From positions 123,443 to 187,442 of the forward strand of contig JAIEMQ010000007.1 of assembly GCA_019752015.1 (NCBI GenBank): 64,000 nucleotides of DNA. The letters run 5' to 3'. The translations under genes were made by a program, and so were the position numbers. Position 1 is the stretch's first letter. Each line of letters begins with the position of its first letter. Below, in pieces: positions 1 through 64,000 of the stretch. The notes under the pieces are model-generated. The model had not been told where the DNA came from. It searched no databases and saw only the letters and a program-made list of their open reading frames with translations. Origin of the DNA: Cyanobacteriota bacterium. Its GTDB lineage: Bacteria; Acidobacteriota; Vicinamibacteria; Vicinamibacterales; UBA2999.

Positions 1-2
1 TC

Positions 3-209
3 ACAGCCGTCTTTCGCCAAGTCCCAGAGGGGTACATCGGCTTTGTCGAGGAGCTACCCGGAGCTAACACACAGGGGGCAACTCTCGACGAAGCGCGCGC
101 CAACCTCCAAGAAGCTGTCGCCATGCTCCTCGACGCGAACCGAGAGTTGGCGCAGCAGGCGGCCGGCAAGGGACCGGTCATCCGCGAGCCGCTCAAGGTC
201 AGTGCGTGA
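3..209 (+). CDS. hicB: HicB-family antitoxin, 5' truncated by window edge
   Basis: Open frame from window start (TAVFRQVPEGYIGFVEELPGANTQGATLDEARANLQEAVAMLLDANREL...); typical HicB partial RNase-H fold pattern; overlaps downstream hicA by 4 nt (GTGA). Confidence 0.8.
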   Translation, partial: TAVFRQVPEGYIGFVEELPGANTQGATLDEARANLQEAVAMLLDANRELAQQAAGKGPVIREPLKVSA

Positions 210-388
210 AGCGCCGCGCGCTGGTCCGTCATCTGGAACAGAACGGCTGTCGGTTGCTCCGCGAAGGCGGCAACCATTCGATCTACGTCAGTTCGACCGG
301 CACAACATCGAGTGTTCCTCGACACACCGAAATCAACGACGACCTTTCAAGGAAGATCTGCAAAGACCTCGGCATTCCGGAACCATAG
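206..388 (+). CDS. hicA: HicA-family mRNA interferase toxin
   Basis: 60 aa, MKRRALVRHLEQNGCRLLREGGNHSIYVSS...VPRHTEINDDLSRKICKDLGI; GGNHSIY catalytic-His motif of HicA; GTG start overlapping hicB stop. Confidence 0.85.
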   Translation: MKRRALVRHLEQNGCRLLREGGNHSIYVSSTGTTSSVPRHTEINDDLSRKICKDLGIPEP

Positions 389-464
389 CTTCTTCGTCAG
401 CGTGGGGACCTGCGAGTATGTCGGACGTGCTGATTTCGATACCAGCAAGCCCCGATTGACACCG

Positions 465-3400
465 TCAGGATGAGAGCTTCTTCAACTGCGCTTCGATCGC
501 CTGCATCTCCTTGACGAGATCGGCGTAGCGATCGTAGGCGTCCTTGCCGATCTTCTGATCGGCCTGCGTGACCATGCGCTGGATGTTGCTCAGCTGATCG
601 ATCAGCATGCCCTGCGTGTAGATGCCGGGCGTCGTCACGACGCGCGCGTAGAGCTGCCGTAGCGGGTGATCGTACTTCGCTGCCGCCGGCGTATGGCCCG
701 GACCGCCGGCTTCGAGCCCCGGCTTGATGCCGGCCTTCTGCATCGCCTGCTCGATCGACTGCTGCAGCTTTCTTGCGTCGCTCATTGCATCGCGAAGCTG
801 CAGCTGGAATTTGACCTGCTCCGCGATGTCGCCGTCCGTGACCCCATCAGCGGCGACGCGAGGATCCGACTTCACGTCGAACGATCGCGTGATGGTCTGG
901 CCTCCTGAAGTCAGCCGCACGCTGTACTTGCCGGGAGGCACGACGGGTCCACCAAATCCGCCTTCCGGAGTGTTCGGCGCCCATGGGCCCGGATATCGAA
1001 GATCCCACGTGATGCGCTGCATGCCGGCTTCGGCGCGAATGCCCGCCGACCCGCCACCACCGCGGCGGAATCCGCCGCCGCCACCACCGCCTGCTGCGGG
1101 CCCTGAGCCTCCCGGCGCGATCACGCCCCACGTCTTTAACGCGCCGCCTTTCGCGTCGAGCACTTCGAGCCTGGTCTCCGCGCCGGGCGCGGTCGCGAAA
1201 TACAGATCGAAGTGCGCGCCCATGGTCGGGTACTCGGGCTCGGCCGTCGATGCAGGCGCGCCGCTGTTCCGCATGCGAATCGTTTCGCGCGGCTGGAACA
1301 ATGCGATCGCCGGCAGCTTCGATTGCTGTTCGAGAACAATCCGGCCAAAGCCGGATGCTCCACTGAGGGCGCCGATCAGCACGGCCCCTGTCGCCGACGT
1401 TGGCGTGCCATTGACGATGCGCGCGAGCTCCTGCAGCGGCGTGACGTTGTCCATGATCCACGCCGATCGGCCCATCGTCGAGATGACGAGATCGTTGCGA
1501 TGGACCTTGATGTCGGTGATCGGCGTCGTCGGGAGATTCTGCTGGAGCGGCTGCCAGTTCCTGCCGGCGTTGAACGAGACGTAGAAGCCGAACTCGGTGC
1601 CGGCGTAGAGCAGGCCGGGCTGCTTCGGATCCTCGCGAATCACGCGCGTGGCGTAGTCGTCGGGGATGCCGTTCTTGCCGTCGGTGAGCAGCGTCCACGT
1701 TTCGCCGTAGTTGTCGGTGCGATAGATATACGGCTTGAAGTCGTGCTCGCGCATGAAGCGATAGGCCGCAATGTAGGCCCGGCCTTTCATGTGCGGCGAG
1801 TCCTCCACGGTCTGGATGCGCGCGCCGACCAGATCTTTCGGCGTCACGTTCTTCCACGTCTTGCCGTTGTCGCGCGTCACGCTCACCGGACCGTCGTTGG
1901 CGCCGACCCAGATCACACCGCGCTCGAGGCGCGACTCGATCATCGAGTAGATCGTGGAGTACACCTCCTCACCAGTGACATCGCGCGTGATTGGATTGCC
2001 CGACACGATCTGATACTGCGGCTCTTTCGCCGTGAGATCGGGACTGATGATGTCCCACGAAATCCCTTCGTCGATCGAGCGATGCAGGACGTGCGACGCC
2101 TGGTAGATGACGCGCTCGTCGTGCGGCGACACGTAGACGACCGTCTGTCGAGGGAAGCGGTACTTGATGTCATCCGGATCGTGGCCGTAGCGATTCTGCG
2201 GATACACCCAATAGTGTTTTTCCTGTCCGGTCTCGGTGTTGAAGCGGCCGACCTCGCCCTTGCACGCGCCCCACACGACCTTGCCGTTCTTCTTCGGCCA
2301 GATTTGCCCGGTCTCGCAGCCCGACGCCTGCAGCCACGCCTGCGCGGGATGCTCGAAGCCCCACGATACCGGCGGCACGCTCGGAATGATCAGCGTGCTG
2401 TTGTCCTGCTGCGGCATGTAAAGGCGATACGGATACTGCTCGTCGACGGCGACCATGTAGTACTCGGCCGTCGGTTGATTGAGGATCGATGACCAGCTGC
2501 GTCCGCCATTCAGGCTGACGTTGGCGCCGCCGTCGTTCACCTGCAGAATGATGTCGGGGTTGTCCGGGTTGAACCACATGCCGTGGTTGTCGCCGTGCGG
2601 CGTCTCAACGGTGGCAGGGAAGGTCTTGCCGCCGTCGATCGATTTGCGCAGGTTCAGCTCGTTGACCCACACCTCGTTCTCATTCTTCGGATTGACGGTG
2701 ACGTAGTGGAAGTAGAACGGCCGCGCGCGAATCGCCTGGCTGCTGTTGACGAGCGTCCACGACTCGCCGGCATCACTCGATCGATACAGGCCGCCCTGAT
2801 TGCCGAGCGCCTCGACCATTGCATACAGCACGCGCGAATTGCTGCGCGCGATGTCGATGTCGATCTTGCCAATCAGATCCTTTGGCAAGCCGTTGGTGAT
2901 GTGCTTCCACGTCTCGCCGCCGTCGGTGGACTTGTAAATGCCACCTTCGCTGGCGGGGCCGCCGCTGATGATGTCCCAGCCCTTGCGGAAGCCCTTGTAC
3001 ATCGCCGCGTAGAGGATGTCCGGATTCTCCCAGTCGACTTCAATGTCGCGGCCGCCGGTCTCGTTGTTGACGAACAGCGTCTTCTTCCACGTCTTGCCGC
3101 CGTCGGTGGTCTTGAAAATGCCGCGCTCGTCGTTCGGACCAAACGGCGATCCGAGCGCGGCGAGCCACACGGTGTTGGTGTTGAACGGATGCACCTTGAT
3201 GCCGCCGATCTGTCCCGAGTCCCTGAGGCCGGCGAACGCCCAGGTCTTGCCGGCGTCGGTCGACTTGTAAACGCCGCGGCCGATGATCACGTTCGATCGA
3301 ATCGCCGCGCTCCCGGTGCCCACCCACACATGATTCGGATTCGAAGGCGCGACGTCGATCGATCCGATCGATCCGGTCGACGTGATCTGTCCGTCGCTGA

Positions 3401-3680
3401 CCGGGACCCACGTGATCCCGGCATCGTCCGTCTTCCACACGCCGCCGCCGACGCCGCCGAAATAAAACGTGTGCGGCTGCTGCCGCACGCCGGAATACGC
3501 CGTCACTCGTCCACCGCGAGTCGCGCCGACGCTGCGCCACTTGAGATCCTTGAACGCGTTGGCCGGGACGAGCTGATTCGCATCGCCTTGCGCCGAGACG
3601 CGAAGGGCAGGGGAGACGGTCAGGACCAGGGCAGTCAACGCGATGGCGCCGGCCGCTTGCAGCAACTTTGAAGTTCGCAT
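465..3680 (-). CDS. Secreted VPS10/sortilin-like BNR-repeat (glycosyl hydrolase-type beta-propeller) protein
   Basis: Signal peptide MRTSKLLQAAGAIALTALVLTVSPALRVSAQ; repeated S/T-x-D-G/A-G-x-T-W Asp-box motifs. The ORF extends upstream to 5360 but that part is antisense to the FnIII gene. Confidence 0.85.
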   Translation of the reverse strand: MRTSKLLQAAGAIALTALVLTVSPALRVSAQGDANQLVPANAFKDLKWRSVGATRGGRVTAYSGVRQQPHTFYFGGVGGGVWKTDDAGITWVPVSDGQITSTGSIGSIDVAPSNPNHVWVGTGSAAIRSNVIIGRGVYKSTDAGKTWAFAGLRDSGQIGGIKVHPFNTNTVWLAALGSPFGPNDERGIFKTTDGGKTWKKTLFVNNETGGRDIEVDWENPDILYAAMYKGFRKGWDIISGGPASEGGIYKSTDGGETWKHITNGLPKDLIGKIDIDIARSNSRVLYAMVEALGNQGGLYRSSDAGESWTLVNSSQAIRARPFYFHYVTVNPKNENEVWVNELNLRKSIDGGKTFPATVETPHGDNHGMWFNPDNPDIILQVNDGGANVSLNGGRSWSSILNQPTAEYYMVAVDEQYPYRLYMPQQDNSTLIIPSVPPVSWGFEHPAQAWLQASGCETGQIWPKKNGKVVWGACKGEVGRFNTETGQEKHYWVYPQNRYGHDPDDIKYRFPRQTVVYVSPHDERVIYQASHVLHRSIDEGISWDIISPDLTAKEPQYQIVSGNPITRDVTGEEVYSTIYSMIESRLERGVIWVGANDGPVSVTRDNGKTWKNVTPKDLVGARIQTVEDSPHMKGRAYIAAYRFMREHDFKPYIYRTDNYGETWTLLTDGKNGIPDDYATRVIREDPKQPGLLYAGTEFGFYVSFNAGRNWQPLQQNLPTTPITDIKVHRNDLVISTMGRSAWIMDNVTPLQELARIVNGTPTSATGAVLIGALSGASGFGRIVLEQQSKLPAIALFQPRETIRMRNSGAPASTAEPEYPTMGAHFDLYFATAPGAETRLEVLDAKGGALKTWGVIAPGGSGPAAGGGGGGGFRRGGGGSAGIRAEAGMQRITWDLRYPGPWAPNTPEGGFGGPVVPPGKYSVRLTSGGQTITRSFDVKSDPRVAADGVTDGDIAEQVKFQLQLRDAMSDARKLQQSIEQAMQKAGIKPGLEAGGPGHTPAAAKYDHPLRQLYARVVTTPGIYTQGMLIDQLSNIQRMVTQADQKIGKDAYDRYADLVKEMQAIEAQLKKLSS

Positions 3681-3830
3681 GACCCAAAAGTATAGCGTCG
3701 CGGCTCGCGCCAACTTCGTTAGCGGGCTGTCCCGTTCTGATACGGATCGGCTGGTTGGGACGTCGATTTGTTCGGTTTCCGGGCCGATCCTGCCCGGAAC
3801 GGGACTTGCGAATTTACGCCCGTCTAGACC

Positions 3831-5731
<1,901 letters not shown>

Positions 5732-5736
5732 CTAGC

Positions 5737-6735
5737 CTATTTCCTTACGTGCCTCTCCAGCATCTGCCTTCTCACCACGCCGCCATAGACGTTGCCTTGC
5801 GCATCGACGCCGACACCTTCGGCACCGGAGTGATCGCCGGTCGTTGATTCCATGTCCTCGATGAACGCCGTCACCGAGCCGTCCTTCGCACTGCCGATGC
5901 GGATGCCCTTCTTGATCCCCATCAGCTCGTGGGCGCCGGTGTCGGGTCCCGATTCGGAGTCGGCGACGTAGATCGTGTCGTCTGTGGTGATGAAGATGCC
6001 GCTCGGCCGGCCGAACTGCCGCCATTCATCGAGATAGCGTCCGTCCTGATCGAAGATCTGGATGCGATTGTTCTCGCGATCGCCGACGAAGAGCCGGCCG
6101 CGTGAGTCCATCGCGATCGTGTGCGGCTCACTGAGCTCGCCGCGGCCTGACCCTTTCTTGCCCCATTCCTTGATGTACTTGCCGTCTTTGGTAAATCGCA
6201 CCACGCGGTTGTTCTTGCCGTTGCGATGGCTGTCGGTGACGAAGATGTCGCCGCTCGGAGCGATCAGCACGTCGGTCGGCTGGTCGAAGAGATCGGGCGT
6301 GGAGCCGCTGACGCCGGCCTTGCCGAGCGTCATCAGCACTTTGCCCTCGGGGCTGAACTTGAAGACCTGGTGGCCAATGCCGTTCTCGCCGCGCGCATCG
6401 GTGACCCACAGGTTGCCGCCGCGATCGACCGTCGCGCCGTGCGGGAAGATGAACATCTTCGCGCCCCACTGCGCGAGCAGCTTGCCGGCGGCGTTGTACT
6501 TGAGGATCGGCGCTTCCGCTCGATTCGCGCACGAGTTCGCCAAGCAGCGATGAATCACGTAGATCGATCCGTCCGGCGCCGGCTCGATCGCCGTGACGGC
6601 CGCCCACTTCACGCCCGCGGGCAGCTCACCCCAATTGCGCGTCGTCTGATACGGCTGCGGCAGATCGTTTCGCGGCGCGCCTTGTGTCGCGCCGATGCCG
6701 AGCGTTGCTGCGACGACGATGACCGCGCGGGTCAT
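5737..6735 (-). CDS. Secreted NHL-repeat beta-propeller (peptidylglycine amidating lyase-like)
   Basis: MTRAVIVVAATLGIGATQG signal; NHL-type repeats (GRGELSEPHTIAMDSRGRLFVGDRENNRIQIFDQDGRYLDEW). Confidence 0.75.
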   Translation of the reverse strand: MTRAVIVVAATLGIGATQGAPRNDLPQPYQTTRNWGELPAGVKWAAVTAIEPAPDGSIYVIHRCLANSCANRAEAPILKYNAAGKLLAQWGAKMFIFPHGATVDRGGNLWVTDARGENGIGHQVFKFSPEGKVLMTLGKAGVSGSTPDLFDQPTDVLIAPSGDIFVTDSHRNGKNNRVVRFTKDGKYIKEWGKKGSGRGELSEPHTIAMDSRGRLFVGDRENNRIQIFDQDGRYLDEWRQFGRPSGIFITTDDTIYVADSESGPDTGAHELMGIKKGIRIGSAKDGSVTAFIEDMESTTGDHSGAEGVGVDAQGNVYGGVVRRQMLERHVRK

Positions 6736-7100
6736 TTCTCGGTGACCTGCAGCCGCTCGTTGACTTCGAGCGTCGGCCACTCCTCTTTGCCTTCGTCGGT
6801 CGGCGTCGCGGTGATCGTGAAACCCGTCGCCGTGATCGACGCGGTGAAGGTGTAACCACGCTGCTCGGTGCCGCCGGGCAGCAGGTTCTCATTCGCGAGC
6901 TGCTCGAGCGTCGCGTACTTGCCGTTGCTCGCCTGGTATTGCTGCTCGGTCTTGGCGATCGTCAGCAGCCGCTGCCGGATCGCGACCGTGTCGATCTGCT
7001 CCTGTGGAGAGCCTTCCGGAAGATCTTCAAGCGAGCGCTGATAAAACCAGAACCCGGCACCGAGCACGATGATGACGGCGAGGATACCGAAGACGCGCAT
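6732..7100 (-). CDS. Small single-TM protein, type IV pilin/pseudopilin-like hypothetical
   Basis: N-terminal TM helix MRVFGILAVIIVLGAGFWFYQ then TIAKTEQQYQASNGKYATLEQL (pilin-like); ATGA overlap with the next gene. Confidence 0.5.
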   Translation of the reverse strand: MRVFGILAVIIVLGAGFWFYQRSLEDLPEGSPQEQIDTVAIRQRLLTIAKTEQQYQASNGKYATLEQLANENLLPGGTEQRGYTFTASITATGFTITATPTDEGKEEWPTLEVNERLQVTEK

Positions 7101-7122
7101 CGCGTCGCTCCCTCACGCGGGT

Positions 7123-8820
7123 CTAGAACAATCCGACGATACGACCGTCCGCCCCCACGTCGATAGCGTCGGCCGCCGGCACCTTCGGAAGGCCAGGCAT
7201 GGTCATGATCTCACCGCAGATCGCGACCACGAACTCCGCGCCCGCGGAGAGCCGGACCTCGCGCACGTTGATGATGTGATCGACCGGCGCGCCCTTGGCG
7301 TCGGGATTGGTCGAGAAGCTGTACTGCGTCTTGGCGACGCAGATCGGCGCCTTGCCGTAGCCCATCGCCTCGAACGCCGCGAGTTGGTCCTTCACTGCCT
7401 TGTCGGCCGTGACATCGCTGGCGCGGTAAATCTCGCGCGCGATGGTGCGGATCTTCTCGAACAACGGCATCTCGTCGGGATAGAGGAACTTCAGCTTGCT
7501 CTTGCCGCTGTCGCAGACCTTGGCGACCGCGTGCGCGAGCTCGGTCGCGCCCTGCCCGCCCATCGCCCAGTGATCGGCCATGTGGCATTCGACGCCGAGC
7601 TTGCCGCACTCCGACTTGACGAGCGCAATCTCCGCGTCGGTGTCGGCGCTGAAGCGGTTGATCGAGATCACCGGCTCGAGTCCGAACTTGCGCACGTTCT
7701 CGACGTGGCGGCGCAGGTTGCTCATACCGGTCGCGAGCGCTTTCAGATCTTCCTTCTTCAGATCGTCCTTCTTGACGCCGCCGTGCATCTTCAGCGCGCG
7801 GATGGTGGCGACCAGCACGACGCACGACGGCTCGATGCCGGCCTTGCGGCACTTGATGTCGAGGAACTTCTCGCCGCCAAGATCGGCGCCGAAGCCCGCC
7901 TCGGTGACCACATAATCCGCCAGCTTCAACGCCGTCGTCGTCGCGAGCACCGAATTGCAGCCGTGTGCGATGTTGGCGAACGGCCCGCCGTGAATGAACG
8001 CCGGCGTGCCTTCGAGCGTCTGCACCAGGTTGGGTGCGAGCGCGTCCTTCAGCAGCGCCGTCATTGCGCCTTGCGCTTTCAGATCGCTGGCGCGAACCGG
8101 TTTCTTGTCCCGCGTGTAGCCGACGATGATGCTGCCGAGCCGGCGCCGCAGATCGTCGAGATCTGAGGCGAGGCAGAAGATTGCCATCACTTCGGATGCG
8201 ACCGTGATGTCGAAGCCGTCTTCGCGCGGGAAGCCGTTGGCGCTGCCGCCGAGCGAGCCGACGATCTCGCGCAGCGCGCGATCGTTCATGTCCATCACGC
8301 GCCGCCACGTCACGCGGCGCGGATCGATGCCGAGCGGATTGCCCCAGTAAATATGGTTGTCGAGCAACGCGGCCAGCAGGTTGTTGGCCGACGTGATGGC
8401 GTGGAAGTCGCCGGTGAAGTGCAGGTTGATGTCTTCCATCGGCACGACCTGCGCGTAGCCGCCGCCGGCGGCGCCGCCTTTCATGCCGAACGAGGGTCCC
8501 AGCGACGGCTCGCGCAGGCACAGCATCGCCTTCTTGCCGATGACGTTGAGCGCGTCGGTCAATCCGACCGTCGTCGTGGTCTTGCCTTCGCCGGCAGGAG
8601 TCGGCGTGATCGCCGAGACCAGGATCAACTTGCCGTCGGGTTTCCCTTTGAGCGACTTGACGTAGTCCATCGACAGCTTGGCCTTGTAGTGGCCGTACGG
8701 GACCAGGTCCTGCGCCTTGATGCCGAGCCGCTTGCCGGCAATCTCGAGGATCGGCGTCATCGCCGCCGCTTGCGAAATTTCGATGTCGCTCTTGGGATTC
8801 TGATGCTGCGAAGCAGGCAT
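7123..8820 (-). CDS. fhs: Formate--tetrahydrofolate ligase
   Basis: 565 aa; [22 protein letters not shown]-loop, [36 protein letters not shown], all characteristic of FTHFS. Confidence 0.97.
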
Positions 8821-8822
8821 GT

Positions 8823-9752
8823 TTACACCAGTCGCGTACCGACAGCGACGTTAGCGGACTTGACGAATTCTCCCGCGGTGATCTTTCCACCGTCGGCGGG
8901 TTTGACGCGCAGGATTTGGAAGCGGCCGTCCGCGCACACGACCGTGAAGCCGGCATCGCCGGCGTCGACGATCTCGCCGATCTTGCCGCCGATGCCTTTC
9001 GGATCGCTGGCAGGGATCGGCTTCGCCTCGAAGATCTGCAGCGTCGCGCCGTTGATCGTCGTCCACGCGCCGGGCGCCGGGCTGCAGCCGCGGATCAGCG
9101 GATCGATCTGCCGCCACGACTTGCCCCAGTCGATCCGCGCGGTCTCGGCGGTGCACTTGCCTTCGTACGTGGCGAGGCTCTCGTCCTGGACGATGCGCGG
9201 CGCCTTGCCGGCTTTCACGAGATCGACCGCTTCGAGCATCGCATCGACGCCCATCGGGAACAGCCGATCGAAATACACCGTGCCGAGCGTGTCGGTGTTG
9301 GAGATCGGCGTCTTCTTCTGCAGCAGGACCGGACCCGTATCGAGACCGTTGTCGGGCCAGAAGATCGACAGGCCGGTTTCCTTCGCACCGAGAATGATCG
9401 GCCAGTTGATCGATGAAGCGCCGCGATGCAGAGGAAGCAGGGAAGGGTGGTACTGAATCGAACCGTGGGTCGGGATGTTGAGAAAATCTTCCGGCACGAA
9501 CAAGGTGACAAACGCCATCACCTGCAGGTCCGGCTTCAGCGCGCGGAATTCATCCCAGACTTCAGGTTTCCGATACGACGCCGGCTGGTAGACCGGCAGC
9601 TTCGCTGCGACCGCCGCTTCTTTCAGCGGATCCGGTTTCTGCCCGGGTTTCTCGGGCGCGACGTAGACGGCAACCACGTTGTCGCCGCGCTTGAGGAGCG
9701 CCTCGAGCACGGCCTTGCCGAAGGCCTGCTGGCCGTGAACGACGATCCGCAT
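8823..9752 (-). CDS. Formyltransferase-family protein resembling the ALDH1L1 (10-formyl-THF dehydrogenase) N-terminal hydrolase domain
   Basis: [50 protein letters not shown] closely resembles remembered ALDH1L1 sequence; HPSLLP formyltransferase signature and catalytic Asp (GLDTG). Confidence 0.85.
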
Positions 9753-9764
9753 GTGTCTGCGCTC

Positions 9765-11144
9765 CTAGGAGCCTTTTTCTTCGGGTGTGATGGCGCCGGA
9801 GCTCTTGATGCCGGCGACCTCTTTCTTGCTGTAGCCCAACACCTTCGTCAGGATTTCTTCGGTGTGCTCGCCGAGCAGCGGCGCGCGCTTGACGTCGCAG
9901 ATCGAATCCGACAGCTTCACCGGGTTACCCACCGTCAGGTACTTGCCGCGAACCGGGTGGTCGACTTCAACGACGGTACCAGTCGCGCGCAGCGACGGCT
10001 CTTCAGCGATCTCTTTCATCGACAGGATCGGACCGACGGGAATGTCGTGCGCGTTACACAACTCCATGACTTCGAACTTCGTCTTGGTCATGGTCCACGC
10101 TTCGATGGTCGCGAAGATCTGCTTCAATCGCGGCAACCGTGCCGGCGGTTTCGCGTAGTCGGGATGCGTTTTCCATTCCGGCTTGCCAATCAGATCGCAG
10201 ATCGCTTCCCACACCGGCGCCTGCGTGATGAAGTAAATGTAGGCGTCGGGATCGGTTTCCCAGCCCTTGCACTTGAGAATCCAGCCCGGCTGGCCGCCGC
10301 CTGAATCGTTGCCGGCGCGCGGCACGGCCTTGCCGAACGGCACGCCCTCGCCAAACTGGCTGTACTCCTCGAGCGGACCGTGCTTGAGGCGTTGTTGATC
10401 GCGCAGCTTGACGCGCGCGAGGTTGAGCACGCCGTCCTGCATGGCGCACAGCACGCGCTGTCCGCGCCCGGTGCGGTTGCGCTGGAAGAGCGCCGCGACG
10501 ATGCCGAAGGCGAGGTGGAGGCCGGTGCCGGAATCGCCGATCTGCGCGCCGGTCACCAGCGGCGGACCTTCGCGGAATCCCGTCGTCGATGCCGCGCCGC
10601 CGGCGCACTGCGCGATGTTCTCGTAGACCTTGCACTCTTCGTACGGGCCCGGGCCGAAGCCCTTCACCGACGCCATGATCATGCGCGGGTTGAGCTTGTG
10701 CACGTGTTCCCAGGTGAAGCCCATGCGATCGAGCGTGCCGGGCGCAAAGTTTTCGACCAGCACGTCGCACGTCTTCACGAGCCGCTCGATGATCTCCTTG
10801 CCCTTCGGATGCTTCGAATCGATCGTGATCGATCGTTTGTTGCCGTTCAGCATCGTGAAGTAGAGCGAGTCGGCGCCCTTCACGTCGCGGAGCTGCGTGC
10901 GCGTAATGTCGCCGACGCCGGGCCGCTCGACCTTGATGCAGTCGGCGCCGAGGTAGCCGAGCAACTGCGTGCAAGTGGGACCCGACTGCACGTGCGTGAA
11001 ATCGAGAATGCGGACGCCGTCGAGCGCCTTGCCCATCCTGCCCCACGGCTTTTCAGCGTTCGGCTTCTGCCTTCTGCCTTCTGCCTTTTGCCTTTTGCCT
11101 TCTGCCTTCTGCCTTGTCTGTGTCTTTGACGTTTTCTTAGCCAT
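9765..11144 (-). CDS. frc: Formyl-CoA:oxalate CoA-transferase (class III CoA-transferase)
   Basis: [84 protein letters not shown]: near-identical blocks to Oxalobacter Frc. Start at 11144 (TGATG coupling) or internal ATG at 11036. Confidence 0.92.
11065..11113 (-). repeat. 7-bp tandem repeat (TTCTGCC/TTTTGCC), 7 units, inside the frc N-terminal extension
   Basis: ttctgcc ttctgcc ttctgcc ttttgcc ttttgcc ttctgcc ttctgcc read directly. Confidence 0.95.
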
Positions 11145-12904
11145 CACTTGTACATCGTCTGATTCTTGGTGCCGGGGGCGTACTCGTTCGGATCCACCCA
11201 GATGTTGATCACCGCCGACTTGCCGGTCCTGGCCACCATCTCGCGCGCCTGTTTGAGCGCCGGCGCGATCTTCGACGCCTCGCGCACTTCCACGCCCCAG
11301 CCGCCCCACATTTGCGGGAACACCGAGAAGTTCATGTCACCGAGCTTGTTGCCGACGTTGCCGCGCTCGGGGCCGTACTTCGCCATCTGGCCGTAGCGGA
11401 TCTGGTTCATCGCCGAGTTATTGCCGATCACCGCGATGTACGGGGCGCCAAAACGATCGGCGGTCTCCATGTCGAACGCCGTCATGCCGAAGGCGCCGTC
11501 GCCGTAGTAGCAGAGCACTTCTTTCTTCGGGTGCGCGAGCTTGGCGGCCATCGCGAAGCCGGTGCCGACGCCGAGCGAGCCGAGCGCTCCCGGGTCCATC
11601 CAGTTGCCGGGTCCGCGCGGACGCACCGCCTGCGCCGAGATCGTCACGACGTCGCCGCCGTCGCCGACGTAGATCGTGTCGTCGGTCAGGAACTCGTTGA
11701 TCTCGTAAGCGACGCGATACGGATGAATGGGCGACTGAGCCGACGTGAACATCGGCATCAGCTTTTGCAGCGCCGCGTCTTCCGCCTCGGTCAGCTGCTT
11801 CATCCATTCCTTGCGCGCCTGGCGCTTGTCGTTCTTCAGCCGTCCGCCCGCCGCCTGCAGCACGGCGCGGCACACCGCGCCCGGATCGCCGGCGATGCCG
11901 AGATCGACGTTCCGGTTCTTGCCGACGATGTTGTAGCCGAGATCGATCTGCACCAGCGTCGGTACTTTGATGCGCTTGCCGTAACCCATGCGGAAGTCGA
12001 ACGGCGTGCCGACGATCACGACGACGTCGGCCTTGTCGAAGGCGAGCGAGCGCGTGCGATCGAAGTGATGCGGATCGCCTGGGGGCAGGAAACCGCGCGC
12101 GGCGCCGTTGAAATATCCGGGAATGTCGAGACCGCGCAGCAGCGCGACGGCTTCGTTGTGACCGCGGGCCGCCCAGACTTGCTGACCGAACAGAATCGCC
12201 GGCCGTTCGGCATTGACGAGGATGTCGGCGAGCCGCTCGATGTCCGCGGGATCGCCAATCGATTTGGTGGAGGCGCGGTACTTCCCTGGCTGCGGCAGCA
12301 CGGCTTTGGTGATGTCGACCTCCCGGTCGAGCACGTCGCGCGGAATTTCGAGATACGACGGACCGTAGGCGCCGTTGAAACATTCACGCGCCGCCATAGT
12401 AATCATGTCGGCGACGCGTTCGGTCGACATCACGGTGGAGGCGAACTTGGTGATCGGCCGCATCATGTCGACGTGCGGCAGATCCTGCAGGCCGCCCATG
12501 CGCCACTGGCCGAGCGCGCTCTGGCCGCCGATGTGGAGCACCGGACTCTCCGAACGGAATGCGGTCGCAATGCCCGTGACCGCGTTCGTGCAGCCAGGAC
12601 CCGCCGTGGTCACGACACAGCCGAGCTTGCCGGTCTGCCGAGCGTAACCGTCCGCGGCGTGTGCCGCGGTCTGTTCGTGACGGACGTCGACGATCTTGAT
12701 GCCTTCGTCGATGCAGCCGTCATAGATGTCGATGATGTGTCCACCACAGAGGGTGAAGATGGTGTCGACGCCCTCGGCCTTGAGGGCCTTGGCCACCAGA
12801 TGCCCGCCCGAGATCACGTTGATGTCCCGGCTTTTTTCCTTGAGCGTGTCGTCGGCCGTGGTCGTTGCGGCCTGCGCGGGTTTTACAGCGGTAGCGTCAG
12901 ACAT
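11144..12904 (-). CDS. ThDP-dependent enzyme, oxalyl-CoA decarboxylase / 2-hydroxyacyl-CoA lyase-like
   Basis: ThDP-binding [29 protein letters not shown] and N-terminal [33 protein letters not shown]; gene context with frc. Confidence 0.8.
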
Positions 12905-12950
12905 TAATCCTCCGGGCCCCTTGGCGGAAGAACTATCGTATATTGCACGC

Positions 12951-14207
12951 GTGCACATCAACAACCGATGGTTCCAGCTGGTCGCGTCGCTGCTGGCGAT
13001 GATCATGATCGCCAACCTGCAGTATTCCTGGACGCTGTTCGTCGGGCCGCTGCAAACCTCGACGGGCTGGAAGCTGTCGGACATCCAGTTCGCGTTCACA
13101 TTGTTCATCCTGTTTCAGACGTGGATTCAGCCGCTCGATGGCTGGCTGATCGATCGCCTCGGCCCGCGCTGGTTCATCAGCGCCGCCGGCGTGTTGTGCG
13201 GTCTCGGGTGGGCGGGCATGGGCTACGCGAAGTCGCTGCCGGCGCTCTACACGTTGTATTGCCTGGCCGGCATGGGCGCGGCGTTCGTCTACAGCGGCTC
13301 GATCGGCTCGGCGCTGAAATGGTTCAAGGAAAAGCGCGGGCTCGCGGCGGGCATCATGGCGGCGGGCTTCGGCGGCGGCACGGCGCTGTTCATTCCGTGG
13401 ATCACGTCGATCATCTCGTCGAGCGGCTATCAGCAGGCATTCCTCACGACCGGCCTGCTGCAGGGCGCGGTGATCCTGATCGTCGCGCAGTTCCTGCGTC
13501 ATCCGCCGCACGAGGAGGCGCCGAAGGGCGTGACCACGGCGAAGGCCGGCGTGCGGCACTACACGACGATGGAAGTACTGCGGACACCGCGCTTCTACAT
13601 GCTCTACGTGATGTTCGTGTTGATGGCGACCGGCGGGTTGCTGGTCACGGCCAATGCCGGACCGATCGTGAGAGCGTGGGGCCTGAACACGACCAACGTG
13701 CACTTCCTGTGGATGTCGATGGCGGCGCTGACGCTGGCGTCAACGCTGAGTCCGCTGGCGAATGGCGCGGCGCGCGTGACGTGGGGTTGGGCATCGGATC
13801 GCCTCGGGCGCGAGAACACCATGGTGCTGACGTTCATCCTGCAGGCGATCTCGCTGATGCTCGTCGTGATGCTCGGCAAGCAATCGGGCGGATGGTTCGC
13901 GTTCACGCTCGTGCTCGTGTATTTCACCTGGGGGCAGATCTATTCGCTGTTCCCCGCGGTCTCGGGCGATTACTTCGGCTCGAAGCACGCGACCTCGAAC
14001 TACGCGGTGTTGTACTCGGCCAAGGGCGTGGCGTCGATCATCGGCGCGTACTTCGGCGCGTCGTTGTTTGAAAAGCTCGGCAACTGGAATCTGCCGTTCT
14101 ACGGCAGCGCCGCGATGGCGTTGATTGCGGCGGGCATGGCGATCGCGTTGAAGACGGCGCGCGAACGCGAGACGGTGCTCGCGACGGCTGCTGTTCGCAC
14201 TGCGTAA
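12951..14207 (+). CDS. MFS transporter, oxalate/formate antiporter (OFA) type
   Basis: About 418 aa from GTG; MHINNRWFQLVASLLAMIMIANLQYSWTLFVGPL...GSALKWFKEKRGLAAGIMAAGFGGGTALF; divergent from the ThDP gene. Confidence 0.85.
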   Translation: MHINNRWFQLVASLLAMIMIANLQYSWTLFVGPLQTSTGWKLSDIQFAFTLFILFQTWIQPLDGWLIDRLGPRWFISAAGVLCGLGWAGMGYAKSLPALYTLYCLAGMGAAFVYSGSIGSALKWFKEKRGLAAGIMAAGFGGGTALFIPWITSIISSSGYQQAFLTTGLLQGAVILIVAQFLRHPPHEEAPKGVTTAKAGVRHYTTMEVLRTPRFYMLYVMFVLMATGGLLVTANAGPIVRAWGLNTTNVHFLWMSMAALTLASTLSPLANGAARVTWGWASDRLGRENTMVLTFILQAISLMLVVMLGKQSGGWFAFTLVLVYFTWGQIYSLFPAVSGDYFGSKHATSNYAVLYSAKGVASIIGAYFGASLFEKLGNWNLPFYGSAAMALIAAGMAIALKTARERETVLATAAVRTA

Positions 14208-14219
14208 AGGCGCGTAGGG

Positions 14220-14822
14220 CTAATCCGTTTCTCTCGCCGCCGCCTCCATCTCGCCGCTCCATCGATCGGTATCCAGGTGGATGCCCAGCTGATCGAGGAT
14301 GCGCGAGACCGAGTAATCGACCATCTCGTCGATCGACGCGGGCCGCGCGTAGAACGCCGGCAGCGGCGGCGCGATCACCACGCCCATCCGTGACAGCTTC
14401 AGCATGTTCTCGAGATGAATTTCGCTGAACGGCGATTCGCGGACTGCGAGCACCAGCCTGCGGCGCTCTTTCAAGACGACGTCGGCGGCGCGGTGGATCA
14501 GGTTGTCGCCAAGTCCGTGCGCGATCGCGGCGAGTGTGCGCGCGCTGCAGGGCACCACCACCATGCCCATGGTGATGAACGAGCCGCTCGAAATCGACGC
14601 GCCCTGATCGCCGATCGGGTGAACGACGTCGGCAAGCTTCTGAACTTGTTCGGGAGTGTACGGCGTTTCGTGGACCAGTGTGCGCGCCGCCCAGCGGCTC
14701 ATGACGAGGTGCGTCTCGATGCCGGTGCCTCGCAGGCGCTGCAACAGGCGAACGCCGAAGATCGTGCCGCTCGCGCCGGTGATGCCGACGATCAGACGCT
14801 TGGGCGGCTCAGTAAAAGGCAC
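14220..14822 (-). CDS. ubiX: UbiX-family flavin prenyltransferase
   Basis: RLIVGITGASGTIFGVRLLQ...SISSGSFITMGMVVVPCSARTLAAIAHGLGDNLIHRAADVVLKERRRLVLAVRESP: UbiX signature. Confidence 0.93.
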   Translation of the reverse strand: MPFTEPPKRLIVGITGASGTIFGVRLLQRLRGTGIETHLVMSRWAARTLVHETPYTPEQVQKLADVVHPIGDQGASISSGSFITMGMVVVPCSARTLAAIAHGLGDNLIHRAADVVLKERRRLVLAVRESPFSEIHLENMLKLSRMGVVIAPPLPAFYARPASIDEMVDYSVSRILDQLGIHLDTDRWSGEMEAAARETD

Positions 14823-14833
14823 GCCTCATCGTA

Positions 14834-16003
14834 CTACCAACCGACTCTGAAACCGGTGGTCCAGGAGGTTCCCGAAAATGCACCGCCGTCGTTGGCCACG
14901 TCCTTCATGTCCACGAACTGCACGCCGGTCTGGATCTTCAGCCGGTGGCCGTAGAGGAAATAGTTGAGGCCGAGGTATGTCTCGCGATACTCATCGCCGC
15001 GGCCGCTCAGGATCTTGTTTTCATAGGTGTTGAGAATCAGCCCGTTCGCCTCGCTGTCGAGAAAGGTGTAGCGCAGCACCGCCTGCCATTTGTCGGTGAA
15101 GTTGTAGTACGGCATCGCCATCATGCCGAGAATGTCCGGCTGATTCGCATAGCCGTTGGTCTTCGACACGTCGCCGCGAAATCCCCACTTCGGCTGCTCG
15201 AGTTTGAAGTGAACCGTCGCCGTGTGATCGACCTTCTTCGTAAACAGGTTGTTCAACTGCGCTGCCGTCAGGTCGCGATCGGGATTTTGATAGATATAAT
15301 TCGCGGTCAGCGTGGCTTCTCTCACGCCGAGCTTCTTGCCGAAGTCGTACCCCACCAGCAGGAGCGTGAACAGGCCGCCGTTGAATTCGCCGAGCTCGCG
15401 ATTGCGCTCGCCGGATGAGTAGACGCCCGCGCGATACGTCCACGGCGCGGCGCGGCCCGACAGGCTGACGCCGGGCATGTATTCCTGCGTGAACCAGATG
15501 TTGTTGGCGAGGTTGCTGCGGTCGATCGTGATCAGCTCTTTCGAGGACGTCGCCCCTTCCTGTGTGAAGGGGATGCTCTGCTTGCCGACCTGGAGCACGG
15601 ACTTCGGATTCTTCTGCCACGCCACGTAGAGATCGGTGAAGCGCACGTAGAACGGATTGCGCTCCTGCGGGTTGACTTCGAGCTCGGCGTGAAACAGGTA
15701 GTCCCTGAAAAACGTGATGCGCGGACCGAAGCGCACGCGGCGGATGTTGGATTCCTTGTAGGTCGTCGCGTCGGTATCGACGATCGCCAGGTCGTGCTGC
15801 CAGCGGCCGGTGAAGACGACGCGCTGCACGACCGGGTTGTTCTTGTCGTCGTACCAGTTGGTGAACTTCGCCCAGACTTTGTCGTAGGTCGATGGCGGTG
15901 GGGTGGCCGGCTTTTGAGTAGTCTGGGCCCAGCTCATCGAGGGCATGAGGGCGAACGCGATCAGGACCGCGTAACGTGTCATGTCCCGAGCGTACGTAGT
16001 CAA
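14834..16003 (-). CDS. Phosphate-selective porin O/P family outer-membrane protein
   Basis: Signal peptide; alternating beta-strand pattern ending in aromatic residue (FRVGW); LYVAWQKNPKSVLQVGKQSIPFTQEGATSSKELITIDRSNL. Confidence 0.75.
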   Translation of the reverse strand: MTTYARDMTRYAVLIAFALMPSMSWAQTTQKPATPPPSTYDKVWAKFTNWYDDKNNPVVQRVVFTGRWQHDLAIVDTDATTYKESNIRRVRFGPRITFFRDYLFHAELEVNPQERNPFYVRFTDLYVAWQKNPKSVLQVGKQSIPFTQEGATSSKELITIDRSNLANNIWFTQEYMPGVSLSGRAAPWTYRAGVYSSGERNRELGEFNGGLFTLLLVGYDFGKKLGVREATLTANYIYQNPDRDLTAAQLNNLFTKKVDHTATVHFKLEQPKWGFRGDVSKTNGYANQPDILGMMAMPYYNFTDKWQAVLRYTFLDSEANGLILNTYENKILSGRGDEYRETYLGLNYFLYGHRLKIQTGVQFVDMKDVANDGGAFSGTSWTTGFRVGW

Positions 16004-17244
16004 GGTTTTACACGTGTTACGGCAATGTTAAAGCTGTGTAACACGAGATAGACGATCATCGAAGACGCGAGAGCCGGTAGCGTTGCGCCGATGGGCGCGG
16101 CGACGCGGTAGACGATGTCTCCCGCAATCCACGCGACGATGCCGGCGATGTTGACAGCCTCCAGCGCGGTCGTGTCGTAGACCTTCGCGATATCGATCGG
16201 TTTCTTCAGCACCACAAAGTGGGCGAGGAACACGCCGCCGACCGGGACGAGGATCGAGCCGAGCAGCGTCATCAACGATCCAAATTGCGCCAGCAGCCCG
16301 GTTGAAAGCAGCCCAATCGCGGTTCCGATCAGGCCGATCGTCCACACTGTTCCCGCGCCGGTCGATCGCGACGCAATCGTCCGCCACGCCAGCGACGACA
16401 TGTAGATGTTGACGAAGTTCGTCGTCACCGAAGCCAGCGTGATCAGCACGGCCGTCCACCAGCCCTGGCCCAGCGACGCCAGCATGCGTCCCGGATCATC
16501 GCTGCCGGCGATCTGTGCGAGTGTCAGTCCGAGCGGCATCAACCAGAATGCCGGTAACGCCAAGCCCGCCCATACCGCGATGCCGGCGCGCGCGGCTGAG
16601 CGCGTGTATCGAGAGTAGTCGGCGAACATCAGCAGCCACGACACCTGGTAGCCGATGACGACATCAAGGCCCCACACCAAATCTGCCGATGATGGGGAAG
16701 CCGATGGCGCCGGCCGTGCGAGCGTCACGGCGGAATACGTCAAGGCGGCGCCGGCGATTGCCATCACCGGAACAGCGAAGCGATCCGCAAAGCCGACGGC
16801 GCGTGGCCCGGCGGCCACGACGGCGGTCGATGCAACCCCGAGCGCGGCGGACCACAAGATGAGCGTCGACGGTCCGCCGAGGACCGCGGCGCATGCCGAC
16901 GCCGCGATCTGGTTGTTGAGGGCAATCCACGCGAAGTTCGTGATGAACAGCACGAGCGATACGAGCTGCGCGCCGCGATAACCGAGCGGCAGCCGTGCCG
17001 CGATCATCGACGGCACGCCCCATCGCGATCCCACCGGCGCAAGCAGCGCCACGAGCAACGCGCCGAACGCAGCGCCCACCACCGTCAGACCAAGGGCGAT
17101 GTTGCCGCCGTATCGCGAGCCGAGCACCGCACCGGTCTGCAGCGTGGTCGCGACGACGTTGGCGGCGATGAAAATCAGGAACAGATCGAACGTGGGTTGC
17201 GTGCGCTGCGCCTCCGGGACCGGCGACAGGTCGGCGGCATCCAC
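16000..17244 (-). CDS. NCS1-type purine/cytosine permease family transporter
   Basis: About 12 TM; PTFDLFLIFIAANVVATTLQTGAVLGSRYGGNIALGLTVVG and WLLMFADYSRYTRSAARAG. ORF opens at 17292; GTG at 17244 placed to avoid overlap with the sulfatase. Confidence 0.75.
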   Translation of the reverse strand: MDAADLSPVPEAQRTQPTFDLFLIFIAANVVATTLQTGAVLGSRYGGNIALGLTVVGAAFGALLVALLAPVGSRWGVPSMIAARLPLGYRGAQLVSLVLFITNFAWIALNNQIAASACAAVLGGPSTLILWSAALGVASTAVVAAGPRAVGFADRFAVPVMAIAGAALTYSAVTLARPAPSASPSSADLVWGLDVVIGYQVSWLLMFADYSRYTRSAARAGIAVWAGLALPAFWLMPLGLTLAQIAGSDDPGRMLASLGQGWWTAVLITLASVTTNFVNIYMSSLAWRTIASRSTGAGTVWTIGLIGTAIGLLSTGLLAQFGSLMTLLGSILVPVGGVFLAHFVVLKKPIDIAKVYDTTALEAVNIAGIVAWIAGDIVYRVAAPIGATLPALASSMIVYLVLHSFNIAVTRVKP

Positions 17245-17248
17245 GGGG

Positions 17249-19069
17249 TCACCAGTTGCGCCAGCGGTCGAGCACCGTCCGATAACCGGCAATCAACGCC
17301 GGCTCGGTCGGAGCGAGATCGTGACGTTCAGCGGCATCGCGCGTCAGGTCGTACAGTTCCTCACGAGCGCCGCCCCGGCATTGCATGTATTTGAGCATCC
17401 GATCCGACTCGTAATCGATGATCGCGAAACACGGTTTGGTGAGCTTGGTCTGGTGCAGCGTTTGCCGCGGCGCCGGCGCGCGCAGCAGCGATACGCCCTC
17501 CCAGTCTGCGGGAATCGTCAGCCCAAGCCGATCGACCAGTGTCGGCGCGACATCCAGTTGCGTCCCGAATGCCACGCCCTGGTAGACGGTTGCCGAGTCA
17601 TCGTAGATCAGCATCGGGATCCTGAGCGTCTCCTGGTAGAGCCAATTGACGTGTCCGTACATGTTGTCGGCGCGTTCACCGAGCGCTTCACCATGATCGG
17701 CGAGGATCACGACGATGCTGTTGCGCAGGTAGCCCTTGCGATCGAGCACGCTGAACAGATCGCGGATCGTCGCATCCGCTTCGACGATGCCGTTATCGTA
17801 GCTGTTGACGACGCTCGTGCGATCGTATTCCCCGCGGAACAGCGCCCGCATGTTGAGCGTGGCGACGGCCGGCTGGTAGAGCCGATAGCGCTCGTCCTTG
17901 TGGCCGATGATGTGCGGCGACATCAGGTGAAAGAAGAAGAACGCCGGCCGCTGATATGCGCCGATCCGTTCGAGACCCTCGACGAGCACGCGGTCGTCGG
18001 ACCAGCCATAGCGGGTGGAACTCTGCCCATCGAAATAGGACGTGTGCTCGTCGCCGTACATCGCGCGCTGCCCCATCCAGTCGTGATTGCCCGAGAGCAC
18101 GAAGTGGGTGTCGTAACCCTGGTCCTTGAGCAACGCGAACAGGCTGAAGTCCTCGGCCACCTGGTGCCGGAGGGTCTTCGAGAACAGCGTGCTGAGGATG
18201 CCGCAATTGGATTCGGCGCAGGTCGACGTCGCAAATTCCACACGACGCAGTTTGCCGTCGTCATGAAGTTGGGAGAGGAACGGCGTCGTCGGGCGCGTGT
18301 AGCCGTAGAGCGGCAGGTGGTCCGCGCGCAGCGAGTCGATCGTGATGACGATGACGTTCTTGCGATCGAACGCGGTGTGCCGTCCGTAGGCGGCACGGCG
18401 CCGCGGCCCATCCCTGCGGAACCGGTCGAAGATTTCCTGCTGATTGGCGTCAACGACGGTCCAGTTCGAGCCGAGGAACGCAACGATCGGATCGGCGCCG
18501 ATCAGCTCACTGCGACCCGATCGCGACGCCACCTGCTGAAAGAACACCGCGTAGCCGCAGGTCAGCAGGAGCACAGCGGCGATGGCGGCCGGACGTTGCG
18601 GCATCGTCAGACGAAACTCTTTCAGCGCCTTCGCCCAGATCAGGATTTCCAGTATCACCGCCGCGGCGACCACGATCGCGGCGCCGGTCAGCACGCCGCC
18701 TGATACGGGGAGCAGTTGCTCGCCATTCCACAAGGCTTGCATCCAGAGCTTGACGAGCGAGTGGGTGAGGCCGACGGCCAGCCATCGATTGGTCGCGAAG
18801 CTGACGATGTCGATGGCGAACAACGCCGTTACGACGATGGACGGAAAAAACGCCGCGATGTATAGCGCGCCGCGCCGGTGAGGCGCCAGGTGCGTCACCG
18901 TGCCGGCAACAATCAGCGCGGCAAGTAATGCCGCGACCACCAGCGGGGCATGGACCAGCAACAGCCATTCACTGAGTCCGAACGATCGACAGACGTAGTC
19001 AAGAAAGGCGAGGCAGACGAGCGTGTGAGCGCCGGCGACGAGCAGGATGTTTCGCGACTGATGGCTCAC
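17249..19069 (-). CDS. Membrane-anchored sulfatase / phosphoethanolamine-transferase-like alkaline phosphatase superfamily enzyme
   Basis: N-terminal TM helices, then VIVITIDSLRADHLPLYGYTRPTTPFLSQL...VVILADHGEALGERADNMYGH. GTG start at 19069. Confidence 0.85.
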   Translation of the reverse strand: MSHQSRNILLVAGAHTLVCLAFLDYVCRSFGLSEWLLLVHAPLVVAALLAALIVAGTVTHLAPHRRGALYIAAFFPSIVVTALFAIDIVSFATNRWLAVGLTHSLVKLWMQALWNGEQLLPVSGGVLTGAAIVVAAAVILEILIWAKALKEFRLTMPQRPAAIAAVLLLTCGYAVFFQQVASRSGRSELIGADPIVAFLGSNWTVVDANQQEIFDRFRRDGPRRRAAYGRHTAFDRKNVIVITIDSLRADHLPLYGYTRPTTPFLSQLHDDGKLRRVEFATSTCAESNCGILSTLFSKTLRHQVAEDFSLFALLKDQGYDTHFVLSGNHDWMGQRAMYGDEHTSYFDGQSSTRYGWSDDRVLVEGLERIGAYQRPAFFFFHLMSPHIIGHKDERYRLYQPAVATLNMRALFRGEYDRTSVVNSYDNGIVEADATIRDLFSVLDRKGYLRNSIVVILADHGEALGERADNMYGHVNWLYQETLRIPMLIYDDSATVYQGVAFGTQLDVAPTLVDRLGLTIPADWEGVSLLRAPAPRQTLHQTKLTKPCFAIIDYESDRMLKYMQCRGGAREELYDLTRDAAERHDLAPTEPALIAGYRTVLDRWRNW

Positions 19070-19094
19070 GCATCTAGGAATATACTTCGACCCC

Positions 19095-20363
19095 ATGCGA
19101 TTCACTTTGGCGGCGTTCACCTGCCTGTTGCTGTCCGCGACGATCTCGGCGCAGCCCGCTCCTTCGATCGTCGTGCTGCAGCCCGATCGCGTCTTCGACG
19201 GCGAGACCATGCGCACCGGATGGAGCGTCGTCGTGCGCGGCGAGGGGATCGACGTGGCGGGCCCGTCCGTCTCCGTCGTCGCGCCGGCGGGAGCGCGGAC
19301 GATCGTCCTGAAGGGCACGACGCTGATGCCTGGCATGATCGAAGGGCACTCGCACCTGCTCCTGCATCCGTACAACGAAACGGTGTGGAACGACCAGGTG
19401 CTGCGCGAGCCGCTCGCGTTGCGTGTGGCTCGCGCGGTCAATCACGCGCGGGCGACGTTGATGGCCGGCATCACCACGGTGCGCGATCTCGGCACCGAAG
19501 GCGCCGCCTATGCGGACGTCGGGCTGCGGCAGGCGATCAACGAGGGCATCATTCCCGGGCCGCGCATGCTCGTTGCCGGACCGGCAATGGTGGTGACTGG
19601 TAGTTACGCGCCCAAAGGCTTTGCGCCGGAAGTCGCCGTGCCGCAAGGCGCCGAAGAGGCGGACGGCCTCGACGGCGTGGTCCGTGTCGCGCGCGGACAG
19701 ATCGCCCACGGTGTGGATCTGATCAAGATCTACGCGGATTATCGATGGGGCCCGAACGGCGAGACGCGGCCGGGCTTCACGCTCGACGAGACGCGCCGCA
19801 TTGTGGAAGCGGCGAACAGCAGCGGCCGCCCGGTCGTCGCGCACGCGTCGTCAGTCGAGGGCATGCGCCGCGCGATCATGGCGGGCGTCGAGACGATCGA
19901 GCATGGCGATGAGGGGACGGCGGAGATCTGGAAGCTGATGGTGGAGAAGAACGTGGCGTTCTGCCCGACGCTGGCTGCCGGTGACTCGACCTCGCAATAT
20001 GCCGGGTGGAAGAAGGGTGTCGATCCCGAGCCGGCACGATTGCAGCGGAAGCGGCAGTCGTTCAAGGCCGCGCTCGATGCCGGCGTGAAGATGTGCTTTG
20101 GCGGCGACGTCGGCGTCTACGCGCACGGTGACAACGTGCGCGAGCTCGAGCTGATGGTGAACTACGGCATGACGCCGGCGGCCGCGCTGATCGCGGCAAC
20201 ATCGGGCAACGCGTCGTTCTTCCGCCAGGGCGAGCGCATTGGCCGCGTCAAGCCAGGGCTGCTCGCCGATCTGATCGCCGTTGACGGCGATCCTGCCGCG
20301 AACATCACGCAGCTGCGGCAGGTGAAGTTCGTGATGAAGGGCGGAAGGATTTTCAAGGAGTAG
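19095..20363 (+). CDS. Secreted imidazolonepropionase-like amidohydrolase
   Basis: Signal peptide; GMIEGHSHLLLHP metal motif, GITTVRDLG, DLIKIYAD, HASSVEGMRRAI, GGDVGVYAHG. Confidence 0.9.
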   Translation: MRFTLAAFTCLLLSATISAQPAPSIVVLQPDRVFDGETMRTGWSVVVRGEGIDVAGPSVSVVAPAGARTIVLKGTTLMPGMIEGHSHLLLHPYNETVWNDQVLREPLALRVARAVNHARATLMAGITTVRDLGTEGAAYADVGLRQAINEGIIPGPRMLVAGPAMVVTGSYAPKGFAPEVAVPQGAEEADGLDGVVRVARGQIAHGVDLIKIYADYRWGPNGETRPGFTLDETRRIVEAANSSGRPVVAHASSVEGMRRAIMAGVETIEHGDEGTAEIWKLMVEKNVAFCPTLAAGDSTSQYAGWKKGVDPEPARLQRKRQSFKAALDAGVKMCFGGDVGVYAHGDNVRELELMVNYGMTPAAALIAATSGNASFFRQGERIGRVKPGLLADLIAVDGDPAANITQLRQVKFVMKGGRIFKE

Positions 20364-20365
20364 TC

Positions 20366-21217
20366 ATGCGGCGCATTGTTCTCGCGATCGTTTTATTCGC
20401 CGGCGTCTCTCTTTCCGCCGCAGTTCACGGTCCCGACAAAGGGACGCTCGTGATCGTCGGCGGCAACATGCAGGACCCGGCGATCGTGAAGCGCTTCATC
20501 GATCTCGCCGGCGGTCCCGATGCGCCGATCGTGATCATTCCCACGGCCGGTGAAGCGGACGATGAGTACGACAACTACTGGCCGGGATTGAAGCAGTGGC
20601 GAGAGAACGGCGCGAAGAACCTGACGGTGATCCACACGCGCGATCGCAAAGTTGCCGACTCGGAGGCGTTCGTAAAGCCAATCCGCGCCGCGCGCGGAGT
20701 GTTCTTCGGCGGCGGGCGCCAGTGGCGGCTCGCGGATTCCTATCTCAACACGCTGACGCACAAGGAGCTGACGGCGCTGCTCAACCGCGGCGGCGTGATC
20801 GGCGGATCATCCGCGGGCGCGTCGATCCTGACGTCGTTCATGGTGCGCGGCGACACCAAGAGCAACGAGAAGATGATCGGCGATCACACCGTGGGCCTCG
20901 GGTTCCTGAAGAACGCCGCGGTCGATCAGCACCTGCTGCGCCGCAACCGCCAGTTCGACATGCTCGAAGTCATCGACAAGTATCCCGACATGCTCGGCAT
21001 CGGCCTCGATGAAAACACCGCCATCGTCGTCGAAGGCGATCAGTTCGATGTGATCGGGCAGAGTTACGCCGTGATTTACAGCAACAAACCCGTCGCCGGG
21101 GCGAGCGGCCGCTTCTATTTCATGGGTGCGGGCGATCGGTTCGACATGAAGACGCGGAAACCGACGAGACGAAGCACCGACTGGACGCCGCTGCAGGGAG
21201 TCCGCCCTCCAAGCTAG
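20366..21217 (+). CDS. Exported cyanophycinase-like peptidase S51
   Basis: Signal peptide; KGTLVIVGGNMQDPAIVKRFIDLAGG, VFFGGGRQWRLADSY, GGVIGGSSAGASIL (nucleophile Ser), GIGLDENTAIVV. Confidence 0.88.
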   Translation: MRRIVLAIVLFAGVSLSAAVHGPDKGTLVIVGGNMQDPAIVKRFIDLAGGPDAPIVIIPTAGEADDEYDNYWPGLKQWRENGAKNLTVIHTRDRKVADSEAFVKPIRAARGVFFGGGRQWRLADSYLNTLTHKELTALLNRGGVIGGSSAGASILTSFMVRGDTKSNEKMIGDHTVGLGFLKNAAVDQHLLRRNRQFDMLEVIDKYPDMLGIGLDENTAIVVEGDQFDVIGQSYAVIYSNKPVAGASGRFYFMGAGDRFDMKTRKPTRRSTDWTPLQGVRPPS

Positions 21218-21236
21218 GTCCGGCTAAAGCCGGACC
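21217..21236. terminator. Perfect 8-bp hairpin GGTCCGGC-TAAA-GCCGGACC between converging genes
   Basis: Direct read of aggtccggctaaagccggacc between the cyanophycinase stop and the convergent oxidoreductase stop. Confidence 0.65.
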
Positions 21237-21238
21237 GC

Positions 21239-22421
21239 TTAGACGACGTTGGCTTCGCCCGCCATCGACTTGCGGGCGAAACGATCGAGCTCGAACGGCG
21301 TGAGATCGAATTTCGGATCGCGACCAGCGATCACGTCGGCGAGGATTCTTCCCGCGGCGGGTGAGTGCTGGAAGCCGTGGCCGCTGAAACCGGCGATCGT
21401 GTAGAAGCCGTCAACATCGCTCGATGGCCCGATGATCGGATTGTGATCGGGCGTCATCTCGTAGAGCCCCGCCCACGCGTGCGACACGGCGGCATCGGAC
21501 AGCGCCGGCAATCGCTGCATCGCGACCTCGATCACCTTCGGCAGGAAATCCCAGCGCACGGTGATGTCGAATCCCGGCTGCTCGCCCGGATCGCCCATGC
21601 CGAACAGCAGTCCGCCGCCTTCGCGGTGAAAGTAGAAGGTGCTCTCGAAATCGATCACGAGAATCTTCGACCTCGGCACGCGGCCGGCGTGGCGCGCATC
21701 GTCCCACGATCCGCCTCCGGGAGCGGAGGCGATGAAAATGTGGCGGCGCTCGGGCTCGACGGGGACGTCGACGCCGAGGAACCTGCCGATCGACTTCGCC
21801 CATGGGCCGGCGGCGTTGATGAGGATTGGGGTCGAGATGTCGCCTTGCGACGTGCGCACGTCGGTGAGACGGTGGCCATTCAGCTTCGCGCCGGTGACCT
21901 CGCAGCCGCGCACGATCTCGACGCCTTTGGCCTGCGCGCCCTTCGCAAATCCCATCGTCACGCCGTTCGGATCGGCGACGCCGTCCGACGGGCAATACGT
22001 CGCGCCTTGTACGCCGGTGAGATCGAGGCCGGGTGAGAGCTCACGCGCTTCGCCGTTCGACACCCACCGCACGTCGACGCCATGCTGCTGCTGCAACGCG
22101 ACGTTCTTCTTGAACGTGTCGACGTTCGCGGACCTGGAGAGCAGGAAGAGATAGCCGTCCTGGTGAAAATCGATCGGCGTGCCGACAATCGCCTCGAAGT
22201 TCTTCATCAGCTCGATCGACTCGATCGACAGCGCGATGTTCGCGGAGTTCGAGAACTGATGACGGAAGCCGCCGGCATTTTTGCCGGTGGACCCGGTGCC
22301 CAGCTGCGGCTCGCGTTCGAGGAGGACGACGTTGGTCATGCCGCGCTGGGCGAGGTGCCATGCCACGCTGCACCCCATGCAGCCGCCGCCGGCAATGACC
22401 ACATCTGCCGTTCGTTTCATG
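21239..22421 (-). CDS. FAD-dependent oxidoreductase (DAO / sarcosine oxidase beta-like)
   Basis: ADVVIAGGGCMGCSVAWHLAQRGMTNVVLLERE GxGxxG FAD motif; GTGSTGKNAGGFRHQF; C-terminal AWAGLYEMTPDHNPIIG...GFSGHGFQHSPAAG. Confidence 0.9.
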
Positions 22422-22577
22422 CGTACCAAGATCGATATTACTGGCAGTTGTAACGAAGACTGACATCGCACCCCTTGTTTTTGTTGCTTTCAGTGCTCCT
22501 CTTGCTTACCGAGAGGGGCTGATTTATGCTCCCCTCGGTTAACGAGATGAGCCACAGAAAGCGCAGAAAGCGCAGCC

Positions 22578-22913
22578 ATGAGTAAACCCCCTGATCTCGT
22601 CCAGGGCACGCTCGACCTGCTGATTCTCAAGATGCTCGCCCTCGAGCCGCTGCATGGCTGGGCGATCAGTCAGCGGCTCAAGACGATCTCGAACGACATC
22701 CTGCAGGTGAGCGACGGCTCGTTGTATCCCGCGCTGCACAAGCTCGAACAACAAGGCTGGATCGAGGCGGAGTGGAAGCCGTCGGAAAACAATCGACGGG
22801 CAAAGTTCTATTCGCTGACGCGATCGGGGAAGCGGCAGCTCGCAAAGGAAACTGAATCGTGGTCGCGCCTCGCCGGCGCGATCTCGATGGTGGTGACGCT
22901 CCCAGAGGTGTGA
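22578..22913 (+). CDS. PadR-family transcriptional regulator
   Basis: QGTLDLLILKMLALEPLHGWAISQRLK...VSDGSLYPALHKLEQQGWIEAEWKPSENNRRAKFYSLTRSGKRQL. Confidence 0.95.
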   Translation: MSKPPDLVQGTLDLLILKMLALEPLHGWAISQRLKTISNDILQVSDGSLYPALHKLEQQGWIEAEWKPSENNRRAKFYSLTRSGKRQLAKETESWSRLAGAISMVVTLPEV

Positions 22914-22914
22914 G

Positions 22915-25686
22915 ATGGCCATTGATCGCATGTGGCAGGTGATCCGGCTGCGTCTGCGCTCCCTGTTGTCCGGAGAATCCGTGGATCGCGAGCTCGATGA
23001 GGAACTGCAGTTCCACATTGATCGACAGACCGAGCTGAATATCGGCAACGGCATGACACGCGACGAGGCGCGGCTGGCCGCGTTGCGCTCGTTCGGCGGA
23101 GCCGAGCAACGGAAAGAGGAGTGTCGCGATACGCGCCGCGTGAGCTGGCTGCTCGATGCGGTCCGTGACGGCCGTCATGCACTGAGGTTGCTGGCGCGTA
23201 GTCCAGTGTTTGCGATCGCGGCCGTGCTGTCGCTCGGCATCGGGATTGGCTCCAACGTTGCGATGTTCTCCGTCGTCGACGCGCTGCTGCTGAAGAAGCT
23301 GCCGGTGCCGCAACCCGATGGCCTGGTGTATTTCCAAATCATGACGGAGCCGCCGTACCGGCGCGACGATGTGCCGTACCGGATGTACGAGCGGCTGCGC
23401 GAGAGCTCGACGTCGTTTGCGTCGATGGCCGGCGTGTGGCCGATGGAACGCGCCAACCTCACCGTCGATGCGCCGGCCGGCGATAACCCGACGGCACCGA
23501 TGACACGCGTGGGACTGGTGACGTCGGGTTACTTCGAGACGCTTGGCGTCAACGCGGCGATTGGGCGTGTGCTCGGCGCCTCCGACCAGACCGAGCGGCC
23601 CGTCGCGGTCGTGAGCGATGCGTTCTGGCGATCGCGCATGAACGCGGATCGCGATTTGCGAGCGCACACCGTGCACTTGAACGGCAGCGCGTTCGATGTG
23701 GTGGGCGTGACGCCGCCCGGGTTCTCGGGCGAGCTGGTGGGCACGCCGGCCGATCTCTGGGTGCCGTTCACGCTGGTCAAGCAAGTGGTGCCGGAAATTA
23801 CGTCGGGCACGGGCGGGTTCGTGGTACGAATCATCGCCCGCCTTGCGTCAGACGTGCCGGCGACGCAGGCTGCGGCCGCGACGCTGCCCGTACTCCGGCA
23901 GGCGGAGTTCGAGGAGGCTGCGAAATTCAACGTCAAGCTCAGCGAATCCGTGCTTGGCAAGATCGAGCTCGATCTGCCGGATATGTCGCGTGGCATCTCG
24001 CCGCAGCGCCGCTCGTTCAGGGCCTCGCTGCTGACGCTGATGGCGTTTGTCGGTTTGCTCGTCGTCGTCGGCTGCGCGAACGTCGCGAACCTGCTGCTGG
24101 CGCGCTCATCGGTGCGGCAACGCGAGCTGGCGGTGCGGCTGGCGGTCGGCGCCGGCCGCGGACGCATCGCGCGGCAGATGCTGGCTGAGAGCGCGATGAT
24201 CGCGGCGCTCGGCGGGCTGTCAGGACTCGCGCTGGCGATGTGGGCGACGAGCCTGTTGTCCTCGCTGCTCGCCGTGGCTCCAGCAACGCTGAACACACAG
24301 ACAACGGGAATCGTGCTCGACTTGCGCATCGATCCCCGGGTGCTGCTGTTTGCGACGACGCTCTGCGGTATCACTGCGGCTTTGAGCGGACTCGTGCCGG
24401 CGATCGCGGCGCAGCGCGTGGCCCCGGCGTCCGCGCTTCGCGCCGCCCGCACGCTCGGCCTCGGACGCTTCGCCGGCCCGAGCTCGGCGCTGCTGATCGC
24501 GCAGGTGGCGGTGTCGCTGGTCCTGCTGATCGGCGCGGGGCTGTTCATCAGATCCCTCCACAACCTGCGCGCGCAAGACCTCGGCCTCGCGCGCGACAAC
24601 CAGCTGCTCGCCTGGATCGTCCCCGGGCAGACCGGGCGGAAAGATGATGCGATGGTCGACTTGTGGCACACGATGATGGAACGCCTGTCGGCGATCCCCG
24701 GCGTTGCCGCGGTCGGCGCCAGCAACCAGGCGGTGCTGAACGGCGGCGATGTCGGCATGGGTGTGCCGTCGGTGGCGATTATCATTCCAGGCGAGCCACG
24801 GCAATTGACGACGAAAAGCGCCGGGCGCTCGTTCGTCACTCCTGGATTCTTTGCGGCCTCGGGCATTCGCGTCGTGGCCGGCCGCGAGTTCACCGGGCGC
24901 GACGCGGGTGAGCAGTCGTCCGTGGTGATGATGAACGCGTCGATGGCGCGGTTCTATTTCGGATCGGAAACGGCCGCGGTCGGCCGGATCGTGCAGTTCC
25001 CCGGACCGTCGAAGCAGCCGCACGAGATCGTCGGCGTGATCAACGACTACGTTCGCACCACGCCGCGTCACACGCTCGATTACTTCAGCACGTATTACCC
25101 GTATCGCCATGCCGACGCGATCAACCGCGGACAATCGTCGCGCCTGCGGGTGATGCTCGTCGCGATCAGGACCAGCGTCCCGCCATTGACGATTGCTGAT
25201 GATGTGCGCCGTGAGATCCGCGCGATCGATCCGCTGCTGCCGGTATTGAGCATCAACACGCCGGATCAACAGCTCGAGGGGCTGCTGGCGCAGGATCGGA
25301 TCGTCGCCTCGCTGTCCACGGCGCTGGGCGCCACGGCAATGGTGCTGGCGTCGCTGGGGATGTTCGGGTTGCTGTCGTATCGCGTCGCCCGCCGCACCAA
25401 CGAGATCGGCGTGCGGCTGGCGTTTGGCGCGACGAGGGCGTCAGTGCTGGCGCTGGTGCTCAGGGAGAGCAGCCGCCTCGTGATCGCCGGCGTGATCGCC
25501 GGCGCGATCGCGGCGGTGTCGCTGTCGCGTCTCGTCGCGTCGCGATTGTATGGCGTCAGCGCCAGCGATCCGTGGATCATCGCCGGCGCCGCCGCCCTGC
25601 TGACGCTCGTCGCCTGCATCGCGGCCGTCATTCCCGCGCGGCAGGCCTCTGTCGTCGACCCCGCCACCGCCCTGCGCTGCGACTGA
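22915..25686 (+). CDS. ADOP-family MacB/FtsX-type ABC permease
   Basis: 923 aa; ELDEELQFHIDRQTELNIGNGMTRDEARLAALRSFGG N-terminal module, VANLLLARSSVRQRELAVRLAVGAGR and a second FtsX domain. Confidence 0.92.
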   Translation: MAIDRMWQVIRLRLRSLLSGESVDRELDEELQFHIDRQTELNIGNGMTRDEARLAALRSFGGAEQRKEECRDTRRVSWLLDAVRDGRHALRLLARSPVFAIAAVLSLGIGIGSNVAMFSVVDALLLKKLPVPQPDGLVYFQIMTEPPYRRDDVPYRMYERLRESSTSFASMAGVWPMERANLTVDAPAGDNPTAPMTRVGLVTSGYFETLGVNAAIGRVLGASDQTERPVAVVSDAFWRSRMNADRDLRAHTVHLNGSAFDVVGVTPPGFSGELVGTPADLWVPFTLVKQVVPEITSGTGGFVVRIIARLASDVPATQAAAATLPVLRQAEFEEAAKFNVKLSESVLGKIELDLPDMSRGISPQRRSFRASLLTLMAFVGLLVVVGCANVANLLLARSSVRQRELAVRLAVGAGRGRIARQMLAESAMIAALGGLSGLALAMWATSLLSSLLAVAPATLNTQTTGIVLDLRIDPRVLLFATTLCGITAALSGLVPAIAAQRVAPASALRAARTLGLGRFAGPSSALLIAQVAVSLVLLIGAGLFIRSLHNLRAQDLGLARDNQLLAWIVPGQTGRKDDAMVDLWHTMMERLSAIPGVAAVGASNQAVLNGGDVGMGVPSVAIIIPGEPRQLTTKSAGRSFVTPGFFAASGIRVVAGREFTGRDAGEQSSVVMMNASMARFYFGSETAAVGRIVQFPGPSKQPHEIVGVINDYVRTTPRHTLDYFSTYYPYRHADAINRGQSSRLRVMLVAIRTSVPPLTIADDVRREIRAIDPLLPVLSINTPDQQLEGLLAQDRIVASLSTALGATAMVLASLGMFGLLSYRVARRTNEIGVRLAFGATRASVLALVLRESSRLVIAGVIAGAIAAVSLSRLVASRLYGVSASDPWIIAGAAALLTLVACIAAVIPARQASVVDPATALRCD

Positions 25687-25688
25687 CT

Positions 25689-25790
25689 TGTAACCGGGTC
25701 TGGCACCTTAACATGCCAAATTGTCGCAGTTCCTGCGTACGAGCAGAAATTGCATCAAAACGCCATGTAAAGGTGTCAGTCCCGGTTACA
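25689..25790. repeat. REPIN-like element: two inverted 27-bp arms flanking a palindromic core
   Basis: Left TGTAACCGGGTCTGGCACCTTAACATG (25689-25715), right arm revcomp TGTAACCGGGACTGACACCTTTACATG (25764-25790); 24/27 match. Confidence 0.85.
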
Positions 25791-25801
25791 TTTAGCGGAC
25801 C

Positions 25802-27298
25802 ATGATTCAGGCGGCGGTACTGGCGTTGCTGCTCGACGAGGCGTCGGTGCGCAGCATTCACGAGGCGATCGAGGCGCGCAAGGTCACGTGTGTCCAGGTG
25901 GTGCAGCACTATCTCGATCGCATCGAGGCCTACGACGACAACGGCCCGGCGCTGAACGCGATCATCACCGTCAACGCCCACGCGCTCGAGACGGCGGCGG
26001 AGATGGATCGCCTCGATCGAGCGGCGCGTGCCAGGCGGCCATTGCACTGCATCCCCGTCGTCCTCAAGGACAACTTCCACACCGCCGACATGCCGACGAC
26101 CGGCGGCTCGGTGACGTTCAAGAACCTGCAGATGAAGGAAGACGGCTTCGTCGTAAAGAAGCTGCGCGATGCGGGCGCCATCATCGTTGCGAAGGCGAAT
26201 CTGCATGAGCTGGCGCGCGCGGGGACGACGGTCAGCTCGCTCGGCGGGCAGACGAAAAATCCCTACGACCTGACACGCACGCCCGGCGGATCGAGCGGCG
26301 GCACCGGCGCGGCAATCGCCGCCAACTTCGGCGTGCTCGGCACCGGCAGCGACACCGGTCAGTCGATCCGATCACCGTCGTCCGCGAACTCGCTGGTCGG
26401 CGTCCGCGCAACACGCGGACTGGTCAGCCGCGCCGGCGTGATGCCGTTCAGCACGACCCAGGACGAAGCGGGCCCGATCGTCAGGAGCGTCGAGGATGCG
26501 GCGCGGATGCTCGACGTCATGGCCGGTTACGATCCGGACGATCCGATCACGGCATTCAGCGCCGGCCACATTCCACGCTCGTACACGTCGACGCTCGATC
26601 GCAACGGTCTCAAGGGCGCGCGGATCGGACTGCTGACCGACGTGATTGGCACCGAGCCGATCCATCGCGAGGTCAATCAAGTGCTCGATGCCGCCGTGGC
26701 GAAGATGACAGCGCAGGGCGCGACCGTCGTCCGCGTCAGCATTCCGAAGCTGGACGAACTGACGCGCGGATTGAACCTGATGAACCTCGAGTTCAAGGCG
26801 GCGTTCGACAGCTACCTTGCCGGCCTCGGCTCGATTTCGCCGGTGAAGAATCTCGCGGAGTTCGTCGCGCGCGGGGAAGTGCACGAGTCGATGAAACGCG
26901 GGCTCGACGCGGATCTCGCGGTCACCACCGGACCGGGATCACCGGAACATCAGCAGATGTACCGCAGGCGCGAGGCGTTGCGGCAGGCCCTCATGAACGT
27001 GATTGCCGCCAACAAGCTCGATGCGATCCTCTACCCACACCAGAAACGATTGGTCGTACCGATCGGAGAGGACCAGGCCGATCGCAACGGCGTGCTGTCG
27101 AACAGCACGGGATTTCCAGCACTGACGTTCCCCGGTGGATTCTCGGCGCCGACAGCGACGGCGCCGATCGGCGTGCCGGTCGGTCTCGAGATCCTCGGGC
27201 CCGAGTGGAGCGAGCCGGTGTTGTTCAAGCTGGCGTTCGCGTACGAGCAGGCGACTCACGTCCGCAAGCCGCCCGCCAGCACGCCGCCGCTGCGATAG
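25802..27298 (+). CDS. Amidase (amidase-signature family)
   Basis: HCIPVVLKDNFHTADMPTTGGSVTF, NPYDLTRTPGGSSGGTGAAIAANFGVLGTGSDTGQSIRSPSS: Lys-cisSer-Ser signature. Confidence 0.93.
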   Translation: MIQAAVLALLLDEASVRSIHEAIEARKVTCVQVVQHYLDRIEAYDDNGPALNAIITVNAHALETAAEMDRLDRAARARRPLHCIPVVLKDNFHTADMPTTGGSVTFKNLQMKEDGFVVKKLRDAGAIIVAKANLHELARAGTTVSSLGGQTKNPYDLTRTPGGSSGGTGAAIAANFGVLGTGSDTGQSIRSPSSANSLVGVRATRGLVSRAGVMPFSTTQDEAGPIVRSVEDAARMLDVMAGYDPDDPITAFSAGHIPRSYTSTLDRNGLKGARIGLLTDVIGTEPIHREVNQVLDAAVAKMTAQGATVVRVSIPKLDELTRGLNLMNLEFKAAFDSYLAGLGSISPVKNLAEFVARGEVHESMKRGLDADLAVTTGPGSPEHQQMYRRREALRQALMNVIAANKLDAILYPHQKRLVVPIGEDQADRNGVLSNSTGFPALTFPGGFSAPTATAPIGVPVGLEILGPEWSEPVLFKLAFAYEQATHVRKPPASTPPLR

Positions 27299-27307
27299 TC
27301 CGCGGTG

Positions 27308-30536
<3,229 letters not shown>

Positions 30537-31694
30537 TCTTCCGCGTGTTGGTGATGTTCTCGATCGGATTGGCATCGAGCACGATCAGATCGGCGATCAT
30601 CCCGTTGGCGATCGTCCCGGTGTTCGCAATGCGCAGGAACTCCGCGCCGTTGCGCGTTGCGGAAACAATCACCTGCGCCGGCGTCATGCCCGCCGCCACC
30701 ATGTCCGCCATCTCCACGTGCGGCGCCCACGGCGTGTTGCCGTCGGTGCCGACCGTGATCTTCACGCCGGCGTCGGACATCCGCTTGAGGTTGCGGGCCT
30801 GGATCGCCCACGTCGCGGCCACCTGCGGCCGATCGGTCGCGGCAGCCTGGATCTTCTGCACCTCGCCGTCGGGAATGTGTCCCTTCAGCCAGCTGTAATC
30901 CGCGACCACGCCGCGGTCCGGCATATTCGGGATCAGCACGAAATTCGGACGCGCCTTGAGCAGCGCCGCCGCTTCATCGTCCATGTCGCGATCGCGGATG
31001 CCGTGCGCGAAGCTGTCGACGCCGGCCTTCAACAACCCCCTGGCGTCTTCCAGCGAAAAGATATGCGCGGTGACGCGCAGCTTGTTCCTGTGGGCCTCGT
31101 CGATCACCGCGCTGTAGAGCGGCGGCGTCAGCTTCGGGAACTTGCCGTCGCGATCGTCGACCCAGATCTTGATGATGTCGACGTTCTTCGCGGCGTTTTC
31201 CTGGACGGCCTTGCGGCCTTCCTCAGGCGTCGTGATCCAGAACGGCACTTCCGTGCGGCCTTTTTCCGGCGCGGTGATGCCGCGCCCCGCAAGGAACAGG
31301 CGCGCGAGGCCAGGCGTGGTCGTCGCCCGACGCGCGAATGGCGCGTCGGTGCCGTCCAGCCCCATGCTCAATGCGGCGCTGACGCCAAAGTGGGCGCGCT
31401 GTTTGAGATCGTTCTCGAGCTCCGGTGCGGTCGTGCTCGTGTGCACGTGCGTGTCGACGATCGCCGGCATCAGCGTCTTGCCGCTGAGACTGACGCGCGT
31501 GGCCCCCGCCGGCGCCTTGATCGATGCCGCCGGGGCAACCTGCGTAATGCGATCGCCGGTGACGACGACGCTGGCGTTGTCGATGACCTGGCCGTCGCCA
31601 ACGACGACGCGGCCGCCTTCGAAGACGGTGACCGATTGCGCGCTGACGATCGCCGTGAGCGCGGCGATCGCACTGATTGACAGCAGAATTCTCT

Positions 31695-32888
31695 TCATCG
31701 CTTGTAAACCTTCCCATTCCTCATGACGAAACGAACGCGTTGCAGCGCAGTAATGTCTTGCAGGGGATCGCCTTCGATTGCGACCAGATCCGCGTTGAGC
31801 CCGGCCGCGATCGCGCCGATCTCCTTGCCGAGTCCCATCGATTCAGCGGCGAGCGACGTCATGCCGACAATCGCGTCCATCGGCTTCTGCCCGGTCTTGA
31901 CGCGCTCGATCGGCTCGCGCGCGTTCTGGCCGTGCGCGCCGGCGACGGCATCGGTGCCCATCACGATCTTGAGGCCCGGCGTCTTGAGCGCCGTCGTGAA
32001 CATGGGACCACGCAGGCCGAGCGCCTTCTCCATTGTTGCGAAGCCCTCCTCGGTGTAGTTGCCGATCCCGAGGAAGCGCGCCTTGTTCTCGAGATAGTTC
32101 TGCGTGACGAGGCCGATGTTGGGATCGAAATACACGCCGCCGTCGGCAAGCGCCTGCAACGCCTCGGCGTTGGCCAGACCACCGTGCTCGACCACCGTGC
32201 ATTTCGCGCGCGCCGATCGCAGCATGGATTCGGGGCTGTGCGCATGCACCATGCTGCGCAATCCCTGCGCGCGCGCTTCACCGCACGCGGCGTCCACCTG
32301 TTCCTGCGATAGCGTCGGCACGCCGCCGTCGCGAATGCTCGCCGACGCGAAGATCTTGATCAGGTCGGCGCCTTCGCCCTTGAGCCGGCGGATGTTCTCG
32401 CGGATCTGATCCGGCGTCCACTTCGCATTCGAGATCTGGCCGAGCGACGACAGGATGCGCGGCCCCGGCAGCACGCCGCGGTTGATCGCATCGCGCAGCG
32501 GCTTGTCCGACATCGCGCCCACGCTCTGCACGGTCGTGAAGCCCGCCATCAGCGTCACGAACGCGTTCTCGGCGCCGTAAAGCGCGGCCTGCTCGGCGGG
32601 CTCCGGGCCGGAGTGATAGCGGCCCTTGTCGTCGAAGTGCCAGCCGATGTGCACGTGCGTGTCGATGAAGCCGGGCAGCAGCGTGAGGTTGCCGAGGTCG
32701 ATCGCCGGCGTGCCGCTCGCGTTGCCGACGCTCGCGATCTTGCCGTTCACGACCGACACCGTCGCGTTTTGCGTGACACCGCCGCGGCCATCGATGACGC
32801 GCGCGGCGCGAATCGTGGTCGCGACGCCGCTTTGTTGGGCGCTCAGGCTAGCGGCCGCGAGAACGACAACGATTAGGATGCGCTTCAT
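31695..32888 (-). CDS. Secreted imidazolonepropionase-like amidohydrolase
   Basis: MKRILIVVVLAAASLSAQ signal; LPGFIDTHVHIGWHF, ADLIKIFASAS, IVMGTDAVAGAHGQNARE; ATGA overlap with the downstream paralogue. Confidence 0.88.
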   Translation of the reverse strand: MKRILIVVVLAAASLSAQQSGVATTIRAARVIDGRGGVTQNATVSVVNGKIASVGNASGTPAIDLGNLTLLPGFIDTHVHIGWHFDDKGRYHSGPEPAEQAALYGAENAFVTLMAGFTTVQSVGAMSDKPLRDAINRGVLPGPRILSSLGQISNAKWTPDQIRENIRRLKGEGADLIKIFASASIRDGGVPTLSQEQVDAACGEARAQGLRSMVHAHSPESMLRSARAKCTVVEHGGLANAEALQALADGGVYFDPNIGLVTQNYLENKARFLGIGNYTEEGFATMEKALGLRGPMFTTALKTPGLKIVMGTDAVAGAHGQNAREPIERVKTGQKPMDAIVGMTSLAAESMGLGKEIGAIAAGLNADLVAIEGDPLQDITALQRVRFVMRNGKVYKR

Positions 32889-35464
32889 TTCTTCACCACC
32901 TCCGCCGCCCGATACAGTTCATCCGCCGACTGCAGCGTGATATTACGCAAGCGCTCCGGATAATTCGCGGGCAGATTCTTCAGGAACGCGCGAACGATCT
33001 CGGCGGCTTCTTTCGTCTGGTGGCCGCCGAGCGTCGAGTCGAGCCAGCGTTTCGGGAAGAAAATGTCGCCGGTCTTCTGGATCTCCCAGAGCATCTCGAG
33101 ACTCGGCTGCACATATTTCTTCGACGCCTCGGCGCGCAGCGGGTGATGCAGGTAGCTCAACCCCTCGAGGACCCACGGCTCGCGGCGGCGATTGTTGACG
33201 TCGCGAAGCGACAGGAACCACTTCTCCCGCTCGGCCGGATCAGCGGAGAGTGACGGCATCACGAACTGAAAGCGGCCGCGGCGATCGGGATTCTCGATGC
33301 GCGACAACTGCGTCTTCAGGATCTCGCTCCAGCCGTCGACCTGCCTGACCGCGAGCTCCAGCGCGAGCGAGGTGTAGTCGGCCTCGGCGAGCGGCAGGCC
33401 GTTGACGTTTTCCTTCTTCTCCCACACCTGCCGCAGCCAGTTCACGGTGGCGGGTGTCAGCGCGTTGTTGCGTAACGCGCCGAACCACGATGCCTTCTGG
33501 CTCGGCGTGCCAGCCTGCGCCAGTCCTTCACGCAACAGCGATTCGAACCGCGCCGCCCGCGTCATGCGCTGTGGCTGACCGAGGAAGCGCCACCACGTGT
33601 TGGAGGCATAACCGAGCACCCGCGAGGTCAGTTGCTCGTCGGTTTCGCGAGGCAGCGATCGGAACGTCAGATCGAGGAAGGCATCCGGCTTCACTTCTCC
33701 GTCGAGCAGCGCATCCCACAACGCGACCCACGCGCTGCCGCGCGTCAGCGGATCGGCAATATCCGGCAGGTTCGCCATCAGGTAGGCCAGCGTGGTCTTG
33801 TCGAGCGCAAAGTCGCCGTAGCCCCAGCCCTTGCCGTTCGGCAGCACGTAACGCGGCGCCGGCCATCCGGCCGCTTCCTTCACTTCGACTTCGCGGCCGG
33901 TCATCTCGACGTTGACGATCTTTTCAGGCGCGTGGCCGCCAATCGCCACTCGCAGCTGTTGCGGCCAGATCAGGTTGCGGTTCCAGGTGTCCTTCTGCCT
34001 GAACGCGAGCCGCGTGATTGTGCCGTTCTTCGTCTCGAGGATCGTCTCGATCGACGGGCGGCCCGGCATGTCCACCCAGCTGCGGCTCCACTGCTGCAGA
34101 TCGAGCGGCGTCCGGCGATCGAGCACGTCGATCAGATCCGGCCACGTCGCGTTCGCGAACGCGTGGGCCTTCAGGTATTCGCGGAGACCGTCGCGGAAGT
34201 TGTCCTCGCCGAGCAGCGCCTCGAGATGACGCATGACGATCGGCGCCTTCTGATAAATGATCGCGCCGTACATGCTGCCGGCTTCGTTGAGGTTGTCGAG
34301 GACCTGGCGGATTGGATTGGCGCCAGGCGTGCGATCGACCTCGTAGGCCGACGGATAGTTCGACAGCAGGAACCGCAGATCGTGGTTCACGTTCGGAAAC
34401 GAGGGATTGACGATCTTCGCCGCCATGAAATTGGCGAACACTTCCTTCATCCACACATCGTTGAACCATCGCATGGTCACGAGATCGCCGAACCACATGT
34501 GCGCGGTCTCGTGCGAAATCACCGACGCGCGCCCGAGCAGCTGGTTCTGCGTGGCCGATTCGTCCAGCATCAAACCCGAAGCGTTGTAGAGGATCTTGCC
34601 GGCGTGCTCCATGCCGCCGAACTGAAACGCCGGGACCGCAACGAAGTCGAACTTGCCGAACGCATACGGAATGGATGTGTAGCGCTCGAGAAATTCGAGC
34701 GCACGCGCGTGCAGATCGAAGATCGCATCGCGATTGCGCGCGACCTTGGCGGCGTCGGTCTCGCGATGAAACATCCGGAACGTGCGGCCGTTGCGCTCCG
34801 CCGTCTCGACCTTGAAATCGCCGGCGATGAACGCGACCAGATAGGTCGGCAACGGCTGCGTCTCCATAAACTTCACAGTGGTGCGATCGCCAGTCGTGGT
34901 GCGCGACGTCTCCGCTCCGTTGGCCGCCGATTGCCACTTCGCTGGATGCTCGAGCGTCACGGTCCAGCGGCCCTTCAGGTCGGGCTGATCGAACACGGGA
35001 AAGGCGAGCCGCGCGCGCGCCGGCACGAACAGCGTGTAGAGGAAATCGTTGTTGCGATTGAGCGACGCATCGCCCGCGTTAAACGCGATGCGGATACTGT
35101 TCGCACCTGCCGCGAGCGCTGCGGCCGGGATGACAATGTGGCCGTTGACGTAATTGATTGGGACCGGCTTGCCGTTGGCGTCCACCGACCTTATGTGGTC
35201 GCGGCTCGTCTCAAAATCCAGCACCAGCGGCGCCGACGCATCCTTTAAGTCGAACCGGATGGTCGTCGAGCCCGTCAACGGACTGGCAAGCGTGTCAGGG
35301 ATCGACAGCGACAGGTCGTATCGCAGATTGCTGACGGCAGCCGCGCGGCGCGTGGCGACCTCGAGCGGGACGCCCGCTTCGGGCGTCATGGTCTGCGCCG
35401 ACGCGGCGGCGGCGAAAAAGGCGAGGCCGATGGCGACCGGAAGTACGCGCATAATGGCGACCAT
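32885..35464 (-). CDS. M1-family zinc metallopeptidase (aminopeptidase N-like), secreted
   Basis: Signal peptide; FQFGGMEHAGKILY (GxMEN region) and VISHETAHMWFGDLVTMRWFNDVWMKEVFANF (HExxH-x18-E). Confidence 0.93.
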   Translation of the reverse strand: MVAIMRVLPVAIGLAFFAAAASAQTMTPEAGVPLEVATRRAAAVSNLRYDLSLSIPDTLASPLTGSTTIRFDLKDASAPLVLDFETSRDHIRSVDANGKPVPINYVNGHIVIPAAALAAGANSIRIAFNAGDASLNRNNDFLYTLFVPARARLAFPVFDQPDLKGRWTVTLEHPAKWQSAANGAETSRTTTGDRTTVKFMETQPLPTYLVAFIAGDFKVETAERNGRTFRMFHRETDAAKVARNRDAIFDLHARALEFLERYTSIPYAFGKFDFVAVPAFQFGGMEHAGKILYNASGLMLDESATQNQLLGRASVISHETAHMWFGDLVTMRWFNDVWMKEVFANFMAAKIVNPSFPNVNHDLRFLLSNYPSAYEVDRTPGANPIRQVLDNLNEAGSMYGAIIYQKAPIVMRHLEALLGEDNFRDGLREYLKAHAFANATWPDLIDVLDRRTPLDLQQWSRSWVDMPGRPSIETILETKNGTITRLAFRQKDTWNRNLIWPQQLRVAIGGHAPEKIVNVEMTGREVEVKEAAGWPAPRYVLPNGKGWGYGDFALDKTTLAYLMANLPDIADPLTRGSAWVALWDALLDGEVKPDAFLDLTFRSLPRETDEQLTSRVLGYASNTWWRFLGQPQRMTRAARFESLLREGLAQAGTPSQKASWFGALRNNALTPATVNWLRQVWEKKENVNGLPLAEADYTSLALELAVRQVDGWSEILKTQLSRIENPDRRGRFQFVMPSLSADPAEREKWFLSLRDVNNRRREPWVLEGLSYLHHPLRAEASKKYVQPSLEMLWEIQKTGDIFFPKRWLDSTLGGHQTKEAAEIVRAFLKNLPANYPERLRNITLQSADELYRAAEVVKK

Positions 35465-35482
35465 TCTAGTGGAGGAGGAACG

Positions 35483-36103
35483 ATGATGAATCGACGCGAC
35501 ATGCTGGCCACGGGCCTGCTGGGTTCAATGGCACCCGCCGACGGCGGCGCCGAGACGCAAGACCAGAGCGACGTTATTCTCCGGGACGGCCTCGGCAAGC
35601 TCGATACCAGCATCGACGAATTCAAGTCGACGGTGGATTCGGGATTGCGCGGCAACTCGATGAATTCGGGCGGCGTGGCACTGGTCAAGAACGAGCTGAT
35701 GCGCTACCTGAAGCAGAGCGGCAAGTTTCCGGAATATATCGACATCGGCACCAGCATCTTCTTCGACGTCTACGACTGGCACGTGCGGATGCAGCAGCAG
35801 ATCCAGATCTCCCGCATGGCGGATCAGCGCATGTCGATCCAGTTCATGTTCACGCAGCTGGTCCTGCGCTGGGAAAACGCCGAGACCTACGTGTCGCAGG
35901 CGTACGATCGCATCCAGCGGCCGAGGCGCGCGAGGCCTTCGTCGATCTGCGGCGTGTCCTTGACGAGCGGGCCGAACGAAATGCGCACGCCGTTCTTGAG
36001 CGACTCGCCGAAGCCGGCGCCGGGCACGACCAGCACGCCGGTCGCCTTCAGCGCCTTCGGCACGAACTCGTCGGCGTTGGTGCCAATGTCGACGACGGTG
36101 TAA
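35483..36103 (+). CDS. Hypothetical protein (putative twin-arginine-type N-terminus); C-terminal part runs antisense through the aminotransferase
   Basis: Strong RBS (GGAGGAACGATGATG); MMNRRDMLATGLLGSMAP...; coherent protein until about residue 143 (AYDRIQ), after which it is antisense to the 35887-37170 gene. Confidence 0.55.
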   Translation: MMNRRDMLATGLLGSMAPADGGAETQDQSDVILRDGLGKLDTSIDEFKSTVDSGLRGNSMNSGGVALVKNELMRYLKQSGKFPEYIDIGTSIFFDVYDWHVRMQQQIQISRMADQRMSIQFMFTQLVLRWENAETYVSQAYDRIQRPRRARPSSICGVSLTSGPNEMRTPFLSDSPKPAPGTTSTPVAFSAFGTNSSALVPMSTTV

Positions 36104-37170
36104 AGGCCGCCGAACGGTTTCAGCCGCGGCCGCTGCAAGTGCGTGTCGACCGCTTTGAGCGTGACGTCCGCCGCGTTCTTGTAAAGCGCATTCGCGTTCG
36201 CCACGTATTTCCTCAGCGATCCGTCCGCGATCGCGCCCTTCAGGTATTTCGCCATCGTCATCTGCGACAACGTGTCGGGGCAGAGAATACTGCACTGCTG
36301 CACACGCTCGATCGCTTCGACCACTGACGGATGCGCTTCGATCCAGCCGAGACGCCGTCCGAGGCCGCGCGCCCACTTTGAATTCGAATGAATGCCGACG
36401 ATGTTCGGATGGTCGGCGGGCGACCATGCGTAGTACGCCGGCGGCGCCTGGAAGTACTGCGCCTTGTATGCGAAATCGATCGCGAGCCACGCGCCGGCTT
36501 CCGACGTCTTCGCCAGCATCACATCGGCGAGCGCCTGCGGTACGACCTGGCTCGTTGGGTTGTCCGGCGCGCCGAACAACACCATGCGCGGACGATGCTG
36601 ATCGAACAGGCGCGAGAATTCTTTGGCAATGCCGGCCGGATCCGTTTCAGGGAGGTACGACCACGTTGCCGGATCGAGCACGCGCAGCCGCACGATCTTC
36701 ACTCCGGGAACCGAGAAGGCGAGCTGCCCTTCGTAGTTCGCGTAGGTCGGGTCGAGCAGCATAACGGTGTCGCCGGGATCGAGCAGCGTGCGGAAGAGAT
36801 CGTGCGTCAGCTGCGTGCTGCCCATGCCGATGGCAATGTGCCCGGCGCCGAGCCGCGGCACGCCAAAGAGGTGCTCCTCGAATCGCGCGATCTGCTCGCG
36901 GCACTCCATATCGCCGAGCGTCGCGGTGTAGCCGCCGCTCTTGTGGAAGAGGTCCGCGTCCTTCACGACCGATTCGTAGGCCTGCCGAAACTCATCCGGC
37001 GCGGAGTGGTTGACCCAACCGCCGCCAAACGAGATCACGTTCGCGGGATCGAGGCCCATCGCCAGGATGTTCTGGCGCTCCGCCATCTTCATGATCTGCC
37101 GGATCGGCGAAGGGCGGTTGATCTGATCGCGTACGAGCGAAGAAAGAGCCGGATTGGTCGCGGTTTTCAT
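35887..37170 (-). CDS. PLP-dependent aminotransferase class I/II
   Basis: SGGYTATLGDMECREQIARFEEHLFGVP...IGMGSTQLTHDLFRTLLDPGDTVMLLDPTYANYEGQL...NSKWARGLGRRLGWIEAHP (Schiff-base Lys region). Confidence 0.85.
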   Translation of the reverse strand: MKTATNPALSSLVRDQINRPSPIRQIMKMAERQNILAMGLDPANVISFGGGWVNHSAPDEFRQAYESVVKDADLFHKSGGYTATLGDMECREQIARFEEHLFGVPRLGAGHIAIGMGSTQLTHDLFRTLLDPGDTVMLLDPTYANYEGQLAFSVPGVKIVRLRVLDPATWSYLPETDPAGIAKEFSRLFDQHRPRMVLFGAPDNPTSQVVPQALADVMLAKTSEAGAWLAIDFAYKAQYFQAPPAYYAWSPADHPNIVGIHSNSKWARGLGRRLGWIEAHPSVVEAIERVQQCSILCPDTLSQMTMAKYLKGAIADGSLRKYVANANALYKNAADVTLKAVDTHLQRPRLKPFGGLYTVVDIGTNADEFVPKALKATGVLVVPGAGFGESLKNGVRISFGPLVKDTPQIDEGLARLGRWMRSYACDT

Positions 37171-37183
37171 GGATCGCTCGAAT

Positions 37184-37257
37184 TGTAACGGGGACTGACC
37201 CCTTAACACGCAGTTTTGACGCACTGGCTGCGTACTGCCAACCCTGGAGGTACGCAG
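37184..37257. repeat. Half-element related to the 25.7-kb REPIN-like repeat plus CTGCGTAC/GTACGCAG hairpin
   Basis: TGTAACGGGGACTGACCCCTTAACACG (37184-37210) matches the left arm at 22/27; CTGCGTAC (37228-37235) / GTACGCAG (37250-37257) perfect inverted pair. Confidence 0.65.
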
Positions 37258-37272
37258 ACCGTCAAACATTCC

Positions 37273-39720
37273 ATGTTTGACACCCTTCGGCAGGACATTA
37301 CCCACGCCATTCGCGGCCTGATCAAGAGCCCGGACTTCGCGGCCGCATCACTCATCACGCTGGCGTTGGGCATCGGCGCCACCTCAGCCATCTTCAGTGT
37401 CGTCAAGGCCGTGCTGATGACGCCGCTGGCGTACTCGCAGCCCGAGCGCACCGTGCAGCTCTTCACCCGATGGACCGCGTTCGAGAAGACGTGGCTGGCG
37501 GATCAGGAGGTCGTGGATTTTCGCCGCGAGTCCAAAACGATGACGGCGATCGGCGCGTGGAGTCCCGGCCAGCAGAACCTGACCGGTGACGGCGAGCCGG
37601 TGCGCATTGGCGTCGGCTCCGTTACCGCGAACCTGTTCGATGTGCTGGGCGCCCGGCCGCTGCTCGGCCGCGGTTTCACGGTTGAAGAAGATGTGCCGAA
37701 TGGCCCGCAGGTCGCGGTGCTCGGCTATCCGCTCTGGCAATCGCGATACGGCGGCGATGCCAAGGTGATCGGCAAGACGTTGTTGATCAACGACGTGCCC
37801 GTGCAGGTGATCGGCGTGATGCCCGAAGGCTTCCGCTTGCCGACGGATTTCTCGGACGATGCGGCCGAGCCGACGCAGTTGTGGCGGCCGCTCGGATGGG
37901 ACATGACGCAGCTCAGTCGCAGTCACGGTTACTACGGTGTTGCGTCGCTCGCGCCGGGGCAGACCGCGGCGACGGCCACCGAGGAAATGCGCGCCATCAC
38001 CAGGCGCTGGAGCGAGCACGGCTTCTATCCGGCGGCGATGCAGTTCACGGCATTCGCGGTGCCGCTCGAAGATGAAATTCGCGGCGGCATCAAGCCCGCG
38101 ATGTATCTGTTGATCGGCGCGGTCGGCTTCCTGCTGCTGATCGCGTGCGCGAACGTGGCGAACCTGTTGCTGGTTCGCGGCGACGCGCGATTGAGGGAAA
38201 TGGCGGTCCGCACCGCGATCGGCGCCGCGCCGGATCGCCTCGTTCGCCAGTTGCTCACCGAGAGCATTGTGCTGGCGCTGAGCGGAGCGGTGCTTGGCCT
38301 CGCGTTCGCCTCGATCGGCCTTCGCGTGTTGATGGCGATCGATCCCACCAGCCTGCCGCCGCTGGCTCCGGTGCGTCTCGATTGGACGGTGGTCTCGTTC
38401 ACGCTCGCGCTCGGCGTGCCGACGACGATCGTGTTCGGACTCGCGCCCGCGCTTCGCACGCTGCGCCTGAATCTCGTCGAGTCGCTGCGCGAAGGCGGCC
38501 AAGCCACGGTCGGCGGCCATCGTCAGCGGCTGCGCAGCCTGCTCGTGGTGGCCGAAGTGACGCTCGCGGTCGTGCTCGTCATCGGTGCGGCGCTGATGGT
38601 CAAGAGCCTGGCGGCGCTCGGCCGCATCGATCTCGGATTCAAGGTCGATCACGTGCTGACCATGCGCGTGTCGGTGCCGACCGCTCGATACGACACTCCG
38701 GAAAAGGTCGTGAATTTCTATCGCGATCTGAACGAGAAGGTGCGCGCACTTCCCGGTGTGCAGTCGGCGGGATTCGTGCGCGTGCTGCCGCTGGCGACCA
38801 CGATTGGTGACTTCGGTCTCGACGTCGAAGGATTCGAAGAGTCGCCGGGCCGCAATGCGAAAGGCGACTGGCAGGTCGCGACCGACGGATCGTTCGAGGC
38901 CATGAGCTCGCGATTGCTGCGCGGCCGCTGGTTCGCGCCGACCGACACCACGGGCTCGCAGCCGGTTGCGGTCATCAACGAGACAATGGCGCGCACCTAC
39001 TGGAAGAATCCAGAGGAGGCGGTTGGCGGCCGCATCCGCGTTGGCTCGATGAAAAATCCGTGGGCCACTGTTGTCGGCATGGTCGCCGATGAGCGGCACA
39101 ACGGTGTGACCGGCATCGTCAAAGAAAAGTTCTACATTCCGCACAGCCAATGGCACATCGCCACCGGCGGCATCTTGACGCGCGGCGGCTTCCTCGTCGT
39201 GCGCACGACCGGCGATCCGATGAGCGTTGCCGGATCGGTACGCTCGCAGATCCGGGCGCTCGATCCGAACATTCCCGTCGCCAACATTCGTCCCATGACT
39301 GAAGTCGTATCGACGTCGCTCGCAACGCCGCGGCTGACGGGCTTCCTGATGGGCACATTTGCCGCGATCGCGCTGACGCTCGCCGCGGTCGGCATCTACG
39401 GCGTGCTGTCGTACCTCGTGGCGCGGCGTAGGCACGAGATTGGCATCCGCCTCGCGGTTGGCGCCGATCGCATGCAGGTGCTGACGATGGTGTTGAAGCA
39501 GGGATTCGCGCTCGCGGGCATCGGCATCGTGGCCGGGCTGGCGGCGGCGCTGGCGTTGACCCGTCTGATGCTATCGTTGCTGTATCAGGTGCGGCCGAGC
39601 GACCCGGAAACGTTTATCCTCGTGTCGCTGGCGCTCGTGGGCGTCGCGATCCTGGCGAGCGCGATCCCCGCGTATCGCGCCACCAGGGTGAGTCCGCTGA
39701 TCGCCCTGAGGACCGAATAA
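37273..39720 (+). CDS. ADOP-family MacB/FtsX-type permease
   Basis: MFDTLRQDITHAIRGLIKSPDFAAASLITLALGIGATSAIFSVVKAVLM; VANLLLVRGDARLREMAVRTAIGAAPDRLVRQLLTES; C-terminal second FtsX domain. Confidence 0.93.
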   Translation: MFDTLRQDITHAIRGLIKSPDFAAASLITLALGIGATSAIFSVVKAVLMTPLAYSQPERTVQLFTRWTAFEKTWLADQEVVDFRRESKTMTAIGAWSPGQQNLTGDGEPVRIGVGSVTANLFDVLGARPLLGRGFTVEEDVPNGPQVAVLGYPLWQSRYGGDAKVIGKTLLINDVPVQVIGVMPEGFRLPTDFSDDAAEPTQLWRPLGWDMTQLSRSHGYYGVASLAPGQTAATATEEMRAITRRWSEHGFYPAAMQFTAFAVPLEDEIRGGIKPAMYLLIGAVGFLLLIACANVANLLLVRGDARLREMAVRTAIGAAPDRLVRQLLTESIVLALSGAVLGLAFASIGLRVLMAIDPTSLPPLAPVRLDWTVVSFTLALGVPTTIVFGLAPALRTLRLNLVESLREGGQATVGGHRQRLRSLLVVAEVTLAVVLVIGAALMVKSLAALGRIDLGFKVDHVLTMRVSVPTARYDTPEKVVNFYRDLNEKVRALPGVQSAGFVRVLPLATTIGDFGLDVEGFEESPGRNAKGDWQVATDGSFEAMSSRLLRGRWFAPTDTTGSQPVAVINETMARTYWKNPEEAVGGRIRVGSMKNPWATVVGMVADERHNGVTGIVKEKFYIPHSQWHIATGGILTRGGFLVVRTTGDPMSVAGSVRSQIRALDPNIPVANIRPMTEVVSTSLATPRLTGFLMGTFAAIALTLAAVGIYGVLSYLVARRRHEIGIRLAVGADRMQVLTMVLKQGFALAGIGIVAGLAAALALTRLMLSLLYQVRPSDPETFILVSLALVGVAILASAIPAYRATRVSPLIALRTE

Positions 39721-42165
39721 ATGATCGCAGACGACTTCAAATTCGGATGGCGGCAGCTGATCAAGGCGCCGGGATTTTCGATCACGGCAATCCTGACGCT
39801 TGGTCTCGCCATCGGCGCGAACACCGCGGTGTTCTCGCTCGTCGATGCCGTGCTCGTGAAGTCGATTCCGTATCCGCAGCCCGAGCGGCTCGGCACGATG
39901 GGCGCGGTCTACACGCGCGACAACGTCGAGATCGAGCGCGGCGACATGGCGCTCGACGGCCAAGGCTGGGAAGCGCTCAAGGGCCAGGCCACGAGCGTGG
40001 AGGCGGCGCTGTTTTCCGGATTGTCGTCGCAGGTCAGCCTGGTTGGGCCGTCGGGCACGACCAGTGTGGAGCCGCAGCGCGTCAGCACGGACTACTTTCG
40101 AGTGCTCGGCGTGCTGCCGGCCATCGGACGCGAGTTCACGGCGGATGAAGATGTCCCCGGTGGTCCCGCGCTGGCGATCCTCAGCGATCAGCTCTGGCGA
40201 TCGGTGTTCAACGGTGATCCCGCCGTCGTCGGCAAGAGCATTCTGCTCAAGGGCGAACCGCACGTGGTGGTCGGCGTCATGCCGCCCGCATTCAGGAGCA
40301 ACTACGAAGCGGATCTGTGGACACCGCTGCGGCCGTCGAGGACGGGCGAGGGCGGCGGCAACAACTACGGCGTGGTCGCGCGTCTCAGGGAGGGCGTCGG
40401 CTGGCCGCAGGCCTCCGCTGAAGCCGGTGCGGCCGTTGATGCGACGGTGCAGCGCCGCACGTCGGACAGCGGAGTGACGCGCACGCACATCCTGATGCCG
40501 CTGCAAGAGCAGATGACCCGGGGCGTCCGGACGCCGCTCCTGCTGTTGTCGGCAGCGGTTGGTGTCGTCCTGCTCGTCGCGTGCGTGAATCTTGCCGGCC
40601 TGCTGCTGGCCCGCGCCGGCCGTCGCACGAGGGAGATCGCCACGCGCCTGGCCATTGGCGGCGATCGCAGAGCGGTCATGCGGCAATTGCTGATCGAGAG
40701 TGTGCTGCTCGCGATGTGCGGCGGACTGTTCGGGCTCGCAATTGGCGCCGCGGCCCTCGAAGGACTGAAAGCCACCGCGACGAGCCTGCTGCTGACGCCG
40801 TGGGGCGAGGTCGCGCTTGACGCGCGCGTGCTGGCGGTGACGCTCGGCCTGACGATCCTGACGGCGATCCTGTTCGGCCTGGTTCCGGCGATCCAGGCGA
40901 CGCGGCTCGACGTGCAGGCCGCGCTGGCAGAAGGCGGCACGCGGTCGGTGGCCGGCGGCGCGAAGGGCTGGCCGCGGCGATTGCTCGTCGTCGCCGAAGT
41001 TGCGCTCGGCGTCATCCTGCTGGTCGGAGCGGGCCTGCTGATTCGGACGTTCATGTATCTGGAAACGATTCCCGCCGGCTTCGATGCGACGAATGTCGTG
41101 GCCGCGTCCGCATCTCTCGAGGATGCGCGCTACGAGAAGCACGAAAACGTTGAGCAGTTGTTCGCCCGCAGCCTCGAACGGCTGCGCGCGATGCCGGGTG
41201 TCGAGTCCGCGGCGATCTCGCTCGGGCTGCCGTACGAGCACATCCTCAACATGGGCGCACGAATCGTGAACGGCAACACCCGCAGCGATTTCGTGTTTAC
41301 CACCGCGACCTACGTCACGCCCGGTTACTTCGAGACGCTGCGCGTGCCGCTGCTCGGCGGCCGCACGTTCCGCGACACCGACACCATGACGTCCGCGCCC
41401 GCGGCGATCATCAACGAGGCGTTCGCGAAAAGATATTTCAAGGATCGCGATCCGATCGGGCAGTACATCTTCTCGAGCGGCGCGACGCGCGAGGTGATTG
41501 GCGTCGTCGGCAACCTGCAGCAGCGCGGCGGCTTCCAGAACTTCGGACCGATTGATGCGCTGCCGGGTTTCTACGTGCCGTTCTCACAATTTCCTGGCGG
41601 CGGCCTGCGCACGATTCACGGCTGGTTCTCGACAGCGTTCATCGTCCGGCAGTCGTATGACGGTGCTGTCAACGAGCCGATCATGCGACGCGTCATGTCG
41701 GAGATCGATCCGCAGCTCGCGGTGTCGGCGGTTCGCGGTGTCGATGCGGTGCGCGCCGTCACCTTGTCGCGTCAGCGCATCCTGATGATGCTGGTCGGCG
41801 CGCTTGGCGGCCTGGCCTTGTTCCTGGCGGCGACCGGCATCCACGCGCTGATTTCGAGCGGCGTCACCGAGCGCACGCGCGAGCTCGGCATCCGCATGGC
41901 GCTCGGCGCTACCGTCGGTCAGACGATCCGCGACGCGGCGCTGCCCGGCATCGGCATGGCGATCACCGGACTGGTGATCGGCTGCGCGATCGCCTACGGC
42001 GTGTCGGGCTACATCCGCAGCCTGTTGTGGGGCGTGAAGGAAAACGACCCGATGACGTTCATCGCAGTGGTCGCGGCGCTGCTGACCGTCGCGATTGCGG
42101 CGAGCGTAATGCCGGCGTTGCGCGTCCGAAAGCTCGACCCGGTCTCGCTGTTGCGATCGGAATGA
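39721..42165 (+). CDS. ADOP-family MacB/FtsX-type permease
   Basis: MIADDFKFGWRQLIKAPGFSITAILTLGLAIGANTAVFSLVDAVLV; starts immediately after the stop of the previous ADOP (TAAATG). Confidence 0.93.
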   Translation: MIADDFKFGWRQLIKAPGFSITAILTLGLAIGANTAVFSLVDAVLVKSIPYPQPERLGTMGAVYTRDNVEIERGDMALDGQGWEALKGQATSVEAALFSGLSSQVSLVGPSGTTSVEPQRVSTDYFRVLGVLPAIGREFTADEDVPGGPALAILSDQLWRSVFNGDPAVVGKSILLKGEPHVVVGVMPPAFRSNYEADLWTPLRPSRTGEGGGNNYGVVARLREGVGWPQASAEAGAAVDATVQRRTSDSGVTRTHILMPLQEQMTRGVRTPLLLLSAAVGVVLLVACVNLAGLLLARAGRRTREIATRLAIGGDRRAVMRQLLIESVLLAMCGGLFGLAIGAAALEGLKATATSLLLTPWGEVALDARVLAVTLGLTILTAILFGLVPAIQATRLDVQAALAEGGTRSVAGGAKGWPRRLLVVAEVALGVILLVGAGLLIRTFMYLETIPAGFDATNVVAASASLEDARYEKHENVEQLFARSLERLRAMPGVESAAISLGLPYEHILNMGARIVNGNTRSDFVFTTATYVTPGYFETLRVPLLGGRTFRDTDTMTSAPAAIINEAFAKRYFKDRDPIGQYIFSSGATREVIGVVGNLQQRGGFQNFGPIDALPGFYVPFSQFPGGGLRTIHGWFSTAFIVRQSYDGAVNEPIMRRVMSEIDPQLAVSAVRGVDAVRAVTLSRQRILMMLVGALGGLALFLAATGIHALISSGVTERTRELGIRMALGATVGQTIRDAALPGIGMAITGLVIGCAIAYGVSGYIRSLLWGVKENDPMTFIAVVAALLTVAIAASVMPALRVRKLDPVSLLRSE

Positions 42166-42792
42166 TTATCTGGTGCTGCCGGCTTCCCATTTCGACGTGA
42201 AGCCGTTGGTGCCTTTGTGGCTCCACGAATGCGCCGCGCTCGTATGCGTGTGCGACACCGACTTGAACTGCGTGTAGTCCTGAAACACCGCGCTCGGCAG
42301 GTTCGAGACCTTGACGGCCTTGCCGTTGAAGCCTTTCAGCACTTCCATTTCGACGGATGATTCCGGTCCCGAGAACTTCACGCGCGTCTCGGTGGCTTCC
42401 ATTGTGATCGGCGCCTTCGTAAACGACAGCATGCCCTTGTGGAACCCCGCGAATGCGAGCGGCAGCAACGCCTCGACGGCTTTCATCTGGCGATCGCTGA
42501 CCTTGTCGCTGACGTAGATCTTCGACCAGTTGCGCATGTTGAAGGTGACGAGCAGCTGCACGCCGGCGAGATCGACGCCGTCGTAGTTGCCGGAGTCGAT
42601 CGAGATGATGCGATTGCCCTCGCACGGCATCCGCGACGGCTCGCCGCCGAAGTTGCATGGGCACGACACCGTGCAGCTGCAGCTCTCGGCGACGGTCGCG
42701 CTCATTTTCCACGCCGGTTGCCGCGCAGCCGACGGGATTTCGAGCAACAGGCAAGCGATGGTCGCGAGGGCAAGCGTGGTTCGCATGCGCAC
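42166..42792 (-). CDS. Secreted DUF1326-like protein
   Basis: Signal peptide; ESCSCTVSCPCNFGGEPSRMPCEG Cys-rich motif typical of DUF1326; stop abuts the stop of the convergent ADOP (TGATTA). Confidence 0.7.
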   Translation of the reverse strand: MRMRTTLALATIACLLLEIPSAARQPAWKMSATVAESCSCTVSCPCNFGGEPSRMPCEGNRIISIDSGNYDGVDLAGVQLLVTFNMRNWSKIYVSDKVSDRQMKAVEALLPLAFAGFHKGMLSFTKAPITMEATETRVKFSGPESSVEMEVLKGFNGKAVKVSNLPSAVFQDYTQFKSVSHTHTSAAHSWSHKGTNGFTSKWEAGSTR

Positions 42793-42810
42793 AATCTATA
42801 CTGATTTTCG

Positions 42811-43284
42811 ATGTCTGCAACACCGGCGATCCACTTTCTGCGGCAGCAGGGCGTGACGTTTACCGAGCACGAATATCGCTACGAGGAACGCGGCGGGACC
42901 GCGGTGTCGTCAAGGGAACTGGGCGTCGATGAGCACGCGGTGATCAAGACCCTCATCATGGAAGATGAGCGGAAGCAGCCGCTGATCGTGCTGATGCACG
43001 GCGACAGGGAAGTATCGACGAAGAACCTGGCGCGGCAGGCCGGTCGAAAGAGCGTGGCGCCGTGCGCACCAGACGTCGCGCAGAAACATACCGGCTATCT
43101 GGTCGGCGGCACGTCGCCGTTCGGCACCCGCAAGCCGATGCCGGTGTTTCTCGAGCGGACGATCGCCGATCTGGATCGCATCTACATCAACGGCGGCCGC
43201 CGCGGGTTTCTGATCTCACTCACGCCGGCAGATTTGATCCGCGCGCTCTCGCCGGCGCTCGTCGACGCGGCGATGTCGCAATAA
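42811..43284 (+). CDS. ybaK: Cys-tRNA(Pro)/Cys-tRNA(Cys) deacylase, YbaK/EbsC type
   Basis: TPAIHFLRQQGVTFTEHEYRYEERGGT...KTLIMEDERKQPLIVLMHGDREVSTKNLAR...GYLVGGTSPFGTRKPMPVFLE...YINGGRRGFLISL. Confidence 0.93.
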   Translation: MSATPAIHFLRQQGVTFTEHEYRYEERGGTAVSSRELGVDEHAVIKTLIMEDERKQPLIVLMHGDREVSTKNLARQAGRKSVAPCAPDVAQKHTGYLVGGTSPFGTRKPMPVFLERTIADLDRIYINGGRRGFLISLTPADLIRALSPALVDAAMSQ

Positions 43285-43432
43285 TCGAAGTCGTTTCGCT
43301 CGAGCGGTGTTGCAGAAACTGCGTACTTAACACCCTAAGATCGCGTGATCGCGCCCAAAACACGGCGGCATCCCGTTAGCACTTTATCGTCGTCATGGAC
43401 GACGGTAGGATGGTCGCGGCGAGGAGGCGGCG

Positions 43433-44017
43433 ATGCCTGTTATGTCGCGACCGCACAAGAAAATCACCGCGGCGGAATTCCTTACGTGGCCGGACGACGG
43501 CAGGCATCAAGAGCTCATTGGCGGAGTCCACTACGTGACTCCGTCGCCGAAATTCAGTCACCAGGAGATCGTTGGACGCCTGTACGTAGCGATCGCGAAT
43601 TTTCTGACCACTCGGCGGCACCTCGGGCGCATCATTCTGGCGCGGTTCGACGTCGTGTTGTCGGATTACGACGTTGTCGAGCCGGACCTCCTGTTTCTTG
43701 CCGGCGATCAGCAATCGATCCTCACCGAAGCCAACGTGCAGGGCGCGCCGGCGCTCGTCGTGGAGGTGTTGTCGCCGAGTACGCGTCGCCGCGACGAAGG
43801 CCTGAAGAGAAAGCTGTTCGATGAGAAAGGCGTCCGGGAGTACTGGCTGGTCGATCCGAAGCACGAACGGGTTTCGGTTTGCCGGCGGGCCGCCGACGGC
43901 TCGTTCCCGGTCGTGTCGACATTGAGCGCGGCAGCAGATGACCATCTCGAATCGCCGCTGCTCCCGGGCTTTGCGCTGTCGGTCAGCGAATTGTTCGCCG
44001 AGCTCTTTCGCTCATAA
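43433..44017 (+). CDS. Uma2-family (DUF820) putative restriction-endonuclease-fold protein
   Basis: KITAAEFLTWPDDGRHQELIGGVHYVTPSPKFSHQEIVGRL...YDVVEPDLLFL...PALVVEVLSPSTRRRDEGLKRKLFDEKGVREYWLVDPKHERV. Confidence 0.92.
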   Translation: MPVMSRPHKKITAAEFLTWPDDGRHQELIGGVHYVTPSPKFSHQEIVGRLYVAIANFLTTRRHLGRIILARFDVVLSDYDVVEPDLLFLAGDQQSILTEANVQGAPALVVEVLSPSTRRRDEGLKRKLFDEKGVREYWLVDPKHERVSVCRRAADGSFPVVSTLSAAADDHLESPLLPGFALSVSELFAELFRS

Positions 44018-44509
44018 GCGGAGCCGCATCATCGGCTCTTCCGCGACGACATAACCCATCGCGTCGTAGAGCGGCTTGCCGAACGGGCTCGCGTTGAGGA
44101 CGACGCGCTCGAGTCCTTCGTTGCGCGACCACTCGTGCATCGCGTCCATCAGGCGACGCCCAAGGCCCTGCTTGCGGTGTTCAGGCTTCGTGTAGACGTT
44201 GAACACGAACCCGCATCGCGGATCCATCGTCATCGGACCGGGCGGCCACGGGATCACGAGCAATCCGCCGCCGGCCACAACCTCTCCAGTGTGCGTCGTC
44301 GCCACCCAGCCACGATACGTATGCGAAGGCAGCGCATGGCGCAGCCAGAGATCGGTCGCGGCCGACATGTCGTCGAACTCGGCGGGAATACCCATTTCGC
44401 GAAACATCAGCTCGCGATGCTCGACGATGTGCGGGATGTCGGCGAGGGTGGCGGGCCGGATCGAATAAGCCGTGTGGACTATGATCGTACTCTTCGATGA
44501 CGGCGCCAC
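44012..44509 (-). CDS. GNAT-family N-acetyltransferase
   Basis: YSIRPATLADIPHIVEHR...VYTKPEHRKQGLGRRLMDAMHEWSRNEGLERVVLNASPFGKPLYDAMGY: acetyl-CoA binding motif. Start uncertain. Confidence 0.88.
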   Translation of the reverse strand: MAPSSKSTIIVHTAYSIRPATLADIPHIVEHRELMFREMGIPAEFDDMSAATDLWLRHALPSHTYRGWVATTHTGEVVAGGGLLVIPWPPGPMTMDPRCGFVFNVYTKPEHRKQGLGRRLMDAMHEWSRNEGLERVVLNASPFGKPLYDAMGYVVAEEPMMRLRL

Positions 44510-45128
44510 GCCAGTACCGGGCCGGACAGTCCGTCGAGGACTACTGCCGGCAGTGCAAGGAAGATCGCATTCACACCGTGATCGTGGTCGATGCGCATGC
44601 GCAGCCGCTACGTGTGACGTGTGACTTCTGCGGCAGCGAACACAACTTTAGAGGCGGGCCGCGGAATGCGCCGCCAATTACCAGGGCCACAGAAGGCTCA
44701 GAAGGCTCAGACTTCAAACGCCCGGTTCATCAGGTTCCGAGTCGGCCAGTCACTTCGCCTCCACCACAAACCGCCATGGCACCAATCGATAACGAACTCG
44801 AAGCGACGATCCGACGAATTATTCGCGAGGAGACCGGACTCACTCCGGTCGCGCCGGCCGAGAAATGGCGCGGCGGGCAGCTGGTGCTGCGACCCGGCAG
44901 GCCCGGCGTTCAAGAAAAGGCGATGCCGATCGATTCGTTCTTCAACAAGGTCGTGATGCTGAGGAACCGTCTGCGCACGCTCGAGCAGCAGGTGAATGCG
45001 TCTGAAATGCCCGACGATCAAAAGCTGAAGCTGCAGGGATACATCACCGCCTGCTACGGATCTCTGACCAGTTTCAACGTGCTGTTTGCGAATGACGACG
45101 ATAAGTTCGTCGGGAGCGGTGGCGGCGA

Positions 45129-45132
<4 letters not shown>
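44497..45132 (+). CDS. Hypothetical zinc-ribbon protein with C-terminal helical domain
   Basis: [15 protein letters not shown]...[17 protein letters not shown] two-CxxC ribbon; low-complexity linker; helical C-terminus. Confidence 0.65.
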
Positions 45133-46823
<1,691 letters not shown>

Positions 46824-46852
46824 CGGTCTCAAACGATCAGCTTATCAGACGG

Positions 46853-47647
46853 TCACTCCACTGCGCAGGGGGCGCCGGAGAGGACGGCGAGCACGATTAC
46901 GGGATTGCGGCCGCTGCGCGACAGGCTGTAGGTCGTGCCGCGCGGCACGACGATGAATGCACCGGCGGCAATGGTGAACTCCCGCTCGCCGAGCTTCAAG
47001 CGGCCGTCGCCGCCGACGACGTACAACATGCCATCGGCGTCTTCATGCTGGCGGCCGTTCCACGGCTCGCGCACCTGCCAGAGCATCGCCTTCTCCGCGC
47101 CGCTGCAGCCGATCTCGCTCTGCTTCTGCGGCTCGCGGCCCGAAATGAAATTCTTCTCGATGTAGTCAGGCAGCGACACCGTTTTCGGCACGCCGGGCGG
47201 CGGCAATGCGGGCGATGGCTTGGGCGGCGGCGCCGCGACCACGGGGGCCGGTGCCGGTTCGGGTTTCACGGGCGCGGCATTCAGCATGATCGACATTTCC
47301 GGCTGCGCCGTTCCGGCGCGCCACGAAATCTCTTTCTCGAACGTGATGAACTTCTCGTGCGTGAAGCGCACGCGATAGGTGCCGGCGCGCAGCCCTTCGA
47401 TGCGCGTCGGTCCGCTCGACGGACTCTTCACTTCGCGATCGACCGGTCCCATCACGTTGACCGTGACGTTCTCGATCGCGCGGCCCGCGCCGTCGGTGAT
47501 GAACAGCAAGGCCGTCGTCGTGGCGGAGCCCGACGGCCGCGGCCGCGGCGCCTGAGTCGCGGCGGCCGGCGCCGGCTGCGTTTGCGGCTTCGCAGTGGCG
47601 GGGGGCGTCGCCGCCTGCAGGACGGTCAGCAACAAGGCGGCAATCAT
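46853..47647 (-). CDS. Secreted protein with Pro/Ala-rich linkers and a C-terminal cupin domain
   Basis: Signal peptide; carboxypeptidase-regulatory-like segment RIEGLRAGTYRVRFTHEKFITFEKEI; cupin GMLYVVGGDGRLKLGEREFTIAAGAFIVVPRGTTYSLSRSG. Confidence 0.65.
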   Translation of the reverse strand: MIAALLLTVLQAATPPATAKPQTQPAPAAATQAPRPRPSGSATTTALLFITDGAGRAIENVTVNVMGPVDREVKSPSSGPTRIEGLRAGTYRVRFTHEKFITFEKEISWRAGTAQPEMSIMLNAAPVKPEPAPAPVVAAPPPKPSPALPPPGVPKTVSLPDYIEKNFISGREPQKQSEIGCSGAEKAMLWQVREPWNGRQHEDADGMLYVVGGDGRLKLGEREFTIAAGAFIVVPRGTTYSLSRSGRNPVIVLAVLSGAPCAVE

Positions 47648-47784
47648 CGTGCAATCGTACTACGCGGACCGCCCGGCGGCCGTGCCAGCCCGGCGGTTGC
47701 GCATAGAATCAACCTCGGCCGTGATTCATCCCGATACCGACTGAGTGATCATCCGTCGCTCGCGCGCCGGATCTAGATCTAGAC

Positions 47785-49294
47785 GTGACGCTCGGTCCCA
47801 TCGTCCGCTTCGTGGCCCGCAGCGCCGCGTGGGTGCGGCCCTACCGCGGCCTCGCCGCGGTGATCGCGCTCGGCCTGATCCTCGAGGCGGCGTTCACCGC
47901 TTCGGTTCCCCTGGCTTTCAGGATGCTGATCGCGCGATTGCGCCGCGCGATACCGATCTGCTGATGACGCTGATCGTGGCCATGACGATCGGCGTGGCGA
48001 TTGTCGCCGCGGCCGGCCTGTGGCGCGACTACCTGTATGCGCGTGTGTGCAGCCTGATGCTGCGCGACTTGCGCGCCGAGATCTTCGATCAGCTGCATCG
48101 CCTGACGCCGAGCTCCTCGGGGAGCGAGGACAACGCCGGCGAGACCGCACACTTTTCGACCGACCTCGCCGCGATCGAGCACGCTCTCGTGTCGGCGGTG
48201 CCGTGGGCGCTGTTGCCGGCGCTCGACGTGGCGATCGGCACGACGCTGCTGTTCATGCTCGAGTGGCGGCTGGCCGTGATCGCCGCGCTGGTGTTTCCGC
48301 TGGCGCTGATCGGGCCGCGCATCGTGGCGCCGCGCGCCACGCGCGCCAGCCGCGAGCGCAAGGATCAGGAAGCAGCGGTGCTGCGCGACGTGCAGGAAAA
48401 CATCAGCGCCCGCCAGATGATCCGCGCCTTTCGTCTCGAAGCGCTGATGCGCGCGCGTTTCATCGGCCGCGTCGATCACCTCGTGGCCGGCAGCACGCGC
48501 ACCGGTTTTCTCGGCGCGCTGGTGGAGCGGTCGGCCGGCATCGGCATCCTGTTGCTGCAGGTGGTGCGTGCGCGACATTCAATTCGAATCCGTCGTTTAC
48601 GCATTCGACGGGATGCCGCCGATTCTGCGCGGTCTCGATCTATCGCTGCGCGCCGGTGAGCGCGTCGCGATCGTCGGACCGATCGGCGCCGGCAAGAGCA
48701 CGGTCCTTCGCATGATCGCGCGGTTTGCCGATCCGAGCGGCGGCCGCATCCTGCTCGACGGCCACGACATTCGCGACGGGACACAGGAATCGCTGCGGCG
48801 CCAGATCGGCGTCGTGTTCCAGGACGGCATGCTGCTCGACGACACGATTCGCGAGAACATCCGGCTGGGGAAGAGCGGCGCGACCGACTCAGAGGTGGAG
48901 CGGTGTCGTCGCTCGTCGGCCTGCACGATCTGATCGAACGGCTGCCGCGCGGCTACGACACGACGGTCGGTCCGCGCGGCGAGCGATTGTCCGGCGGTCA
49001 GCGGCAGCTCGTCGCGATCGCCCGCGCCGTGCTGCGCGATCCGTCGATCCTGCTGCTCGACGAGCCGACCTCGGCGCTCGATCCATATTCCGATCGCATC
49101 GTGCGGCTCGCGATCGAGCACGTCTCGCGCGGCCGCACCGTGATCGCCGTCACGCATCGCCGCGCCCTTGCCGCTGAAGCGGATCGCGTCCTGGTGCTGC
49201 AGGACGGCAGGCTCGTGAAGACGGGACCCACGCATCGCTGCTGCAGGCGGGAACGCTCTATTCACGTCTGTGGTGGGAAGGGGGGAACCCTTGA
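47785..49294 (+). pseudogene. ABC exporter half-transporter (TMD-NBD) with several frame breaks and a missing TM5-6 region
   Basis: Pieces in alternating frames: VTLGPIVRFVARSAAWVRPY..FRMLI / RAIAPRDTDLLMTLIV.. / RDIQFESVVYAFDGMPPILRG..GPIGAGKST / VGLHDLIERLPRGYDTTVGPRGERLSGGQRQ..ILLLDEPTSALD / THASLLQAGTLYSRLWWEGGNP*. Confidence 0.85.
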
Positions 49295-49300
49295 ATCTAG

Positions 49301-49380
49301 TGATCTAGTGATTTAGTGATCTAGTGATTTAGTGATTTAGTGATTTAGTGATTTAGTGATTTAGTGATTTGGTGATTTAG
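49301..49380. repeat. 8-bp tandem repeat TGATTTAG/TGATCTAG, 10 units
   Basis: Direct read of consecutive octamers 49301-49380 with variants TGATCTAG and TGATTTGG. Confidence 0.95.
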
Positions 49381-49490
49381 TGCGAGTGCAAACCCGGCGC
49401 GGTCCGTGAGGCCCTGCGGCGGGTAGCCGAGTGCGTTTGCGGCGGTGTCTCCAAACAAGCACGCCATCACGGTGGCGCGATCGGTCGCCT

Positions 49491-50096
49491 TCAGATGCGG
49501 CGCGCGATCACCGTGCGCGTGTAAGCGAGATCGTCCTCATCGAGTGACGGCGTCGCGCAACCGGCGCGTGCCATCGCGTAGCCTTCCTGGTCCAGCATCT
49601 CCCCCAACGTCTTTGGCGCCGGATGCGTCTGCAGGTATTCCGCGCGGTAGATCGACGTGACCACGGCTTCGCGCACGCGATCGGCGGATGCCGGCTCGCT
49701 GGTCCAGAGAATCGCGGTGATGAAACCGCGTTTCAAAAACGCCTGGCCTTCGATGCGGTGGCCGTATTCGCTGGACCACCGATTGGTCCAGCCGCCCTTG
49801 AGATCGTCTGAGACGACAACAGCAACTTTGAATTCGCGCTGAGACGTTTGGAGAGCGATGGCTTTAGCCGTCGCTATGGCGTCGGAAGCAATCTGTTCCG
49901 CTCCCAGCGCAATGTAGTGGTCGATCAAGGCCGGGACGTGTTCCTTGCCCATCGGATTCATGGCCACGAGCGGCAGGGCGAGATCGCCCGTGTCCGGGTC
50001 GGTCATCGTCCGGATGTATTCACGAAACCGCTCCCTCCCACGCGGCATGGCGTAGAGCTCGCGCTGAATCTGGAGCAGCGGCAGGAACGTCAGCAC
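49491..50096 (-). CDS. Conserved-looking hypothetical protein, possibly frameshifted near its 3' end
   Basis: MLTFLPLLQIQRELYAMPRGRERFREYIRTMTDPDTGDLALPLVAMNPMGKEHVPALIDHYIALGAEQIA...; a coherent continuation exists in another frame downstream of 49495. Confidence 0.6.
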   Translation of the reverse strand: MLTFLPLLQIQRELYAMPRGRERFREYIRTMTDPDTGDLALPLVAMNPMGKEHVPALIDHYIALGAEQIASDAIATAKAIALQTSQREFKVAVVVSDDLKGGWTNRWSSEYGHRIEGQAFLKRGFITAILWTSEPASADRVREAVVTSIYRAEYLQTHPAPKTLGEMLDQEGYAMARAGCATPSLDEDDLAYTRTVIARRI

Positions 50097-50133
50097 GCGG
50101 ATATACTAGCTGGCCTTGGAAGGAGTCTCACGG

Positions 50134-51237
50134 ATGCGATCCATGTTCCTGAAATCGGCGTTGATCCTCACCGTAGTACTGTCCTGGTCGGGCGTTCCGA
50201 AAGCGGAGCGGACCGATGCCGCCAACGGCACGAACCCCGCGTTCAAGACGATCGGCCCGCTGGCGTTCAGCCCCGACGGTGTCCTCTTTGCCGGCGACAC
50301 GCAGTCGGCGGCGATTTTCGCGCTCGACCTCGGCAAGGCCGCGACCGGCGGCGCGCCGGGCGCCAAGGCGATCGCCGCGTTCGATCAGAAAGTCGCGGCG
50401 CTGCTCGGCACCGACGTGCGCGAGATCGCGGTGACCGACCTCGCGGTGCATCCGAAGACGCGCAACGCCTTCGCGTCGGTGATGCGCGGCCAGGGCGCCA
50501 ACGCGCAGCCCGCGTTGTTGCGCATCGACGGCGCCGGCAAAATCGACGTCGTCGCCTTCGGCGACGTCAAGTACAGCAAGGTCGACCTGCCGAACGCGCC
50601 CGCGGCGGTGCCCGGCACGAACAACAACGCGCGCACCTCGTCGATCACCGACATGGCGTTCGTTGACGGCCGCCTCTATGTGGCGGGCCTGTCGAACGAA
50701 GAGTTCTCGTCGAAACTGCGCTCGGTGAGCTATCCGTTCAACACCGTCGACAACGGCACGAGCGTCGAGATCTATCACGGCAACCACGGCCAGTTCGAGA
50801 CGCGCTCGCCGGTCTACACGTTCGTGCCCTACAAGGTGAAGGGCGAGACCAACCTGATCGCCGGCTACCTGTGCACGCCGCTCGTGAAGTTCCCGGTCGG
50901 AAGCCTCAAGTCCGGCGCCAAGGTGAGGGGCACGACAATCGCCGAGCTCGGCAACCGCAACCGCCCGCTCGACATGATCGTGTACCAGAAGGGCGGCAAG
51001 GAATTCCTCCTGATGTCGAACAACAGCCGCGGCGTGATGAAGATCCCGACCGCCAACTTCGGCGACGCGTCGAGCATCACCAAACCGGTGACGACGGAAC
51101 GAGGCGGCGTCGGATACGAGACCGTCACCTCGATGCGCGGAGTGGAGCAGCTCGATCTGCTCGACGCCAACAACACCATCGTCCTCGCCCGCTCGGACGC
51201 CGGGGTTTTGAATCTCGATGTGGTAGCGTTACCCTAG
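50134..51237 (+). CDS. Secreted hypothetical protein, likely beta-propeller
   Basis: RBS AAGGAG; signal peptide MRSMFLKSALILTVVLSWSGVPKA; repeated strand-turn segments (GPLAFSPDGVLFAGDTQSAAIFALDLG). Confidence 0.7.
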   Translation: MRSMFLKSALILTVVLSWSGVPKAERTDAANGTNPAFKTIGPLAFSPDGVLFAGDTQSAAIFALDLGKAATGGAPGAKAIAAFDQKVAALLGTDVREIAVTDLAVHPKTRNAFASVMRGQGANAQPALLRIDGAGKIDVVAFGDVKYSKVDLPNAPAAVPGTNNNARTSSITDMAFVDGRLYVAGLSNEEFSSKLRSVSYPFNTVDNGTSVEIYHGNHGQFETRSPVYTFVPYKVKGETNLIAGYLCTPLVKFPVGSLKSGAKVRGTTIAELGNRNRPLDMIVYQKGGKEFLLMSNNSRGVMKIPTANFGDASSITKPVTTERGGVGYETVTSMRGVEQLDLLDANNTIVLARSDAGVLNLDVVALP

Positions 51238-51242
51238 ATTTC

Positions 51243-52379
51243 GTGTTCATCTTGCCGTCAAAGAGCGCGGTCGTCGTGGCCGCGCTCTTTTTCTTTGCGG
51301 CGTGCTCATCCTCCTCGACCGGCGCCGGGACCGGGCAGCCGAGGATCGTGCTGAACGCCGACAAGCCGCGTCCGACCATCGACGTGGTCGACGTGCCGGC
51401 CAGTCAGCTGAGCGCCCTGCAGGGCACCGAATCCCGCGAAGCGTGGAATGCGGTGCTGAAGATTTCCGTCGGCCCCGATCAACCGGCCACCATCGGCACC
51501 TATCAGATCGGGGACGGCCGCATTGTGTTCGAGCCGATGTTTCCGCTCGATCACGGGCGGCAGTATCACGTCACGTATTCACCGCCAGGCGCGGCGCCGA
51601 TCACGTCGATCGTGTCGCTGCCGGCGAGGAACATGACGCCGGCGACCATGGTCACGCAGGTGTATCCGACGTCGGAGGTCGTCCCCGAAAACCAGCTGCG
51701 GCTGTACATTCACTTCTCCGCGCCGATGGGATCGAAGGGCGGCCTCAGCTACGTGCACCTGTTTGCGGATGACGGCGCCGAAGTCGTCGATCCGTTCCTG
51801 CCGCTCGACGCGGAATTCTTCAACGACGACCGCACGCGCTACACCGTGTTCTTCGATCCGGGCCGGCAGAAGCGCGGCATTGCGCCGATCGCCGACATGG
51901 GCCGATCGTTGACGGCAGGCAAGTCGTACACGCTGGTCGTCGATTCCGAGTGGCGCGACGGCAACGGGCTGCCGCTGACGCAGCAGTTCAAGCGCACCTT
52001 CAAGGTGGGACCGCCCGACGAGAAGCCGCTCGATCCGAAGACGTGGAAGGTGCTGGCGCCGGCCGCCGGCACCACCGGACCGCTGGCGGTCGCGTTTCCG
52101 GAGCCGCTCGATCACGGACTGTTGCTGCGCGCGCTGGGCGTGGTGTCCCCCGAGGGCAAGCCGCTACCCGGTGAGGTCGTGATCGGCGAGCAGGAACTGA
52201 CCTGGTCGTTCACGCCGAAGTCGCCCTGGGCTGCAGGCGCCTACAACATTGTCGCGTTCGCGATGCTCGAGGACCTGGCAGGCAATCGCATCGGGCGCGC
52301 TTTCGAAGTCGATCAGTTCGATCGCACAGATAAGAGCGGCGAGCCCGAAAAGACCTTCATCGCGTTCGTCGTGCGCTGA
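51243..52379 (+). CDS. Putative lipoprotein with bacterial Ig-like domains
   Basis: GTG start; SAVVVAALFFFAACSSSSTGAG lipobox; repeated VYPTSEVVPENQLRLYIHFSAPMG-type Ig-like motifs. Confidence 0.65.
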   Translation: MFILPSKSAVVVAALFFFAACSSSSTGAGTGQPRIVLNADKPRPTIDVVDVPASQLSALQGTESREAWNAVLKISVGPDQPATIGTYQIGDGRIVFEPMFPLDHGRQYHVTYSPPGAAPITSIVSLPARNMTPATMVTQVYPTSEVVPENQLRLYIHFSAPMGSKGGLSYVHLFADDGAEVVDPFLPLDAEFFNDDRTRYTVFFDPGRQKRGIAPIADMGRSLTAGKSYTLVVDSEWRDGNGLPLTQQFKRTFKVGPPDEKPLDPKTWKVLAPAAGTTGPLAVAFPEPLDHGLLLRALGVVSPEGKPLPGEVVIGEQELTWSFTPKSPWAAGAYNIVAFAMLEDLAGNRIGRAFEVDQFDRTDKSGEPEKTFIAFVVR

Positions 52380-52386
52380 TCTCTCT

Positions 52387-52587
52387 ATCCACAGATTTCA
52401 CAGATTGCACAGATTGCCGAGGCCCCGCGCCGCCGGGCTTCGCCCGGCGCTACGCGGTGAACGACGAGACAGGATCGAGAGAGCATTGGCTCGCGTTCTG
52501 CTCTCTCGATCCTGTCTCGTCGTTTCACCGCGCGGCCGAAGGCCGTTCGCGGGGCCGCCTTCTGTGTAATCTGTGTAATCTGTGGAT
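52387..52587. repeat. 201-bp nested palindromic (MITE-like) element
   Basis: Outer arms 52387-52413 / 52561-52587 (25/27) made of a 9-bp CACAGATTN period; inner arms 52453-52485 / 52499-52532 (33 bp, one bulged base) around a 13-nt loop. Confidence 0.9.
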
Positions 52588-52590
52588 GAT

Positions 52591-53598
52591 CTAAGGCGTG
52601 AGCAACGCGAGCATTGCCCAACCAGTGGTTGAGATTCGCTGCGCGTAGCTCTCTTGATTCGCCGGCCTCGTCGTTTCTGGCCAGCTGCCGTCGGGACGCT
52701 GTTGCGAGACGATGAACTTCTTGCCGTTCGCGATCGCTTCCTTCAGTTCTTCCGGACGATACGCCGATCGCGCGAGTCGCGGCTCGGCGACGAGCGAGCT
52801 CAGCGCGAGTACCGCCAACGCGGTATCGAACACCTGTGGAGCAGCGGTGACGTACGGTCCCCATCCACCCGTCGGTGCCTGCCCGGTGCGAAGAATGCTC
52901 AAGGACGTGCGGCGCAGGTTTTCCGCCATCACGTCGCCTGACAACTCGAGTGCGAGGATCGTCCCTGACGCATCGAGCACGTTCTCGGGGGTGCCGCTGC
53001 GGATCCACCGGTCCGCCTGCACGATCGTGAAGTTGTCGGGCTGCATGCCGGATGCGATAAGCGACGTGCGCGCGGACCACGTGGCGATCAGCGTGCCGTA
53101 CGTTGCGGGCGAGCCGAGGCTCTGCGAGTTATCGAGCTCCCATGAACCGTCGGGCTTCTGCTCGGCGACGAGCAGCTTTGCCGCCGCCTCGAGATCGGTC
53201 GATGCCGCCTTGCCGTGACGCTCGGCAACGGCGAGCGCGCTGGCGAATTGAATCTTGGCGAGCGTCTTGTCGTCGAAGCCGCTCGGCGCCTTGTTCTGAT
53301 CCCACTTCGCCGGCTGCTTGAGGAACGTCAGCGTGTCGTCGAGCGACGTGCCGATGTCGTAGCCCTTCGATGCGGCGATCAAGAGCGCGCGCGTTGCGTC
53401 GCCGTTGTTATGGCAGGAATAACAGGGATGCTCGGCCTTCCACTTCGGGACCTCGACCTTGAGGTAGTCGACGCCTTTGGCAATCGCGACCGCGTTCGGA
53501 TCGGCCTTGTCGATGGCGGTGGCTTCTTTCTTGAGCTGAGCGGAGATGCCGATTGAGAGGATTAGCAGGAATGTCGTGAATGACAGCAGTGCGCGCAC
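52591..53598 (-). CDS. Secreted protein: CxxCH haem-c-type motif fused to terpene-cyclase-like alpha/alpha toroid repeats
   Basis: Signal peptide; AEHPCYSCHNNGDATRALL; repeated KPDGSWELDN / PTGGWGPYV / RPDGSWPET QW-like motifs. Confidence 0.7.
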   Translation of the reverse strand: MRALLSFTTFLLILSIGISAQLKKEATAIDKADPNAVAIAKGVDYLKVEVPKWKAEHPCYSCHNNGDATRALLIAASKGYDIGTSLDDTLTFLKQPAKWDQNKAPSGFDDKTLAKIQFASALAVAERHGKAASTDLEAAAKLLVAEQKPDGSWELDNSQSLGSPATYGTLIATWSARTSLIASGMQPDNFTIVQADRWIRSGTPENVLDASGTILALELSGDVMAENLRRTSLSILRTGQAPTGGWGPYVTAAPQVFDTALAVLALSSLVAEPRLARSAYRPEELKEAIANGKKFIVSQQRPDGSWPETTRPANQESYAQRISTTGWAMLALLTP

Positions 53599-53629
53599 AG
53601 CACTATTTTACCTTCGCGCGGCGCCCGCG

Positions 53630-54013
53630 CTACGTCAACGCGCTGACGATGCCGGCGACGGCGGCGGCCTGGCCGACCCAGAACACGAACGCCCATTTGA
53701 TCAACTCGCGATGCTGGGCCTCGGTGCGGACCCTGGCATCGGCGAAGCGATCCGACATCTCGACGCGCAGGTCCGCGATGTCTTTGGCGACCGACAGTCG
53801 TGTCGCGGCGTCCTGCTCGATCATTTCACCGCGCAGGTCCGCGATGTCTTTCGCAACCGACTGGCGCGTTGCGGTGTCCTGTTCGATCATCGTGACGCGG
53901 AGATCGCCGATTTCCTCAGACAGACGCCGCTCGAAGCGGTCGGCCGCCGTGGCCAGCAACTGATCATGCTCGCGATCGGCCATCGGACTCTCCAGGGCAA
54001 TGCGGGGTGACAT
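53630..54013 (-). CDS. Coiled-coil protein with C-terminal TM helix and internal 22-aa repeats
   Basis: MIEQDTATRQSVAKDIADLRGE / MIEQDAATRLSVAKDIADLRVE repeats; C-terminal WAFVFWVGQAAAVAGIVSAL. Confidence 0.7.
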   Translation of the reverse strand: MSPRIALESPMADREHDQLLATAADRFERRLSEEIGDLRVTMIEQDTATRQSVAKDIADLRGEMIEQDAATRLSVAKDIADLRVEMSDRFADARVRTEAQHRELIKWAFVFWVGQAAAVAGIVSALT

Positions 54014-54114
54014 AACCTTCCACTGACGACGACGGTCTCATCGTCGGAGCGTTTGCGCAAGCCTTTTTTCGCTCGACGCGGGCGATGCGAGCGATGTTGC
54101 AAAAACTGCGACGT

Positions 54115-55539
54115 CTACCAGATTCCTGCCTTGCCTTGTACCGACGCGATCAGCTTCGCGGGGTCATAGCCGATGCCTTGCTTGAACACCGTCTCGACCC
54201 TGCGGATGTCGGCGATGTTCGCTGCCGGGTTGCCGTTGATCACGACGAGGTCGGCCTGCTTCATCACGGCAATGCTGCCGACGGTCTTGTCGCGCCTGAG
54301 ATACTTCGCGCCGTTCAGCGTCGAGATCGAGATCGCCTCGAGCGGCGTAAAGCCGGCATCGACCAGCAACTCGACCTGCCGCTGATTCGCGAAGCCGGGA
54401 ATCACGCCGCCGCCGCCGGTCGGATCGGTGCCGGCGATCAGCAACCCGCCGGCCTTCGCGAACGCGCGCTCGAGCGCCATCCCCTTCGGGAACAGCGTCG
54501 TGTAGATCGATTCCTGGTTCTGCGCCGTACGCGCGTAGTTCTGATCGAATTGCTCTTTCAGCTGCGGCGTCAGCACTTCGATGCCCGGCGGCCTGGGGCG
54601 GCCGGGCGTGAAGGTCTCGAACACCGTGAGCGTCGACGTGATCGCGACATGTTTTTCGATCAGCAGCTCGACGAGATTCCTGAACGGCGCGCCGTTCTCG
54701 TCGAGCGCGGCGATCGTCTTCTGTCCGACGCCCTGGCCGGGACACTCGTCGGGCTGTTTGTCGGCGACGAAGTCGGTGGCGGCGAAAAATCCGTGCTCGA
54801 GATTGTCGATGCCGAGATTCGCGGCCTCGGTGTACGTCACCGAGCAGAGGTGGCCGGTGACCTTGATGCCGCGGCGATGCGCTTCGTTGATCGCGGCGGC
54901 GAGCTCGCCGCGCGTGATCTGCATGTAGGTCTTGAGCGACGTGGCGCCCTCGTCGGTCCAGTATTGAACCTGCCTGCGCGCGTCTTCCGGTCCCTTCAGC
55001 GTGCGCATCTGGATGAACGTGTTCGGGCCATTCAGATACGGCGCCGTCGCATCGATTGCCGGGCCGGGCTTCTGACCCGCGTCGACGAGCCGCATCATGT
55101 TCAGGTCCATGAACCCGTTCACATTGCCGCCCGTCCTCATCGTCGTCACGCCGCCGGAGAGATACAGACGCGAGAACGACTCGCCGAGCTGTCCGTAGAC
55201 GCCCGGGCCGTTCGGGTAATAGAGGTGCTCGTGCACCATCACGAGGCCGGGGATCACGCTCTTGCCGGTGAGATCGATCGTCCGCGCGCCGGCGGGAACG
55301 CCGGTGCTCGCTGAACTGCCGATCGCCGAGATGATGCCGTTGTTGAGAATCAGCGTCTGATTCTCACGCGGCGCCGCGCCGGTGCCATCGATCACACGAG
55401 CGTGCGTGAGCGCGATGACCGGCGCGTCGACGGACACGTAAGCGCGGACCGCGTTCGACAATGCCGGGCGCTGTTGCGCCGAGACGGCCGCGGCGGCGAG
55501 CGTCGACGCCGCGAACGCGACTCTCAGTGATCGAGTCAT
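54115..55539 (-). CDS. Secreted amidohydrolase
   Basis: MTRSLRVAFAASTLAAAAVSAQ signal; VIPGLVMVHEHLYYPN, GGVTTMRTGG, KVTGHLCSVTYTEA, LLIAGTDPTGGGG. Confidence 0.88.
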   Translation of the reverse strand: MTRSLRVAFAASTLAAAAVSAQQRPALSNAVRAYVSVDAPVIALTHARVIDGTGAAPRENQTLILNNGIISAIGSSASTGVPAGARTIDLTGKSVIPGLVMVHEHLYYPNGPGVYGQLGESFSRLYLSGGVTTMRTGGNVNGFMDLNMMRLVDAGQKPGPAIDATAPYLNGPNTFIQMRTLKGPEDARRQVQYWTDEGATSLKTYMQITRGELAAAINEAHRRGIKVTGHLCSVTYTEAANLGIDNLEHGFFAATDFVADKQPDECPGQGVGQKTIAALDENGAPFRNLVELLIEKHVAITSTLTVFETFTPGRPRPPGIEVLTPQLKEQFDQNYARTAQNQESIYTTLFPKGMALERAFAKAGGLLIAGTDPTGGGGVIPGFANQRQVELLVDAGFTPLEAISISTLNGAKYLRRDKTVGSIAVMKQADLVVINGNPAANIADIRRVETVFKQGIGYDPAKLIASVQGKAGIW

Positions 55540-55949
55540 ACCGGAAGCCCCAGTTCCTGCGCCGCCTGGCGCTGGGTGCGATCCATCGTCATGAAGCGCT
55601 CGACCGGTTCGTCCGCGTGGAACCACAAGGCCGTTCGCAGGTGCGCGAGATCGAGCGACCGCGGCGTCGCGATCGCCGGCACCAGGTTCGACGCGCACAA
55701 GTCGAGGGTCAGGTCCCTCAACATGAACCGATCGCGATCGGCGTCGAGCCGGTCGATGCAGGTCTGGTAGTGCGCCGCCGAGAGCACGCCGTCGCGCGCG
55801 AGGCGAACCAGGTTGCGCTTGGACTCGAGGACCAGCAGGACGCTCGACAGCAATTCCGCCCCGTCGGTTGCTGCGGAGATCTGTTCCGAGCCTTCCTCAC
55901 CCAGCAGCACGCACAGGTACGCCGACGTGTCGACGTACAACCGCGTCAC
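55536..55949 (-). CDS. PIN-domain (VapC-type) toxin-like nuclease
   Basis: LYVDTSAYLCVLLGEEGSEQI...SVLLVLESKRNLVRLARDG...LRTALWFHADEPVERFMTMDRTQRQAAQELGLPV: acidic PIN residues. Confidence 0.88.
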   Translation of the reverse strand: MTRLYVDTSAYLCVLLGEEGSEQISAATDGAELLSSVLLVLESKRNLVRLARDGVLSAAHYQTCIDRLDADRDRFMLRDLTLDLCASNLVPAIATPRSLDLAHLRTALWFHADEPVERFMTMDRTQRQAAQELGLPV

Positions 55950-56188
55950 CGGTCGCCTCGATCGTCGAGCAGGATCTTCAGATAACGCCCCCTGGAGCCG
56001 CGCGAGATGGCGGGCGTGAGACGCGTCAGGCGGCCGCCGCGATGCACAGACGGCGGCCGGGCCGGGCCGAGCTGGGCGACCGGCTCGTTATGACGCGTGA
56101 CCAGGATGGTCCGGCCGCTCTCGGCTGCGGCAACCGCCGCGGAAAGACCTGCTTTCAGGTCCTGAATAGAGATCCTTTTCATGACCAT
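55946..56188 (-). CDS. Phd/YefM-type antitoxin
   Basis: MKRISIQDLKAGLSAAVAAAESGRTILVTRHNEPVAQLGPA; ATGA overlap with the PIN gene. Confidence 0.88.
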   Translation of the reverse strand: MVMKRISIQDLKAGLSAAVAAAESGRTILVTRHNEPVAQLGPARPPSVHRGGRLTRLTPAISRGSRGRYLKILLDDRGDR

Positions 56189-56224
56189 AATTGTATCAAA
56201 ATATAACCTTCAACCGCGCCCGTC

Positions 56225-57586
56225 TCAACCGGCGATCCGGTACAACGCCCCCGCGGTCCTGATCATCAGGCTGTTGCGATGGATCGCAGGCGATGCCATC
56301 GTGAATTCGTCGAGCACGTTTTGTCCGACGACCTTGAACTCAGGTCCCGCCTGGATCACGTAGGTCGTGCCGTCTTCGCTCATCGCGAAGATCCTGTCGT
56401 TGTACGCCCATGGCGATGCGGTAAAGCCGCTCGCGGTCGGATCGAGACGTACTTTGGTGTAGATCTCCTTGCCGGTTGCGGCATCGTGACAGGTGAAGAA
56501 GCCGCGATCGAACAGCGTGTAGAAGCGCCCGCCGTAAACGATCGGCGACACGTTGTACGTGCCGCCCTGCGGCAGCGACCACGCGATCGATCCGTTCGAT
56601 GTTTCTCCGGCCTTCAGCGAAATGTCGCCGCTGCCGCCGGCGCGAATCGCGTAGACGGGGCGCGTCGGATCGCCGACGTAGCCCGACGACGCATAGAGCA
56701 GATCGCCGGCCGCAAACGGCGTGGGAATGACGTGCGTTGATGAGGGACCGAGGTGCCACAGCGGCTTGCCGTCCAGCGCGTACGAGCGAATCGCGCTCGT
56801 GCCGTTGGTGATGATTTCGGTGCGCGACGCATTCCGCCACACGAACGGCGTTGACCAGTTCGTTTCCTTCGGACGCTCAACCGTCCAGATCGTCTTGCCG
56901 GTCGCCGCGTCGATGGCGATCAGTGCCGCTGCGCTCTCGTTGTCGTTGGTGTAATACAACCGGCCGTCATGCAGCGCCGGCGACGCGCCGGTGCCCCAGC
57001 CGTTGCGCGTCGGGTTCGCATCGAGTCTCTTCGACCACACCGGGTTGCCGTTGAAATCAAATGCGAAGATGCCGACGTTGCCGAACGCCGCATACACACG
57101 CGTGCCGTCGGTGACGGGCGTCTCCGACGCGAAGGTGTTTTTCAAGTGCCGCGCGCCGGGAGGGAAGCCGCGGTGTACTTCGCGCTCCCACGCGATCCTG
57201 CCGCCGCCGAAATCGATCGCGTAGACCATGTAGCGGTGATCGATCGCCGGCGCCGGTCTTTCTCCTTGCAGATACAAGCCGCGCTTCGGGGTTTCGATCT
57301 CGCCGACGGGAATCACCGACGTCACGAAAATCCGATCGCCCCAGGCAATCGGCGACGACCAGCCCTGGCCGGGAATGGCCGTCTTCCATTTCACGTTCTG
57401 AGTGGTGCTCCACGTGTCGGGAAGATTGGCGCCTTCAGCGAGTCCCGCCGCGCCCGGTCCGCGAAACTGCGGCCACCCTTCGACTCGATTCGCGCCGCTC
57501 TGTTGATCGGCGCGAATCTCGCTCAGGGCAAGCTGTCCACTCGCGATGAGTGCAACGACGACGAGGCTATTCCGGGAGATCTTCAC
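56225..57586 (-). CDS. Secreted PQQ-like beta-propeller protein
   Basis: Signal peptide; WPQFRGPGAAGLAEG, TAIPGQGWSSPIAWGDRIFVTS, ALIAIDAATGKTIWTVERPKETNWSTPF. Confidence 0.85.
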   Translation of the reverse strand: MKISRNSLVVVALIASGQLALSEIRADQQSGANRVEGWPQFRGPGAAGLAEGANLPDTWSTTQNVKWKTAIPGQGWSSPIAWGDRIFVTSVIPVGEIETPKRGLYLQGERPAPAIDHRYMVYAIDFGGGRIAWEREVHRGFPPGARHLKNTFASETPVTDGTRVYAAFGNVGIFAFDFNGNPVWSKRLDANPTRNGWGTGASPALHDGRLYYTNDNESAAALIAIDAATGKTIWTVERPKETNWSTPFVWRNASRTEIITNGTSAIRSYALDGKPLWHLGPSSTHVIPTPFAAGDLLYASSGYVGDPTRPVYAIRAGGSGDISLKAGETSNGSIAWSLPQGGTYNVSPIVYGGRFYTLFDRGFFTCHDAATGKEIYTKVRLDPTASGFTASPWAYNDRIFAMSEDGTTYVIQAGPEFKVVGQNVLDEFTMASPAIHRNSLMIRTAGALYRIAG

Positions 57587-58889
57587 CTTGGGGTTCGGGC
57601 AAGAAGAAGCTGCAAACGAGACCCAGTGCGTAGACGGACGTGCCCACGATCGTTGCCGCCACTGCGAGACGCAATGGCGGCGTGGCGCCAGGCACGTAGT
57701 TGGTGAGCGTCGTCGTCACGAACGCGAAGCCGGTGCCGAGCATGCGGCCGCCGATATTCGCAGCGAAGCCTTCACCCGTGCCGCGCAGGTGCGTGGGATA
57801 CACGCGCGGTAGATAGTTGCCCCAGAAACTCAGCTGGCCGACGGTGAACACGCCGGCGAAGAACATGCCCCACCTGGTCAGCTCGAGGCTGTGCGTGGGT
57901 CCGTAGTAGAACACGAGCGGCATCACGATCAAGCCGGGGATCTGGAACACGCGAATCAACTGGCGCCGCGACACGATCCACAGCGCGAGGATCGCGAGCA
58001 GGAACCGCCCGGCGAGGCCGCCGAATTCCTGGTAGGCCTGCACCTGGCTCGCGGTCTGTTGAATCTGCGGCTGGGGCAGCGTGCGCACTTCCTCGATGCC
58101 GGGGACAATGCGCGGCATCTGCTGGATGGCGCCGAACGCCGCGCCATACGCAAACGCAAACATCAACGTCGTCACGATCGTCGTGCGGCGCAACTCCGGC
58201 GTGAACAACTCGGCGATCGACGGACGGCGTAACGTGCCGGCGGCTTTTTTCTGCTGCCACGCGGGCGACTCGGGGAGGAACGGACGGATCAGGATCAACG
58301 GCAGCGCCGGAATGACGCCGGAGATCAACGTGTAGCGCCACGGTGCGTGACTGCCGGCGATCGCCGGGAATGAGGGACCGTAGGTGACGGCAATGTAATA
58401 CGCGCCCGTCACCATCAATCCGCCGATCGACGAGAACGCCTGCGTGTAGCCGAGCGCCTTCTCGCGCTGCTTCGCATCGGGGAAGATCTCCGCGATCCAC
58501 GCGACCGCCGCGACGAACTCGACGAACACGCCGATGTAGGTCGTGGAGCGCAGCACCAGCAGCATGTAGATGTTGGTGGAAAAGCCAGCCGCCATTGCGG
58601 AGAACGCATAGAGCAGGATGCTGTAGACCAGGACGCGCCGCCGGCCGAATCGATCGGTCAGGTAACCGCCGACCAGGCCGAAGGCGCCGCCGACGAGCGC
58701 CGGGATCCAGAAGAACATCCCGACCCAGTAATTGAAGGCGGGCGTGCCGGGCTTGTTGCCGGTGAGCTCGCCGATGGCCGGCCCGACGACGAGCGGGGCC
58801 ATCAGGATTTCGTAGATGTCGAAGGCGAAGCCGAGAGCGGCAATGGCGCAGATCAGCCATTGCAGGGGAGTCAAACGCGACGCGGTCAT
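57567..58889 (-). CDS. MFS transporter (sugar/metabolite:H+ symporter-like)
   Basis: 12-TM pattern; GGYLTDRFGRRRVLVYSILLYA loop 2-3 signature; LPRVYPTHLRGTGEGFAANIGG. Confidence 0.88.
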   Translation of the reverse strand: MTASRLTPLQWLICAIAALGFAFDIYEILMAPLVVGPAIGELTGNKPGTPAFNYWVGMFFWIPALVGGAFGLVGGYLTDRFGRRRVLVYSILLYAFSAMAAGFSTNIYMLLVLRSTTYIGVFVEFVAAVAWIAEIFPDAKQREKALGYTQAFSSIGGLMVTGAYYIAVTYGPSFPAIAGSHAPWRYTLISGVIPALPLILIRPFLPESPAWQQKKAAGTLRRPSIAELFTPELRRTTIVTTLMFAFAYGAAFGAIQQMPRIVPGIEEVRTLPQPQIQQTASQVQAYQEFGGLAGRFLLAILALWIVSRRQLIRVFQIPGLIVMPLVFYYGPTHSLELTRWGMFFAGVFTVGQLSFWGNYLPRVYPTHLRGTGEGFAANIGGRMLGTGFAFVTTTLTNYVPGATPPLRLAVAATIVGTSVYALGLVCSFFLPEPQGEDLPE

Positions 58890-58922
58890 GAGTGGCCAAA
58901 GTATAGCCGCACGACCGATTGT

Positions 58923-59279
58923 CTAGGGTGGAAGCGGGCGGATCCGAATTCTGTCACGCTCGACGACCCCGAAAACGCCCGTCCAGTCCTCTCGACTCGT
59001 CAGCGCCGAGATGATAAAGGCGTTGTCCGTAGCAGGGTCTGACCAGTCAATTCGAACCAGCACCACGCCGAACGACGCGGGAAGGCCCAATCGAAATGCG
59101 AGCTCACCGAAATCAGTATCGCACGTGACGGTAACCCGCCGCTCATTTTGCGCGACCTCCAGCAGCACGCGATCAGCTTCTCCTGCGTGCTGCTCCTTGG
59201 CCGACACCACGTCATGGCCCAACTCACGCAGGGCGCGGACGATTGGCCCCGGAATGTTCTCATTTGCGAGAAAACGCAT
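58923..59279 (-). CDS. DUF5615 PIN-like protein, putative toxin
   Basis: MRFLANENIPGPIVRALRELGHDVVSAKEQHAGEADRVLLEVAQNERRVTVTCDTDFGELAFRLGLP: ENxP and DxDFG motifs. Confidence 0.88.
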   Translation of the reverse strand: MRFLANENIPGPIVRALRELGHDVVSAKEQHAGEADRVLLEVAQNERRVTVTCDTDFGELAFRLGLPASFGVVLVRIDWSDPATDNAFIISALTSREDWTGVFGVVERDRIRIRPLPP

Positions 59280-59293
59280 CTGCGATCGAAGGC

Positions 59294-59524
59294 TTAGGCT
59301 TTGACAGCGTAAACGCGTTCGCTCTGAACAATGTCCTTCGCGTAGGCGAGGCATGCGGAGATATCTTCGCGCGTCAGGTGGTCGTACTGCTCGATGATTT
59401 GGTCGGGAGTGTAACCGGCCGCGAGCAGGTCCATCACGAGCTCAACGCTGATCCGCGTGCCCTTGATGACGGGCTTACCGACGAGGACGTCCGGGTGGGC
59501 GACGATCCGGTTGCGCCAATCCAT
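59294..59524 (-). CDS. DUF433-family putative antitoxin
   Basis: RIVAHPDVLVGKPVIKGTRISVELVMDLLAAGYTPDQIIEQYDHLTREDISACLAYA: canonical DUF433. Confidence 0.92.
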   Translation of the reverse strand: MDWRNRIVAHPDVLVGKPVIKGTRISVELVMDLLAAGYTPDQIIEQYDHLTREDISACLAYAKDIVQSERVYAVKA

Positions 59525-59642
59525 ACAGGCTCCCTGTCCATTATAGGACCGTACCGGATTTCCGACCGTTTTTCCGTTGGATAGCGAGCGAACTTGCCGT
59601 TGCGGAGCGCGCATAATCCGCGCCTGTCTGAATGGAGGCTCC

Positions 59643-60620
59643 ATGACACGCAGACTTGGTTTGATGGGGTTCGCGGCCGCACTGGCCACCGGTATCGTCG
59701 TGGCGGGCGGGACGGGAACGGCGATGAACGAGGGGCAGATGATCCGCGCCGCGATTAGCTTCGAAGGGCTGGTCGCACTGGTACGCTCTCCGAATTTCGA
59801 TCGTGGTGCTGTCGTGCTGGTCGATCCGACGCGGTCCGCTTACCAGCCGCATCTTCCGTCGCACCACGCGATGCTCACGATACCAATGTCAGCCGTGAGA
59901 TCAGGAACGCCGGATTCGTTCACGGATTCGACGAAAACGATCGGCGTCTGGGAACTCGCGAATACGCGTATCGAATTCGAATCTTCCGCGACGGGCTCGC
60001 TTCGTCCGGTTCGAACGGCGGCGGACGTCACGCATCCACGCACGATCGAGGATTGGCGGGACGTGAAGTGGATAGCCGACATGAAGTCGCTCGCTGGAAC
60101 GAGTGAGATCCGTCCGAGTGTCATGACTGCGGCCGATCTCAGTAGCGCGGGGCTCAATGCGCGCGTAACTCTCAGTGCCGGCACCATCGAGGCGGTACGG
60201 CCGCCGGAGCCGTTCAATCGGAGCGAGGTTCGATTCCTGGTGCTCAAGGGACTGACTGCAGGCCAGCCGATGCAGCAAGCCGTAACACAGTCGCTACTCT
60301 ACACGCCGAGTAAAGCTCAGAGCTTTGCCATCGTGTTGCGTGGATCGGACGGAACTGTTAGGAGAATCGAACTCCGGGCCACGGGCGAAAAGACACCGAT
60401 CAGCATTTCCAATCACACAACGATGGACACGATGATGGATGGTGAGATGCCGCGGGAAGGCGTGCACTTCTTTGCCTACTACGATCTACTCGCGACACCC
60501 ACAAAGACTCCTGTAATCCCGACTGCCTTGGTCCCGTATCCGGCCACGAATACTGCCGCAAGTCCGGGTTTCTACTGCAGTGGAGACCCGCCACAGTTCA
60601 CGTGGTCGTTCGAACAATAG
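59643..60620 (+). CDS. Secreted hypothetical protein
   Basis: MTRRLGLMGFAAALATGIVVAGGTGTA signal; no recognised domain. Confidence 0.6.
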   Translation: MTRRLGLMGFAAALATGIVVAGGTGTAMNEGQMIRAAISFEGLVALVRSPNFDRGAVVLVDPTRSAYQPHLPSHHAMLTIPMSAVRSGTPDSFTDSTKTIGVWELANTRIEFESSATGSLRPVRTAADVTHPRTIEDWRDVKWIADMKSLAGTSEIRPSVMTAADLSSAGLNARVTLSAGTIEAVRPPEPFNRSEVRFLVLKGLTAGQPMQQAVTQSLLYTPSKAQSFAIVLRGSDGTVRRIELRATGEKTPISISNHTTMDTMMDGEMPREGVHFFAYYDLLATPTKTPVIPTALVPYPATNTAASPGFYCSGDPPQFTWSFEQ

Positions 60621-60640
60621 TCAAATTACCTGCACTGACC

Positions 60641-60679
60641 AGGATGGCGTGCCCCTGATGGGGAATCCCACGCCATCCT
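60641..60679 (+). terminator. Candidate terminator hairpin AGGATGGCGTG / CACGCCATCCT
   Basis: Perfect 11-bp inverted arms (60641-60651 and 60669-60679), followed by ttcgttt, after the 60620 stop. Confidence 0.6.
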
Positions 60680-60695
60680 TCGTTTAGGTTATAAG

Positions 60696-63149
60696 GTGCG
60701 GCTAATGGGAGTCAGCGCGTTGTGGCGGCGTTGGGTTGGTGTATCGACGGGCTGGGCCCCGGCGGTCGGAGGCCTGACAGCCGGCGTGGGACTGGCATTA
60801 TCGGTATTCCTGCTTGTCTTTCCCTCGCTGTTGCGGCCATTGCCGTATCCGGAAGCTGAGCGAATCGGCACGTTCATTCTCAAGTCGGGTAGCGCCTCCG
60901 GTCCACAAGCCTCGGAGGCGCATTTCAATTTCTGGAGGTCACACAGCGAGCTGTTCGATCATGTTGCGGCATTTCGCCGCGTCGTCTGGAAGCTCGAGCA
61001 TGCCGACGAGAAGCGCGACATCACCGTCGGCCGGGTCAGCGCTTCGTTTTTCACGGTGTTCGGCGCGCCGCCAAGGCTCGGTCGCACATTCGTCGCGGAG
61101 GACGAAGCGGCGGCAGCGCAGCCGACGGTTGTCCTTGGCCATACGTTTTGGGTGAGGGCATTTCAGTCGGATCCAAATGTCATCGGCACCACCGTCCGGC
61201 TCGATGGCAAGGCATGCACCGTCATCGGTGTCCTGGCCAGCGAATTCGATCGGGAGGAATTCAACCCCACGGCAGCCGCGTTCTCCGGAGGTCAACCCGA
61301 TGCGTGGGTACCGTTCACGATCAATCCTGCCAGTCGCGCACTGGCGGGATACTTCGTAACCTTCGCGAAACTGAAGCCGTCGATGTCGTTTTCTGGTGCG
61401 AGAAACGCGCTGGACGTCCTTGCCGCTCAATTCCGGGCCGACCACAAAGAACTCGGGCCGACCGACGGCTTTACGATCGATTCTTACCTCGATGTGGCGC
61501 TCGGCGCGGCGCGACTGCGTTTGTACATCCTTTCCGCAACCGCCTTATTCGTGCTGTTGATTGCCGTGATCAACGTCACGAACCTTGCCGTGGTTCGCAC
61601 GATCGTCGTGGAGCGCGACCTGCGGTTGAGGGCCGCGCTCGGTGCGAATGGAACGCAGTTAATGGCGCGAATGACGAGGGACCACTTCGTGATCGCCTCC
61701 CTTGGCGTCTCGCTCGGAGCGACGGTGGGCCTTTTGATAGGCCGCTTCATTACGATCGTTGATCGCGGATCAATTCCGCGCATCGCGAGTGCCCCGGCAA
61801 CCTGGACGGATGTGCTCGTCTTCGCGGTGCTGCTGTGGGGCATTGCGGTCGTTGTCCCAGCGACTACGACATTCATCACGATTTCGCGACGCGGTTTCTC
61901 GAGAACGTCGCCGATGGTACGCGGGGCCGGAGGCTCACCTCGAGTCGGTTACGTCCGGGCGCTGTCCGTAGTTTTCCAGACTGCCGCGTGCGTCCTGCTG
62001 CTTTATGGGACCACCGTCCTGATCGGCACCTTCATCGCGTTGCGGAGCGTCGACGAGGGATTCGACGCGTCTAACGTCACCGCTATGCGGATGTCATTCA
62101 GTGGACCACGGTTTGCGGCATCCCGAGACATGGCGGCGGCGATTCAGAAGGGGATCTCCGCTGCAAACTCCGTCGCAGGCGTCGAGGCAACCGCCATCAC
62201 ATGCTGCCTGCCGCTCGACCGTTTTCTGAACCTGCCGTTCGTCATTGTCGACCGGCCGTTGACGGCCGAGGCGCACGGAGTCGCCGGATGGGTAACAGTG
62301 TCCGACGCGTTCTTCGCCACTCTTCGCATTCCACTGCTCCGCGGCCGCGTCTTCAGCCAGTCGGACTCGGCTGGCGCAGCTGCGACTGTAATCGTGAACA
62401 AGACTCTGGCTGACACCTTCTGGCCAGATGGAAGCGCAGTTGGCCAGCGCGTAATCATTGGCGGAGCCGCTGGGCCTGAATTCAAAGATGTGCCGCGCGA
62501 GATTGTCGGCGTGGTCGGCGATGTCAGGGACGTCAATCTCGAACAGGCGCCGCGCGCCATCCTCTACGTACCGAGCGCGCAGCTGCCGGATGCGCTAAAC
62601 GCATCTAATAATCGTGTCATGACGCAGCAGTGGCTAATAAGAACCCGGGAAGGTGTCGCCATCCGCGACCTGGAGTCGCGATTGCGCGCCGCCACAGGGC
62701 AGGACGTCAGCAGAATACGCTCGATGCGCGATGTTCTCGCGCAGTCCACCGCGGCTCGAGACGGCAACGCGCTCGTTATGACACTGTTCGGTGTCACCGC
62801 ACTCGTGCTCGCTTTCGTAGGCGTTTACGGCATCGTGGCGTATTCCGTCGAGCAGCGGCAGCAGGAGACGGCAATCAGAATGGCCCTCGGCGAAGCGGCC
62901 TCCCACGTGCGCACGCGGATCCTGCGCGAGGCACTGGTCCTCTGGTCCGCCGGCTTGGTTCTCGGACTCGGCGCATCGCTGGCGCTCGAGAAAACGTTTC
63001 AGCAGCTGGTGTTTGGAGTGCCGACGTTCAGCACATTGATTCTGGTCTCCCTTGCCGCGGTGATCGGCGTTGTCGGCCTCGCATCGGCGTGGGAACCGGC
63101 GAGGCGTGCCTCGCAATCCGACGTAGCTTCAGCTCTCAGAAGCCTCTGA
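60696..63149 (+). CDS. ADOP-like MacB/FtsX permease with divergent N-terminus
   Basis: LLVFPSLLRPLPYPEAERIGTFILKSG...VVERDLRLRAALGANGTQLMARMTRD; C-terminal FtsX domain (VEQRQQETAIRMALGEAASHVRTRILREALVLWSAGLVLGLGASLAL). Confidence 0.85.
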   Translation: MRLMGVSALWRRWVGVSTGWAPAVGGLTAGVGLALSVFLLVFPSLLRPLPYPEAERIGTFILKSGSASGPQASEAHFNFWRSHSELFDHVAAFRRVVWKLEHADEKRDITVGRVSASFFTVFGAPPRLGRTFVAEDEAAAAQPTVVLGHTFWVRAFQSDPNVIGTTVRLDGKACTVIGVLASEFDREEFNPTAAAFSGGQPDAWVPFTINPASRALAGYFVTFAKLKPSMSFSGARNALDVLAAQFRADHKELGPTDGFTIDSYLDVALGAARLRLYILSATALFVLLIAVINVTNLAVVRTIVVERDLRLRAALGANGTQLMARMTRDHFVIASLGVSLGATVGLLIGRFITIVDRGSIPRIASAPATWTDVLVFAVLLWGIAVVVPATTTFITISRRGFSRTSPMVRGAGGSPRVGYVRALSVVFQTAACVLLLYGTTVLIGTFIALRSVDEGFDASNVTAMRMSFSGPRFAASRDMAAAIQKGISAANSVAGVEATAITCCLPLDRFLNLPFVIVDRPLTAEAHGVAGWVTVSDAFFATLRIPLLRGRVFSQSDSAGAAATVIVNKTLADTFWPDGSAVGQRVIIGGAAGPEFKDVPREIVGVVGDVRDVNLEQAPRAILYVPSAQLPDALNASNNRVMTQQWLIRTREGVAIRDLESRLRAATGQDVSRIRSMRDVLAQSTAARDGNALVMTLFGVTALVLAFVGVYGIVAYSVEQRQQETAIRMALGEAASHVRTRILREALVLWSAGLVLGLGASLALEKTFQQLVFGVPTFSTLILVSLAAVIGVVGLASAWEPARRASQSDVASALRSL

Positions 63150-63151
63150 TC

Positions 63152-63856
63152 ATGCGAATAACGGCGCTGTTTGCGTTGGTGTTCTTGTCGTCGACCGACT
63201 GGATCACGGTGAACACCGGCGCACATGCGTCATTTGCGCTCTTAATCAAGGGAGGATTTGAAGACGGCTGCGGCTGGAAGGCATTCGCAGGAAACAGTTC
63301 AGCGCCAATTTCGTTGCCCAACCTGGTCCCATCACCACAGTGTCCCGCCGAAGCAATTGTGTCAGCGCGCGGACATGCGATGCAGATCCACCCGATTGAG
63401 GGTCTCACTGCGGGCCCGCAAGACCGTGTCACTCTGCGCGCGCCGTTGAGCGGGGCACGTCATCTGCGCGTCGTGGTTCGGGTGATCGATGGTGCATTGA
63501 CCGACGGCATGCCGCTGCACTTTATGGCCGCCAATCAAGTATTCGAGCGCTGCGGCATCGCGTTTGACGCGGTGTACGAAACGCCGCTCCTGCCGCCGGG
63601 CAGCCGGGTTCGTCTCGAAAGCTCCGGCTGCGATGAGGCGGACGATCTATACGCGTCCGCAGGCCGGACACGCGGAGGCGTCAACGTCTACCTGTTACGG
63701 GAGCGGCCGCACTATCGAGGGGCGTGGTGTGGCAATGGCGAATCGCCGTACAAAGATGTCGTGCTGCTCTATCGCAGCGCGTCGAAGAGCACCCTGGCCC
63801 ATGAACTCGGTCATGCTGCGCGGCGACAATTAAATCTGCCGCATAGCGACAACTAG
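63152..63856 (+). CDS. Secreted putative zinc metalloprotease (HELGH), C-terminus possibly truncated
   Basis: Signal-like N-terminus MRITALFALVFLSSTDWITVNTGAHA; C-terminal KSTLAHELGHAARRQLNLPHSDN*. Confidence 0.6.
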   Translation: MRITALFALVFLSSTDWITVNTGAHASFALLIKGGFEDGCGWKAFAGNSSAPISLPNLVPSPQCPAEAIVSARGHAMQIHPIEGLTAGPQDRVTLRAPLSGARHLRVVVRVIDGALTDGMPLHFMAANQVFERCGIAFDAVYETPLLPPGSRVRLESSGCDEADDLYASAGRTRGGVNVYLLRERPHYRGAWCGNGESPYKDVVLLYRSASKSTLAHELGHAARRQLNLPHSDN

Positions 63857-64000
63857 ATCTGCCGCATGGGGTCGGCCGGCCGGCTGTGTCAGCCTGTGAT
63901 CAATGGTCACGGATGCGCAGGTTCGGCTCATGAGGCAGAAACGTATGGATTGCAATAGTCTGGCTGCCGGCTCGGCCGCCTGAGATGGGAAGAGCTCACG

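Follow-up and report, generated by a model that had tools for sequence, protein, structure and literature searches.

A 201-bp palindrome at positions 52387-52587 of the window (the whole 64-kb stretch of DNA that was analysed) is probably non-autonomous and MITE-like, and would belong to a family of small mobile elements that are associated with GxxExxY genes and settle at the 3' ends of genes. This family, whose complete members carry one small nuclease gene between inverted arrays of 8-9-bp repeats, is widespread but apparently undescribed. The type of array tracks the clade of the GxxExxY protein, different species are occupied at different sites, and there is a tendency for the elements to adjoin gene 3' ends.

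The palindrome nearly fills the gap between the stop codons of two convergent genes, at 52379 and 52591. Its outer arms (52387-52413 and 52561-52587), 27 nt each, are 93% complementary and 9-bp periodic, the repeat unit being CACAGATTN; its inner arms (52460-52485 and 52499-52524) form a perfect 26-bp pairing, stand 13 nt apart and can be extended with one bulge. A preliminary description of this DNA had proposed an element filling the convergent gap, with 9-bp periodic outer arms and inner arms that pair with one bulge, and all of this is borne out. It had also predicted a nested palindrome forming one very long hairpin, of which the strength of the fold stands and the simple nesting does not. 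The folding energy of a 217-nt stretch is -158 kcal/mol, versus a mean of -77.9 for shuffled sequences (z = -17), but the fold is a three-hairpin junction, closed by the array stem together with the GGCCCCGCG/CGCGGGGCC stem (Table 1). Within the window CACAGATTNCACAGATT occurs once, as part of the 201-bp element. A search of Rfam 15 with the element gave sub-threshold matches only and no family at its gathering score.

Table 1. Coordinates of the features that make up the 201-bp element
Feature	Position	Strand	Description
Left terminal array	52387-52416	+	ATC followed by three 9-bp units, CACAGATTT/CACAGATTG/CACAGATTG
Core closing stem, 5' side (GGCCCCGCG)	52421-52429		from the fold
First side hairpin (CGCCGGGCTTCGCCCGGCG)	52431-52449		19 nt; 8 bp, 3-nt loop
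Central long hairpin	52453-52532		80 nt; roughly 33-bp stem interrupted by one bulge, and a loop region of some 13 nt
Loop-proximal motif of the central hairpin, GATCGAGAGAGC	within 52453-52532		common to relatives
Second side hairpin (CGGCCGAAGGCCG)	52533-52545		13 nt; 5 bp, 3-nt loop
Core closing stem, 3' side (CGCGGGGCC)	52548-52556		from the fold
Right terminal array, inverted	52559-52587	-	CACAGATTA units, GGAT at the end

The element has relatives in its own 5.9-Mb genome (G000); the preliminary description had named an absence of other copies as grounds against its reading. A DNA search gave 68 partial matches, and most of these can be assigned to about 20 discrete elements, all with inverted CACAGATTN-like arrays at both ends. 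With no more than about 71% identity even to the closest paralogue, the copies are old. In most of them the core has the same order of a short hairpin, a long hairpin (74-82 nt) and a second short hairpin. The junction spans 115-126 nt, despite widely differing sequences, in all 17 units with a resolved core, a set comprising short copies, cores that adjoin GxxExxY genes and the orthologous-site elements of two congeners. Central stems aligned as two groups revealed compensatory changes, both sides having changed in 12 of 18 and 11 of 16 pairs; covariation along the stems was 0.58 and 0.39, and fell to at most 0.18 and 0.21 when the pairing was slid. Pairing has thus been maintained while the sequence changed, possibly through selection on the structure or through template-switch correction of a DNA palindrome. 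No palindromic core was found outside the elements of this genus, which makes the core an add-on rather than a general signal. At three other loci of this genome (L010, C22:2523-2756; L021, C3:30408-30653; L030, C22:5054-5279) two types of array are interleaved and not nested: on the left CGCAGAG lies outside and CACAGATT inside, and on the right CTCTGCG lies inside and AATCTGTG outside.

Gene-less copies outnumber gene-bearing ones. In an 859-bp gene-bearing copy (G000:C13:70823-71681), a GxxExxY gene (TIGR04256) lies between two nearly identical cores, inside CACAGATTN arrays. All seven GxxExxY genes of this genome are placed between inverted short-repeat arrays, of the CACAGATTN, CACGAAGNN, CACGGAGN and CACAGAAAN types and, in one case, mixed. 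The CACAGATTN arrays of the window element recur at the GxxExxY loci L033, L034 and L035, and its three-hairpin core recurs in C13 (twice), L034 and L032; the gene-bearing form in this genus has the core too, in some cases flanking the gene on both sides. The window element belongs with these loci on two grounds, in that its inverted terminal arrays are of the class found around the GxxExxY genes of the same genome and its core module is common to it and a gene-bearing copy.

The GxxExxY genes inside the gene-bearing elements match TIGR04256 / PF13366 above cut-off, and the protein at L034 is PF13366 PDDEXK_3. Because no homology to solved structures was found at the sequence level, we compared folds. 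For one aligned member (L031), an AlphaFold model with a pLDDT of 95.6 had Cas4 SSO0001 as its best match (E = 0.0037, probability 1.0) and also matched the PD-(D/E)XK nucleases lambda exonuclease and R2 endonuclease. On this model, the GxxExxY protein is predicted to have a PD-(D/E)XK nuclease fold. The gene is present in 77 of 217 sampled genomes of the phylum. In the open-licence PMC literature we found no function for GxxExxY and, searching by family name or by repeat sequence, no paper linking it to inverted arrays or gene-less elements.

The coupling of arrays to these genes was measured by scoring the left flank of each gene against the reverse complement of its right flank. Inverted arrays at 28 of 32 GxxExxY loci in the family scored above the maximum of 385 control positions. 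In a cross-phylum set that included one archaeon and was picked by a conserved peptide pattern rather than at random, 55 of 77 loci scored higher than any of 128 controls, and the same CC(A/G)C(A/G)GAG ends are seen at many of the remaining loci. When the array core (GAG, AAG or GAT) was mapped onto a tree of 95 proteins, it changed 7 times, versus at least 19 times in 500 shuffles; within the family there are 3 changes of array class on the protein tree, versus at least 8 in shuffles. A single protein clade (SH-aLRT 99) holds all ten GAT-type (CACAGAT/CGCAGAT) arrays. Since different clades within G000 have different arrays, the array follows the protein and not the host. Among the 217 genomes sampled from the phylum, triple CACAGAG arrays occur in 18; GxxExxY is present in 17 of these 18, versus 60 of the 199 others (p = 8e-8); G184 is an array-bearing genome in which no GxxExxY gene was detected. 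Arrays far outnumber genes in several array-bearing genomes (60 array matches and one gene in G172). In a GxxExxY element of Geomonas azotofigens (L179:2060-2920), the gene is preceded by a second CCACGGAGAAAATCTGAG array, and GTAACGGTTACAT-like repeats form a run inside.

Sites were compared across species by using the joined flanks of an element as a query against congeners. Empty sites and target-site duplications had been proposed earlier as checks on mobility. Empty sites were found, as uninterrupted matches where G000 is filled, in seven species for C61, in three for C10 and in two for C11. Two C61-orthologous sites (L224 in G006 and L226 in G002), otherwise empty, hold short one-sided repeats (CAGAGTTCAGAGTTAAGAGTTCAGAG and GGGCTTGGGGCTTG, respectively), as if different array families had hit one intergenic spot. 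At the C10 site other array elements adjoin the same stop codon, of CACAGAG types in G007 and G008, decayed in G005 and of the GTAGCCAGTA type in G004. The site orthologous to that in the window holds elements in G007 and G008, decayed remains in G004 and G005, and none in G001 and G006. The G007 and G008 elements are orthologous and are each other's closest relatives, and the window element resembles neither as closely as it does its own paralogue C64, in reverse orientation. Simple inheritance of the window element was therefore rejected, and separate arrival or replacement is likelier. All comparisons were between species about 75% identical, so that the junctions are not base-exact, and among these species no transposition between near-identical genomes was seen. 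A phage or plasmid origin was also rejected: GxxExxY was absent from 50,697 phage records, was not found in the viral contigs, and was rare on plasmids (8 of 72,556). Of the origins first considered for the palindrome, a non-autonomous mobile element is the one supported by the roughly 20 family members, the empty sites in congeners and the gene-bearing partner. Points against it are the age of the copies, the confinement of the palindromic core to this genus, the array-bearing genome G184 and the failure to find target-site duplications.

The preliminary description had also considered a structured RNA or a bidirectional terminator. Under such a reading the palindrome, whatever its origin, would be selected between convergent genes as a structured RNA, a terminator or a protector of mRNA 3' ends. 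The convergent setting and the very strong fold fit this, as do the compensatory stem changes and the G007 and G008 elements, which differ in sequence and both keep the fold. The ends of the terminal inverted repeats likewise cluster near stop codons, at a distance of no more than 15 bp from a long open reading frame's stop codon in 42 of 124 cases versus 20 of 307 random positions. However, the variable occupancy of the window-orthologous site among congeners argues against a conserved terminator, as do other copies that sit between co-directional genes or upstream of genes. No U-tract was noted, the folding energies of the two strands are nearly equal, with neither clearly preferred, and the link between arrays and GxxExxY is left unexplained by this reading. 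A structured element is supported by the constant architecture and the compensatory changes; with neither strand preferred, an RNA function is no more than a possibility. We consider it unlikely that an RNA or terminator role accounts for the palindrome, and regard such a role as a possible secondary function of a mobile element.

Another enzyme might move the elements, for instance a RAYT/Y1 transposase of the host, leaving GxxExxY as a passenger or regulator that processes RNA or DNA, such as by cleaving the hairpin that an array forms in transcripts. The genome does contain about a dozen Y1_Tnp (RAYT-like) genes (L087-L098), most with palindromic ends, and a lone nuclease of 100-130 aa would be unusual as a transposase. 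Unrelated four-helix-bundle, S23-like genes (TIGR02436; L075-L083 and L085 in the own genome, L231-L255 in the family) are likewise found mostly between inverted arrays, and for this reason the gene may be interchangeable cargo. Their arrays consist of short, often 7-bp repeats (GTAGCCG, GCTAGCGG, CAGGGAA, TTGGGGC), and 10 of 12 such loci in this genome, like 19 of 21 across the family, scored above the control maximum of 16.5 or above nearly all controls. Yet the palindromes of the Y1 loci are their own and different, for example of the CTTTAGTCCCGCC and GCTTTAGCCG types, with no CACAGATT arrays, and the class of array tracks the GxxExxY clade rather than the host. A passenger role for GxxExxY is accordingly a doubtful alternative in our judgement, at odds with the tracking of arrays by protein clade.

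An ordinary MITE derived from an insertion sequence with a DDE transposase is very improbable, since, although the element is small, gene-less, multicopy, bounded by terminal inverted repeats and present or absent between species, target-site duplication is not above background, the product of the gene-bearing partner has a PD-(D/E)XK nuclease fold and the ends consist of tandem arrays that vary in unit and length. Direct repeats of at least 5 bp flank 7% of GxxExxY elements versus 6% of shuffled pairs, and 2 of 15 short copies versus 7%; the target-site duplications proposed as a check were thus not found above background, and an IS or MITE with target duplication is not supported.

A membership of the GxxExxY-associated family suggests how the window element could move. 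We infer from the sequences that the nuclease mobilises the elements. The autonomous form has one GxxExxY gene between inverted arrays of 8-9-bp repeats, and the nuclease of the CACAGAT clade would recognise CACAGATTN arrays in trans. Its cuts would start excision or copying, and host repair or replication would complete the movement with no target duplication. The core may be a DNA cruciform or hairpin (or RNA) feature of the elements of this lineage, its palindromy kept by selection or by template-switch correction. The tie of GxxExxY to array mobility is a correlation, and the protein could have a passenger role.

A broader proposal, which we find plausible but hold tentatively, is that GxxExxY is the mobilising enzyme of minimal mobile elements in many phyla: a PD-(D/E)XK nuclease of about 120 aa that recognises inverted 8-9-bp arrays (together, in this lineage, with a cruciform core). 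Insertion would be at gene 3' ends and would leave no target duplication, gene-less copies would be moved in trans, and a parallel class would use the four-helix-bundle protein with 7-bp arrays. The data provide a testable hypothesis, that GxxExxY proteins serve as the enzymes of minimal mobile elements whose ends are tandem arrays. If it is true, it would account for a large class of intergenic palindromes and repeats so far unexplained in environmental genomes, add a mechanism of mobility without a known transposase, and provide a natural example of palindromes whose symmetry persists as their sequence changes. Such elements are present in many bacteria, and their mode of movement appears to be undescribed in open-licence PMC papers.

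In REP/RAYT systems, small multicopy extragenic palindromes, often at gene 3' ends, have gene-less copies that outnumber a single small enzyme gene. By analogy of working, the pairing of REP or REPIN with RAYT is the closest counterpart of the elements described here, which are likewise small, multicopy, extragenic palindromes, often at gene 3' ends, with more gene-less copies than enzyme genes. They differ in size and build, REPs being 20-40 bp (PMC3733652), whereas the element here is 201 bp, with 9-bp terminal arrays and a three-hairpin core of 115-126 nt. They differ also in the linked enzyme, a predicted PD-(D/E)XK-fold protein here and a Y1 HUH transposase in RAYT; membership of REP/RAYT was rejected, as the 13 Y1_Tnp matches in the genome carry different palindromes or lack them. 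MITEs of DDE insertion sequences are similarly short and gene-less, have terminal inverted repeats and are presumably moved in trans; the present elements are distinguished by the absence of target-site duplication, by tandem-array ends and by a partner that is not a DDE transposase. The intervening sequences of 23S rRNA with S23 (TIGR02436) resemble the gene-bearing form in enclosing one small gene within an inverted repeat that folds as RNA, but have another protein and other repeats, mostly of 7-bp units, and the copies described here are not known in rRNA genes. Finally, TIGR04256 / PF13366 PDDEXK_3 is annotated only as a nuclease-superfamily protein, whereas here it is tied to inverted arrays.
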